Of a stretch of 64,000 bases of DNA, positions 1 through 64,000 are shown piece by piece. The position numbers and the translations under genes were made by a program. The stretch covers positions 18,452,979 to 18,516,978 of the forward strand of contig NC_133778.1 in assembly GCF_003597395.2 (NCBI RefSeq). The letters run 5' to 3'. Below the pieces are notes generated by a model, which worked only from the letters and a program-made list of their open reading frames with translations, was not told the origin of the DNA and ran no database searches. Positions within the stretch are counted from its first letter, which is position 1. Each line of letters begins with the position of its first letter. Source of the stretch: Chelonoidis abingdonii (Eukaryota > Chordata > Testudines > Testudinidae).

Positions 1-3000
1 AGAAAAAAAAACCCACAGGACATCATCTTGTATGACAAGTTTGATTTTCAGCACAAAGGCAGTTTTTCTAGCCAACTTATAAACACTTATGATAGGCAGG
101 AAAGGAGTGGGAAAAAAAAGCCTTAACAGTACATCAGCATTAATGGGAGTGATGAAGTGCATCAGTAACCATTATTGCTATTCCATAAACTATGTTGCAC
201 AGAAAAATGTTTAAGTTTTAGCTATAACTTTGCAAACTGACAGTTATCAGACTAATCAAAATTAAGACTTTATGAAAAATTGAGGACAGAAAACCTTTGA
301 TATTAATGGCTAAATGTTGTCTCCTGCCTCCATCTCTTCCCCCCAAAAAATTATGCATTGGAATGATGTCTCAGAGCAATTAGAAAGAATACCAGTAGTT
401 ATAGTAGCTTCTTATCAAAGAGATAACTAAATTAAAATTATACTAGGATATGGAAGCAATTTTAAAATTGTACCAAAAATATACTGTTAGCCCTAGATCA
501 AAAAGCAGCTTTGTTCCCATGAAATCATCTAAAGGAATTCCCACACAAAACATGTTAACTGTATTGTTTAAATACCAAAGCCAGTGTTTTTACATAGCCA
601 AGAAAGATTTACTGTCTTAAACTATGATGCTAATCTAAATACAAAGCATTGAAGAAGTTCCAGCTATTGTGCTTATCAAATGGGGTCATCTTTACCAGCA
701 CTCAAGCAAAAAAATGGAAGAATAAAACCATTGTCACAGAAAAAGCTAATGTCAATGTGATACATCTTCCAAAAGGTTGAAGTGAGGCACAAATTAGCCA
801 ATAGTACATATATGTTTAAAAGACTCAAAAAAGCAGCCATAGAAGTTTATATTCCCCACTATTACTGGAAATAGCAATATCATTGTCAAGTTACTCCCGT
901 ATGAACTCCTGTTTAATACTCAGGTTAGTGGAGTAATTTGGTTCCTTCCCCCTCCACCGCCACCCCTTTACTTATCTGGAAGAAGACTTCTCATCCTATA
1001 CTTGTCAAGCAGCCACTCATAATAATGTGGGAAATCTAATATACCAAATTAGACTCCAGTTTATTAGTGTGCTATCACAATGAGCAAACTTGAATGCTGA
1101 ACAGCTTAATTATGATTTTCACATACAAAAATATATATCAAAGCCCCAAAGACAAGTTAGAAACTTGATAATGAACTGCAGTTAATAAGAGGACAAGAGA
1201 ATGTTAATATAGATATGGGGATGAGAAATTTAAAAAAAAAAAATCTGAGTAAGTGTTTCAAACCAGAGCTTGGGAATACGTAAGTTATTCCTGATGTAGA
1301 AAGCACATTGTGGATAAATACAAATGGCATTAAAATATAAAAAGAATTAACAATTTTAGGGCATATAATCTACCTGGTCATGGAAGAGCTCACAAAAGCT
1401 AAAACCTACTTCTGGAAGAGGAAACAAGCAGTACAAATTCATTAATATTCTGCCTCTATTAATATTACCTGCCTTCTACTTTGCTCATAAATTAAAACAC
1501 AACACTTGAACAAACAGAAGAGTGGGCACAATATTGTTCATTTTCTACATTTTGACATCTTCCACAATATCTGTGGAAACATGGACTGTTTTTGCAAGTC
1601 AGATACTGAGTTTTGGTTCAAAATAATTTTTTTAAAGTTTCTGTTTTTAAAGAAACTGCAAAAGAACATTTAGTACTCCTTCTGCTGACTGCTTAGCAGC
1701 AGCTAGATACTGTTCCAAAAGCTGTGATTGTCATGCTATGGGTAAGGCATGAAAACAGAAAGGTTTATCAAGTTACAACAGAGAGAAATATTTTAGAAGC
1801 AAAAAATTTAAGGTGACGTAGTCAGTCAGCCTATAACAGTAACCCACTAAATACCTTTCAGCACAGTGCTGCCGATACACAAATAAGTCAATAAACACTA
1901 TTCCCTATCCAATCAGAGATGTGTGACTATTGGATTGTCTTCATCACTATGTCACCGATATCCAGTTTAGCAGTCAAGGAGTTTATCACTACCTCTTGGA
2001 ACAAATTAGTATTTTTGGTATAGTTTCTAATCAGTGGGTACCTACATCACAAAACCATAACTGACACTGTAGTAGTCTAGTTGGCTTTCCAAGGGGGGAA
2101 GCCAAGCATTCAGTTGGCATAGCAGTTTAGTCACCCTCTGAAGTGGTTCCACCAAGTGAACTATCTAATGGTTAAAAACAGATCCAAGATTTCAGAAGGG
2201 GATTATGGACAGAGACCATCTTTGTTTTGATGATAGAAATATTTTATGTTCTATCTTGGAGGACTGATATGCATTCAAACAGAATATGATCATACACCTC
2301 TACCCCAACAGAACACTGTCCTCGAGAGCCAAAAAAATCTTACCGTGTTATATCTAACTTGCTTTGATCTGCCAGAATGCACAGCCCCGCCCCGCCCGGA
2401 GCACTGCTTTACTGAGTTATATTCGAATGTATGTTGTATCGGGGTAGAGGTGTATCTACATATAAGACTCTTCCCTATTGTATACTTTGTCTGTTCTTTT
2501 ATGAAAAGTGAGAAAGTTTACAGGAATGCTGTAAATTTTGTTTCAAAGGAGATAAAGTAAATGTCACTTTATCTAGAAGAAGGGATGTTGTATATCTCAT
2601 TCTTCAGGCTCACTGCTGCTCCTTTCTACTAAAGATTCATGAGAACAAAAACTCATCATCATTTTTTAAGTTAATAAAATAACTTTGTCAGACTTGCAAT
2701 GGTAAGACAAAAACAATATATAGTTAAAGTTTCAATGTCCAGACTTAATTAAGGGATTACCTTCACTGCAAGATTAACTCGTTATAATTCTAGCATTGCC
2801 CCCTAACTTCAGTTCCTTCCTTCCACATGCAAAAACCTCTAATTCAAGTCCACTGGGTTTTTAACTCAAGTAGGCTGGCACCAAAGCGGGAACTGGCTAA
2901 AACTCAAGTAAGCATAGCGCAACAGCTGCTAACACAAACACTCTGCAGTCCAGACACAGGCTAATAGCACTCAAGCATTTGGAATTCTTGGATACCTTCC

Positions 3001-3663
3001 TAGAATTCCCACTGTGCCCTGAAACGAGAGACAAATTCTGGGAAAGAATTCAAAAAGTGACTTGGGTTACTGTTAGAGCTGGGCAAATAACAGATTTTCC
3101 ATTTGCTGGCAATTTGGGGGGGGGGGGGAATAATCTAGGGTCAAACTAAACATTTTATTTAGATTTTGACGATTTTAAGTGTTAGAGTAATTTTATCCAA
3201 AACATGAGAACCCTGAAGCAAAAATTCACTTTGCAACAGAATTAAAAACATATTTTTTAAAAAAAAAAAGTGTTTAGATTTTTTTTTGGGTGCTGTTTTG
3301 TTTTTTTGTTTTTTTTTTTTAAAAAAAGACAAAACTAAAACTTCTGCAAATTTGACACAAATTTGCAAAATGTTTCAGAGGCAGATATATGCTTTGGCAT
3401 GAAAAAAAAAAGTCCAAAAGAATTTCACTCACTTTTACTTCCCATGATATTTACCCTTAGAAGTCTTAGCACTGCACACAAGCAAACATAGCACCAGCAC
3501 GCACATAGCAACTCAAGCGTTATTTTGCAGTGTAGCCTCTCACTGAAGCCTGACTAACTCAAGAGAGGTAACAAGTTAGCTATGCAATGAAGACATATCC
3601 TAAGAGAGTAGTTAAATAAGAGATGGTATGGAGGCAGTCAGAAAGATTACGTGGACCTATTTG

Positions 3664-3775
3664 CAGAGCTTTGGAGCTGTGCTCCAGCTCCGCTTCAGCT
3701 CCAGGCAAAAATCTGTAGCTCCACTGCTCCGGAGCTGCTCCGCGCTCCAGCTCCAGGCTCCACTCCAAAGCCCTG
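3664..3775. mobile_element. Short hAT MITE in PARD3B intron 1
   Basis: The ends CAGAGCTTTGGAGC and, reversed, CAGGGCTTTGGAGT are flanked by CCTATTTG (3656-3663) and CCTATTAG (3776-3783), an 8-bp duplication with one mismatch. The interior is GGAGCT/AGCTCC-rich and itself partly palindromic. Confidence 0.85.
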
Positions 3776-5367
3776 CCTATTAGTTCTACTGAGTATAACT
3801 AGACACTGTTCCAAAAAAACTGTGACTGTCATGTCATGGGGCAGGCATGAGAACAGAGAGGTTTATGAAGTTACACACTACAAAACAAAAACAAGAACAA
3901 AGGCAGATATTGACTTGTACTGAAGATTTGTTTACCTGACAGGTAAATATTGACTGAGATGAAACAAAAGTAGACATTGCCCTCTCAGAACAATAAATCT
4001 TGATTCTCAAGAAAACAATTCTTATAAATCTCACCCCTACACCACCACCCCCATCTCACACACATGTTGTTTTGTTATTTTTCAAAAATATCTGGAATTC
4101 TCTTCTTTCTGAACATAATTCCTAAGTATAACAGCCTTTTTTAAACTGATATTTTCATGGGGAGAATTTATGTTTTATGGGGAATTTAAATGTCCAGAAA
4201 AGTTCTTTTTAATCTCTGATGAGTCAATCGGGATGTAGAACAAGAGGTTTGACCATTTAAAATTGCACCTATTGATTGGGAATTCTGTCCCAATAGCGGA
4301 CCTCCATGTACAACAGTGAAAAATTGTCTTATTGCATGACTTTTCAGCTGATAAATAAAATAATTCTGACTTATTAACAGTAGTTATTAATGAGCCTTTA
4401 TGGTCAAATCTTGCCATGAGTCTGCCATGTGATCAGTCCAAGTTTGTTAATAAAATGCAGCAAGCTATAGCAAGTAAAGTGCCTCCAAGACTTTCAGTTA
4501 TTTATTTGCAAAATCACTTTGAAGTGGAATAGCTATCAATTTACTGTACATTTTTGTCCCATTACAAATATTATAAAACCATAGTTTAACAAGGAGCTGA
4601 ATTCTTGAGACCATTATGAATTTGACTAATATTATAAAAAGAATAGTAAAAGTACTTAACATACATAAAATGAATACTACCCCCACACCCTCAGCTTTGT
4701 CAAAGGCTGGAATTCCATCAAATGAATATGGCAAGCTAAGAAACAAACGCAAAGTTCAAGGTGTCTGTTTATATATCAGTAGAACCCCCAAGATGCGATT
4801 AAAACCTTACGTACACATTACGAGTATTGTAACTATAGCACCACTTTTTTTTTTAAATAAAGTAAAAGTCTTCTCTAAATCTGTTTTATCCAACTCTCTT
4901 CCTTCCCAAACCTCTCATTCTGAAACTTTACTACATTCCCGTCTTGTGTCTACTTTCCAGCTCCCCTATCCCATCACTACATACTTCCGGCCCTTTTCTT
5001 ATCCCTGTTTTCCAACCAGACGTTATACATTTAAGCTATTTACACTTATAATCATATGAGAAACAGGTTTTAGAGTGTTATCACTATTGTTCTGTACTTC
5101 AGTCCAAATAAAGTGATCTAGAGACATTCTAAATACATATTATTTTTTAAACTTAAGTCAGTAAATGTCTTTAATAACAAGCCTATTAGAAAGTCATACG
5201 TATTATATGCCCATACTTTACAGCAGATTTCAGATAGTAAGTAATGCTACAGGGTCCCAAGTCTGTATTCAGTTTTTACTAATATTAACATCTGTAAGTG
5301 TATTAATTATACTTTTAAAATTGGGAACAAAGTGCTAACAGGCCTAATCCATCCATGTTAGACAATG

Positions 5368-5389
5368 AAAAAAAAAAAAAAAAAAAAAA
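5368..5389. repeat. Poly-A tract
   Basis: A run of 22 A residues. No retroposon body or target duplication was recognised upstream of it. Confidence 0.9.
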
Positions 5390-6141
5390 CAGAGGCCCAC
5401 TAGAATGGTTAGTGAATTCTATATACTGTATAATTAAACACCCAAAATACAACAGTAATAATTCTTTGGAATTCTTCTAATAGAAGAACTTCCAATGATA
5501 CTTAGCTAAAATAAATAAACTGAAGTTACCTAATATTTTGCATTAAGGTCTAAGATAGCCAATAAGATTTGCCAGAAGCCAGCTATTCAAAGAAGTGCAC
5601 AGAAATTTAACCTGTGCAACTCACAGTGAACTAGAAAAGGCACACACCCAAATCTCAGCCACTGAATTAGAGATTTAAATCCAAATCTGCTCAGTACTGT
5701 TTGAGCCTCTTATGTTCTTGTCTTCTGATTTTTCCTATTAAGTGCATTTACTGTAGTTTCAAATTACCAACATTGAAGCTGACCAGTTAAAATAAACTGG
5801 GCTTGTGCCCTTTTTTGGTTTCCTTATGATAAATAAAGAGCCTGAAAAGTTTGAGAAGGGATGAGAAGTGTGAGAACGGATTTTGCTTTGTTTTAATCTT
5901 AGAAAGATCAAGAATGCAACATCTGGTTTCCCCCAATATTGGCTGAAGAACCTACTGGATGTTTCAGAGGTATATAGGGTCAGTTCTCACACCTTAACTT
6001 AAGGGGGCAGAGGTGTTGATTCTTTAACAAAAAAAACAAAAAAAAATCCTTTTTCTTGAAATATTATTTAACTATACATACACTGTTATAGCCATCTTGG
6101 CCCCAGGATACCAGAGAGATATAGAGTTCTGCGTAAGCTGG

Positions 6142-6213
6142 AAAGCTTGTCTCTCTCACCAACAGAAGTTGGTTCAATAAAAGATATCACCTCATCCACC
6201 CTATCTCACTTGA
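6142..6213. mobile_element. Penelope-like terminal fragment in intron 1
   Basis: AGCTTGTCTCTCTCACCAAC, then AGAAGTTGGTTCAATAAAAG and ATCACCTCATCCACC match one arm of the element end at 11531-11670. Confidence 0.55.
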
Positions 6214-6230
6214 TTAACTAGGTAGGTATT

Positions 6231-6262
6231 AACAAAACAAAACAAAACAAAACAAAAAAAAG
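6231..6262. repeat. AAAAC microsatellite
   Basis: About five repeats of AAAAC followed by an A run, within PARD3B intron 1. Confidence 0.9.
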
Positions 6263-7784
6263 TTTGAAGGTCTGATTAAAAATTTCAGTCTCAATTGTTC
6301 ACCCTTCATTCTGAACACTTGTTAATAATTTCATTAATTCTCCAGCCACCATAGGAAGAATTCTAGACTAGCCAGGATCTGCAGGTCTAGAGTAATTTTT
6401 TTCCTGCTTGTTTCTTTTGGTCCTCCTTCACATACCGCAGAGAGAGCACAAGCCAAATTTTTCAGGTCACCTTGAAACTGTTCTCATTACTTGTTCAGAT
6501 GGCTCACCACTTTAGTCCAAAACTTCACGACCACAAGAAGAGAGCTGAATTCAATATTTTTTTAAAAGAAGTTTACCTAGGTCAAAAGTCCTTTTGCTTC
6601 TTACGCATGAACTTTGTATTAATGCTGAGGATTTGTATTTGGACAGTTTGAGCCATCCTGATGGCCCAAAGCCTAAATGATATTTGCTAATTTCCATAAC
6701 ATTATTATGACAATATTTAATCCTCAGTAGTGATTATCTATATACACATGGTGTACCAGTATGGATAGAAAAGAATATATGGTAGTCCTGTTTTATACAG
6801 TATCTCACATAAGCAAATCACTACAGGTGCTTGTGTAGGCAAACACGGAAATCACTGTAACTACTACAGTTAATACAGATTTGTACAATAATAAATTTAG
6901 CACTTCAGTAGATGTTTTCATACACTAATATTCAAAACATTTATGAAGGGATGGTAAATATTATAATCCCAGTTTTACACACGAGAAAAACAAAGGCAGA
7001 AAAGTCAGATGATTTGCCCAAAGTCACAGAATGAGTCAGCAACACAGAAGTAATGAAGTCTTATGGGTTTCCGATTGCCCTTTTGCACTCAGATCTCCCT
7101 CACTCTCTGAAGACCCAACCCTACAAGCCCTTACTCATGGGCGCAGTCTCAATGAAGTCACACACTATTCATCTGAACAAGTGTTTGCAAAATCAAGTCT
7201 TTGAACAGAAACTATTGATCAGTACTATACTGAAGTTATTCACTGGCCAGTCCTACTATTTTTAATCTCAACCAGACCCAGGCAAAAGAAGCCTTGATCA
7301 ACATTCATCTGAAGAGTGGCACCTCTATTCATGCAATACCCATACGATCATAATGTCCAAGCTGAAGTCCTACCATACTATGTAGACTTTATTGTAGATA
7401 AATAAGTTACCTTTATAGCACAACATCTGTGGCACAACATACAATCTAAAATACAAGAAAGTTTACACATTTAGACTAATGGAACACATTTTTAGCTTGT
7501 CTATTATCAACTGTTCATGCAACTATTTGGCAGTGCTGTTCAGAACACTAGTCCACCAAGCTCTGACTTCTAGTCCTTATTTATTCCAGTAACTACTGAA
7601 ACCCAACTTCTGTTTCAAAACTGAGTAGTTCTGTTCTTCAGGGTCTCTGCTGCAGCTCATTCTGGACCTGCTGATTCAGGATCTCACTCATATCCATCTA
7701 CTATTTCAACTGTAAAGTCACCAATTGCAAAATACACACCTTTAAAAAAAACAACACTATACACTTAGGCTAACTAATAATCTA

Positions 7785-8731
<947 letters not shown>

Positions 8732-8735
<4 letters not shown>

Positions 8736-10632
8736 CACACAGTACACCTCGCACAGCTACACCTCACACCGCTACGCCCCGCACCCCACACAGATCCCAC
8801 ACAGCTACACCTCACAACCTGCACAGCTACAGCCCGCACAGCTACACCGCAAACAGCTACACCCTGCACCCCTCACAGATCCCACACAGCTATACCCCTA
8901 ACCCTGCACAGCTACACCTCACACCCCACACAGCTACACCCCACACAGCTNCACCCTGCAGCACAGATCCCACACAGCTACACCTCACACCCCNCACAGN
9001 TACANCCCGCACAGCTACACCGCAAACAGCTACACCCTGCACCCCTCACAGATTCCACACAGCTACGCCTCACACCCCGCACAGCTACAGCCCGCACAGC
9101 TACACCGCAAACAGCTACACCCTGCACCCCTCACAGATTCCACACAGCTATACCCCTCACCCTGCACAGCTACACCTCACACCCCACACAGCTACACCCC
9201 GCACCCCACACAGATCCCACACAGTACACCTCACACCCCGCACAGCTACACCCCACACAGATCACACACAGTACACCTCACACCCTGCACAGCTACACTC
9301 GGCAGCACAGATCACACACAGTACACCTCACACCCTGCACAGCTACACTCTGCAGCACAGATCACACACAGTACACCTCACACCCTGCACAGCTACACTC
9401 TGCAGCACAGATCACACACAGCTACACCTCACATACCTACACCCGGCAGCACAGATGATACACAGCTACACCTCACCGCCCGCACATCTACACCCCACAC
9501 AGTTCATCTCACACCCCACACAGCTACACCCCGCAGCACAGATCATACACAGCTATACATAACATCCTGCAAAGGTACACCCCACAGCACAGATCACACA
9601 CACCTACACCTTACACCTTGCACAACTACACCCCCACACAGATCACACACAGTACATCTCACACCCTGCACAGCTACACCCCACAGCACAGATCACACAC
9701 AGCTACACCCCGCACAGCTACACTGTGCAGCACAGATCATACACAGCTACACCTCACACCCCACACAGCTACACCCTGCAGCACAGATCCCACACAGCTA
9801 CACCTCACACCCTGCACAGAGCCCACACAGCTACACCCCACCCCCGCACATCTACACCCCACACAGATCACACATAGTACACCTCACACCCTGCACAGCT
9901 ACACTCCGCAGCACAGATCACACACAGCTACACCTCACATACCTACACCCCGCAGCACAGATCATACACAGCTACTCCTCACACCCTGCACAGATCCCGC
10001 ACAGCTACACTTCACACCCCGCACAGCTACACCCCACACAGATCACACCGTTATCTCACACCCCACACAGCTACACCCCGCAGCACAGATCATACACAGC
10101 TATACATAACATCCCGCAAAGGTACACCCCACAGCACAGATCACACACAGCTACACCTTACACCTTGCACAACTACACCCCACACAGATCACACACAGTA
10201 CACCTCACACTCTGCACAGCTACACCCCACAGCACAGATCACACACAGCTACACCCTGCACAGCTACACCGTGCAGCACAGATCATACACAGCAACACCT
10301 CACACCCCACAGCTACACCCCGCACAGCTACACCCTGCAGCACAGATCACACACAGCTACGCCTCACACCCTGCACAGCTACACCCCACAGCACAGATCA
10401 CACACACATTTACACCTCACACCCCACAGCTATGCCTCTCACCCCACACCGATCACACACAGCTACATCTCTCAGCTGTACCACACTGCACAGATCACAC
10501 GCAGCTAGACCCTACCACACAGATCACACACAGCTACACCCCACATTCCGCAGTTACATCCCACACAGCTTCACCCCACCTCACAGATCACACACAGCTA
10601 CACATCAAACCTGCACAGCTACATCTCACACC
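8732..10632. repeat. AC-rich minisatellite array next to the PARD3B CpG island
   Basis: About 1.9 kb of imperfect tandem repeats is built from modules such as CACAGCTACACC, TCACACCCTG and GCAGCACAGATCACACA. The plus strand is almost devoid of G outside CAGC, CAGAT and CTGC modules, so the two strands differ strongly in composition. Variant modules alternate in several orders, indicating repeated duplication and shuffling. Four ambiguous bases (8951, 8994, 9000, 9005) fall inside it, which suggests assembly or polymorphism problems. The array begins where the CpG island ends, about 0.7 kb upstream of the PARD3B start. The Thr/His-rich open frames through it have no independent support as genes. 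Confidence 0.95.
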
Positions 10633-10870
10633 AACAAACAGCTGTTCATACCAGCATGTTGGCAAAACTTTTATCTTTCTTAGGTGGAGGGGGGTTAACA
10701 TCTCTGAAAGACAAAAGTTTTGTCGTTCAGTTGCCAGTGTAGACATAGCCTAAGTCAAGATAGTGGGTGACTTACATCAGTGGGAGCACCATTGCAGGGT
10801 AGAAACTGACAGAGTTAGGTTGACTTAGGCAGCTTATGTAGACCTGACTCGGTAGTGTAAACCAGGCATT
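10633..10870. mobile_element. Two adjacent Harbinger-type MITE ends
   Basis: The array is followed by GGCAAAACTTTTATC...GACAAAAGTTTTGTCG, an inverted pair, and the terminal motif CCAGTGTAGACATAGCC followed by TAA (10751-10753). A second terminal-like sequence (GTGTAAACCAGGCA) closes near 10868. These resemble the TIR consensus (GG-CTTGTCTACACTGG) of Harbinger miniature elements elsewhere in the window. Left ends are not clear. Confidence 0.55.
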
Positions 10871-11530
10871 GTAGTTTTAATGGTTATAAAATTTAACTTT
10901 TTGAATCTCAGTGTCTACTGTCATTAAATAATGATCCAAGCCCCGTGATTTTCCATAACTATGAAAATGTAGCTCTATAAAAGAATTAAAATGTTTAAAA
11001 CCTATTGTGTTATGTATCTGTGAAAATGTAAAATAATAAATGCTTAAAAATATACAGATATTCTCCACTGACATTATTTTTTGCAAAAATGAAGTCTGCC
11101 AGTCTAACTACACAGCATACACCAGAAACATCATACTACTTACAGCACACCAGGACACACCACATAGCTTAGCAAACCATAACAAAGATACCAGAAAACA
11201 CAGCACATAAAACATTGTACATACCACAGCACCAAAATATGCATCATACCCATTAAACACACACAAATACAACACAAGGGAGCTATAAGCACAGCTATGC
11301 AAAATTAAACCCCTAATCAACTCAAATTACAACTCAAAATGCAGTCCATGTTCTCAGATTGCTCAAAATTTGTTTAATCTATCCTGAACCAAATTACAGT
11401 ATCAAGTGGAAATCACAATGAAACGCGGCCAAAACTATTTGATTTTGAGATTCAAAGAAACTCAAAAGTGAATCTTGGGGATGAGGTGATGGTGGGTAAA
11501 GCTGCATGAAGTCAGGCAACAGACACAAAA
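10871..11530. other. Non-coding stretch with a cryptic CA-rich segment
   Basis: AT-rich sequence without a recognisable gene. The plus strand of 11105-11330 is markedly rich in A and C (repeated ACAC, CATA and CACA words) without a clear period, so it may be a degraded simple repeat. Confidence 0.5.
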
Positions 11531-11670
11531 GACAGACAAAGTGGGTAAGGTAATAACTTTTATTGGACCAACTTTTGTCTCTTTTCACCAACAGAAGTTG
11601 GTCCAATAAAATATATTACCTCACCCACCTTATCTCGCTAATATCCTGGGACCAACACGACTACAACACT
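11531..11670. mobile_element. Penelope-like element terminal fragment
   Basis: The motif TTTTATTGGACCAAC (about 11558-11573) is followed by its inverted copy GTTGGTCCAATAAAA (about 11597-11611), within larger arms GTGGGTAAGGTAATA / ATTACCTCACCCAC, then ATATCCTGGGACCAACACG. Related pieces occur at 6142-6213 and 52788-52860. I assign these to Penelope-like termini from family knowledge of reptile repeats. The hairpin itself is directly visible. Confidence 0.55.
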
Positions 11671-12498
11671 GCATATAACAAACAAAAGAGTCACACAAAT
11701 TCCTTGTGAACTGAAACTACGGGGTTTTGCAAAACTCTCTTTATTAAATCTGGAAGTGTCTGCCACAAGACAGTGGCATTTTAGAACTTGAAAACAAAGA
11801 CAAATCATTTAAAACCACCACTGAAAAAATAGTAGTACTGATGTTGCAAGCTTTGTAAATGTGTGAGCATGAACAATCAGGCCCAATATTTACAGGAATG
11901 ATAATTGTTATAAGAATGATCAAAGTCCTCTCATTGGGGAAATTGATTACCTGGAAAAAGTTATTCATCCAAGCTGCACCTAAGGATTCCAAACCATCCA
12001 GCATCTATGGATCAGATACACATTTGACACCCAGAGCTTAAAAATCTGTAGAAGGGGACTGGGTGGTAATTACGGCACAGGGAGTCAGTGTTAACCTTTT
12101 GCCGTTTGTTTAAGTTGAACTAGACGAAGTTTTAATTTAAGGTATCTATACGGGCAGAGTTACATCGCTGGCAGTTATAGCACTGCTCAGAGAGTGCTGA
12201 AGGGAAACAGCTGTTGTGCGTTCACACTGTTAGCTGCCTGCGCAATAGTGTGTTCACACTTGCAGCACTTGCAGCAGTATTTGGAGCAGTGCACTCTGGG
12301 CAGCTATCCCACAGAGCGTCTCTTCCTCTTCTGCTGCTACGAGTTGCGGGAAACTGGAGGGGGTCCCAGGGTATCCTGCGTCCCAATGCCGCATGATGCA
12401 TTGCTTCATATCCCAGCAATCCCTGTGCTTCTGTCCGCATATGATGCTATCTTTCAACGGTTTGTGTACTGCACATTCTGCCTCTTCAGTCTGCAGGA

Positions 12499-14088
12499 AT
12501 GGATCCTGCAATGTTGACCAACATGCTGCTCGCTCTCACTAACATGTCACAAGTGGCAGTAGAGTTATTCCTTAAACTACAAATGCAAGAGCTGTTCGAC
12601 ATTAATCTCGCCAGGCGTAGTAGTAGCTACGACACGAGATTGCTTGTGGCATTCACGGAGGTGCTGACCACAGTAGAACACTGCTTTTGGACTTGGGAAA
12701 CAAGTACTGAGTGGTGGGATTACATCATCATGCACGTCTTCAATAATGAGCAGTGGCTGCCGAACTTTCAGATGAGGAAAGCCACGTTCCTGAGACTGTG
12801 TCATTAACTTGCCCCAGCCTTGCAGTGCAAGGACACGAGAATGAGAGCTGCCGTGTCATTGGAGAAGCGTGTGGCGATTGCACTGTGGAAGCTGGCTACT
12901 CCAGGCTGCTAATGATCGATCGCTAACCAGTTTGGAGTGGGAAAGTAAACCGTTGGACTCATGTTGATGGAAGTGTGGAGGGCCATCCTGCTCCGAAAGA
13001 CCATGACTCTGATCAACATGTGTGACATTGTGGATGGCTTTGCACAAATGGGCTTCCCTAACTACGGAGGGGTTATAGATGGTACACATATTCCAATTCT
13101 GGCACCAGACCACCTAGCCACCTAATACATTAATTGGAAGGTATTTCTCTATGGTTCTCCAGGCGCTTGTGGATCACCCTGGGTGTTTCACAGACATTAA
13201 CACAGGCTGGTCCAGAAAGGTGCATGACGCATGCATCTTTCAGAACACTGGCCTGTTCAGGAAGCTGCTAGCAGAGACTTTATTCCTGGAACAGAAGAGC
13301 ACCGTAGGGGAAGTCAAAATGCCCATTGTGATACTGGGAGACCCTGCCTACCCGTTAATACCGTAGCTTATGAAGCCATACAGGAGGCACCTTGACAGCA
13401 GCAAGGAGCAGTCCAACAACAGGCTGAGCAAGTGCAGAATGACTGTTGAATGTGCTTTTGGCCATTTAAAGGCCTGCTGGTGCTGTCTATATGGGAGGCT
13501 GGACCTGGCTGATGGCAATAGTCCTGTGCTTATAGCCGTGTGCTGTATCCTCCATAATATTTGTGAAGAGAAGGGTGAAAGCTTCACTTAGGGCTGGACC
13601 ACTGAGGCTCAGTGCCTGGAAGGTGAATTTGAACAGCCAGAGACCAGGGCTATTAGAGGAGCGCAGCACAGGGCACAGGCGCCAACTTTCCTTGGCGCCG
13701 GTGGGTGCTCGCGGCCCCCCCGGCTCCGCCCTGACTCCACCCCGACTCCACCCCCTATTGGACCCTTCCCCAAATCTCTGTCCCGGCCCCACCTCTTCCA
13801 TAAGTGTGCCACGTTCCTCCTCCTCCCCCTCCCTCCCACCGCTTGCCATGCAAAACAGCTGTTTTGTGGTGCAAGCGCTGGGAGGGCAGGGGAGAAACAG
13901 GATGCAGCAGTGCACTCAGGGGAGGAGGTGGAGCAGACGTGAAGGTGAGCTGGGACAAGGAGCTGTTGGTGGGTGCAGAGCACCCACCAATTTTTCCCCG
14001 TGGGTGCTCCAGCCCCAGAGCACCCACGGAGTTGGCGCCTATGGCACAGGGCCAGAAGGATCAGGGATGCTTTGAGGCAGCAATTTAA
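12499..14088 (+). pseudogene. PIF/Harbinger DDE transposase, degraded (HARBI1-like)
   Basis: This is a relic of the catalytic protein of the Harbinger transposon (DDE superfamily endonuclease 4). It reads from the ATG at 12499 in one frame to about 13140, with stops at 12805, 12910, 12913, 12946 and 13123. A short deletion near 13141 then shifts it into the frame of 13151-13591, which has one amber codon at 13367. All three catalytic positions survive: Asp in GVIDGTHIPI (codon 13078-13080), Asp in ILGDPAYPL (13340-13342) and Glu in TVECAFG (13448-13450). The family signature CCILHNICEEKGE follows. Upstream, the stretch MRAAVSLEKRVAIALWKLAT matches the helix-turn-helix region of these transposases. 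A hAT element interrupts the C-terminal tail, which resumes after it as QKDQGCFEAAI. Family role: cuts and rejoins DNA at the TIRs, helped by the Myb-like partner. Confidence 0.9.
13674..14043. mobile_element. Nested hAT miniature element
   Basis: The termini are CACAGGCGCCAACT and, reversed, CATAGGCGCCAACT. A perfect 8-bp duplication GCACAGGG (13666-13673 and 14044-14051) flanks the 370-bp insert, as is usual for hAT transposition. A subterminal inverted repeat (GGTGGGTGCTC and GAGCACCCACGG) is also present. It inserted into the tail of the Harbinger transposase, so it is younger than that element. It encodes nothing recognisable. Confidence 0.92.
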
Positions 14089-14370
14089 AGCTGAAATCCA
14101 CTAATATTTGTTGCAATACTCTGGATTGCAGTGCTTGTAATGCTAGGAGGTGATTGTGATTGGTGCAGACAATGCACTATAAAGAATATTAAGAAAATTG
14201 CCTGTTGCTTTACAGGGCTCTGTTTGCTTTCAATTACTGGAATAAAGATTGCTTTCAACCCAAAACAATTCTTTTATTAAAAAACAACAACTGGAGGAGA
14301 GAGAAAAACAAAAAAAACACATCAGCACTGAGGGGGATGGGGGATGGTAGGAGGTGGGGTGCCAGGACAG

Positions 14371-15661
14371 TTAAAGATTTGTGTATGTCCAGGTATCATA
14401 TCCATCCTTGTCCTTTGGAGTACAGTGCAGGGGGTACTGTACTTCAGCAGGGCTAAACTGCAGAGGGATCGGTGTTGAGTACAGTGGGTACTGGGAGTCT
14501 GCAGGGCTGGACTGTGACCGGGCAGGAGTGAAATCCAGTGGGTACAGACTGGAGCCAGGAGGTTGCTAAGAGTGTGTTGGCAGAGTCTCAGGGGAGCATG
14601 GGAAAGAGTTTTGCGAAAGCAGCTGGAGGGGAGAGCAGGCGCGGAGCTGCCCGGTTTGCAGTGCTAGTAGCGCAGGGAGCCTAAGAGATGCTCTTTGGCT
14701 TCGTTCTGGCATGCCACGTTCTTTTTTCAGTCCCTCTTCTCGCTGTCCTGCCACTCCTTCAATTCTTGTTTTTTGGCCGGGGAGTGCATCATGACATCAC
14801 ACAGAAAGTCCTCTTTAGTTCTTTGTGGCCGCTTTCTAATTCTGCGCAGCCGTTCAGCCAGCGATAACAAAGAGGGAAGCTGGGCTCCCAAGGTCATCTG
14901 TGAAGCCAAAATGCAACATTTTACAGAAGCAGTGTTGTTTGCAACACAGAGACCACTGATTCAGTGATTTAAAACACAGCCACTATTCATATACCTGTCA
15001 CTAACTGGCTGACCCCAGGCAAGCACACATGAGCCACAAGACCCCCAAAATGGTGAGTAACCACAGGGGCAGGGGAAATCAGGGTTCCAGGGCCGTACTG
15101 CACACTGGGCATGTGGTTCCTGGGGAGAGCCAGTACTGAGGGGGAGCCTTCTCTCCTGTTTGTGCTTCACCAAGCTCCGACTGCAGTGGCTGGCTAGTTT
15201 CCTCTGGGGTAGAGAAGCGCTCCTGGCTGCATGCAACTCTGACCTCTGAGTCGTCCTCCGCCTGTGTCCCCCTCCACATCCTCATCCAAGATTTCCTCCT
15301 CCTGGCTCGGTCCACTCTCGACTGGCATGTGAGCCACCGAAATATCCACACTGACCTTCGCAGTGGAGGTGGGGTCACCACCGAGTATTACATCCAGCTC
15401 TTTGTAGAACTGGCAGCTCATGGGCACAACACCAGAACAGTGGTTTGCCTCCTGTGCAGCTCCTTCACTTTGACCCTGCACTGCAGTGTGTCCTGGTCAA
15501 GGCCCCTTTCTGTCATGCATCATGAAATCTGTCCATAGGCATCAATTCCTATGGCTGGAGTGCAGCTGGGACTGGACAATCTCCTCTTCCCAAATACTGA
15601 TGAGGTCCAGCAGCTCAGCATTGCTCCAAGTGGAGGATCGCCTGGTGCGTGGAGCAAGCAT
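14371..15661 (-). pseudogene. Harbinger Myb/SANT-like DNA-binding partner, degraded
   Basis: This second Harbinger gene is read on the minus strand from an ATG at 15661 (MLAPRTRRSSTWSNAELL). The tryptophan-spaced Myb/SANT-like helix region follows (STWSNAELLDLISIWEEEIV), then a stop and frame disruptions. Recognisable later blocks are CQFYKELDVILGG, PVESGPSQEEEILDEDVEG, SLLSLAERLRRIRKRP, a charged tail with HSPAKKQELKEWQD, and a C-terminus DTWTYTNL ending at a TAA (14371-14373). The acidic middle followed by an Arg-rich segment and a tail rich in Pro/Ser/Gln is typical of these proteins. Known role: it brings the transposase to the nucleus and to the transposon ends. It converges on the transposase gene in the same element. 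No intact frame longer than about 95 codons remains. Confidence 0.82.
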
Positions 15662-16032
15662 GGTCACCTGGAAAGATGCGCTGAGACCACTGCACATATC
15701 ACCGAGCAAACAGGAAAGGGACTTTCAGAATTCCCAAGGAATTTAAGGGATGGGGCTCACGGTTGGTCACCTGAGGGCAGGGCAGTAGAGTTCAAACTGA
15801 TGACCAGAGAGGTGAAAACAGGCATTGTGGGACACTTCCTGGAGGCCAATTGTAATTGACCAGGGTGTCTACACTGGCACCACTGCGCTGTAGCCCCAGC
15901 ACAGAAAGCTATACACCTATTGTCTGAGTAGTTTCTGAGCACTGCGTGCCTTGGCAGTGTGTACAGCTTGGGAGTTACACTGCAGAAAGCTGCTTTACTG
16001 AGCAGAAACTTGCCAGTGTAGACAAGGCCTAA

Positions 16033-17575
16033 ATCATTAGTCTGGAATGGTTTCTCTTAGTTCGGACAATAAAAGTCAATGAAGTCTGTTTCACTTGCAG
16101 GTTCCCAGTGCTGCAATGTTTGCATTTTAACAAATAAACATTCTTCAGTGTTTTTTGTTTTTGCAAAAGTGTTTCAGAGGAATTAAAAAATAATTGGGGA
16201 AACATTCTGTTGTTGCTGCATTTTATAGGGCTAATGTTTTACAAAATTTAAACTTGGGTCCAATTTAAAGTGGACAGTGTCCCTTTAAAATAATAATTTC
16301 CTACGTACTGTTAAAAAGCAAGTTAATAGTTGTGATACAATCTTTATAACAGTTGGGACCAAATTCTCTGCTGATCTAATTCCACTGATGTCAATGGAAT
16401 TAGGACAGTAGAGAATCTGGCTTTTTGTATCTAGATGGTTGAAGTATCTGAAAAACGTCTGTGATTGAAATATACAGTACTGTATGAATGGCAATACCAA
16501 GGTAGAATAGTCTGAGCCAGACTAAGGCAATATAGGACCCCAGGCTCTATATAACACAGAGCTCCTCCATGGCCCTTCCTCCCACTCTTGGATGGTAGTT
16601 GAAGGGGGTCCCTGTCCCACTTCAGTGAGACAAAAGCAAAGGAACAGAGTTCCCTTCATTTGCCCTTTCCCTCACCTATCAGGAGCAGCACTCCTTTCTC
16701 TTAGGGCGGCAGCCAGGTGGCCCCCTGTACTTTGGCCAGCATGCAAGGTTTGTCTGCTTGGGTGAGTGGGCTGAGCTCACATCGCTCTTCTCCTGCCACA
16801 CGTGCTGGAGTAGTGTTGGCAGGGCCTCCCAAAGATAGGTATTCGAGTTAACATCTCAGTGAGGTGCATGAGGCAATTCAAACTTCTCAGAGCTGTTATT
16901 TCAGGCTCTCTGCAGACTCAGGCAGATATCACTGCATCAGCTATAGCCGAGTCCCTGAGTCACATCTGGAAGTTTTTCTCCTCCAACCATTGGGGCGGGG
17001 GCGGGGGTTGTTTTTGTTTCTTAAATTAACACTGAGATTCTATTACAATCACACGACCCCAGAACCTGGACCCTTGGGCACAGGCCTATGTCTTAATTCA
17101 GCTCTGGTTATAGATTAAAATTTGCTCAATTTTTTGTCTATTTTTGTCAGTGTTTTAATCTTATTCAACACAAACATTCAAACGATAAGGAATAAAATAT
17201 AAATTTCCAACATTTTGTATTAATGGCAACTACGTGTCATCCCAAAGGATTTCATACCAGTTGTCCCTCAGGGATCTCTCTCACCTCCATGTAGTTCTAT
17301 GTAACAGAGACCAGCAGGAGGGATTATTTCCAAGCAAGATGTATAGTAAACTGAAGATATACACCAGTATATATGCTGTACTGCCAACAGCACAAATTCA
17401 ATCTTTGCCCGGAATTGTTGGAATGTTTGGCCAAAAATGTCAGCAGTTTATGTTGGAAGTATCCTATTCTCAGCCCAGAAACCTTGTTGCAGAATAGGGA
17501 TTGCTAGTGCTGCTCTTTCCCATTCCCATTTAGTGAGGAGATTAATGAAGAGGTAAGGAGTCAGGTTAAGATCTC
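16033..17575. other. Non-coding stretch with one palindromic MITE
   Basis: No gene seen. A 62-bp imperfect palindrome (16359-16420; CCAAATTCTCTGCTG at one end, its inverted copy at the other) belongs to a class of short palindromic repeats with a central CATTGACTTCAATG-like core, frequent in sauropsid DNA. Confidence 0.5.
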
Positions 17576-17719
17576 TCTTAGTGTGTCTCTCATCTCCGTG
17601 CTCGATATTGAGAGCAATCCATTGAATGTAGTGTTAAAAAGTTCATGCATGGAGGAGAAGGGTTTCAGCTGCAAAATTTCCACAGGGATGCCTCTATGTC
17701 ACACGACAGCTTTGCAACA

Positions 17720-17880
17720 GTAATATGCCTTCATGACCATGAGACTAGACAAATATAGTTCTCCCTCAGCAGAGCTCCTCCAGTGCTTGCAACTTGTGCA
17801 GAATAGAGCTGTATATTTGTTCACTGATGTGAGCAGCTGTGATGTCACACCCACCCTCTGTTCTGTACAGCCTGGGGCTA
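17720..17880 (+). pseudogene. LINE reverse-transcriptase fragment (L2/CR1-like group)
   Basis: One frame reads RLDKYSSPSAELLQCLQLVQ then NRAVYLFTDVSSCDVTPTL. This matches the conserved block after the polymerase core of L2- and CR1-type LINEs (R-L-D-Y-C-N, then LQ-LVQNRAARL, then D-ITP-L). The usual LHWLPV continuation is lost. It is a short, old remnant, and clade assignment is uncertain. Confidence 0.6.
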
Positions 17881-18707
17881 GTGCTGTGGTGGTGCGATTT
17901 ATGCATTCCCCTCGCCCCCTTGCTCAATGCTGTGCCTAAAAGCACATGCTGGCCTTTTAAATAAAGGAAAGTGCTAGTTTTTAGGAGCTCACTCCTGTAT
18001 TGTGCCTTCTAGCTGCATGTCATTTCCAGATGATATTTACCTCCCTACAGTTTTCTACCACTGTTTTCCTTTGTTATTTTATACATTACATGTTTCATTA
18101 ATTGTTCAGTTTACAGATGTATTTTTGGCTGGTACCATCAACACTTTTATTTGCTGTAACTTGGCCAGTGTCTATCCATGTACTTCTTTTAATGAATAAT
18201 ATCATTTTTAAAGTGAAAGAGTTGCCAAACAGCATAACTGACTGCGTTTTTTGAATAGGCTGTTTTTATCTAGTCTTATTTCTTTATAAATAATTGTTTA
18301 TTTTCCTTTGTCCCTTTTTCTCGTGGCTCTGTCATACCATCTGATGATAAAATCTAGACATGATAAAACAAGAGTTACTTCCAGGTGCATTCCTCCAAGG
18401 GGGAAGGATTTGTTCCGAGTGTGGAAGGAACGTAGGCTCCAAAACTAATGTTAGCGCAGGTACTAAAGAGAGAGGAGGTTCTAGTACCGAAGACACAGAT
18501 CCACTCCTCATCTATCAGCATTTCCTGAATGCAAACTGCTTCAGTCTCTGCAAGGAATGGAAAGTGCACAGTAGAAATGAAAGTTGCTCCTGCTTTTTCT
18601 GGCGGGAATACCATCAGTGTCTAAAAGGAGCAACCTGGCATAGAGCGACTATTCCCATCCCTTGACCCACAGAATCCTGGCTATAAAGGGTTGGCTTAAG
18701 GGGGCAT
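17881..18707. other. Non-coding stretch
   Basis: No gene, clear repeat or structural RNA recognised. Short open frames at 18360-18665 (plus) and 18375-18614 (minus) overlap each other and resemble no protein I know. Confidence 0.4.
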
Positions 18708-19939
18708 TGTGACGATGTGGTTCCGGCGGGACCCAACTGAGAGTGCCAAATCAGGACCAATTGCTCAAACAGGGCAGTCACAGCCCAAGGCTGGGGTTTT
18801 TCCACCTCTAAGGCAAACCAAACCAGCCAAGACAGAAAATGACTTTGTGTCACCTTCTGGCTAACCGCAAGTCACACAAGCAATTTCCTTAGACATCCAG
18901 TCTCCCAGTAGCACCACCAGTCACACGTCCTGGGGATGAATGGTTATGAAAACAACACCCAGTAAAGAAAAGTTCTCTCGATCCCAAGGACCAAGCCCCA
19001 GACCCAGGTCAAATATGTTTATTAGAGAATATTTAAATAAAGATGTTTAGCGTGTCAGTCATTAGTCATCGGGGGCAACATACAGAGTATGGGGGACGCT
19101 GGTATTTGGTTATGGGTTAGTATATGTACATACAGTTGTAATGTTTCCCCTTCGACCGCACGGATGGTGGTGCTGCAGTGTTTGTTCTACACATCAGAAT
19201 CTTACCCACAAATCACGCTGTTGCCAATCCTTTAGAATCTAAAATCTAAAGTTTATTTCATAAAGGAAAAAGATAGAGGTGAGAGCTAGAATTGGTTAAA
19301 CTGAATCAATTACATACAGATAATGGCAAAGTCCTTAGTTCAAGGCTGTAGCAGAGATGAAGTAAACTGCAGGTTCAAATTGAGTCTCTGGAAGAACATC
19401 CCCACTGGGATGGGGTCATTCAGTCCTTGTGCAGGCTTCATTTGTAGCAAGTCCCTCCAGAGGTAAAGAAGCAGATTGAAGACAAAAAATGGAATGAGCT
19501 CGTTCACCTTATATTGACTTTTCCAGGTGTAGAACAACTCCTTTGTTCCTACTGTGGAAAGTTACAGCAAAATGGAGTTTGCGTCACATGGGCCAGTTTT
19601 TGCTCACTCCTAGTCAAAGGGATATTTGCTCCTCTCAATGGTCAATTTGTGTAGTGATGGTCCTAATGGGCCATCGCGGCTAAGCTGAGCTGACACAACT
19701 AGTCTGGGTGTCACCCAGACTGCAGCACCAATTTAAATACAGACAGTATACAGCCAATACTTATAACTTCAACTACAAAAATGATACAAGACATACAGAC
19801 AGCATAATCATAACCAGTAACCCGTAACCTGGTCTTAGACACCTAATATGACCCCCTTTACATAGGATTTGGTGCCACTACAGAACCTTGGTTGCAACCC
19901 ATGTTCTATATGGTCCCAGTTTATATTAATAACGTCACA
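18708..19939. mobile_element. Solo LTR of an endogenous retrovirus or related LTR element
   Basis: This 1.2 kb block begins TGTGACG and ends CGTCACA, a perfect 7-bp terminal inverted repeat, and is flanked by a perfect 5-bp duplication GGCAT (18703-18707 and 19940-19944). An AATAAA signal lies near 19034. No gag, pol or env similarity is present inside, so this is an LTR left after recombination between the two ends. The 5-bp duplication is compatible with several retrovirus-like or Gypsy groups. Confidence 0.85.
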
Positions 19940-19944
19940 GGCAT

Positions 19945-20605
19945 CTGAAAGGAAAAGAGTTAGCATGCCGCACTGCCTTCACTCCCTTCGTTTTTACAGT
20001 GGTTTGCCCACCTCCACACCTCCCAATGGAAAAGAGCATGAGCCCCCTGATTATTTGTTCATTTCACTTGCTCTGCCCTGTTGCTCAGCTATTCCCAAAG
20101 GTTGTCTAGCTTGGCACTCTTTTGCCTTCCCTTAAAAAGTTTTCTTCTATTTCATTTTTGCTGATTTTTTTTTCCTCCTAAAATCTCAGACAAATGTTAT
20201 ACTGTCCTTTGCAATTTAAAACAGAATCTGCTACAACCCTTGCTCTGATAAATTCAGCCCAATCCAACTCTAGCCATTTAAGAAACCAAACCCAATCAGA
20301 TACACCTTTAAAAAATACAGTTAAATGAGGGTTTAAATGCAGCCCATGGGAAGGGAAGTTTTGTAACATCACTCAAGTTCAATTCATTCCAGAATTCATA
20401 CCTACACTAAAAATGGAACTGGGATTGAAAGCATTGTAAGGAGCAGCACTGCCTATTAACAAAGCCATCTGGGACAGGCCAGCTAAAACATTCTGCCTTT
20501 CCTTCATCCTTTTACCAGGTACACTCCCAAGCATTATCCTTTCCCCACAAGGTCTCCATTTCTTGTACATATCCAAAATATTCCAGCTATAATTTCTAGG
20601 CCTCC
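19945..20605. other. Non-coding stretch between two LTRs
   Basis: AT-rich sequence with no recognisable gene. It may be older repeat sequence, but no termini are visible. Confidence 0.4.
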
Positions 20606-22140
20606 TGTGACAAACAATCTAGACCTGCCCTGTAACCTGGGGTTCCTTGCAACGCCTATTGTTGCATCTCCCAACATGGACCTCTCACAAACAGCTTGCC
20701 AGCATGCAGGTCACTCTCAGAAGTGTCTGTGTGTAACTGCAGCCTGCCAGTCACACCTGGCTCTCACCAGCCTGGATTATACTGCAGGGAGACCCCAACA
20801 CACTCCCAGGCCTGGATTCCCCTCCAGAAATATATATCATGTACTGCTCAGCCGTCTCCTGGACAGTACAAATATATTAAGTCAGTTATTCCTTCAAGGG
20901 AATAATATACACTACAGTTGATTACCTTAAATAGAGCTATCCAGGCACTGTAACCTAAACACACTGGATTAAATAAAACAAGCTGTTAACTACAAAGAGA
21001 TTTTAAGTGAGTACAAATAATGAGGCATAAAAATCAGAAATGGTGACAAGAAAAATAAAGATAAAATGCTCTCCAGTGCCTAACTTAATCTATATTAGAT
21101 TCAAGCAAAGTTTCTTACCACATGCTTCCAGCCGCATTCCTGACCAAACTCTTCAGGTCAGGACCCCTTCCTCAGAGTCCAAAGGGTATTTTCTTTGTCT
21201 TCTCAGGTGTAGAGGCTGAGATGGGCAGGGAGAGAGAGAGAAGAGTGTCTTGGGGTGTTTGCCCCTCCTTTTTAGAGGCTTTTAGTCCTTTAAAAAGCAT
21301 TTACAGCTGAGAAGCAGGAGACATGCAGTCCGTTGGAGGAAGGACCATGCTGTTTCTTGCTAAAATGCTTATCAGTTTGTCCCTGCCCCACTTCCTTGCC
21401 AAAGACTCCCCACTTGATGGGTGTTGGCCTGTTAGTTTTGTTGATACCTGGCTGGGGCGTTCAGCTTGCCCTTTGTCTTTGAGAAACTGGTTTAATCACT
21501 CCCCAGACTTATCTGCGAAACCTGCTTCAGTCATACTTTCAGTTTATGTTCGTAACGTTACATATAATGTTGCTATATGCACTTTGCCATGATATTACCA
21601 TTCAGCAAGGCACGAGTTTTCAAAAGATACCTCATAAGGCATACCTTGCACAAAAATTATTACAATCATTTACAGCGGCGGATTAGCCACTGGGCCAATC
21701 GGGCCTGTGCCCAAGGGCCCCAGCCAAATGAGGGCCCTAGAAAAATGGGCGCCCCTGTGCCCCGACCTGCTCTACCCACCCGCCAACCGCTTCTGCTGGG
21801 AAGGTGGGTCAGGGCGCAGGGGCTTACCCCACTCCACCCACCCAGCACTCCTGCTGGGGAGTAGGACAAGCCTCTGTGCCCAGACCTCACTCTCTGGCAA
21901 GAATGCTGGGTAGGAGCAAGCTGGGGAGCGGGAACTGCAGGTGGAAGGGGTGGGGAGGGCCCCCCACTTGCTCTGGTCCAGGGCCCCTCAAAACCATAAT
22001 CCGCCACTGATAGTGTGTATGATTTTCAAGCTTTGGGTGTAAATTAACCAATAAAGTGGTGGTCTGGTTAAAACACATACCACATGTCCTTGCTTTTTTC
22101 CGTGTACGGTGAACACACCAAAGAGTTTCTGACAACAGTT
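20606..22140. mobile_element. Second LTR-like element, interrupted by a hAT insertion
   Basis: It begins TGTGACAAACAATC, and its style is that of the neighbouring LTR (Cys/Pro-poor, CT-rich blocks, no coding capacity). The 3' limit is uncertain; the LTR-like text continues past the hAT insert to at least about 22020 and perhaps to 22140. The phrase CCTGCCCTGTAACCTGGGGT (near 20627) recurs near 58228, pointing to a dispersed family. Confidence 0.5.
21673..22009. mobile_element. hAT miniature element inside an LTR
   Basis: The ends are CAGCGGCGGATTA and, reversed, CAGTGGCGGATTA, a 13-bp terminal inverted repeat with one mismatch. The 337-bp interior is GC-rich with GGGCCC blocks just inside each end. 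The flanking 8-mers (ATCATTTA and ATAGTGTG) are only half matched, so the target duplication has decayed. The overlapping open frames on both strands are an effect of GC content. Confidence 0.8.
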
Positions 22141-24257
22141 TCTCTCACTTCTCAATCTGCTCCAATGGACAATTCTTTTTGCCTTCACTAGGGGCCCGAA
22201 CCCTTTCCCAGTGAAGTGATTGAAGAGTTTGACAGGGATATCATAGACTCTTCCAAAACCGTCTCTTCTCAAAACTGTTGTGACATTGCTGACTCACTGT
22301 CAGTCTCTCCTGGAGCAATTTAGCATCAGCTCCCTTAGCTTCTAAAACCTATAACCTTAGAACACTAGACAATTTAAGGGTTCTTCACACAATATTGAGA
22401 GGAGGGACAAATGGGAAAAAACAAAACAAAACACATCCCTCCCCCTGTTATCTTCCCAAAAAACCACTGGCTATTTTATTGGATAGTAGGGTCAAGGCAA
22501 AGGTGAATGTAACATCTGATGTCTTTGAAACAGACAGGATGAGAAGATGGAATCTAGAATTGGGGAAAAGAGTATAGGTCATGCTTCTCTAAAAAAAAAC
22601 CTAAAGGGATTTGCATAAAATAAGTCAAGACTATGTCCGTATAAACAGAAATGTTAAGCAGTCCCAAGAGTACCTGGTGCAGTCTGTTAAGAGCAAAAAG
22701 TGCACACGGCTGTAATCTCTAGTTTGTAAGTAAGACCTAAGACTTATTAGTGCAATATACAACAATAATATTTTGTAATTGTAGTTCAGAGTCTCTTATT
22801 TCAAGGTGCTAAAACATACTGCAGCAATTAACATATTTAGTCTTATACCAGCCCTAGATCAGTATTATTCCCATTTTAGAAATCGGTAAAGTAAGGCACC
22901 CAGAGGTTATGGCCAACATTTTTAGTTATATCAATATCAAGTGTCTCAATTGCTGGATGGTCAATGTCAGATGTAAAGGGCCCTGATTTTCAGAAGGGCT
23001 GATCCCCAGCAACTCTAAATGACGTTTTGGTGCTCAACACCCCTGAAAACCAGCCTACAGGTACATAAAATTAGCCTCTCCCTAAACGGAAGCACCCGAA
23101 ATTGTTGTAGACTCTTGGAAATGTGGCCCAAAGTGGTTTATACACAGTCATACAGCAAGCCAGAAATAAAGCCATGTACAGAACCCAGAAGTTCACATTT
23201 TAGGTCCTCTGCTCGAATCACTAGACTACTTTTGTATCACAAAAAGGAAGTTTTCACATTAGCGGTGAGAACAGATTGCCACCCTGACCAGAATCTGCAT
23301 TAAATGGATTTGAGAATGCTTCTTTCTCTCTTGATCAGCCTTACCGAGTAAAAAGCACCCTCTGATTACACGAGAAAAAAACATTTTTTACTTATTTTGC
23401 TGGTTGTTTCATGTTACTTTCCTTATTTTAAAATACAGAATTTGATTCTGTCGTGCTATTTTTTTTTTATATTTGGATTCATTATTCAATAGCTTTGAGC
23501 AATGAATAACTATTTTTTTAAAATATTGTGAAGTAATTTTATTGGTGTTTTTAGATGCTTTTCAGTTAATTTGACAAAGTGTGAAATTTGCCATTTTTTA
23601 TGATAACTAGCTCATGAAAGCTCTCTCTTTCCCCATGATTTACACAGTATGGATTTTCCATTGTAAGATTAATAATTAGTTTTTCATCTGTTTCCACACA
23701 AATTATTGTGGTGTTATGGAGTGCAGAAGCTATAATTCATAGACTGAACTGAAGTTAATATTATGGTCATTTAAGTGTGCATTCCTGCATGGCATGGAAT
23801 GCTTTCTACAAGATGCTGAGCACCATCAATGCCTACTGATATCACTCCGTACTCTGCAGGGGCACCAGGCCTTCATGGTGTGTTTAAAGTTTTTGTACAA
23901 TATGTGTGGATGTGTTTAGATCTATTTTATTCTAACTCTATATAAAATCAAAGTAGAGTCAACTGGAGACTACAGGGTTGGTTTTCACTAGAAGCTGACA
24001 TACTTTGTGTACTCCTCTTCCCTGCACCTCCACACTTTCTACAAAACTTCTCTTGTGATGGGAGTGCTTCTGAAATTTTAGGGGCCAAAATGCATTTTTG
24101 CTGCCATCTATTGCTGTTAGCCTTGTAGCTCCACCATAGCTAAGATGAAGTGAGCTGGACTCTGTTCCTTCTTGTTTATCATCCACAGAAGTGTGTGCTA
24201 AGTCAAATCAGGTGCATCTGTGCAAATCTTATTCATGGTTCTAAAATTCCACAGGTG
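22141..24257. other. Non-coding stretch with short MIR-like and palindromic repeats
   Basis: No gene seen. A MIR-like remnant (about 22862-22915, with another piece at 23140-23230) shows the words CCCATTTTAGAAA and ACAGCAAGCCAGAAATA. A palindromic repeat spans about 22979-23055 (GGGCCCTGATTTTCAG with the inverted CTGAAAACCAGCC). Confidence 0.45.
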
Positions 24258-24265
24258 TCCCTGAA

Positions 24266-24637
24266 CAGGGCTGGCTTTAGGAAGTGCGGTGCCCAATTTA
24301 AACAGTTTCAATGGAGCCCTGGCAGGGATGACTTCAAAAAAAACAACATGTAAAAAAAAAAGTGGGGCTTGTATTCTGAGTCTTTGGCGGCAGTTCGGTG
24401 GTGGGTCCTTCACTTGCTCCAGGTCTTCAGTGGCACTGAAGGACACACTGCCGAAGTGTCGCTGAAGACCCAGAGTAAGCGAAGGACACGCCGCTGAAGT
24501 GCCGCTGAAGACACAAGCACCAACAGGTAAGTAAAGATTAAAAAGGTGCCTATAACACAGGAAGGGTTTCTCCCTGGGCGCGGGGCCCTCTTAGGTGTGG
24601 GGGCTGATTCGGTGGAATAAGCCTAAAACCGGCCCTG
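24266..24637 (+). mobile_element. hAT miniature element, copy 1 (left arm of composite)
   Basis: The left end is CAGGGCTGGCTTTAGG and the right end, reversed, is CAGGGCCGGTTTTAGG. Internally it has the GAAGTGCGG and CCCTGGCAGGGATGACTT words also seen in copy 2 and in the element at 32016-33473. The middle holds GGCGGCA / CGCCGCTGAAGTG blocks typical of the family. It is non-coding. Confidence 0.85.
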
Positions 24638-26015
24638 CCTAAGGGTAGGGCACTTGGAGCTAGGTTCAGGGTTCCTATGCATAGAGTTTCAAGCCCTAGG
24701 GGTACGGTTCCTAAGGGTAGGGTACTTGAAGCTAAAGTTAGGGTTCTTATGGGTGGGGCACTTGGAGCTAGGGTTAGGGTTCCTAAGGGTAGGGCGCCCC
24801 ACCCTAGGCTTAGGGTTCCTATGGGTATGGCACTTGGAGCTCGGGTTATGGTTCCAATGGGTAGGGCTTCCCGCCCTAGGATTAGTGTTCCTTTGGGTAG
24901 GGCACTTGGAGCTAGAGTTAGGGGTCCTATGGGTGGGGCACTTGGAGCTGGGGTTAGGGTTCCTATGGGTAGGTCGCCCCGCCCTATGGTTAGGGTTCAT
25001 ATGAGTAGGGCACTTGGAGCGAGGGTTAGGGTTCCTATGGGTAAGTCACTTGGAGCTAGATTTAGGGTTCCTATAGGTAAGGCTTCCCTCCTAGGGTTAG
25101 GATTCCTATAGGCAGGGCTTCCCGCCCTAGGGTTACGGTTCTTATGCGAAGGGTACTTGGAACAAAGGTTAGGGTTCCTATGGGTAGGGCACTTGGAGTT
25201 AGGGTTAGGGTTCCTATGGGTAGGGCTTCCTGCCCTAAGATTAGTGTTCCTTTGGGTAGGGCACCTGGAGCTCGGGTTAGGGTTCCTATGGGTAGGGCAC
25301 TTGGACCTAGGGTTAGGGATCCTATGGGTAGGGTGACTCACCCTATGGTTACGGTTCCAATGGGTAGGGCACTTGGAGCTAGGGTTAGGGTTCCAATGGG
25401 TAGGGCTTCCCGCCTAGGGTTAGGATTCCTTAGGGTTTGATACTTGGAGCTAGGGTTAGGGTTCCTATAGGGAGGGATTCCGGCCCTAGGGCTAAGGTTG
25501 CTAAAGGTAGGGCAGTTAGAGCTAGAGTTAGGGTACCGATGGGTAGACCGCCCTGCCCTAGGGTTAGGGTTGCGAAGGGTAGGGCACTGGGAGCTAGTGT
25601 TAGAGTTCCCATAGGTAGGGCATTTGGAGTGAGGGTTAGGGTTCCTATAGGTAGGGCACTTGGAGCTAGGGTTAGGGTTCCTAAGGGTAGGGCACTTCGA
25701 GCTAGGGTTAGGGTTCCTATGGGTATGAAGCCCCGCTCTAGGATTAGGGTTCCTAGTGGTAGGGCACTTGGACCTAGGGTTAGGGTTCCTAAGGATATGG
25801 CACTTGGAGTTAGGGTTAGGGATCCTATGGATAGGGCTTCCCGTCCTAGGTTAGGGTAGCTAAGTGTAGGGCACTGGGAGCTAGGGTTAGGGTTTCTTTG
25901 GGTAGGGCTTCCTGCCCTAGGGTTAGCTTTCCTAAGTGTAGGGCACTGGGAGCTACGGTTAGGGTTCCTAAGGGTAGGGCTTCCCGCCCTAGGGTTATGG
26001 TTCCTAAGGGGAGCG
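24638..26015 (+). repeat. 36-bp minisatellite with embedded TTAGGG telomere-like units
   Basis: There are about 38 tandem units of 36 bp, each built on AGGGTTAGGGTTCCTATGGG plus TAGGGC and a 10-base tail. The tail has two main types, ACTTGGAGCT and TTCCCGCCCT, interspersed along the array. The G-rich strand is the plus strand throughout, and GGGTTAGGGTT occurs in most units. Because 36 is a multiple of three, frames stay open for up to 222 codons on either strand; these are not evidence of genes. Confidence 0.95.
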
Positions 26016-26446
26016 CAGGCCTTAGGAAGTGCGGGGCCTAATTCAAACAGTTTTGACAGCGCCCTGGCAGGGATGACTAAAAAAAAAACAAACCACACAC
26101 TTTTTAAAAATTACATGGGGTTTGTATTTATCGGGCGGTGCTCTGAGCCTTTGGCCGTGGGTCTTTCACTCACTCCAGGTCTTTAGCGGCACCGAAGGAC
26201 CTGTTGCTGAAGTGTCGCCGGAGACTCAGAGTAAGTGACGGACCCACCGCTGAAGTGCTGTAGAAGAGCCGAAGAGAGTGAAGGGCCCGCCACTGAAGTG
26301 CCACTGAAGACCCAAAGCGCTGCCGGGTAAGTAAAAATTAAAAAGGCCCCTCCAGCCAGGGAAGGGATTCTCACTGGGCGCGGGTTCCTCTTAGGTGCGG
26401 TGCCCGATTCAATGGAATTGACGGAATAGGCCTACAGCTGGACCTG
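26016..26446 (+). mobile_element. hAT miniature element, copy 2 (right arm of composite)
   Basis: It starts CAGGCCTTAGGAAGTGCGG, a few bases shorter than copy 1 at the terminus, and ends GGCCTACAGCTGGACCTG before the outer duplication. It shares with copy 1 the order GAAGTGCGG, CCCTGGCAGGGATGACT, A-rich run, CTTTGGC, TCGCCG/GAAGTGC blocks, TAAAAAGG and GGCGCGGG, in the same orientation. Divergence between copies is visible by eye, so the duplication is not recent. Confidence 0.82.
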
Positions 26447-26658
26447 TCCCTGAAGGCAGAATTTCATAACATGGCTAAACTGTTGCATGCATTCCCCTCT
26501 TCCCCAACTCTCAGCCCCAGTGATAATAAGTGAAAAGGAAAGAACTCAGCTGGACTGTCAGCTCCTAGGCAGAGTCTGCAGGGCTGGCAGCTGGAAACAA
26601 CATCTTTTTGGCTTCAGAGCTGATCACCTTAGGGTGTAAATCACTGAGAGACAATAAA

Positions 26659-27343
26659 AACAACGAGGAGTCCTTATGGAATCTTAGACCTAACACATTT
26701 ATTTGGGCATAAGCTTTCATGGGCCAGAACCTACTTCCTCAGATGTGTGAAATGAAAAATACAGGAGCAGGTATAAATACATGAAAGGATGAGGGTTGCT
26801 TTACCAAGTATTAGGTTAGTGTAACGAGATAAACCAATTAATAGCAGGATACCAAGGGAGGAAAAATAACTTCTGAAGCAGTGAGAGAGTGGCCCATTAC
26901 AGAAAGTTGACAAGAAGGTGTGAGTAACAGTAGGGAGAAATTAGTATTGAGGAAATTAAGTTTAGTTTTGTAATGACCCAACCGCTCCCAGACTTTATTC
27001 AGGCCTAATTTGATGGTATCCAGTTTGCAAATTAATTCCAGTTCTCCAGCTTCATGTTGGAGTTTGTTTTTGAAGTTTTTTTGTTGAAGAGTTGCCACTT
27101 TTAGGTCTGTTATTGAGTGACCAGAGAGGCTGAAGTGTTCCCCTACTGGTTTTTGAATGTTATGATTCCTGATGTCAGATTTGTGCCCATTTATTCTTTT
27201 GTGTAGAGACTGTCGGGTTTGGCCAAAGTTTATTAGATTAGGCCTGAATAGATTAGCCAATGTACATTAGATTAGGCCTTCTGTCAATTGACTCCTCGTT
27301 CTTTTTGCTGATACAGACTAACATGGCTACCACTCTGAAGCCC
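26659..27343 (-). mobile_element. Truncated Penelope-like retroelement
   Basis: A perfect 13-bp target duplication GAGAGACAATAAA (26646-26658 and 27344-27356) encloses 685 bp. Both ends carry an inverted AACGAGGAGTC motif (near 26663 on the plus strand, near 27290 reversed), as in Penelope pseudo-terminal repeats. The minus strand encodes a GIY-YIG endonuclease remnant. The reverse transcriptase is absent, so this is a 5'-truncated copy. Confidence 0.75.
26920..27260 (-). pseudogene. GIY-YIG endonuclease remnant of a Penelope-like element
   Basis: The minus strand reads FGQTRQSLHKRINGHKSDIR, then PVGEHFSLSGHSITDLKVAT, QREA-like QHEAGELELI, and IKLGLNKVWERLGHY. These are the conserved core and C-terminus of the GIY-YIG endonucleases of Penelope-like elements: the arginine-bearing TGQSLRKR-like helix, the GEHF-GH motif, and the E of the ELE/ELI block. 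The leading GIY-YIG motif is missing at the 5' break. In the family this nuclease nicks target DNA to prime reverse transcription. Frame disruptions follow after about codon 100. Confidence 0.65.
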
Positions 27344-27405
27344 GAGAGACAATAAACATGAAATGCCTATGTTGCCATTTTCATAGATACTTGAAGCACC
27401 ATTCA

Positions 27406-28224
27406 GGCCATGGCTACACTGGAGAGTTGCAGCACTGGTGGTGGGTTTACAGCACTGCAACTTAGTAACTGTCCACACCTGCGAGGCACATCCAGCACTG
27501 CAACTCCCCGGGCTGCAGTGCTGGCTGTACACCTGGTCTGCTTGGGGTATAATGATTGCAGCACTGGTGATGCAGTGCTGCTCCGCAGGTGTGGCCACCA
27601 GAAGTGCTGTAATTGGCCTCCAGGGTATTAGGAGGTATTCCAGAATGCCTGTTCACAACAAACTGGAAGAGTGGCTGAACTCCAGCTCCCTGGAGCTGCT
27701 TATCTAAAAAACAAACACAGCTCTTGTTTGCTGAGAAGAGGCAGGCAGGGGAATTCCTTTGGAATGTTCACAGCTGTTTGCTTGAGTAGAGAAGCCACAT
27801 GGCGGAGGGGAAGGGGGAAGTCCGTGTTGGAGCTGGGAGTGCATAATTTGCATTTAGTGAATAAGAGAGGGTGGGGGAAGGGCTCGAAACTTTTAAAATG
27901 ATTGCAGGTTGGTGATGTGTATGTTCCAGTCCTTAGAACTTGGAAGGCAGGGAGCTGACAGCTCCAAAAATCCACTCTCTCTCTCTCTCTCCCCCCCACG
28001 CTCCCCTTCACCTCCCTCTTTTGAAAAGCACGTTGCAGCCACTTGAACGCTGGGATAGCTGCCCACAATGCACCACTCCCAACAGCGCTGCAAATGCTGC
28101 AAATGTGGCCACATTGTAGCGCTGGTAGCTGTCAGTGTGGCCACACTGCAGCGCTGTACCTACACAGCTGTACGAAGACAGCTGTAACTCCCAGCGCTGT
28201 ACAGCTGTAAGTGTAGCCATACCC
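27406..28224. mobile_element. Harbinger-type non-autonomous element
   Basis: The left end GGCCATGGCTACACTGG and the reversed right end GGGTATGGCTACACTTAC match, and TCA triplets flank both sides (27403-27405 and 28225-28227). Long subterminal blocks of CAGCACTG and CAGCGCTGT words are inverted relative to each other. The interior contains a CT-rich run (about 27976-27999). It has no transposase. Confidence 0.82.
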
Positions 28225-28227
28225 TCA

Positions 28228-28884
28228 GTCAATCCACCACCTCCCAACAGGATGCTGTACAATAAATAAAGTATATTTATTTATTTTTTTGCAGTCATAT
28301 TAATGCAACATTAAGGATGCAGTGTTGAGATTTTAAGAAGCCATGTTGGGCAAAAGTGTGTTTTTTTCTTTATTTACCCCTGCAGAACTTTAAAAAGGAG
28401 GCATGTACTTTCCAAATTAAGTAACTAGCCAAATAAAAATTACTTTTGGACCAGGCTGAAATATGGAAAACTTCAACCCAGTTGGTGATTTTATTTTTAA
28501 AGTTATGACTGTTTGAAAACAAGGAGTTTTAATGGAAACAGTTTTGCAACTTTGATTACAGCAGTTGCTACCAGGCAACCAACATAAATACAAACAGATC
28601 GAGCCAAGAATGTAGACAGTTTAAGTAGTTTTGTGCTCCAATACCGTAGTCTTGAGCATAGTATAAAAAGATAGGTAGTAAAGGAGAGACCAGAAGTAGG
28701 AGGGAGTTGAAAAAACAGAGCAGAGCGAAAGTGAACAGTAAATGGTACAAGTGAAAAGGAGAAAGCAGGAATATAAGAGTGGGAGGGGCTAAGATGGGAG
28801 ACAGAGACGGCAGGAGCCCGGAAAGAATAGGGTAGCTGCTCAGATTTTCTCAGATTGTACTACTGCAAACATGGTTCTAGCAGA
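28228..28884. other. Non-coding AT-rich stretch
   Basis: No gene or identifiable repeat end. It lies between the Harbinger element and a CR1 fragment. Confidence 0.4.
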
Positions 28885-29185
28885 GTGGGGTTAAATTTAA
28901 CGTTCAGGGAGATCACTATTAGAACACGGTGTTCACTTCTGGTGTCAAGATTCCAAAAAGGATGTTGAAAGATTGTAAAGAGTTTAGAAACCAGCTACAA
29001 GAATTGTGGCTAAAACATGCCTCATAGTAAGAGACTAAAGAAGTCGGATCTCTTTAGTTTATCCAAGAGAATGTCGAGGTGACTTGATCGTGGTCCATTA
29101 GTACCTACATGGGGACAAGATTTCTGAAGTAGACAGTTCCTTACCCGAAAAAGGCATAACAAGATCCAGTGGTTGGAAGCATTAT
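28885..29185 (+). mobile_element. CR1 LINE 3' region fragment
   Basis: The words GTGTTCACTTCTGGTGTC, AAGGATGTTGAAAGATTG, AACATGCCTCATAGT and GTACCTACATGGGGACAA occur in the order found in the region before the 3' end of sauropsid CR1 elements. The terminal part is lost. It is in plus orientation. Confidence 0.7.
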
Positions 29186-30632
29186 GCAGCGTTACCCCAT
29201 ATAATAAAATAATGATTTCTCTAATAAACTTCAGCTCTGCTAATGGAGTACATTGCAGTTAAGTCAGTTTTGTGTGAGATACCCCGAGGTATTGTAATGG
29301 GAGGTTTCTCACGCAGTGCACCACAGTAGGGAGTATACTTCAGAGCCTGATGACATTATTTAATTATGCTGATGTATCACAGTGTTCTCTGTATTACCTG
29401 AATAGGGTATTAATACTGTGCGTCGGTAGTTATGCATGAGAAACTGAACAGTACAGAACAGGAGGGTCAATTGCAAACAGACATATTTAGCAAGATTATA
29501 AAGAAGAGTGTTGATGAGCAGTGATTAAACACACAAGTGGGGAAAATGTAGTGATTAGAGATTTAGAAATGCTATAAAAAAAAAGTGATATTTTACGTTT
29601 TGGAAGCTGGAAAACACCTGAGATGAAAGTTCCTCTGTGGTATTTATTTTAGATTTGAATGCTTGCTACAGGGGCTTTTTTCTCCCTTTTTTGTTTATAT
29701 TAAATGAGCTCAAAGTAGGAAAAAAAAAAAAGAGACCCCCCCTCCCTTTTTTTTGCCATTAAGGTTCTTGTAGTAATTACGATGCCTACAAAATATTTCC
29801 AGTGGGATTCATTTTTGTTTACATATCAAGCCTTAGTTAGCCAATCCTTACTGATCCATTGTGGGTTTGACAGCATAATGCCAATGTTTGAAATATTTAT
29901 TAAAACAAACTATTTCTAGGTTGCGAATTGGGTTGGCCTTGTTTGTATAGCATTCCCAATATGACAGCTGGAACACTTTAAGAGGGAAGAGTCTACTAAC
30001 AAAGCCCCAGACTTTTTCCCTTGGAGAGCTCAACGCCCAGGGAAAATAGGTCCAACTAAGAAGCTGCCTTGGAATACATGGGCTGAGGTCAATCTGAAGC
30101 ATGCAAAGACGGCACTTTGCACTTGGATAAGCTTTTGAAAATCAGGCATAAGTGCTCAGAGGTCCACAGACGAAAACCACTGCAATACACATGCAAAAAT
30201 ATTATTATATTCTATTTCTTAAGGAGAACCATACCAGGATTCTAGTATCTATTAGCATTAAGCAATATCAAGAACAGTAACCTCATTTCAAACTTTGAGG
30301 AAAATTTCCATTCTGACACATCAATTTCCATATCTGGGAATTCAGTGCTGTAATCTTCTGCCATATCTGTGCTCCCATTAGGTCTATTACAGCATTAGAG
30401 TCTTGTCTTCTTTTATTACTTCTTGCATTTCTGGTAAAGTTAAAGCTTATAAAACTGCAGGGGTAGCTATGAAGATGAAGTATTGTTCTGCTACCAGTAG
30501 CGTATATAGTGTTATTGCACTAATGGGTACTTTGAAATATAGTCTGTTGGGTTATTTTCTTTCCCTGGACCATACAATTTTAGAATCATAACTTACACCT
30601 ATTGCAAATCCTACATTTCAGTGTGCACTGAG
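29186..30632. other. Non-coding AT-rich stretch
   Basis: No gene, RNA or repeat ends recognised. A short open frame on the minus strand (29848-30102) shows no domain. Confidence 0.4.
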
Positions 30633-30902
30633 CAGTGTTGCCAGTCCTCACAATTTTATTGACAGTCTCGTGTATTTGGTGTTTTACTTAAAATTCCAGG
30701 TCTTGGAGTCAAGATATTACAAGAAAATCGCAGATTTTGTTAAAAAAAAAAAAGAAGACAGTTTCTGGCCCTTAGACTTGCTGAGAAAAGCTTGAAATTG
30801 TGACACAAATGCACAAATGCTCAAAACCCAGAAGGCAATTTTAAGAAATAGCATGATCTTTGAGGACCTGACTCATGATTTTTAACATTTGGGGCTGGCA
30901 GT
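30633..30902. mobile_element. Probable MITE with TGCCAG-type inverted ends
   Basis: The left end CAGTGTTGCCAGTCCTCAC is partly mirrored by the right end GGGGCTGGCAGT, and CATGATTTTTAACA near the right end mirrors an internal CACAATTTTATTG. The middle has an A run. Termini are decayed and no target duplication is convincing. Confidence 0.45.
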
Positions 30903-31124
30903 CCATAAAGTTGTCAGAGATGCCCTGTGATCTATTACGATTGTAAATGGAGGTTCATAAATAGATGTGATATCATTTACATGCCTAGATGGCTGCTAGG
31001 CTGCAAAGTACTTTATTAGATCTGCTTCCAGTGTATACATCCATATTTCGGATCAGCATGTACCTTTGTTATGTCTGATTTGTCATAATTCATTTCTGGC
31101 TCTTCAGCTGGGGTCACTACATAG

Positions 31125-31310
31125 AAGTTGGTGTGAAGCTCATCAGTGAAATTCTATATTTCCTCCCCATGGCGCACTCCTGGTTTGAAGAAGCTAATAT
31201 ACACATGACTTTCCTATGTAATGCCAACAGACAGCAGTTGTTGTCGGCTGGGATCAAACCAGGAACCTCTTGAGCTTAATACATTAGCCTCGACTGCCTG
31301 AGCTTAAAGA
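31125..31310 (-). mobile_element. Possible tRNA-derived SINE remnant
   Basis: The minus strand contains AGCTCAGGCAGTCGAGGC, which resembles a polymerase III A box, and GGTTCCTGGTTTGATCCC, which resembles a B box, about 50 bases apart. A functional tRNA is not supported: the arms do not fold, and no CCA-side acceptor stem is visible. Confidence 0.4.
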
Positions 31311-31430
31311 CACCTTCTTCTTAGCCACAGTGATAGCAGGCTCACCAATCTCTAGCGACCCCTAGAGGGGGACAGAGTACCACACTGAGCAGGCATGGGT
31401 TATACCTAGACAGGAACATACCATTGCTAT

Positions 31431-31662
31431 GTCAACACTGTCCTGCATTTTGGACTAGGGAAGCATGAACAGCAATGCGCACCCAAGTGCTGCACTGTAA
31501 CTCCTCCTTGTGGATGCTGGGGGCACAGATTGAAAGGTTCCTAGTTTGCAAACTATCCACTATCCACAGTATCCACGCCCAGGAGTTACAGTGCAGTATT
31601 TTGGTGCGTACTTGCTATTCACATCCCTGGTGTCCGAACTGCGGGGCAGTGTAGACGAGTTC
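31431..31662. mobile_element. Palindromic Harbinger-type MITE
   Basis: The left arm (GCTATGTCAACACTGTCC ... GCACTGTAACTCC) is repeated in inverted form by the right arm (GGAGTTACAGTGC ... GGCAGTGTAGACGAGT), giving arms near 90 bp. The terminal GTCTACACTG motif matches the other Harbinger elements here. Outer boundaries are approximate and no clean target duplication is seen. Confidence 0.65.
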
Positions 31663-31714
31663 TTTAAGTAGTGTTGCCTGTTGGCTTGATTCTCTTTTCT
31701 CAGTCCTTTTTTAT

Positions 31715-31985
31715 TTGTTTTACAGCAGTGCCTAGAGGCCCCAGCTGAGATTAGGGCCCCATCGTACTAGATACTGTATATACACATTGTAACCTCTTCA
31801 GGGAATCTCTTACTGTCTAAATACCCAAGCCATACAATGGAAATATCAATATTTCCCTGTTTTACAGATGTGGGAACAGAACTGACTTGTCCAAGGTCAC
31901 ACAGGAAGTCTGTGGCAGAGCCAGAAACAGACTCCAGCCTTAAAATCACAGTCTAGTGCCTTAACCACAAGGCCTGACTTTCTCA
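31715..31985. repeat. Ancient MIR/L3-type retroposon remnant
   Basis: The text GTGCCTAGAGGCCCCAGCTG, GATTAGGGCCCCAT, CTGTTTTACAGATGTGGGAAC, AAGGTCACACAGGAAGTCTG and CTAGTGCCTTAACCAC is the usual order of the core and flanks of amniote MIR-like retroposons. It is among the better preserved of several such remnants in the window. Confidence 0.6.
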
Positions 31986-32015
31986 GCGCACTGCCTGGTT
32001 ACCCTCTTCTGGATG

Positions 32016-33473
32016 CAGGGCCGGCTTTAGGCCAATTCGGCCGATTCCGGGGAATTGCGCCCCGTGCCTAAGAGGGCCCCGCACCCTAGGCACCTTTTTA
32101 ATTTTTTTTTTTTAAACTTACCCCGGTCCCCGGCTGCGGTCTGCTCCATGGTCCCGCTCCTTTGAGTGAGGCGCCGGCGGGAGCGCGGCGTGGCCCCACT
32201 CTCCCAGCTAAAGCTCCAGCCGGGGCGGCCGGGGCTTGTTGCCACGCTCCGGCCGGGAGAGCGGAGTCGCGGGGCTTGCTGCACTCAGGCCGGGGCTCCA
32301 GCCGGGGTGGCGGGGCTTTGCCGCTCTCTGGCCGGGAGAACAGGGTCGCGGGGCTTGCCACACTCGGGCCAGGGCTCCAGCCGGGAGAGCGGGGCAGCGG
32401 GGCTTTGCCACGCTCCGGCCTGGAGAGCGGAGTCATGGAGCTTGCCGTGCTCCAGCCGGAGTGCAGCAAGCCCGGCGGCTCCGGCCAGAGCGCGGCAAGC
32501 CCCGCTCTCCCATCTGGAGCTCCGGCCAGAGCGCGGCAAGCCCCACTCTCCTGTCTGGAGCTCTGGGCCCTTTAAATAGCCCCCAGAGCCCTGGGGCAGT
32601 GAGGGGCTTGGGGGGGAGCTATTTAAAGGGCCCGGGGCTCCAGCTGCCTCTGCCACCCCGGTCCTTTAAATAGCCGCCGGAGCCCCACCTCCATCTTGCA
32701 TTTCCCAGCGCTCCCGCGGCTATTTAAAAGGTCCCCGGGGTAGAAGGGGGTTTGGGGGCTACTTAAAGGGCTGGGGTTCCAGCTGCCTCTGCTGCACCCC
32801 CTGACCTACCCACACCAGTCCGGCCCCCCCGCCTGCAGCCAGCTCTGCACCCCGTGCCCACAGCCAGCCCTGCCAAACCCCTGTCCTTTCTCCAGCCAAC
32901 CCCTGCCACACACCCCTGCAGCCCTGCCCAAAGCCAGGCAGCCCCCCACACACTGCTGCCCGCACCAGCCCTGCACACTCTGCCCAGCCCTCACCCCCTG
33001 CCCTGTCTCCAGTCGACCCCTGCTGCACCCCACTGCCTGAAGCCAGCCAGTCCCGCATCCCTTGTCTCCAACCAGCCCCACATCCCTTGCCCTACCTGCA
33101 GTCAGACCCTACCTCCAGTCAGCCCATGCCCTGCCTCCAGCCAGCCCCATGTCCACTGCTGCCCTGCAGTTTCCAGGGCATTAACCCTGCACAGCTGCTT
33201 CAACGAGGGGGCAAGGAGCAGCTGGGACCAACACATGTGCACACCCCCAGGGAGTGACGGGGATCCACACAAGTGAAACGGTGGTCATTAATAGCCAATC
33301 AACAGCATATATGATGCAATGTATATAATTTTATTATTAATATAGTTATGGAAAGTAAATAATACATGAAAGAAATGAGAGGCTTTTTTTTCCACTTTAT
33401 TTTTAAGTCATCCCTGCCAGGGCCCCACCGAAAATGTTCGAATTGGGCTCTGCACTTCCTAAAACCGGTCCTG
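32016..33473 (-). mobile_element. hAT non-autonomous element with GC-rich repetitive interior
   Basis: The ends are CAGGGCCGGCTTTAGG and, reversed, CAGGACCGGTTTTAGG, flanked by TCTGGATG (32008-32015) and TCTGGGTA (33474-33481), an 8-bp duplication with two mismatches in the last three bases. The reversed right end continues GAAGTGCAGAGCCCAATT, then CCCTGGCAGGGATGACTT, the same words as the left arm of the composite at 24266, so both belong to one family in opposite orientation. The interior is not shared: it has about five imperfect units near 80-90 bp rich in GGCCGGG and GGGGCTTGCC (32215-32560), and a C-rich CCTGCAGCCAGC-type region (32790-33170). Open frames there come from GC content. Confidence 0.82.
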
Positions 33474-34215
33474 TCTGGGTAGAAGACATGGCCGCCGAAT
33501 GTAGGTTATGCTTTACTGGGTTCCCATTTGGCTCTGCTCATTGTAAGCTGCTAGACGCTCAAATTGCTCTGGAAGGGTGACAATGTTCTTCCGGAATTTT
33601 GCCAGAGATTAAAAATTTCGCCACTGTGTTTAAGTGTGTTGGGAACATGTTGAATTACTTTTCTGATATTATCTTTAAAATTGTAAACAGCTGAGAATAT
33701 TCCACACATTAATCTTTTGTGCTGTCTCGAGACAATGCAGGCAGAAAATGCTTTTTTCAAATAAGAGGTTGGTACAAATTTGGAGGGTCATTTTAAAAAA
33801 AAACCAACAAGAAATCTGGCTTGTCAGAGACAGTTAACTTACCCACTGGTTCAATAGCACCCTCTACAATAGTGAGATGCATCTTACAGTCCTTTGTCGA
33901 TACCCTATTAATGTTTCTGTTGCAGGCAATAGAATTTTTAACTGAGGACTCAGTCGTGGTATTGCCATGAGTTCAGAGCAATGTGCTTCCTGTAGAGCAG
34001 ACAGGAAGGCAGATTGTGATTTTGAGAGGCACAGGCTACCCTCCAGGTTCCCCTTGCTCCAAGGGGGACATAGCCGGGCCCAGGGTATGTTAGCTGGCTT
34101 GCTCCCTGCCCACTCTTGCAGAGGGAAGGGAACACAGCAGTTCAGCTGAGGCTGCTCTCTCCACAGTGCTGCAACCCGTGATTTAGGGAGCTGGTGCAAA
34201 AGATTAAGGGGGTGT
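33474..34215. other. Non-coding stretch between a hAT element and an LTR
   Basis: No gene or terminal repeat recognised. The overlapping open frames at 33864-34199 on both strands are uninformative. Confidence 0.4.
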
Positions 34216-34953
34216 TGTCATGGCGTCCCGGGCGATGCTGTGGAACTACTCCATATGAGGCCAGTCAAGACTCTGTAGGAGCCTCCTCTCTCTGAGCATA
34301 CTGTCGCCAGGGCAAGAAGCTTACACAGCTTCGACCTTCCTGGACCTGACTTCGGAGCATTCAGCATCCCTTTCCACACCAGGCACTTCCCGCAGCGAGT
34401 CTGCCCGGAGAGCCCTGCACTCCATCTCCACAGTCAGACGTGACTGTCAGCCAGCCAGCAAAACAGAAGGTTTATTATTTGATAGGAACACAGCATAGAC
34501 CAGAACTTGTTAGCACAGAAATCCGTGAATTTCAGCCAAGTCCATCGTGGGGAGTCCTGGGCCAAGTGCCCTGGACTCTCCTCTTCCAGTGCCCCCAAGC
34601 AGATTGCCAGCTCCCAGTGACCCAACCTCAGACACTCCGTTGCTCCTCCTCCTTGTCTTTGTCTCATTTTCTGGGCAAAGAGTCACCTGGTTGCCATCTG
34701 CTTGCATCCCCCTCCTGGGTCTGAGGTTACGAAGGGCACCAGTCATAGAATACGTGCAAGCTCCTGGAGCAGCCTCATCTGCCCAGGAGGTCTCAGCCAA
34801 AGTCACACACCCCTATTCCCACCACAAGGTATTGGTGCAGCACACAGGGAAATTGAGGCACACACAGTATTCATGCAAAACAGTAAAGCTCACATAGGCT
34901 CAACACTAAGACTCACATAAAACATAACAGGAGAAAATCCTCACTTTGTCACA
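34216..34953. mobile_element. Solo LTR, copy A of a dispersed pair
   Basis: It runs from TGTCATGGCGTCCCGGGCGA to TTTGTCACA. The same text in slightly different form begins the block at 42768 (TGTCATGGAGTCCCCGGGCG), and shared words continue: GAGCCTCCTCTC, GGCAAGAAGCT, GGAGCATTCAGCATCC. No coding region. A clean target duplication is not seen, and copy B allows the limits to be set. Confidence 0.72.
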
Positions 34954-37440
34954 TTGGAATGTCATAGAGCTTCTTCCACAACCATGAAAAGCGGAGCACA
35001 ACTTGAATACAGGATTTTGGCCATCCTTATTCTTCAGAGTTTCATGATTCATTGTCCCCTTGTTTTCTTAGATGAGATTTCACTTGTATGGCTGTGCTGG
35101 GGATATGCTGATTAGGCTACATGTTAACACATTTGAAGGTTCCAAACTAGAGCACCTTTCTATAAAGCTAGATTCACATGAAGGATCAGAAAAATGCATG
35201 ACTGAGAAAGGCGGAAGAGAGGGACAACTCCTTACAAAAAGCAGCTGATAGGTAAAAGCAACAGGGATAGAAAGAGGGAATATAGAGGCATAGCTGCAAT
35301 CAGTGAGGAATGGAATGTTAAAGCACTTTCCATGTGTTTATTTGTTTTTAATTTGGGTGGGGCCAGGGACACAAACCAGAACCTCATCTCCAAACTCCTT
35401 CACATTTCTCCTGTCAGTTTCATATCTCCGGATCCAAATTCTTCTAGACTGTTACAATTCAGGATCCAAGTGGGTTAACTCAAGATTTTGACACAAAAAT
35501 CTACTGAGAGCAGTTGGCCAGTGAAGAAATCTTGTGAAAGGAGCACTGTGGTGGCACTGGTGGGATAAAAATCTCATGAGAATGGGTCATAAGATTTTTG
35601 ACAGAGTCGGATTCATACCTGAACTCTAGCGCAGTTTCAGCCACATATCCAAACTCTGAACCTAATCTTTACCCAGACATTGCCTCCTTGGTAATTCTCT
35701 AATACCAGTTAATGCTTAGAATCAATCATAGGTTAAAGTGAACAGGTAGCTTTCAAGGTGATATTTGAAGTGAGGAGGGTGAACCAAGGCGAGAAGGGGC
35801 ATGTCAGATAAATGGATAGCACTTGTGAGAGAATGACTCCCACTTGTGGAGCATTTATCTATCTATTGCCTCTCACATGCCAGAGTGAGCACCGCTGTAG
35901 GAAGTTTTCATTTCTCACATCCAATGTTTGTCTGTGTTAACGTTTTAGCAGCTGAGTGACCCAGCCTGCATCGTCCATTGCCTTCAATTACAAAGAAAGT
36001 TGCAGAGCATGTTTTTTTGTGTCTCCCTATTAAGGAGTCAGACTGTCTTGGACACTTGGCACTTTCAAGAGTGATGTGGAATTATTTGGGTCAATTCCAT
36101 CTTTAATGTTACTTTGATTTCATGTTTTCTTTAATGTGTGTAACATTCAGCGTGGACTTTGCATTCACCAGTATAATAAGAACATTGGTATTCAGCATAC
36201 ATGTTTCAGTGGCTGAACTTTTGATCTCTGGAGCCTTGGTTTAACTGATGATAGCTCTCTTTACATGGTGATTTTTTTCTAAATGCTTCAGTGCATCACA
36301 TTCTTTTTCATCCAGCCTATTCAAGGAGAAAATATCTGAGTGAAATGAGTAGCACGAAGAGCAGCACAAAATGACTGGGTTTGGACCACTTATATGATAG
36401 GTGACCTTTTATAGGGCAACTATCTGTGTGAGGAAGACATTCCTGGCCACACTTGTATTACCTAGTACATTTCTCACAGTGGGCTGTGCTTTGCTTTTTC
36501 TCTTTCTTTGAAGGCTTCATAATGGAATACTTGGGGCAAGATTTTGTTTTTGTTTTTAAATGTTTCTAAAGTTAGGAGCCTAAGTATGGATATAGGTGCC
36601 TAACTAATTGGCCAGATTTTCAAAAGGACAAAACCCTTAGCATCTTTGCTCATTATTTAGCATCCTAAATGTAGGCTCCTATTTTTTAAAATGTTGCCTT
36701 CTGTGCCGTATTCGATAGCTCCAGTTCAACCCATGCCCACAATGGACTTAGAGTCAGTAAAACATCCCTAGTCAGGATGCTTAAGTTTAAGCAGATGCTT
36801 AAGGCCCACTGAAGTCAAAGGGACTTAAGCTCATACATAAAGCTTAAGTGCTTTCTAGAGCACTTTTAATAGTTAATTTTCTGAATGAGGACAAATGACC
36901 TCATGATAATCTACTGGTACGTTTTATTTTCTTTGCCTTTATTAGGCATTTGTACATGCCACATATTTCTGGTCAGCAAGTTGTGAGTGCATCTATGGAT
37001 TTTTTTTGGTGGCTGTTTAGCCATCTGAAATTTACATATTCAGTGGTTTCTTTTGGATTAAAACTCTCAGCAATAGCAGGCTGGCATCCTTCAGAATCTT
37101 CAGTCACATTCTCAGAGAACGTCACACGATTATGCACCTGCATAATGGAGCGACAGCATGTTTTCTCCTTTCATGCCTATGCACTCCTAACAGTCATGCA
37201 GTTCTCAGGTCCATATATCCCTTTTCTCCAATTAGAGCATAGTAAAGGGTTGTCTGAAGCATCAGATACAAACATGAGAAAAACTCAATATTAACCATGT
37301 CACTTATGATAAATGCAAATTCAGGTCTGAAAATTTTCCTTCTATTTACTTTTTCAGCTAAATTGCTCTGATTCTCATTTCTGCCTCTTATTTCTGACAG
37401 CCTTCAACTTTAGAAGGATACATGATATTATTAGTGATAT
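34954..37440. other. Long non-coding stretch
   Basis: No gene recognised in about 2.5 kb. A palindromic repeat with GGAGCCTAAGTATGG and ATGTAGGCTCC arms lies at about 36575-36690. A half of another (CTTAAGTTTAAGCAGATGC) lies near 36780-36850. Otherwise the sequence is unassigned AT-rich DNA. Confidence 0.45.
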
Positions 37441-37448
37441 CACTGGAT

Positions 37449-37697
37449 CAGGGCCATCTCCAGGCACCAGCGCAGCAAGCAGGTGCTTGGGGTGGCCAAC
37501 GGAAAGGGGCAGCACGTCCAGCTCTTCGGCGGCAATTTGGTGGTGGGTCCCTCAGTTCCTTTCGGAGGGAAGGACTTGCCACCGAATCGCCACTGAAGAA
37601 TGAAGTGGCGGTGGAAGAGCTGCCACCGAAGTGCCGCTGATCGTGGCTTTTTTCCCTCCCCTCGCTTGGAGTGGCAAAAACACTAGAGCTGGCCCTT
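37449..37697. mobile_element. hAT miniature element
   Basis: It starts CAGGGCCATCTCCAGGCAC and ends AGAGCTGGCCCTT. The flanks CACTGGAT (37441-37448) and CACTGAGT (37698-37705) form an 8-bp duplication with two mismatches. The interior has GGCGGCAATTTGG and GCCACCGAAGTGCCG words. Non-coding. Confidence 0.78.
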
Positions 37698-37705
37698 CAC
37701 TGAGT

Positions 37706-38597
37706 TCTAATTCTTCCCTGTCTTATTATCTCTCACTTACGCTTCCTTTCTGGCTTGATGTTGATCTCCAATATAGGTCCAAAAGTGAAACAACCTGTAC
37801 ATGTGTGTAATGCAAGCTACTAAAAGCAGCCTCAGTATCAGAATGTTGCTGCAGTTGTTGTTCATCTTCCAAAAAATACTTGAAGACAAATAATTGTATG
37901 TAAATCCAAATGATAGTTGAGAAAAGGGGTGTGTTTTGATTAAAAACAATAACATTTATTAGCCATGGGCAGGATGGGAGGAAAGAATTATATGTTGAGC
38001 ATATTTTCTGAGCACAATGTATTCCACAGGCTGCCTCCAAAGGCTAAAATTTTCAAACAAGGATGTGCAAATTTAGGCACCTAAGTAAGTGCCCAGATTT
38101 TCACCTTGGCTACAGAGTCACAGAGCACCTACAGCATCTTCAAAAATGTTGGGTCACCTATTTTGGTTCCTGAATATAGATTTAAGTGCCTAACTTCAGG
38201 AACTTGTGTTTGAAAATGTTGACCTGTAAGAATAAGCCATGCACATGCACAGCCTCTTTGGACACATATTCAACAGGAAGCCATTTTCCTATATGCTATT
38301 CAGCAAAGAGAGATGCAAACGCAATATCCAGAACGTTGGAACTAATGTGAAGCCACAATCCGGCCTTGGGAAATTTTGAATCCATAATCCAATAAGTTCC
38401 TTTTATTCATATATGCAAGGCTATTAAAATCTGTTACTGATGCTTCATTTAATTAGTTGTTAACAAAACATTTCCCTCCACGCCCCCTTTAGATAACTGG
38501 AGAAAATGGTGTATACAAAGAATGAGAGGGGTCTGCAGAATGTTGTGGAGTGTGATATTACACCTCGTACTGTACCAGCTCTGAAATAATGCTACAT
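37706..38597. other. Non-coding stretch with a palindromic repeat
   Basis: An imperfect palindrome at about 38044-38227 carries AAATTTAGGCACCTAAGTAAG in one arm and TTTAAGTGCCTAAC in the other. The remainder is unassigned. Confidence 0.45.
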
Positions 38598-39019
38598 TGT
38601 TAGGGCCAGGTGTAGTGATTTGAGCGGGAGTCAAGCCAACGGATGGAGCTGGAGTCAGAGTCAGGACTTGAGCCAGGGTTGGAACTGGAGTTGGAGACCA
38701 GGGGCAAGGATCAGAAACAAGACAGGAACCAGAAACAGCCAGGAAAGCAGGAGCAAGGCAGGGAAACAGAGTCCAAAGTAGCATAGAAGCAGAGCCCAGT
38801 TGTGCAGACTACTTCCTGTGCCTCTCTTTGGGTTTAAAAAGAAAGCCCTGATCGGAGTTCCAGGTTTTCCTCAGATCAGGACCCAGGGAAACCCCACCCG
38901 ATGTAGCTTCAGGTTTCATGGTCTCTCCATTCAGTTGGTTAGCTGTTGGTTGGGAGCAGGGTGGTGCTGTCAATGGGGAACTCTGTGGACCCAGGTTCAG
39001 GACCCACAGGGTCATAACA
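38598..39019. mobile_element. Short solo LTR
   Basis: It begins TGTTAGGGCC and ends GGTCATAACA, with 5-bp flanks TACAT (38593-38597) and CACAT (39020-39024) matching at four of five bases. The 422-bp interior has repeated GGAGT/GGAACTGGAGT words and no coding capacity. Confidence 0.68.
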
Positions 39020-40294
39020 CACATAGATCTTGACTGGAGCAAGCATAAGTGTAGCTGACACAATTAGAAACAGAACTTGCAAACTTAACTATCGAGTTGC
39101 TCCTGAGCAGCAGTGTCACTGAAATCAGATTAGTTACACCAGCAGGATACTAATGTGGACAAAACATGGACATGTGGAGAATGAACCCACTGCCTCATTG
39201 GTGTAGGATTAGAGGAAGATATACAGACTCCACTCTCATAGGATTTAGAAAGAATGATTAATTTATGGGTTGGAATATTTTAATAATATTACTGCCATTT
39301 CACTTTTAAAGAGAGTGTAGATAAAAGAAAGCAGTAAGATTTTTTTAAAAAGCCTAGCCATTTGTCTCTGATGTACATGCATTTTCTCATTTTATCAAAG
39401 AAATTTGTGTTACTATCATTCCCAAATTGTAACACATAAATCAGGTTCCATTCCTGAAATTAAAGATCTAACAGACATATTAGTCTCCTATCACCTGGAG
39501 GCATTGTTCCTAGAGTTAATAACATAAAAGCGAATGACTATGTGGCCACGAAGAAAGGAGTGAAACTTTATAGTACATAAAAAAATAGGAGATCCTTAAA
39601 GGTGGGGGTGGGTGAAAAGGGGAATGGTCAAAATGAAAAGCTAACACTGTGTTGTGACACTACACAGCTGGACTAAGGAGTAAAGAAACAGAAAATCATA
39701 TTTTGTATTTTTATAGTAGTTTTCATCTGAGGAAGTCAAAGTACTTTGGAGATAGTTAATTGGTCACACTGTGAGACTAGGAAGTGTTACTATTCTCAGG
39801 AGACACAGAGAGATAAGGAGACTTGGCTAAAATCCTACAGAGAGCCTGGGGCAGGGCAGGGCCAGGAATAAAATGCAGCTCGCATCCTCTCAGTCCAGTG
39901 CCTCCACTGCAAATGAACCTTCTCTCCTGGTCAGCTGTTTTGTGAAATTTGTGAAATCCACACATTTAATTAAAATAAAAAAGTTGGTGTCGGACATGTG
40001 TGTCAATCGTTGGGCTTTTGCTGCCACAATTTGGCTTATTAATAATAACAGTAGCTAGCTCTAACATACTGATTTTTACCAGTAGATCTCAAAGCACAGA
40101 GATGAAGTAACATGCCCCAGGTCACCCAACAGGCTAATAGCAGAACTGGGAATAGAGGTTGAAGGGGTTGGGAATAGAGGTTGAAGGGGCAGGGCTCCCT
40201 GGGTCTAGTACTGTTTTTCAGCCCCTCCAGGCCCAATATGGAGTTTGTGCACTCCATCACACTCCTATAGTCCTTAATGGGAGTGTTTCCTGAC
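39020..40294. other. Non-coding stretch with two MIR-like remnants
   Basis: MIR-like words occur at about 39735-39900 (GAGGAAGTCAAAGTACTTTGG, then CAGTCCAGTGCCTCC) and at about 40078-40230 (AGATCTCAAAGCACAGAG, then CCAGGTCACCCAACAGG). No gene seen. Confidence 0.5.
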
Positions 40295-40297
40295 TAG

Positions 40298-40607
40298 GGC
40301 CTGGTCTACACTGGAGCAGAGGGGGAGAGGGGGCGGGGAATGGATCTAAGTTACGCAACGTCAGCTTTGTGAATAATGTAGCTGAACTTGATGTGCTTAG
40401 ATCTACTTAACATGGTATCTTCACTGTGGTAAGTCGACAGCTGATGCTCCCCCGTCAACTCCGCCTGTGCCTCTCGCCCTGGTGGAGTACAGGAGTCGAC
40501 AGGAGAGCGCTCGGTGGTCGATTTATCGCGTCTAGACTAGATGCGATAAATTGACCCCCACTGGATCGATTGCTGTCCATCCATCCAGCGGGTAATGTAG
40601 ACAAGCC
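40298..40607. mobile_element. Harbinger-type MITE, family with internal palindrome, copy 1
   Basis: The ends GGCCTGGTCTACACTGG and, reversed, GGCTTGTCTACATTACC are flanked by TAG on both sides (40295-40297 and 40608-40610). An internal palindrome (40516-40556, centre TCTAGACTAGA) is shared with the elements at 45353 and 58672. Confidence 0.85.
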
Positions 40608-40610
40608 TAG

Positions 40611-42118
40611 GTGTGGACTAACAAGGACTAGAGGATTTGAGGGACCCTGATTTTGATTATTCCAGGTTAATATTACAGCGTAAGATTTAATATCCAGTGC
40701 ATTGCACTTATAGTGCTAAAATGATGCACCACATATAATGTTTTAACTAGCAGTTACAATATAATAACGGTCACCCCCTCACTTGGAAAGTCAATGGGAG
40801 TGGCTATTGAAGGTCAGGTCACACGTTTAGAGCCATTTTTTAAAATCTTGGCCTTGGTTCATTCAGAACATGGGCTTTGTTTCTGCCCTGAAACAGTCCA
40901 GGAAGAGCTGTAAAAATACTGAAGGTAAAAGATGTAGGCATATTTTGTAATTCATTGAGCCATGAGTGAGCAGTTTAAATTAGAGCAAAATAAGGGAATA
41001 TACAATGTTTATTCAGCCAAACCAATGTTTTCTCTAGGATCTAAAAAATACTTAATAATAAATGACAACTCCCATCCCACAGCAAAGCAATAATTTAAAA
41101 CTAAATTTACATTGTAATTAGCCTTTCAGAAACGTGAAGAACTTCAGTATAGACGTCCATTAATAACCTCACGGCTGTTGGAAAGCCTGTTCCACCCACA
41201 CGTGCTATTTAATTAAACTCAGAGTTCCTCATTTATACAAACAGACAGTTATGAAAAGCAGGTGGCTCCTAATTTGAAGATAATGGATAGATGGATCTTG
41301 ATAGAACGTCAAGGCCCGCAGTGAGATGATCTTGCTTGTACCCTTGAATTTTTTTTGTAAAGCTAGCTTTGGTTTTCTCACAAGGGCTACAAAATTTAGC
41401 ATATCTACCACAGACTCTACTGCACATTAAATTTACTTAATGTTGCAGATTATCTTCCACTAAGAAAAACTACTAAAAACCACTAGTTTAGAGCAGCTCG
41501 TTAGCAAAGGTACAACATTGCTGGACTGGCCTTGAGTGAAGCATGGGAGAACCCTGCCATTCAGGCTGCAGGGGCTGGAAGCAGCCCCACCCATTAAGGT
41601 TCAAGTTCCCCTACAGATGTCCTTTCACTCCGCAACTTCCTTCTCTACCTTACCTGGGGACCTCAGGAGAGAAGGAAATGTTGAGGGGGATGGGGGAGGA
41701 AGAGAGGCTGGGCAGTGGAAAGGGAGGTTTTCCAGCTCTCTTGTGATGAGAATAACCTCTTCCCATGTTTACTGGGCTTTTGCAGGTTCTTAAACTCCTC
41801 AAATCTAAGGTGAGTATGTGGGGGGTTGTTGTTCTGTGAGTATTGGACGCAGCTCTTGTGATGGGTGAGTGGCACTCAGAGAATCACCTGCTGGCCTGTT
41901 CACAGATTGACAGTAGCCTCAAAGGAGATTGTGTATTGGATTATGAGAGCTGCAGTGGTGAGCTGCAGGGAACAGGATGAAGGAATTGTGAAAGAACTGT
42001 GATGCTCACAGAACAAAAAGTGACATATTACCTATGCTTGGTTGTCCAATACACATTTTTGCTACATCGGGCATATGTAGTATATTGAACTACTCTCTGA
42101 AATCAGGAAGTATTCTTA
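40611..42118. other. Non-coding stretch
   Basis: No gene or terminal repeats recognised. Small open frames at 41536-41793 are weak and overlap opposite-strand frames. Confidence 0.4.
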
Positions 42119-42126
42119 TTATATAC

Positions 42127-42434
42127 CAGGGGTAGGCAACCTCGGGTATGTGTGCCAAAGGCAGTACACAAACTGATTTTCAGTGGCGCACACATTTCCC
42201 GTGTCCTGGCCACCAGTCCGGGGGGCTCTGCATTTTAATTTAAGTTTAAATGAAGCTTCTTAAACATTTTAAAAACCTTATTTACTTTACATACAACAAT
42301 AGTTTAGTTATATATTACAGACTTATAGTAAGAGACCTTCTAAAAACATTAAGATTTAGTACTGGCACGTGAAACCTTAATTAGAATGAATAAATGAAGA
42401 CTCGGCACACCACTTCTGAAAGATTGCCGACCCG
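42127..42434. mobile_element. hAT miniature element
   Basis: It starts CAGGGGTAGGCAACCTCGG and ends AGATTGCCGACCCG, a decayed inverted pair, with 8-bp flanks TTATATAC (42119-42126) and TTATATCC (42435-42442) matching at seven positions. The AT-rich middle (TTTAAACATTTTAAAAAC) and the GGCACACCACTTCTGAAAG block are typical of a reptile hAT family. Non-coding. Confidence 0.85.
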
Positions 42435-42499
42435 TTATATCCCATCAATATGTGGGTACTCATTAGTGAAATATAGTCAGACTACTATCTGCTTTTATA

Positions 42500-42665
42500 G
42501 CAGTGTTCACTAAAGATTTCAAAAAACGCTTCACAGGGCATCATTACACTTAAATTACTGACAGGGAAACAGAGGCAGTGAGAAGAGCTGTGGCCAATGC
42601 CATATACTGAGCTGGCGCAGAGAGTTGGGTTTAGAACTCAAGTATCCTTGTTCTCAGTCCCTTGA
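42500..42665. repeat. MIR-like remnant
   Basis: It shows ACAGGGAAACAGAGGCAGTG, then GCAGAGAGTTGGGTTTAGAA and TTCTCAGTCCCTTGATC, an eroded MIR-type order. Short and old. Confidence 0.4.
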
Positions 42666-42767
42666 TCAAATTGCTAGATCATAGTATTTCAGCAGTAGCA
42701 TTTTTTATTATTTGAGAGTTTTAGGGTAGCTTCTGATGCACTTGGAAGGTCAATCAGCATAGCTGAG

Positions 42768-43456
42768 TGTCATGGAGTCCCCGGGCGATGCTCTGGAACT
42801 GCTCCCCACTAAGCCAATCAGGACTTTGGGGAGCCTCCTCTCCCTTGGAGCAGACTTGTTCAGGGCAAGAAGCTCACACGTCTTCACCTCCTGGGTCTCT
42901 CCTTGGAGCATTCAGCATCCTCTGCCCCTCCGTGGGCTTCCCACAGCGAGCCCACCCAGGCGGGGTCCTGGGGAAGCCACATGGTTTCTGCACCGCCATG
43001 TTGCAGTAGACGTACTCTTCGCCGCAAGAACAGAGGTCTTATTCGAATGACGGAGACAGGTCTAACGAGCTTGTCGAATTACAGAACCAGACCCCTCAGC
43101 CGTTTTCCATTTCCCCTGGGGCAGTGAGGCCAATCCCCGTAGATCTGCCCTCACTCCCTCATCCCAGCATCAGCTCCAGACTAATCCCCGGCCGCCCTCC
43201 TCTCTGCTCAGGCTCCTTCCCGGCCAGGGAGGCCTGATATCCCTTTGTCTCCAACCTTCAGTTAGGCACCTTGCAGGTCGGGAGGGCCATGCATTCAGTT
43301 GCTAGGAGCAGACTGCAGGCATTTAGGTGCACGTGGCCTCTGCTCTGCCGAGTTCACCCTTATCCACACCCTGATTACTTAAGAACTGCATAGGGGACAC
43401 TGAGGCACCAACACAGTATTCAGAGCAAACATTAAGAGCAGTCCCAGTTCGTCACA
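42768..43456. mobile_element. Solo LTR, copy B of a dispersed pair
   Basis: It starts TGTCATGGAGTCCCCGGGCG and ends CAGTTCGTCACA, giving a TGTCA start and a GTCACA end. The flanks CTGAG (42763-42767) and CTGGG (43457-43461) are a 5-bp duplication with one mismatch. It is homologous to the block at 34216-34953 in the same orientation. Non-coding. Confidence 0.78.
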
Positions 43457-43461
43457 CTGGG

Positions 43462-44560
43462 CAATAAAAAAAGGAGATATCAAACATACAACATGTTGGG
43501 GTTCCCCATCATCTGCTAGAGAAGTGCGTGTGTGTGGGAAATCAAATCAAAAACCTCCATTAGAGACATGCTTCACACCTGTGGGGTGACAAATTGCCTC
43601 CCGGGCAGAGGCAGGTGATGCTCCATTAGACATTTGGTCCTTATAACTAGGCTGAGGGAGCTCAGTAAGAGAAAGACTATAAAGGAGGTAGGACTATCCT
43701 GTAGTGCAGAAGCAGCCGCCAAAGGGGTGATAGAGGTGCAGTGCTGACTCTTGAGGCAAATGAATGCTATGACTATGAGTGGAGACAGTTATGCATGTTT
43801 AGCAAATGTGCAAACTCAGTTATAGGCTGTAAAAAGGAGGAAGAGAAAGGCTGATGGTTACACCACCAAGGCTTCACCAAGAAAGATGTCCCACTTTGCA
43901 TTGCAGCTGCACTAACTAATTCAAACAATGAAGTATTTAAAGTCTTAGAGATTACTTATACTAGAATAAAATGAGTCTTTTATATCCAATTCTAACAGCC
44001 ATTTAAAGAGAAAATATAATCACAGTATAATCAATGGAGTGAGTAATATTTACTGGTTGAATGATGAATGGCTCTCTGGAAGAAAGGATATTTTTATGTA
44101 TGACTTCTGACAGCTAAGGTAGCTGTAAGCTGCAGCCTGAAATAAATAGCCATCTTATCTGTAGCAAGTTGAATGCTTCAAAGAGTGCAGGCAAAGACAT
44201 GATAACTCCCATCTCTAACGTTCTGGATTTTTCTTTTTGTTGGTTTGTGTTTTGCCTCCCACTGTTGCTGGATCAACTTCCATTTTTCAGGAGAAATTCT
44301 TTAAAAGGGGTTTTTGTGTAAAGAAAAATTTCCCCAAGAGTTAGACTTGATTTTTAGACTATATCCCCCTGAGCAGGGCACTTTCATCTATTCAGTGTAC
44401 AACTCATGCTAGCGTTTTCTTACACTAACACCCCAAGCATAAGAAAAAATACAGGTCAAAATATAATAGCTAATGCTGGTACAACAGATGTTGATGATTC
44501 AATAAAACCAGTTAAACTGTTGTACTGAAGGTGAGAAACTGCTCTTAACTCCGTTTTCTG
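43462..44560. other. Non-coding stretch
   Basis: No gene or repeat boundary recognised. It includes a TGTGTG run near 43530. Confidence 0.4.
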
Positions 44561-45980
44561 AAACTGGCTGTATGAAAATCAGATGATCTTTTCTGTCTTT
44601 GACCCCTTTGTTCCTACTCTCACGGCTCTTTTCACCTTAACACCCAGTCTTGGTTCTCCCCTTCCTCCCTGCAAGTCTTCCCTTCTGTTTCTGCAGCTGC
44701 TGTGCCGAGTACTTTGGAGAAAGTTCCATGCTGAAATCCTCCTCTTTTATAGGTTATTCTCTCTTCTCTGTAATAGTGTGTCACAATAGCCTGTATTCTT
44801 TCATCATCTGAAGGCTAACTGTGCCCAGCCCACAGCCCTGTTCAGCTGTCTGAGGAACTGCCATAGGTAGGAACTGGAGCCTGTCCTGATCTTCCTTTTT
44901 ATGATCTTGTGAGCCATTTCACCCCTGAAAAATACAGACTCTGGGGAAAGTTAGTCAGCATTGTTCCCCTGAATACTTACAGTCAAATCCAAATCACAAA
45001 TGAAATTAAACGAGACACCCCTCCCCACTGCCGCCTTATTTAAGAGAGAAAAAATTAGATAAAACCAAGAAGTAAAGAAAAGCATTTCTTGTTTCTCATC
45101 TAGGCAAGGACTCCAAATGTCACTAAGTAATCTTCCTCTCATGGAGTTTTAGTCCAACAATGTTTAACCCCATCCTTGTATCACTTCGTTGGGATACATC
45201 TCTGACTCCAAGTTTAAGGTCTGGTCCCTTTCCTCTTGTTCTTTCCCTGTATGCCTACCAATCCTCTCCTCACTTTTTTTCTTTTTTAGCCATACTCATC
45301 TTCACATCTTTTCCTATGCTTCTACCTACAATCTAGGACCCTGGTTCACTAAGGTTACGTCCACACTACCCACCAGATCAGCGAGTAGCAATTGATCTAT
45401 CGGGGATTGATTTATTGCGTCTAGACTAGATAAATCGATCCCCGAACATGCTCCCCATTGACTCTGGAACTCCACCAGGGCGAGAGGTGGAAGTGAAGTC
45501 GATGGGGGAGCTGCGGCCATTGATCCCGCACCATGAGGATGGGAGGTAAGTTGGAATAAGATACGTCGACTTCAGCTACTTGATTCTCGTAGTGAAGTTG
45601 CGTATCTTACATTGACTTCCCCCCACCCCCCCGTGTAGACCAGGCCTAAGTCCCATTGACTTCCATGGGTCTTAAACACATGCTTAAGTGCTAATCTTAA
45701 CAGAGATGCTTTCCTGAATCAGGATCCATGTTTGGAACAGCCTTCCGGCTCCAACAGGCACCTTCTTTCCCCTTCAGCTCCCTTTTTCATAGGATGTCTG
45801 TTTCATAAAGCCTTCCAACATCAAAGAGGAGACCGTTGTCCTTTCTACACCCAGCCCTACGTGTAAAGTACTGCCCTCTTTTCACTTTTGTTTGACTTAG
45901 AACATAAGCTCTTCTGGGTAGGCCCACTGTGTAATTCTGCATTCCTTTATGGCACTTCATCATTATGTGTACAAATACGA
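44561..45980 (+). other. Possible LINE (L2/L3-like) remnant split by a MITE
   Basis: Before and after the Harbinger element at 45353, the sequence has a CT-rich style and a phrase (TTTGGAACAGCCTTCCGGCT, about 45731) resembling the W-N-S-L-P segment near the C-terminus of L2-type LINE proteins. The match is short and frames are broken, so this is a weak assignment. A half-palindromic repeat (CCCATTGACTTCCATGGG) lies at 45652-45670. Confidence 0.3.
45353..45646. mobile_element. Harbinger-type MITE, family with internal palindrome, copy 2
   Basis: The ends GGTTACGTCCACACTACCC and, reversed, GGCCTGGTCTACACGG are flanked by TAA (45350-45352 and 45647-45649). The internal palindrome at 45400-45445 runs TCGGGGATTGATTTATTGCG to CGATCCCCGA. 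Non-coding. Confidence 0.87.
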
Positions 45981-48800
45981 TGGTCAGGGAAGGTGCAAGA
46001 GGCAGCTCAAGGATGAACCAGCCCTTCTGAAGATGCCCGGAGCTTGCCACACAATAGAGACAACCTGAGCACTATTTATTTTTGGATGGTCTTTAAGCTA
46101 TTTGGGGGCTGGGGGGCAGGGAATGAATCTGGAGTCTCCAGTTTCCAAAGGAATGGAACTGGAGAGTCAGGTTTCCCGTGGGAATATGATATCCAGGGGA
46201 GAATCTGTGCTCATGAGAAGCAAAGAAGGATAGTCTCCCCCTAACCCCACCCCAAATTCCTGCAGGAGCCAGCTGAAGTGACAGTTATGCAGCTCTCACC
46301 TTGCGTTGTCAGGCTTCTCAATTTATGACTTTTAGAAAGCACAATTAGATTTACTATTTCCATATAACTGTGAAAAATGACCAATTATTGATTTGAGTTT
46401 TTTCTTTTTACAGACTGTCCAGAAAAGAGAATATAGAAATTAATGGCAGGCTGACGTATTAGTTTGTTCACAAAACCTCTTTGTAGCTGTTATTGTATGC
46501 CCCCCCCCCCCCGGCTGTAGAACAGAGTGTCAGTTTCTTAGAAAGATGGAAGAATGTGTCAATACACTCTTCTCTCAAATGTTTCATTTATTATTGAGTC
46601 TATATGGAGGCTAACATCTCTCTTCTCTGCCAGCATCACACTGATGTAATCTCTTCTTCTGTATTTCGTTCGCTAGCTAGCCTTGCACTATTCTTGTTCA
46701 AGCAAGAGGGATAGGTACTTAGAGAATGAATGTAATTAGCTTGAAGATGTGGTGGCAGGATACTTAATTGCTACGTAGGATTTGCTGTCAAAGGACTCCC
46801 GCACCTCGGGCTGGTGATAAATAAGTCTGAAGCAAGGTGATTGTTGGTCTCTTAGAACATCTTTGTTTGAATTTCACCTTGGTGATGACAGTATTTCTAG
46901 ACTGTCAGACTTAAAGACAGCTTAAAGGGATTTCCTCTAAAAGAGCTGTATGCATAAAAATAAGCAGTAGACATTTAAAACATAGTAATATTGATGTATG
47001 TAAAAGTTAGAGATGGACCCAAGTGAAGGATATGGACCTGAACACACCCAGTTTCTGAGGAGTTGGCTCCAGATCTTGTATTTAGTAGGTCAAGCTTTTC
47101 TCTATTAAAACACAAATCAACATATTTGCTGCCTATGTGTCTGGGTCATTATGGCTTATTTTCCTAATAAAATGAGTTTTAGTACTGAAGAGTCAGGGAT
47201 TTCTTACGCAGAGAAACTGAGTGACAATAGTTACAGTGGAATAACTATTCCATGATACCTATTCCAATATAACTCCTCAGTGTGGATTTCCTTTTCTGGA
47301 ATAAAAGTGACATTCTGCTTACAGCTATGCTGTTCAATATCTCCATGTAGATAAGCCCTCAGTAAAGCTAAGGAAAAGTGAGCTGGATTCTATTTTGAAT
47401 CATGCATAGTCAATTAAGTTCTGATTGCTAGATCTTTGTTACAAGTGATATTTTAATAAGCATTAAAGAATACAGCTTAGAGTTTGAGATTCCAGTATGA
47501 ATTTGCAGTGTTGACAGTAGAAAAATCTACTCTTGATTTTTCATTTTAACAAATTTAATACAGAAGTCACTGAGAGATGATAAATGTGTCATTTTTAGAG
47601 TCACTTAGACTACAACCCTACTTTAATTGCAGAAGATACAAAATAAGTGCCAAATGGAAGAATGAGAAGCAATTTTTTCCTCTTTATTACTGACACAAAA
47701 GAAGCCATGAGCTTATTCTTTCACATTCTATAAATTCAAAATACTCTGTACGTTTCTAGCAGTATTTCCCCAGAAAGAGAAGTAAAGTCTATCTACAGAT
47801 TATTATAGTTCTGAAGCAACAGACGGGAAAGACAGTATTGATTTAAATAAGTCTGATAGTATTACACTAAACAATTTCAAATGAGAAAATAAGACTTACA
47901 GTTTAAAGATTTCTCTTCCAGTAGAAGCTTGAATATTCTTAATCAGTATGGCCATAGTCCAGATTGTTATGAGGACATTCCTCACATAGTATGGTCCTTT
48001 TTTTGCCCTGGAATAGTCCCACAACTACATTCAGGTGGCCAAATACTGTATGCAGAATTCAAGTAACCATGGCAATCCGATCGTTTTCTTATCCCTTGGG
48101 ATCAAATGTACTGAAAACAACTAGAGTTAAAGAATTGTCTTTGGAAAAAAAAAAGTCAACTCAAAAGAAATATCCCCCTTCAGTAGAGCTTAGCAAAAGC
48201 TACAGCTTCCTCTTTCTGTGAAAATTTAAGCCTTAGAGACTGTATCTTTGCCAATAAGCTTTAAAAGCAGGGACTTCTCCAGTTTTAGACTTTTTTTGGA
48301 TTTAGAAAACTGGAAGCACAGGCTCGATTAAGAACCAATTAAAGTGACATTCCAGCATGATAGGAGTGCTCAGAACACTGCTGTAATCAGTTAAAATGTA
48401 ATGGAGTTTCTAACCTTTTTTTTCCCCCTTCATGAAAGTATCAAGGGGGGAAATCCTGGCCCAACTGGAGTTTTGCCAGGATTCCACCCAAGTGTTTACA
48501 ACAATACCACATCGACCTAGAATATCATCATATCTCACAAGCTAAGCCAGGAAGGGTCAGGCTTGTCCAGGACTTTGTTAGCAGACTTTGAAGGAGAAAA
48601 CCTCAGGCTGCATTAGCTAGTCAGTGTAGCACGCTGGAGATGCTGCCTTTAAAATGAAAGGTAAAACTGAGTTATGAATGAATCAAATCAAAGCTATTCT
48701 TGGTGGTTGTGGACAGCTGCTATGTATGTATTCATTTATTTATAAAAAGGATAACGCCTTTTCAGATGACCAGGAACCATGAAGTTACACTGTACCAAAT
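45981..48800. other. Long non-coding stretch
   Basis: No gene recognised in 2.8 kb. A C run (46500-46512) and a decayed MITE end (CATGTAGATAAGCCCTCAG, about 47342-47360) are visible. The rest is unassigned AT-rich DNA. Confidence 0.4.
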
Positions 48801-48805
48801 CTATA

Positions 48806-48923
48806 GGGTAACCAGACAGCAAGTGTGAAAAATTGGGATGGGGTTTGGGGGTAATAGGTGCCTTTATAAGAAAAAGCTCCAAATATCGAGACTGTCCCTA
48901 TAAAATCGGACATCTGGTCACCC
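48806..48923. mobile_element. Tc1/mariner-type MITE
   Basis: The ends GGGTAACCAGACAGC and, reversed, GGGTGACCAGATGTCC are flanked by TA on each side (48804-48805 and 48924-48925). The 118-bp interior has the AAATTGGGATGGGG and AAAATCGGACATCTGG words of an abundant reptile miniature element. Non-coding. Confidence 0.75.
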
Positions 48924-48925
48924 TA

Positions 48926-51074
48926 AATCTATATAAAACTACACTTACCTTTGTCTGCCTTTCACCACTTCTCTTCTACTGTTTATCTCATATGATTTGT
49001 TGAGTCTTTTCTTAAACTAAGCCCTGATCCTGCAAAAACTTATGCACCGGCTTAACTTTATGCACTGTGGGTAGTTTCATTGAAGCCAATGGGATTATTC
49101 CTGGTACTTTAAAAATGAAGTATTTGCAGCACTGGGGTCTCAGATTATAGACTCTGCAGGACAGGGACCATAGCTTCTTGTGTGTTTGTATATTGCCAAG
49201 CACAACGTACAGTAATAATGGGATCGCTCATGCTCACTAATGATCCCGTGACACTATTTTTGTGGAAGGGTGTCTGTTGGCTCTGATCAAGTTCTACTTT
49301 AGGTGCTAATCCCATTCTTATTTACCTAAATTTCCCCCGGAGTTACAACCCCCTAGACTAGCGTACAATAGTCTTCTTCACTTCTTAGCCTAATATGGTA
49401 TGTAGTATAACTGTGTCCTCTTAAACATCTGCTGTCATCCTTCCCAGAGCTGCACTTTGGTGTTGGAGGATATGACTTTGGAATATGTAGCTTGTAATGT
49501 CACAGGGGGGAGGAGTTTGAAAGGTACTCTATTAATATAAGGGTTTTTTAAAAAGAAATGAAGTAAGACAATAGCTTTTAAAGTGTGCTCCATGGAGCAC
49601 TTGGGGGTGGCCCACTGAGAGCTGGCAGGTCACATGGTGCAGGCTCTGCTCCTTGTCTCCAGCTGCTAAATTGTATTATGACACTGTTAAATATACATTA
49701 AACAACTTCCTACTATTACTTTCCTAAGTAAATGGCTTTCATTGCCTCAGGGATGTTCTGCAATTGCAAGCAGGAGGGGGCTGATCAACCAGACTCTCTC
49801 TCTCTCTCTCTTCTAAGATGTGGTCCATTCTCTGAAAAAGCTTGAGAATCCTTGAAATAAGATGCTAAAGAGACGGAAAGAAATGACACTTTCAGAACAC
49901 TTCTAAATCTTGTCCAGCATTCCTGGTTGGATGAAGTGCCTCAAATAATAAGCCCTAATAAAAGACGCCAATCCCACTAGCTGAGCCATGCCACTGGCCA
50001 AGATTTTCCAAAGTGACTTTTTGTGGAGAGGGGGGGAAGAGGAGGTGAATACCTCAGCATTTGGTTACCCAAATCATCAGTCACTTCTGAAAATCTTAGA
50101 AATGTCCATGGGACTTCGTGTAGGTTTAAAGGCTCCCCTGTGTGGATTGCCTTGCTGGACTGGAGCCAAAGGTACAATGATGCATAGTGGAGAAGCAGAG
50201 GTTTTAGAACATTGTTAACTTTATATTCTCTGTTTATTGCACAAATCCCAGAATTTCCACATACCAGTTCCTAGAAGCATCACGACACATCTCCTATAAA
50301 GTGCAGTGACTCTTAGAAAAACAAATATTTTACCCTGCAATGCATCCTTGAGTAGCACTAACAAGGGATTAGGATAAAACTTAGAAGAAAGTAACTGAAA
50401 ATGACAAAGTAGGTGAAAACGCCTTATCTACAATATCTGACCAATACAAACACATACATCATTTGCATTAAGAGTAAATGTGCCCAGAAAATAAAGGATG
50501 TCTGAAACACCTACTGCTAATGCCTAGGACATCTGCAAACCAATTATTTCCCTCACATACTGCACTCCAAACAAACAAAACAACCCAACTCAAACCAGTA
50601 CTGGTACTGACTTCCCAAGTGAAAGTATCACAGATAGAAGACTAATTCAAATGGTCCATTACTCAATCACACAACCACATGCGCACATAGCTGAAATGAA
50701 AGTTTCATGCATACAATCCAGTGGTCATGATTATGCATTCCTCCCAGGTTTTGTTTAAAATGGCCACGTCACTACCCATTTGTCTATTTTAGAAAGTGGA
50801 TGTATGATAACATGGCTGCCCAGGCTGATTTGGGCTTTGTACCTTTCCGAAGCGACAGAGGATTGTGTCCCCATTACAGTAGAAGGAGCACAGATCACAA
50901 TCTAAAATCTGTAACTAGGATATGAGACACTTGTACACTTCCATTCTCATTACAGTGTTTGTCAAAAAGACGAATTAACGTTGTGCCATTTTCAACTCTC
51001 ATTACAATCTTTGTCATCAGATTAAATATTAGACTTTTAATGTCTCTGTGAATTATAGCAGCATGCTCTCCTAT
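48926..51074. other. Non-coding stretch with a palindromic repeat
   Basis: A long imperfect palindrome covers about 49021-49139 (CCTGATCCTGCAAAAACTTA, centre CATTGAAGCCAATG, right arm mirrored). It is followed by an L3-like tail (GGACAGGGACCATAGCTTC, 49161-49200). A CT run lies at 49793-49812. No gene seen. Confidence 0.45.
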
Positions 51075-51209
51075 GTTGACCTTTTCAATATTCTATGTTT
51101 TGATTGGCTGGCATTTCCACTCCTCCCCGACCTGCAACCACCAGACTGAACCTGTTGGAAGGGCTGGAATGGGCAGCCAAAGAGAATGCAGAATAATGAA
51201 AAGGTCACC
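51075..51209. repeat. Isolated long hairpin (inverted repeat)
   Basis: The left arm (GTTGACCTTTTCAATATTCT, then GATTGGCTGGCATTTCCA) is mirrored by the right arm, whose reverse complement reads GGTGACCTTTTCATTATTCT, then TTTGGCTGCCCATTCCA. Arms are near 65 bp with about 80% identity and almost no loop. No family was recognised. Confidence 0.75.
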
Positions 51210-52079
51210 ACAATACAGTCCCTCCCATCTTTCACAGAATTTATTGCATCATTAAAATTCTTATGTGACGCTATGAGAAGCCTGAGACTAGGTACCATCT
51301 AACACCCCTCTCCTTATTATGCTACAGGTGAATTGCAAAGTTTTACTAAAACAGCAAAAATGAAGATCCAAAAATCCAAACTATGTTCAAGCTAAAAAAT
51401 ATCTGCCTACACTTAATGCCCCCCCCCCCAACCTCTGCCCCAGGTTTGTTAAATAAATTTTAAAAGCAGCTCTGCTTACATTCCCCTTCCTAAGCTGGTC
51501 TTGTCTACATGGTGGGGCAATGTACAGAGACGTGATTTCTAAAGGACACGAATGTGTTGCACATTAGTTGGTCTGTGTAGCCCCTGCAGGAAGCCCCTCA
51601 TTGTGAGGGAACAAGGTTCTACATTACCTGTATTTAACAGGCACAATCTGACCCTGTATGTGCATTGGGTTACATTCTGAGGAGCCTGGACAGCTGATTT
51701 ATAGTAGCCTTGTAGTGTATCTTTAAGTAAACATCCCGGTTTCCCTAGTATAATCAAAATATACTAGTATAGTTATTATACAGTGTCCTGGTATCCCAAG
51801 AACTGCTGGGATGCCACAAACATTCCCCCTCACTTTTTTTTTTTTTTAAACCCAATCAAAATCAGTCTAGTCAATGCAAAACTGCTCTGGCCATTGAGGT
51901 GGTGTGGTAGAGAGGGTGGGTGCTTCTGCCTTTGACCCTCACTTCCTTTTTCTGCTTTAAAATTCAAATCACCTTGACCATGTGGCCTATCACCACCCAA
52001 AATCAACTCAGTTTAGGAATCCTTGGATCTGGCAAGAAAAAAAGCACCCATTCTTAATGACAATAGCTTTCAAGGGCAG
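51210..52079. other. Non-coding stretch
   Basis: No gene or repeat ends recognised. A C run is near 51420 and a T run near 51835. Confidence 0.4.
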
Positions 52080-52583
52080 CTTGGGAACACCCTGAGGATC
52101 ACTTGCTAATGATGCTGAGATAGATGTGGCTGCAGTAATTACAGCTGCTAACCCTTTCATGTTTTGGCAATTGTTCTTGGATTATCAGCAGATAGGTCTG
52201 CTCAATGGTCTGCGATGGGATGTTGGATGGGATGGGATCAGAGTTACTGCAGAGAATTCTTTCCTGACTGCTGGCTGGGGAGCCTTGCCCACATGCTCAG
52301 GGTTTAGCTGATCGCCATATTTGGGGTCGGGAAGGAATTTTCCTCCAGGGCAGATTGGCTGACGCTCTGGAGGTTTTTCGCCTTCCCCTGCAGCGTGGGG
52401 CATGGGTCACTTGCTGGTGGATTCTCTGCTTGAGGTCTTCAAACCACAATTTGAAGACTTCAATAACTCGGACATAGGTTAGGGGTTTTTATAGAAGTGG
52501 ATGGGTAGGGTTCTGTGGCCTGCTTTGTGCAGGAGGTCAGACTAGATGATCATATTGGTCCCTTCTGACCTATGAGTCCCAAC
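52080..52583 (+). mobile_element. CR1 LINE 3' end
   Basis: The terminal phrase GTGCAGGAGGTCAGACTAGA, TGATCATATTGGTCCCTTC and TGACCTATGAGTC is the diagnostic 3' end of sauropsid CR1 elements. It is preceded by the usual GGGAAGGAATTTTCCTCCAG and TTGCTGGTGGATTCTCTGC blocks. No reverse transcriptase is left; this is a severely 5'-truncated copy, as is usual for CR1. Confidence 0.88.
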
Positions 52584-52787
52584 TCCATTTACTTAACTTC
52601 ACTATAGCTGTGGGAATTCTTCCTCACCTTTCCCACAACACTACAGTCCTCTAGCCCTCCTAATGTTGTGTACAGAGATGCATTTAGAGGGAATCTAAAC
52701 TGATGTATGCTGTTGATTCCTTATGAAACAGTCTATTGTTAAGGGCTCCCAGCCTGGAACATATGCAGTGATGTTGTCCTAGAGAGC

Positions 52788-52860
52788 CAAGGTGAGTGAG
52801 GAAATATCTTTTATTGGACCATCTTCTGTTGGTGAGAGCAAGAAGCTTGATGCAGAGATT
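52788..52860. mobile_element. Penelope-like terminal fragment
   Basis: AGGTGAGTGAGGAAATATCT, then TTTATTGGACCATCTTCTGT and GGTGAGAGCAAGAAGCTTG match the ends at 11531-11670 and 6142-6213. Only one arm is present. Confidence 0.55.
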
Positions 52861-53099
52861 TTCTTTGTGTCATGAAATGTAGGCATTTTAATGGCTACTG
52901 GGGGGGGAAGGGGAACACAGCAGTACTATCTCAGAACAGTGCATACATCTAACTACAGGAGCAAGATACATACAGGGAAAGTTCCTCAGGCAACCAGTGA
53001 AGGCCCACTCAGACTGGCAGCAACTCAAGTATTCTCCTGCCTGTGGAGAGAAGACAAGGGGAGGAGGAGGGGGAGGAGAGGTGACTGAGGAAAATTATC

Positions 53100-53615
53100 T
53101 CAGTTAATTAAAGGTGCAAATTTAAAGGGTATTAGCTAAAGTACATTAAATCCCTGTGTAGATGGTCTCTTCATAAGTAAAATGGCCTCAGTTTGCTTAT
53201 CTTAATTAGCATTAATGAATTCACTAAGTGATTCCATTAACTGATGGCTTGTCTACATAAGCAATTAGACCACAGCAAAGTGAGAGGAGAATCTCCCACA
53301 CACTAGCCTGCCTTGGTCTAACTGCCCATGTGGATCCTGCTGACATGTGTTAACAGTTTTTGAGCTAACCCTGTTTCAAAAGGGACTAGACCAAAAGTGT
53401 TCTAACAAATTTAATACAGGTCAGCAAGGTCTGTGCAGACAGTTAGACCTGGGCAGGCTAGTGAGGGTAGATTCACCCCTCACCTTGCTGTGGTCTAATT
53501 GTGTAGACAAACCTTAAGGCTAGTTTACTTCTCCATTGGAACCTCCACACAGGGGTTTAATGAGTTTAAATTAACACAGCTTAATTTGGCTTAATTTCCA
53601 ATTATAGACAAGCCC
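53100..53615. mobile_element. MITE split by a second MITE
   Basis: The outer arms (53135-53195, CATTAAATCCCTGTGTAGAT; and 53522-53580, whose reverse complement reads CATTAAACCCCTGTGTGGAG) are inverted to each other and end at TAGACAAGCCC (53605-53615) followed by TTA. The inner segment is a separate inverted-repeat element. The left outer terminus has decayed. Confidence 0.6.
53246..53513. mobile_element. Nested inner MITE
   Basis: The left arm GGCTTGTCTACATAAGCAAT, then TAGACCACAGCAAAGTGAG, is mirrored by the right arm, whose reverse complement reads GGTTTGTCTACACAATTAG, then ACCACAGCAAGGTGAG. Arms are about 70 bp. TTAA occurs shortly before the left end and directly after the right end, so the exact boundary and duplication are open. 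Confidence 0.68.
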
Positions 53616-53833
53616 TTACTCTTATTTCCCTGCTTGTCTCCAGACCTAGGCCTGAGAAACCTGAACTCTCATCTACCAAGAAGAAAGCAAGGGAGGGGAG
53701 ACAAAGTAGTTCAGGCCAGAAAGGTAAGTGTCTCTTTGAACCAGCCTTAGGTTGGAACAGGCTAGGCCAGAGAAGGGACTAAAATTTAGCTGGGGAAAAA
53801 TAAAAAGCTAGCAGGCTAATGGGCATAGATGGA

Positions 53834-54296
53834 CAGGGCCGGTGCAACCATTTAGGTGAACTAGGCGGTTGCCTAGGGCGCCAAGATTTGGGGGCGCCAA
53901 AAAGTGGCACCCCCCAAAAATTTTTTAAATGGTTGCAGCTGCTGCTGCTGGAGGGGCTGAGCTGCCGGCGGCAGCAGCTGCCTGCAGCCGGCAGCCCAAG
54001 GTGTCCCCCGGGTCAGGGCGCTGCCGGTCAGCGCGCCCCCGGGGTCAGGGAGCTGCCGCCACGACCCAGCAGCCCCGGGTGCCCCCCCTCTGGGGTCAGG
54101 GTGCCCCCCCCCGGTCAGGGAGCCGCCCAGGGCTGGCACTTTCCCTGGGGTGCCAGCATTAGGGGTGGGGGGTGGCATTTTGCCGGGGGGGGCAGCAGGC
54201 GGCTCCGGTGGAGGTCCACCGGAGCCGCGAGACCCGCGTGTGGGGCGGCGAAATGGCCCGGAGCCTAGGGCGCCAGAAATCCTAGCACCGGTCCTG
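53834..54296. mobile_element. hAT miniature element with perfect target duplication
   Basis: The ends CAGGGCCGGTGCAACCATTT and, reversed, CAGGACCGGTGCTAGGATTT are flanked by a perfect 8-bp TAGATGGA (53826-53833 and 54297-54304). GCCTAGGGCGCCA blocks lie just inside both ends. The middle is GC-rich with GGGTCAGGG units. The perfect duplication suggests a fairly recent insertion. Open frames on both strands are compositional. Confidence 0.93.
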
Positions 54297-54304
54297 TAGA
54301 TGGA

Positions 54305-56739
54305 CCTTCTAGACAAGTATCATATTTGGGTCCAGACCCAGTCTGTGAGGACCTCCTATCATATCCTGGCTGCTGGGTACATTTATAGTTCTCTGGAATT
54401 ATCTCTAATAATATCTTAATGGGAGAAGGTGTAGGAAGAAATGGGGACTAGACCACATTCCAGCCTGCTGAGTAATTAAGTGTCAATTTAAGCAGGGAGA
54501 AGACTAGTGCATTTAGGCTGCAAAGAGAGTAGAGTTGAGTAGTGAAGAGAAATGAAAGTTTGAAAATAGGATTTTCAAACCAAGGAAGGAAAGGGGCTGT
54601 TAAAGATTAAAGATGAGATGGCAGCCAGGTGTGCACAGAAGTTGTTGCCTATCCCCTTGTGGGAGGCCACAATTACAGACTTTGTGCTCCTCCAAGTGTG
54701 AAGTCTGCTTAGGGCTAGTGCCCCACTCCTGCTAAACTCTTCAAAAACAAAGGGGATGAAGTGAGATCATAACCCACTCATCCACGGGTGCTGGACTGAT
54801 AGTTTGTACTGGACCCTCTTAAAGGGATGGGAGGTGCTCTGGATTTTTTTTTTTTTAAATTCTTTCCTACATAGAGTTGTTGTTTAAGTACACACAATGG
54901 TTTAAATTCAGAAGAGAGGTATCTAGGATTCTGTATCTCAAGGCTAGTAAAAAGAAACTAGGGCATGTTTATAGAAGACACCATAATATAGATTTATATA
55001 TGGAATATAAATATAATAAACTTGTCACCCTGAAAGTTCTTAAGTGTTTTATAGACTCTCCTCACCTTCTACCACTTAAATGAAGCCATCTCTGGTGCAG
55101 AATTCAGTAGCTATTCTGTACCAGCATTGGTGTAAATCAGGGAGGAGGAGACTTAACTTGTGCCCAGATTTTTCCAGAATGCACTAGCACATTTCTTTGG
55201 CCTGAGCTAAGTTTTGTTTTACAACCCTGTGTATTATCCTGTAGTTAATGTCACTCCCATGCTGGGTTTAATGCTCATTCGTATTACCTGGTTCTGGCCT
55301 GTTCATCAGCCTCTCTTCAGGATGACCAGAAAACATTTTAAAAAATAAAAATATATATTGATGTTTGAACTTGTGAGGCTTGTACAAATGTACAAAAATT
55401 AAATCAAGTAGGAAAGTTACATGGGCTGGAAAATGTGTCACTTCGTTCCTGACTAAGAGTCACAACACTAAAAAGGAGGTGGGAATGTCATCCTCTAAAA
55501 TATCATGAGGACAGTCATGTGTCAAAGGGGTGTGGACTGGACAGTTGCAGGAGACACAGGTCAGTTTGGTGTCAGGTAGCCCACCAAGTGATTCTAGACA
55601 GCGCCAGCAAAGAGGTGGGACAAACTGAATTCCAAGAACAAGTTCAGGACAAAGATGACTTTGAAGGTCTCCTCCACTATGGCCCAACCAAAATTAGATC
55701 TCTCCAGATCTGAGTCCCTGCAATCAGCTTCACAGCCCTCTCCAGTAGTAAAGGTGCCTCCAGGAGCATGAGCTTCATCAATCAGAAGCAAATGGGTTCC
55801 TCTTTGGATAAATTGAATCCAGAGTTTGGTACCTTCCCTGAAAGCCATGTCTCTGATATGGAGACTGAGACATCTCCAGGTATTGGGTAAATGACCATTT
55901 CATACTTTAAATTAAAACCCTGGGGGTAGATATCTTAACTTAGTCTTTTAAACGTGAAAGCTCCTGAGGTCCCTTGCTGCCAGAGAGGGTGGGTAGCTCT
56001 TCTAGACAGCAAGCAGGTGACGCTGCCATGACACTAGATTATCATCTGAACATCCTTGGAGTGAAATGCATCCCCTGGTTGCTCTGAGCCTGAGTAAACA
56101 GGATTTATGCAGGGAAACTATGCATGGACTGACAGTAAGAGATTTCTCTGCCTTCCTCCAGCTTTCTGGAAGACCTCTGGGTAGGAGTTTAGCACCTCCA
56201 CAACAGCAACTCCAGCCACAGGGCTGCAGTAGGGCCTGTTATCCCCTGTATAGAGATGGGGAAGGCCACTGAGTCCTTGTAAGCCCCTCTGTTCACAGCA
56301 GAAGGTGAAACTTGCACAGTGCCTGGCTTGTCAGCCTGCTTGGCGGGCATCCTACATTCAGCAGCCCCATCCACTGGGTTCCATTGCCCACCAGCCCTCA
56401 GGTGCCTGCTCAGGTTGGAAAGAGACAGTATTTGCTCCCTAATGCAGGCTCTAACCTTTCCTTTGGGATGCATTTGGTAAACCATAATTCTTGTGTTTGG
56501 CACTATGTGGATGGGAGGAGACTCCCACTGTATTCTGCGCCCCAAGAATATTCTTTTGATTTACAACCCTTCTCCAGGCTAACTTCTTCCAATGACACCT
56601 TTCCACTGTAACCTCTTTCCTTTCCTCTCTCCTAATATGCCCCCCTCAAACTAATCCCAGAATACAGGAACTGATTAATACTTTAAAAAAGTATTTAAAG
56701 CAGCACTATATGAAACAATGAACACACTTCATGGGAGAT
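54305..56739. other. Long stretch without a recognised gene
   Basis: Overlapping open frames occur at 55460-55870 and 56066-56611 on both strands, but none shows a domain, codon bias or splice context I can support. The GC content is slightly above the surroundings. It could hide an old LTR or a processed pseudogene that I do not recognise. Confidence 0.35.
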
Positions 56740-56761
56740 TTGAACTATGTTCTGAACCTCA

Positions 56762-56944
56762 GACCTGCTCTACACACAGAATTTGAACCACTGTAACTGT
56801 CAGTTGCGGGGGATGATTTATTTTAAATTCAATAGTTATACCAGTACAACCCCAAGCTCGAACACCATTATGTCCCTGTACAGGTGCCTGATACTGGTGT
56901 AGCTTATTTCCCCATCCCACAACTTGGGTGTATGGACAAGGCCT
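56762..56944. mobile_element. Probable Harbinger-type MITE
   Basis: The left end GACCTGCTCTACACACAG and the reversed right end GGCCTTGTCCATACACCC form a decayed terminal pair. The spacing and the GTGTA...GACAAGGCC ending are those of the Harbinger MITEs here. The flanks (TCA and TCC) do not match exactly. Confidence 0.5.
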
Positions 56945-57060
56945 CCGAAGACTTGAATGCTTTTAACAAGCGGAGTTGGTCTTTTTGAGACAGGCTGTGT
57001 AGCAATTTCCCCTTCCCACCTCCCCTCCCCCCCAGCATGGCACTGACTCCTGTCCACCGT

Positions 57061-57243
57061 AATGGCACTGATATGTAAAAGGCCAGACTGAGGATTTGAC
57101 TCAGACTACATCAAAATTGTGTCTAGGGGATTGTCCACGCCTCCCATGAAGGAATGGAGCCCCATGCTTATTCTTTCGAGCCTTAATGATCAATTTGGAT
57201 CTATTTTCCAGGCTATTTTTGCAAAGAAAAGGGCTAGAGACTT

Positions 57244-57274
<31 letters not shown>

Positions 57275-58170
57275 ATTTCTTTAGCTGAAAGCTGAGATCC
57301 TCCCCCACTGGGCCCCAGATTTCTTAATGCTAACAAGGAGCGCTCTCACATGAGCCCTGTAAGGCCCCTCCAGCTCAACTCACATCTTTGTTCAGCGCTA
57401 GCTGTGAAATAATTCTTCCCCCTAAAGGAATCTCCTTCAGTGTTTTCCCTGTTTTTGTAGTAACAGACGCTGAGCATATAAACAACTTCACTGTGCGCTC
57501 CAGTTGAGTCAATGCCTGTTGGTAAGAGCCTCCCCTCAGAGAAGACACTACAGAAAGGAATACATCTAATTCCAAATACTTGTAAGTGCTAGAGATATTT
57601 AAAGCATTAATCAGCAATTAATACAAATAAGAAACTCAATCTCTCACATCATTAATACTAATTATGCTTTACAGTTGTATTTTCCAAGTAAAATGACAAG
57701 CAACATGCATATGGAGGAGTCTGGCTGACAGAGGTTCAGAAACGGGGAAGCAGATAAAATGAAGGAGAAAGCAAAGTGACAGGGGAACTTGAAAAATCAG
57801 TGGGCTCACTCAAGCAGTAAGGTGCAATAATAAGGGTATCAAAGCTGGCTCGTAGATATTTCAGGCATTTAGGTCAATGTTTTATAAAGCTGGCTTCTGA
57901 TTCGGGGTGGCCGAATTGTTGTGTATCCAACTTGACTATACCTTGGTCCTAAGTTTCAGAGGTTCTAAGTACCCACAGCTTTCAATGATTTGGTTCTGGG
58001 AACTCGGCACCTATGCAAATCAGGTCCCCAGTGTCTTGGGTTGGGTAATATTGGTGATTTAGAGGAGTGTTTATACAGATATTGTCCCAGAGCCTTAACA
58101 CACCTTCTCTTCTGTGAGGAATTTCCTACCCTGAAAGATGAATTCTATTGACTAACACTGAGTGCCTCCC
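57061..58170. other. Non-coding stretch with a GT microsatellite
   Basis: A (GT)13 microsatellite spans 57249-57274. A decayed palindromic repeat (GGCATTTAGGTCAATG ... GGGAACTCGGCACCTATGC) covers about 57860-58050. No gene seen. Confidence 0.5.
57249..57274. repeat. (GT)n microsatellite
   Basis: Thirteen uninterrupted GT units. Likely length-polymorphic. Confidence 0.97.
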
Positions 58171-58171
58171 T

Positions 58172-58330
58172 GTGATGTTTTGCGGACTACCCAAACCAGT
58201 AAGGAGTTCAGTTGCTGCCTGCCCTGTAACCTGGGGTTAATCTTATGCTACTATGGATCAGAGCCCTGACACCAATAGCCATCCCACAAGCATAAAAGGC
58301 TCATCCTGGCTTCCACCAATGTGCATACTA
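58172..58330. mobile_element. LTR fragment related to the element at 20606
   Basis: The phrase CCTGCCCTGTAACCTGGGGT (about 58219-58238) is identical to one near 20627 and lies in a similar setting. Only this piece is recognisable. Confidence 0.4.
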
Positions 58331-58671
58331 AGCTAGTGGTGAAATCTACAAGATGAAACTAAATGCAGGGAATGTCCTGGTCATGAATAATAAAAAAGGA
58401 TGGGACTGGTATATCTTGGGGAAAGGTAAGGGGGCAAGAAACACACTGAATCTTTCACCTGAGGGGCAAGATGGCTCTGCACACTTGTCATGAAAGGAAG
58501 CTGTAAAGCACTGCAAGGATTCTAGGTGAGCAATAGTCCACAAGACACAAGTATCTTCTGAATGAAGTCTAAGCTCTAGAATGTATGTTATGATGTTTTA
58601 TATGTGACCATTTGTTTCCAATACTTCTATTTGCTACTAATTGAACCCCCATGCTTTGTTAAATAAACTTA

Positions 58672-58954
58672 GGCCAGGTCTACACTACCCACTGGATCGG
58701 TGGGTAGTGTTCGATGTATCGGGGATCTATTTATCGTGTCTTGTCTAGACGCGATAAATCAATCCCCGAATCGACGCCTATACTCCACCTCGGCAGGAGG
58801 AGTAAGTGGAGCTGATGGGAGTTGTGGCAGTCAACTTGCCGCCGTGAGGATGGCCAGGTAAGTTGAACTAAGATACTTCAACTTCAGCTACGTGACTAAT
58901 GTAGCTGAAGTTGCATATCTTAGATCGATCCCCCTCCCTAGTGTAGACCAGCCC
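58672..58954. mobile_element. Harbinger-type MITE, family with internal palindrome, copy 3
   Basis: The ends GGCCAGGTCTACACTACCC and, reversed, GGGCTGGTCTACACTAGG are flanked by TTA (58669-58671 and 58955-58957). The internal palindrome at 58719-58769 runs TCGGGGATCTATTTATCG to AATCCCCGA. Non-coding. Confidence 0.88.
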
Positions 58955-58957
58955 TTA

Positions 58958-59586
58958 TTCTTAATTTCACTGTAATCAGTTCTGTGTGAAGTGGAGCAGT
59001 GCCCTAAGGTAGAATTGGTAAGCTGGGATGTACTTTTTCAGTGGAAGCCGCAAATCTGTGACTATTGCAAGAGTTCAGTGTATATGGGGCTGTCAGCACC
59101 AGGGAGGTTCTCCTAGGGCTTGCAGGTTGGGGTGAGGTTATTGCTAACCTGTAGAGTGACGGGGGACCTGTGAGACGGTGGGGGATGCTTGTGTTGCCCA
59201 TGGCCAGAGCAGCTGGGGAGCAGACCTGCAGCAGGCACAGACAAGGCTTCCTCCTGCTAAGGACAGATGGTCGTGAGGTGCCTTTCGACCATGGGTACCA
59301 CTAGGAAGCATCACAACATGAAGAATGGTGTACTTGACAGAGTACAGTGCAATTCAGTGCTGCACTAATACATTGTGGTTTGGCTGATAAGTTCCTCCTG
59401 AGTAATAGCAAGAATGAGGATAAAGAAGGGAATTCCTAGCTAAGCACCTCATTGGTGTTTTGGAAATTGCATTTATACTCATGTCCCTTCAGACATGACT
59501 ATTCTTCATCTACGTTCTGCCCTGCTGAGAGCAAGGGCAGTGGATGTGCAGGAGGCTTAAGATTTAGTTCTGCTCAGTGTGGAGGC
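58958..59586. other. Non-coding stretch
   Basis: No gene or repeat boundary recognised. Confidence 0.35.
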
Positions 59587-59868
59587 TTCGGCTTTGTCTA
59601 CACTCTAAAATTAGATTGGCCTTTCTATGTTGTTTTGGGCTGTGAAAAATTTTGCACCCTGAGTGCTGTAGTTATGTCAGCCTAACCCCTGCTGTAGATG
59701 CAGCGAGGGAGGTGGAAGAATACTATTGTCATCTGGCTACCACCTCTCAGAGAGATGGATTAACAGCACTGATGGGGAAATACCCCCCTGTCAATTGTAG
59801 GAAGTGGCTACCTATAGTGCTGCAGTGGCACATCTGCTGTGGTGCTTTAATATAGGCATCCCTTTACA
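59587..59868. mobile_element. Probable Harbinger-type MITE
   Basis: The left end GGCTTTGTCTACACTCTAAA and the right part GTGCTTTAATATAGGCATCCC form a decayed terminal pair. The interior GTAGTTATGTCAGCCTAACCC is typical of one reptile Harbinger family. No clean duplication is seen. Confidence 0.55.
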
Positions 59869-60739
59869 TCTAGTGGTTAAACTCACTGGTAGCTTCCACC
59901 CACTTTTGCTCTGAACTGGAGCACCATACCCTTGGGTTAACTGTACGAAAGGACTCATAGGACCGGGGCCTAAATCAATTCATTCTCTCTCTCCCATGCA
60001 TGCACACTCGCACCCCTGAATATTAGCCAAGCACTTGAAATGCATAGGGACTCTCTTTTTATAACAAGTGCTTTGTATCTGGACTTCCTCTTGCTTCACT
60101 TGGCCCTGCCACAAAAGTGTGGGTTGGCTTGCTGTGTATGGGCCTTAGCTGAAAAGCAAACACAGAGAGGAAAATTCATGAGAATAGTTGTCTCTGCCTT
60201 TGTACTGATCTTCCAGGGCTGCAGAAGCATCAGTGTGTATTCAGCGAGAAGCCAGTTGAGAGCTGGATTAGCATTGGCATAACACCTTACAAAGGTGCTG
60301 GAAATATTGCTCTAAACAAGCATATTTCAGGCTCATATGTGGTCTCTAGCCTACTTATGCTTACAGGAGCTACAGCCTGTGCATAATAAATAAGTATGCA
60401 GACATCAGACAAACATTTACCAAATAATAACACACATGGACTACAGCTATTCTACTGTCCTTGGAGTCTAGAGGGAAAAAAAGGATATCTCGGTGTAGCA
60501 ACTGCTGGCAAAGGCTGAGTTTTTCATGTAGATGACTCTCATGCTTCAAATGATATCTGTTCTGTAGTAAGGCCCCTTTCTGTGTGAAGGCCAGTGTTAG
60601 TTACCTGTCTACACATCCTGCTCAGTACTGGAACAAGACTACCTGAACAGCAAAGGGCCAAAGCCTGAGGCATTCATAGATGCTCACTCTGATTATACTG
60701 CAGTGCATACCTTCAGACCTCATGAACACCACTCGTCTG
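59869..60739. other. Non-coding stretch before the hAT transposon
   Basis: No gene or structural RNA recognised. A short open frame (60040-60282) has no visible domain. Confidence 0.4.
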
Positions 60740-63036
60740 CAGGGCTGGCCTTACCATGAGGTAGACTGAGGGGGCCCCTAGGATCCAGAGTGTAGAAAAT
60801 TGTGTCTGCTGCTGCTGCATACTCTCTGCTCTAGATGCACAGAGATGGTGGAGTGCTGTGCTGGAGGAAGGAGGGCACAAGAAACAGAATAGGCAGGCAG
60901 GAGAAAAGGTGAGAGGGAATAACAGAAAGCAGCAGGAGTTGCAGGGAGAGAGGAGGAGGAGCTTCTTATGTACCTCTCTAGCACCCTCAGGAGCCTGGAT
61001 TGATTAACACCAGCTTCTCAGGGAGCCTCCTGTTTTCTGCTGCTTCCCTGAACCCACTTGAGGAGAACAGGCAGTCAACTGAAGTAGTAGGAGCCAGTTA
61101 GGCCCTTAAGATGCTGATATCTTCCCTCACCCAGGCCCTGCTACCAACCTGCTTATTTGTCCCCTTCCATTGAGTGTTGAGAGCCACTATAGCTGGCATA
61201 GAACAGCAGTCATGAGTGAAAGAAGAAAACGCCCCTCTGGGGCAGCATTCAGAAAAAGAAAGAAAGCAAAGGAAGCTTTTCTATCTAAGCAGGAAGGAGC
61301 TCTCCTGAGATACATAGACACAAATGTTCATGGTGAGCCTTCCGGCCCCAGTGAGGATGTGAGTGGTGAGGAGATGCCTGATCTTCCAGTTAGTCAGAGT
61401 GCAGGTGACCTGGCAGCTACTGCAGCATCCATATCTCCATCTCAAATGGATGTAACCATGCACATTCCTGAAGAAAAGTGTAGATCAGAGAAGAGTGTGG
61501 TGGAGGCACAAGAAACAGCTGCTGCTGAGTTTAGTTCCTTAAGTCTAGATGATCCAGGACTGTGGACCCACTTGAGCAGTAGCCTGAGGGACTTCCTTGT
61601 ACTGCATGGGCCACAGCAAGTGAAAACTTCATGTTCCCCAAAAGACAATGAAAATAGAAGTTTCCATCCAACACATTACTGGTGTGAAATCCCAATGGTG
61701 ACAAAGTGGAGAGGCCATGGCTTATGTACTCAAAACCCAGAATGCTGCATACTGTTTTTGTTGCAAACTCTTCCAGTCTAATGTTCCAGCCACATTGGGT
61801 TCTACAGGAACAAAGGACTGGAAAAATCTGGCTAGAAATCTGGCATGCCATGAGAAGGCAGCAAATCACCAGAGAGCATTCCATAGGTGGAAAGAGCTTG
61901 AGATGAGACTAAGGTTAAAGGCCACCATAGATGATCAGCATCAAGAGAAGATTGCATCAGAGTCTCTTTACTGGCAAAATGTTCTGAAAAGGCTCATTGC
62001 CATTGTGAGAATGCTTGCTACCCAAAACCTAGCACTGTGTGGCACTTCAGATCAGCTGTATGTGCCAAACAATGGAAACTTCTTAAAATTGTGGAGCTGA
62101 TGGCTGAGTTTGATGCTGTACTCCAGGAGCATCTGAGAAGAGTCACCACCCAAGAAATGTACACACACCACTAACTTGTAAAAACAATTCAAAATGAGAT
62201 CATACAGTTACTGGCAACAGAAGTCAAACAGAAGACTGTGGCAGATCTGAAGTAAGCAAGATATTACTCTCTCATTCTGGACTGCACACCTGACATCAGC
62301 CATATGGAACAAATGACTTTAATGGCGCCTTTTGTAAAAACAACAGAACCTAGTGAAAATGTCCTTGCAATAGTGACTGTCAGAGAGCATTTTCTAGAAT
62401 TTATTGACATTGATGATACTACAGGAGCTGGTATGACAAATGTGCTTCTTTAAAAGCTGGAAGATATGGGAATTGCGATAGCTGACATGAGAGATCAGGG
62501 CTACGATAATGGTACCAATATGAGAGGAAAGAACAGAGGAGTGCAGACACGGATCTGAGAGTTAAACCCTTGAGGTTTTTTTTTGTCCCTTGCAGTTCTC
62601 ATTCATTGAATTTGGTGGTCATTGATGCAACATCAGCTTCTAGTGAGGCTGCTGAATTTTTTAATGTAGTTCAAAGCATCCATGTATTTTTCTCTGCATC
62701 AACTCATCGATGGCAAATTTTGAAGCAATGTCTGGGAACATCCTCTCTGTCATGGAAACCAGTGAGTGCCACACAATGGGAAAGTTGAGTGAAGGCGATA
62801 AAGCCTATCAAACACCAAACTGGGAAGATATATGATGCCATAGTTGCCATTATGGAGGATAATGCTTTGTGGGAGAACAGTGGCAGAGGGAAATGGAATC
62901 ACCAGAAACATACATAACTTCAAATTTCTGTGTGGCTTAGTTTTGTTGCATGACATACTGTTTGAAATAAATGTTGTAAGCAAGAGATTCCAAGGTGTTG
63001 ACCTTGATATATCTGGAGCGATGGAACAACTGGACA
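60740..63036 (+). mobile_element. Truncated autonomous-type hAT transposon
   Basis: The left terminus CAGGGCTGGCCTTACCATG is followed by about 470 bp of non-coding sequence, then by a transposase relic. The matching right terminus is missing, because sequence of another hAT-type repeat begins at 63037 inside the transposase gene. The left flank cannot be checked for a target duplication without the right end. Confidence 0.72.
61212..63036 (+). pseudogene. hAT transposase of ZMYM1-like type, degraded
   Basis: The relic reads from the ATG at 61212 (MSERRKRPSGAAFRKRKKAK), a basic N-terminus usual for this group. A TTF-type zinc-finger block follows (FHPTHYW, then AAYCFCCKLF and KDWKNLARNLACHEKAANHQ), and then the DUF4371 domain: YYSLILDCTPDISHMEQMTL, FLEFIDID and DQGYDNGTNMRGKNRGVQ, with CSSHSLNLVVIDATSASSEA further on. 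Frames shift near 61700 and 62085, and stops follow (for example near 62173, 62254 and 62452). The gene is cut at 63036, before the C-terminal hAT dimerisation region. Family knowledge: ZMYM1-like proteins are hAT transposases, some of them domesticated in hosts. Here the breaks exclude a working protein. Confidence 0.85.
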
Positions 63037-63360
63037 CAGGAGCGGCGCCAGGGTTTCTGGTGCCCTAGGCAGAATTTGGGGGTAGCATTTTGTGTGCTCC
63101 CCATGGGGTGCACAGAAGCTTCCAGTTCCACTCCCATTGCGCCACTGAAGAAGGACTCTCCGCCAAAATGCTGTAGGTGACAGCGGCAGTCATTGAGCTG
63201 CTCAATTGCCTGCCGCTGTTTTCCGCGGCACGTCGGCAGAAGGTCTTTCTTTGGCGGTGTGACGGGAGTGGAACCAGAAGCTCCCATTTGCACCTTGGGG
63301 AGTGCACAAAATGCCACCCCCCGAATCCTGGAGCCCTAGGAAACCTGGGCTGTGCTCCTG
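63037..63360. mobile_element. hAT-type MITE inserted in, or fused to, the transposase relic
   Basis: It begins CAGGAGCGGCGCCAGGGTTT. The reverse complement of 63286-63360 shows CAGGAGCACAGCCCAGGTTT, then a GGGGGGTGGCATTTTGTGCA block that mirrors the left arm (TTTGGGGGTAGCATTTTGTG), giving long inverted arms. No 8-bp duplication is found (ACTGGACA and GCTCTGCC). The right terminus also overlaps the expected start of a MIR-like repeat, so its end is ambiguous. Confidence 0.62.
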
Positions 63361-63565
63361 GCTCTGCCACTGACTTGCTGTGTGACTTAGGGCAAGTCAC
63401 TTTACTTCTCCGTGCCTCAGTTTCACCCTCATCTGTCCTGGTTACTTAGCCTGCGAGCGCTTTTGGATTGGGATTGACTCTCACCATGTGTATGTACAGT
63501 GCCTAGCACAATGGAGCCCTGCTCTCAGCTAGGACTTCCAGGCACCCCTGTAATACAATTAATTG
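63342..63565 (+). repeat. MIR/L3-like retroposon remnant
   Basis: CTGGCTCTGCCACTGACTTG, then GTGTGACTTAGGGCAAGTCA, TCTCCGTGCCTCAGTTTC and GTACAGTGCCTAGCACAATG occur in MIR/L3 order, ending at a TAATACAATTAAT tail. The best preserved MIR-type copy in the window. Confidence 0.68.
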
Positions 63566-64000
63566 CGGTCGCTTATGTGGACTACAATGCTGCTTTTCAT
63601 GGGATATGTCCAAAAGGATATGTGGAAGACCACTTTGCTCAGCCCTTGAATATATCTGCATTGCACAGTGAACATGTGGCATTATAAGAAGGCTCACTTT
63701 CATAGGAATAACCATGGCATGAAGAAAAGAAAACCACCCGTGATCATTACACCCTCATAAATGCCTGCTGGTGGACATTATTATTTGTACTGTGACAGTG
63801 CCCAAAATGTGCAAGATGATGTACAGACACATAGGGTGATCTAGGGCCAGATCCTACTCTGGTGTAACAGAGCCTAGCACCATTGACATCACAGGATTTC
63901 ACAATGATTTACAGTCCTCAAATTCTGGCCTTATATAGTCCCTGTGCTAAAGACCTCACTGTTCTAAAAGGGAAGCTGATGTGGAAGAGATTCAACAATT
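63566..64000. other. Non-coding end of window
   Basis: A second L3/MIR-like tail (ATTATTTGTACTGTGACAG, 63779-63835) and a palindromic repeat (GGGCCAGATCCTACTCTGGT with the inverted AAATTCTGGCC, 63844-63931) are visible. No gene seen. Confidence 0.45.

Follow-up and report, generated by a model that had tools for sequence, protein, structure and literature searches.

A TTAGGG-bearing 36-bp satellite between two direct hAT MITEs as a probable member of a macrotransposon family

Structure of the MITE-satellite-MITE locus

The window (the whole stretch of 64,000 nucleotides that was analysed, located on C10) contains a satellite array placed between two copies of one hAT MITE. In the 5' to 3' direction, the locus consists of the 8-mer TCCCTGAA (24258 to 24265), the left MITE M1 (372 bp; 24266 to 24637, plus strand), a TTAGGG-bearing array of 36-bp units (24638 to 26010, plus strand), the right MITE M2 (436 bp; 26011 to 26446, plus strand), and a second TCCCTGAA (26447 to 26454). 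The outer 8-mers, to which no strand applies, form the target-site duplication (T1) and match at 8/8 positions, as the initial annotation had claimed; its coordinates of the array between two direct hAT MITEs were also right. The sharing of an 8-mer between random pairs of window positions occurred in 123 of 2,000,000 draws.

M1 starts with CAGGGCTGGCTTTAGG and its 3' end reads CAGGGCCGGTTTTAGG as reverse complement. These termini are alike at 14/16 positions and represent short terminal inverted repeats, the ends of the family being CAGGGCCGGCTTTAGG. The 3' end of M2 reads CAGGTCCAGCTGTAGG as reverse complement, and its 5' tip is decayed. The alignment of M1 and M2 identified them as copies of one MITE pointing the same way, with 281 of 372 aligned sites identical and 91 different, so that a direct-orientation pair brackets other DNA as in a macrotransposon. 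M2 also contains a 43-bp internal tandem duplication (26234 to 26317), one copy of which is absent in 17 of 57 aligned MITEs.

The array comprises 38 units (23 of type A, 15 of type B) plus 8 bp, in agreement with the earlier count of about 38, and contains TTAGGG 28 times in 1,373 bp. The description of the array as telomere-like was appropriate for the motif and not beyond it, since the units are degenerate, 36 bp long, and located inside chromosomes; the plain TTAGGG units of an interstitial telomeric repeat are not what this array is built of. The B units contain a TAGGGC-TTCCC-GCCCTA inverted repeat resembling the MITE tips CAGGGC/GCCCTG, for which chance and common origin are both possible.

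The first 8 bp of the array (24638 to 24645) and its last 8 bp (26003 to 26010) are both CCTAAGGG (T2; no strand), which is the inner flank of both MITEs. Because both MITEs meet the array at this 8-mer, M1 is flanked by T1/T2 and M2 by T2/T1. Of the 1,337 positions at which the array could end, only 5 yield CCTAAGGG. The initial annotation had placed the outer borders correctly and overlooked this inner pair, and its joint between the array and M2 needed to be moved 5 bp further left, to an M2 start at 26011 (GAGCGCAGGCCTTAGG, 12/16 to the end consensus). Since the first bases of M2 have decayed, the window sequence alone leaves this start undecided; position 26011 is supported by ten right joints elsewhere (L065-L074). 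Immediately ahead of the MITE, L066, L067, L068, L070, and L071 have exactly CCTAAGGG, while L065, L069, L072, and L074 have nearly this 8-mer, and a deletion cuts it in L073. These joints led us to discard an explanation in which the start of M2 is missing and microhomology accounts for the inner CCTAAGGG.

Pfam searches with 10 window ORFs and an Rfam search of the whole window gave no match, and a protein search with the frame spanning the array-M2 joint gave none at E 0.001 among 7,997 scored candidates. The array-unit pattern had no match in viral and bacterial contigs. The joined outer flanks, used as an empty-site query against the window, matched only themselves.

Composite loci share common joints and carry locus-specific outer duplications

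The assembly to which the window belongs (2.256 Gb; 3,849 contigs) was searched with the 5' part of the MITE. The best 40 of 2,539 first-look candidates were scored, one of which was the window itself. The 39 other copies, which are the best matches to M1 and no random sample, were fetched with long flanks (22 copies; L009 holds two) or as 1.1-kb pieces (17 copies). As a result, the array was found to adjoin 12/39 copies at the CCTAAGGG joint, with small deletions at the joint in two of the 12. These copies are located in L009 (both of its copies), L014, L017, L030, L033, L034, L035, L038, L040, L042, and L045. The other 27 copies are solo, with no array within the piece fetched.

According to excerpts of PMC11008031, an 8-bp target-site duplication is the rule for the hAT superfamily. 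Consistent with this, 20/27 solo copies have their own 8-bp duplication matching at 7/8 positions or better (14/18 and 6/9 in two sets), as the hAT assignment of the family demands. None of the 12 array-flanked copies, two of which have truncated ends, has two flanks of its own that match at 6/8 or more. MITEs having their own duplication and no array were one half of what the initial annotation had named as evidence against its composite unit, and such copies do exist; they are expected because the MITE is mobile.

Left joints at one common array phase were found in 12 cases (window, L009, L017, L047, L048, L049, L053, and L055-L059), and right joints at that same phase in 18 (window, L009, L014, L050-L054, and L065-L074), with small deletions at the joints of L048, L050, L052, and L073. 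Joints detected by joint queries are biased to the T2 joint; the 12 detected by MITE similarity are unbiased and agree with them. When up to two mismatches were allowed, the 19-bp left joint gave 100 matches genome-wide versus 4 for the reversed control, a number that is not a count of composites because many matches are plainly other sequences. One of the left-joint matches (C15:32698829) lies 2.2 kb ahead of, and in line with, an array of the same satellite at C15:32701821-32704119, which has 146-bp periods over more than 2 kb and was first read as an array alone.

Both outer ends were read at seven loci. Apart from the window locus (TCCCTGAA/TCCCTGAA, 8/8), the outer 8-mers are CTGAACAC/CTGAACAC (8/8) in L053 on C18, where both MITEs are present, TCTAGGGC/TCTGGGCC (6/8) in L009 on C21, TCCATACG/CCTATACG (6/8) in L055+L054 on C2, ACTCCCAC/CCCCTCAC (5/8) in L058+L065 on C1, CCGCTGAT/CTGCTGAT (7/8) in L056 on C22, where the right MITE is cut to the last 157 consensus positions, and CCAGTAGG/CCAGTAGG (8/8) in L049 on C10, where the right MITE is reduced to its tip. 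The C2 locus, which is 27.8 kb from end to end, was sampled in five pieces, is interrupted by non-array DNA, and is taken as one unit by inference; the C1 locus spans 5.2 kb, of which 1.6 kb is unread. The 8-mers differ between the seven loci and agree within a locus at 48/56 positions, a value reached by the true pairing only among 5,040 pairings. The 42 wrong pairs gave a mean of 2.6 and a maximum of 5, and the weakest locus (L058/L065) equals this maximum, which counts against unit movement. Over the seven loci, each insertion has its own outer duplication and none between, as in a macrotransposon.

The initial annotation had proposed, as proof that the unit moved as a whole, a search for other loci having both joints and different outer 8-bp duplications. 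The search was positive, most clearly for L053, followed by the five further loci above. The locus-specific outer duplications and the common joints thus support its proposal of a composite unit that moved as one piece.

The right tip of L049 (CTTGCCGACCCTG) may derive from M2 or from a modified B unit, and it may also be an array end that served as a transposon end. The latter was not retained as a general explanation, because the loci with one MITE do not all preserve the same last array base. Three composites have foreign DNA within the satellite (oriented positions 2686-3540 in L009, 923-1687 in L048, and 1863-3487 in L050). These interrupters are related, the L009 and L048 pieces being 78-83% alike and the L050 pieces 70-85%, partly in opposite orientation.

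An array with a single MITE in the fetched stretch was found at 13 loci. The outer 8-mer on the kept side was sought near the opposite end of the array and compared with 5,000 shuffles. The matches summed to 70, which was reached by 0/5,000 shuffles. The outer 8-mer was present at 6 or 7 of 8 positions at the bare array end of L017, L047, L048, L057, and L014, where the array stops within CCTAAGGG or at its end. Against unit movement, the match was 4 or 5 of 8, with a background of 4.5, at 8/13 loci (L051, L052, L066, L069, L071, L072, L073, and L074), and in L051 the array starts at another phase with no duplication. Five loci were left unclassed, namely L050, disrupted by a further insertion, and L059, L067, L068, and L070, in which the array exceeds the stretch. 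The five loci with the better matches are read as having probably lost one MITE by its own two ends, as after excision. In the excerpts of PMC9910405, a 28-kb maize macrotransposon was excised, leaving a modified 8-bp duplication. The loci with one MITE suggest how a carrier can leave and thereby hide the origin of an array.

Proposed origin and spread of the composite units

Because the three-part unit recurs with a different insertion mark each time, the MITE pair appears to have carried the block between places. In our judgement, the window locus probably belongs to a natural family of hAT macrotransposons whose mobile unit was MITE-satellite-MITE. In the proposed course of events, a 440-bp hAT MITE would have entered the 36-bp satellite at CCTAAGGG, and an exchange within the array would have given M-T2-array-T2-M. 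A hAT transposase, presumably supplied in trans, would then have acted on the MITE pair. The best supported step is the movement of the whole unit through the pairing of its two outermost ends, 5' on the left MITE and 3' on the right. Each new site would be marked by its own outer 8-bp duplication, which is TCCCTGAA in the window. In some copies, one MITE may later have been excised through its own pair of ends, so that T1 became joined to T2 and a few bases were lost. Array length and unit order probably changed afterwards, and the window copy is likely to have decayed.

The same flanks can arise by recombination. A satellite circle carrying T2-M-T2 might recombine with a solo T1-M-T1 in a Campbell-type event and give T1-M-T2-array-T2-M-T1 with no transposition of the unit. 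This would explain the mismatched flanks on each MITE, which are reciprocal across the pair, and the T1/T2 order of the composites is the order expected from ectopic recombination, which counts against unit movement. In excerpts of PMC2775673, exchanged duplications mark ectopic recombination in Galileo; those elements likewise occur as two copies with reciprocal T1/T2 flanks, but in opposite orientation and with an inversion, whereas the copies here are in direct orientation with a block between. The composite MITEs are, in addition, as mixed as the solos, with no left or right clade (label shuffles reached the observed value in 536 and 1,051 of 2,000). However, a solo subfamily with 184T and 185G accounts for 5/27 solos and 0/30 composite MITEs (Fisher p 0.019, uncorrected; one of several markers), and composites are frequent (12/39 of the best-matching copies), so that single crossovers would need to recur. 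Unit movement is preferred because of this frequency and because the MITEs of composites may differ from a random selection of solos, and the Campbell-type event is considered unlikely.

Two other explanations leave the block in place. One MITE inserted at TCCCTGAA might have been duplicated, with the array growing between the copies. Outside CpG-type sites, M1 and M2 diverge by 0.064 for transitions and 0.049 for transversions, which is indeed close to the divergence among the A units (0.059 and 0.057), as if all were of one age. Growth in place is nevertheless very improbable, since the same joints and array occur at other loci with other outer duplications, L053 being just such a case as the initial annotation had named as proof of unit movement, and window units of the same type are as alike far apart as near. 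Alternatively, a satellite already in place might have received two separate MITE insertions at a favoured target, which would account for the same T2 at the joints. Such insertions predict array on both sides of each MITE and matching flanks of its own, but at the loci read the outer sides consist of non-array DNA with a common outer duplication (48/56 over the seven loci); we give this explanation hardly any credence.

The mean distance to the consensus is 9.1-9.2% for composite MITEs and 7.0% for solos, with overlapping ranges. The relationships among the MITEs are star-like, and their use for tracing left or right ancestry was abandoned as uninformative. The 43-bp deletion is scattered over 6/12 left, 4/18 right, and 7/27 solo copies, and with no left or right clades a single master composite is not demonstrated. 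When whole arrays were aligned by unit index, unit position was shared only beside the MITEs, which also speaks against unit movement, and the excess on the left side is partly the T2 base itself. These results suit a history of early formation and spread of the composite, followed by separate decay and array turnover.

A further reading, which we hold tentatively and with somewhat less than even confidence, is that the TTAGGG-containing satellite was dispersed chiefly as cargo of hAT composites, up to the interrupted 27.8-kb unit on C2 (6/8; sampled only). Transposase acting on paired MITE ends would then have seeded arrays along the chromosomes, and MITEs leaving later would have made some arrays look independent.

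Ac/Ds macrotransposons of maize are reportedly the subject of Huang and Dooner (2008). In excerpts of PMC3260210 and PMC9910405, the outer ends of two nearby Ac/Ds elements move the DNA between them, with cargo of up to about 100 kb reported; the present loci are similar in their neighbouring hAT elements, probable movement of cargo by outer ends, and 8-bp duplication, but maize has an active Ac and the events were seen in genetic stocks. Here, in contrast, non-coding MITEs form the two ends, a satellite makes up the cargo, and the units occupy many loci of an animal-sized genome. Bacterial composite transposons resemble the present unit in having cargo enclosed by a pair of similar elements and a single outer duplication. 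Their insertion sequences encode a transposase, for which M1 (372 bp) and M2 (436 bp) are too short, and the unit differs from bacterial composites in this respect. The combination of a non-autonomous element and a tandem array is also seen in hAT MITEs with internal tandem repeats from Atlantic cod (PMC12368964, excerpts) and in a bacterial MITE with a minisatellite (PMC4596501). In those cases the repeats are internal to one element, whereas the array here is enclosed by two whole elements that have their inner ends as well.

In the literature surveyed, which covered composite transposons and macrotransposition as well as tandem repeats in MITEs and MITE-flanked satellites, partly as excerpts, the examples of hAT-pair movement of intervening DNA come from maize, and no dispersed animal hAT family with satellite cargo was found, although subscription papers and repeat databases could list one. 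Macrotransposition itself is known from maize Ac/Ds. If true, a family that occurs naturally at multiple loci and has a fixed satellite cargo would mean that lasting element families can arise from this reaction, and it would provide one route by which satellite arrays, including telomere-like ones, come to form single blocks inside chromosomes.

Other repeats in the window

The window was scanned for the terminal repeat of the MITE family with an 8-bp duplication, allowing up to 6/16 mismatches in the repeat, up to two in the duplication, and a span below 4 kb. Four places were detected in the 64 kb, and the duplication was perfect at two of them, the composite and a 463-bp hAT-like stretch at 53834-54296 (TAGATGGA). 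A hAT relative of 1,458 bp (32016-33473, minus strand) has the ends of M1 and M2, outer 8-mers matching at 6/8, and GC-rich internal tandem repeats of its own. Another hAT-like stretch of 249 bp (37449-37697), with outer 8-mers also matching at 6/8, has part of its interior in common with M1. Positions 8738-10618 are occupied by a large array of degenerate CACAGCTACACCCC repeats, in which several periods are nested.
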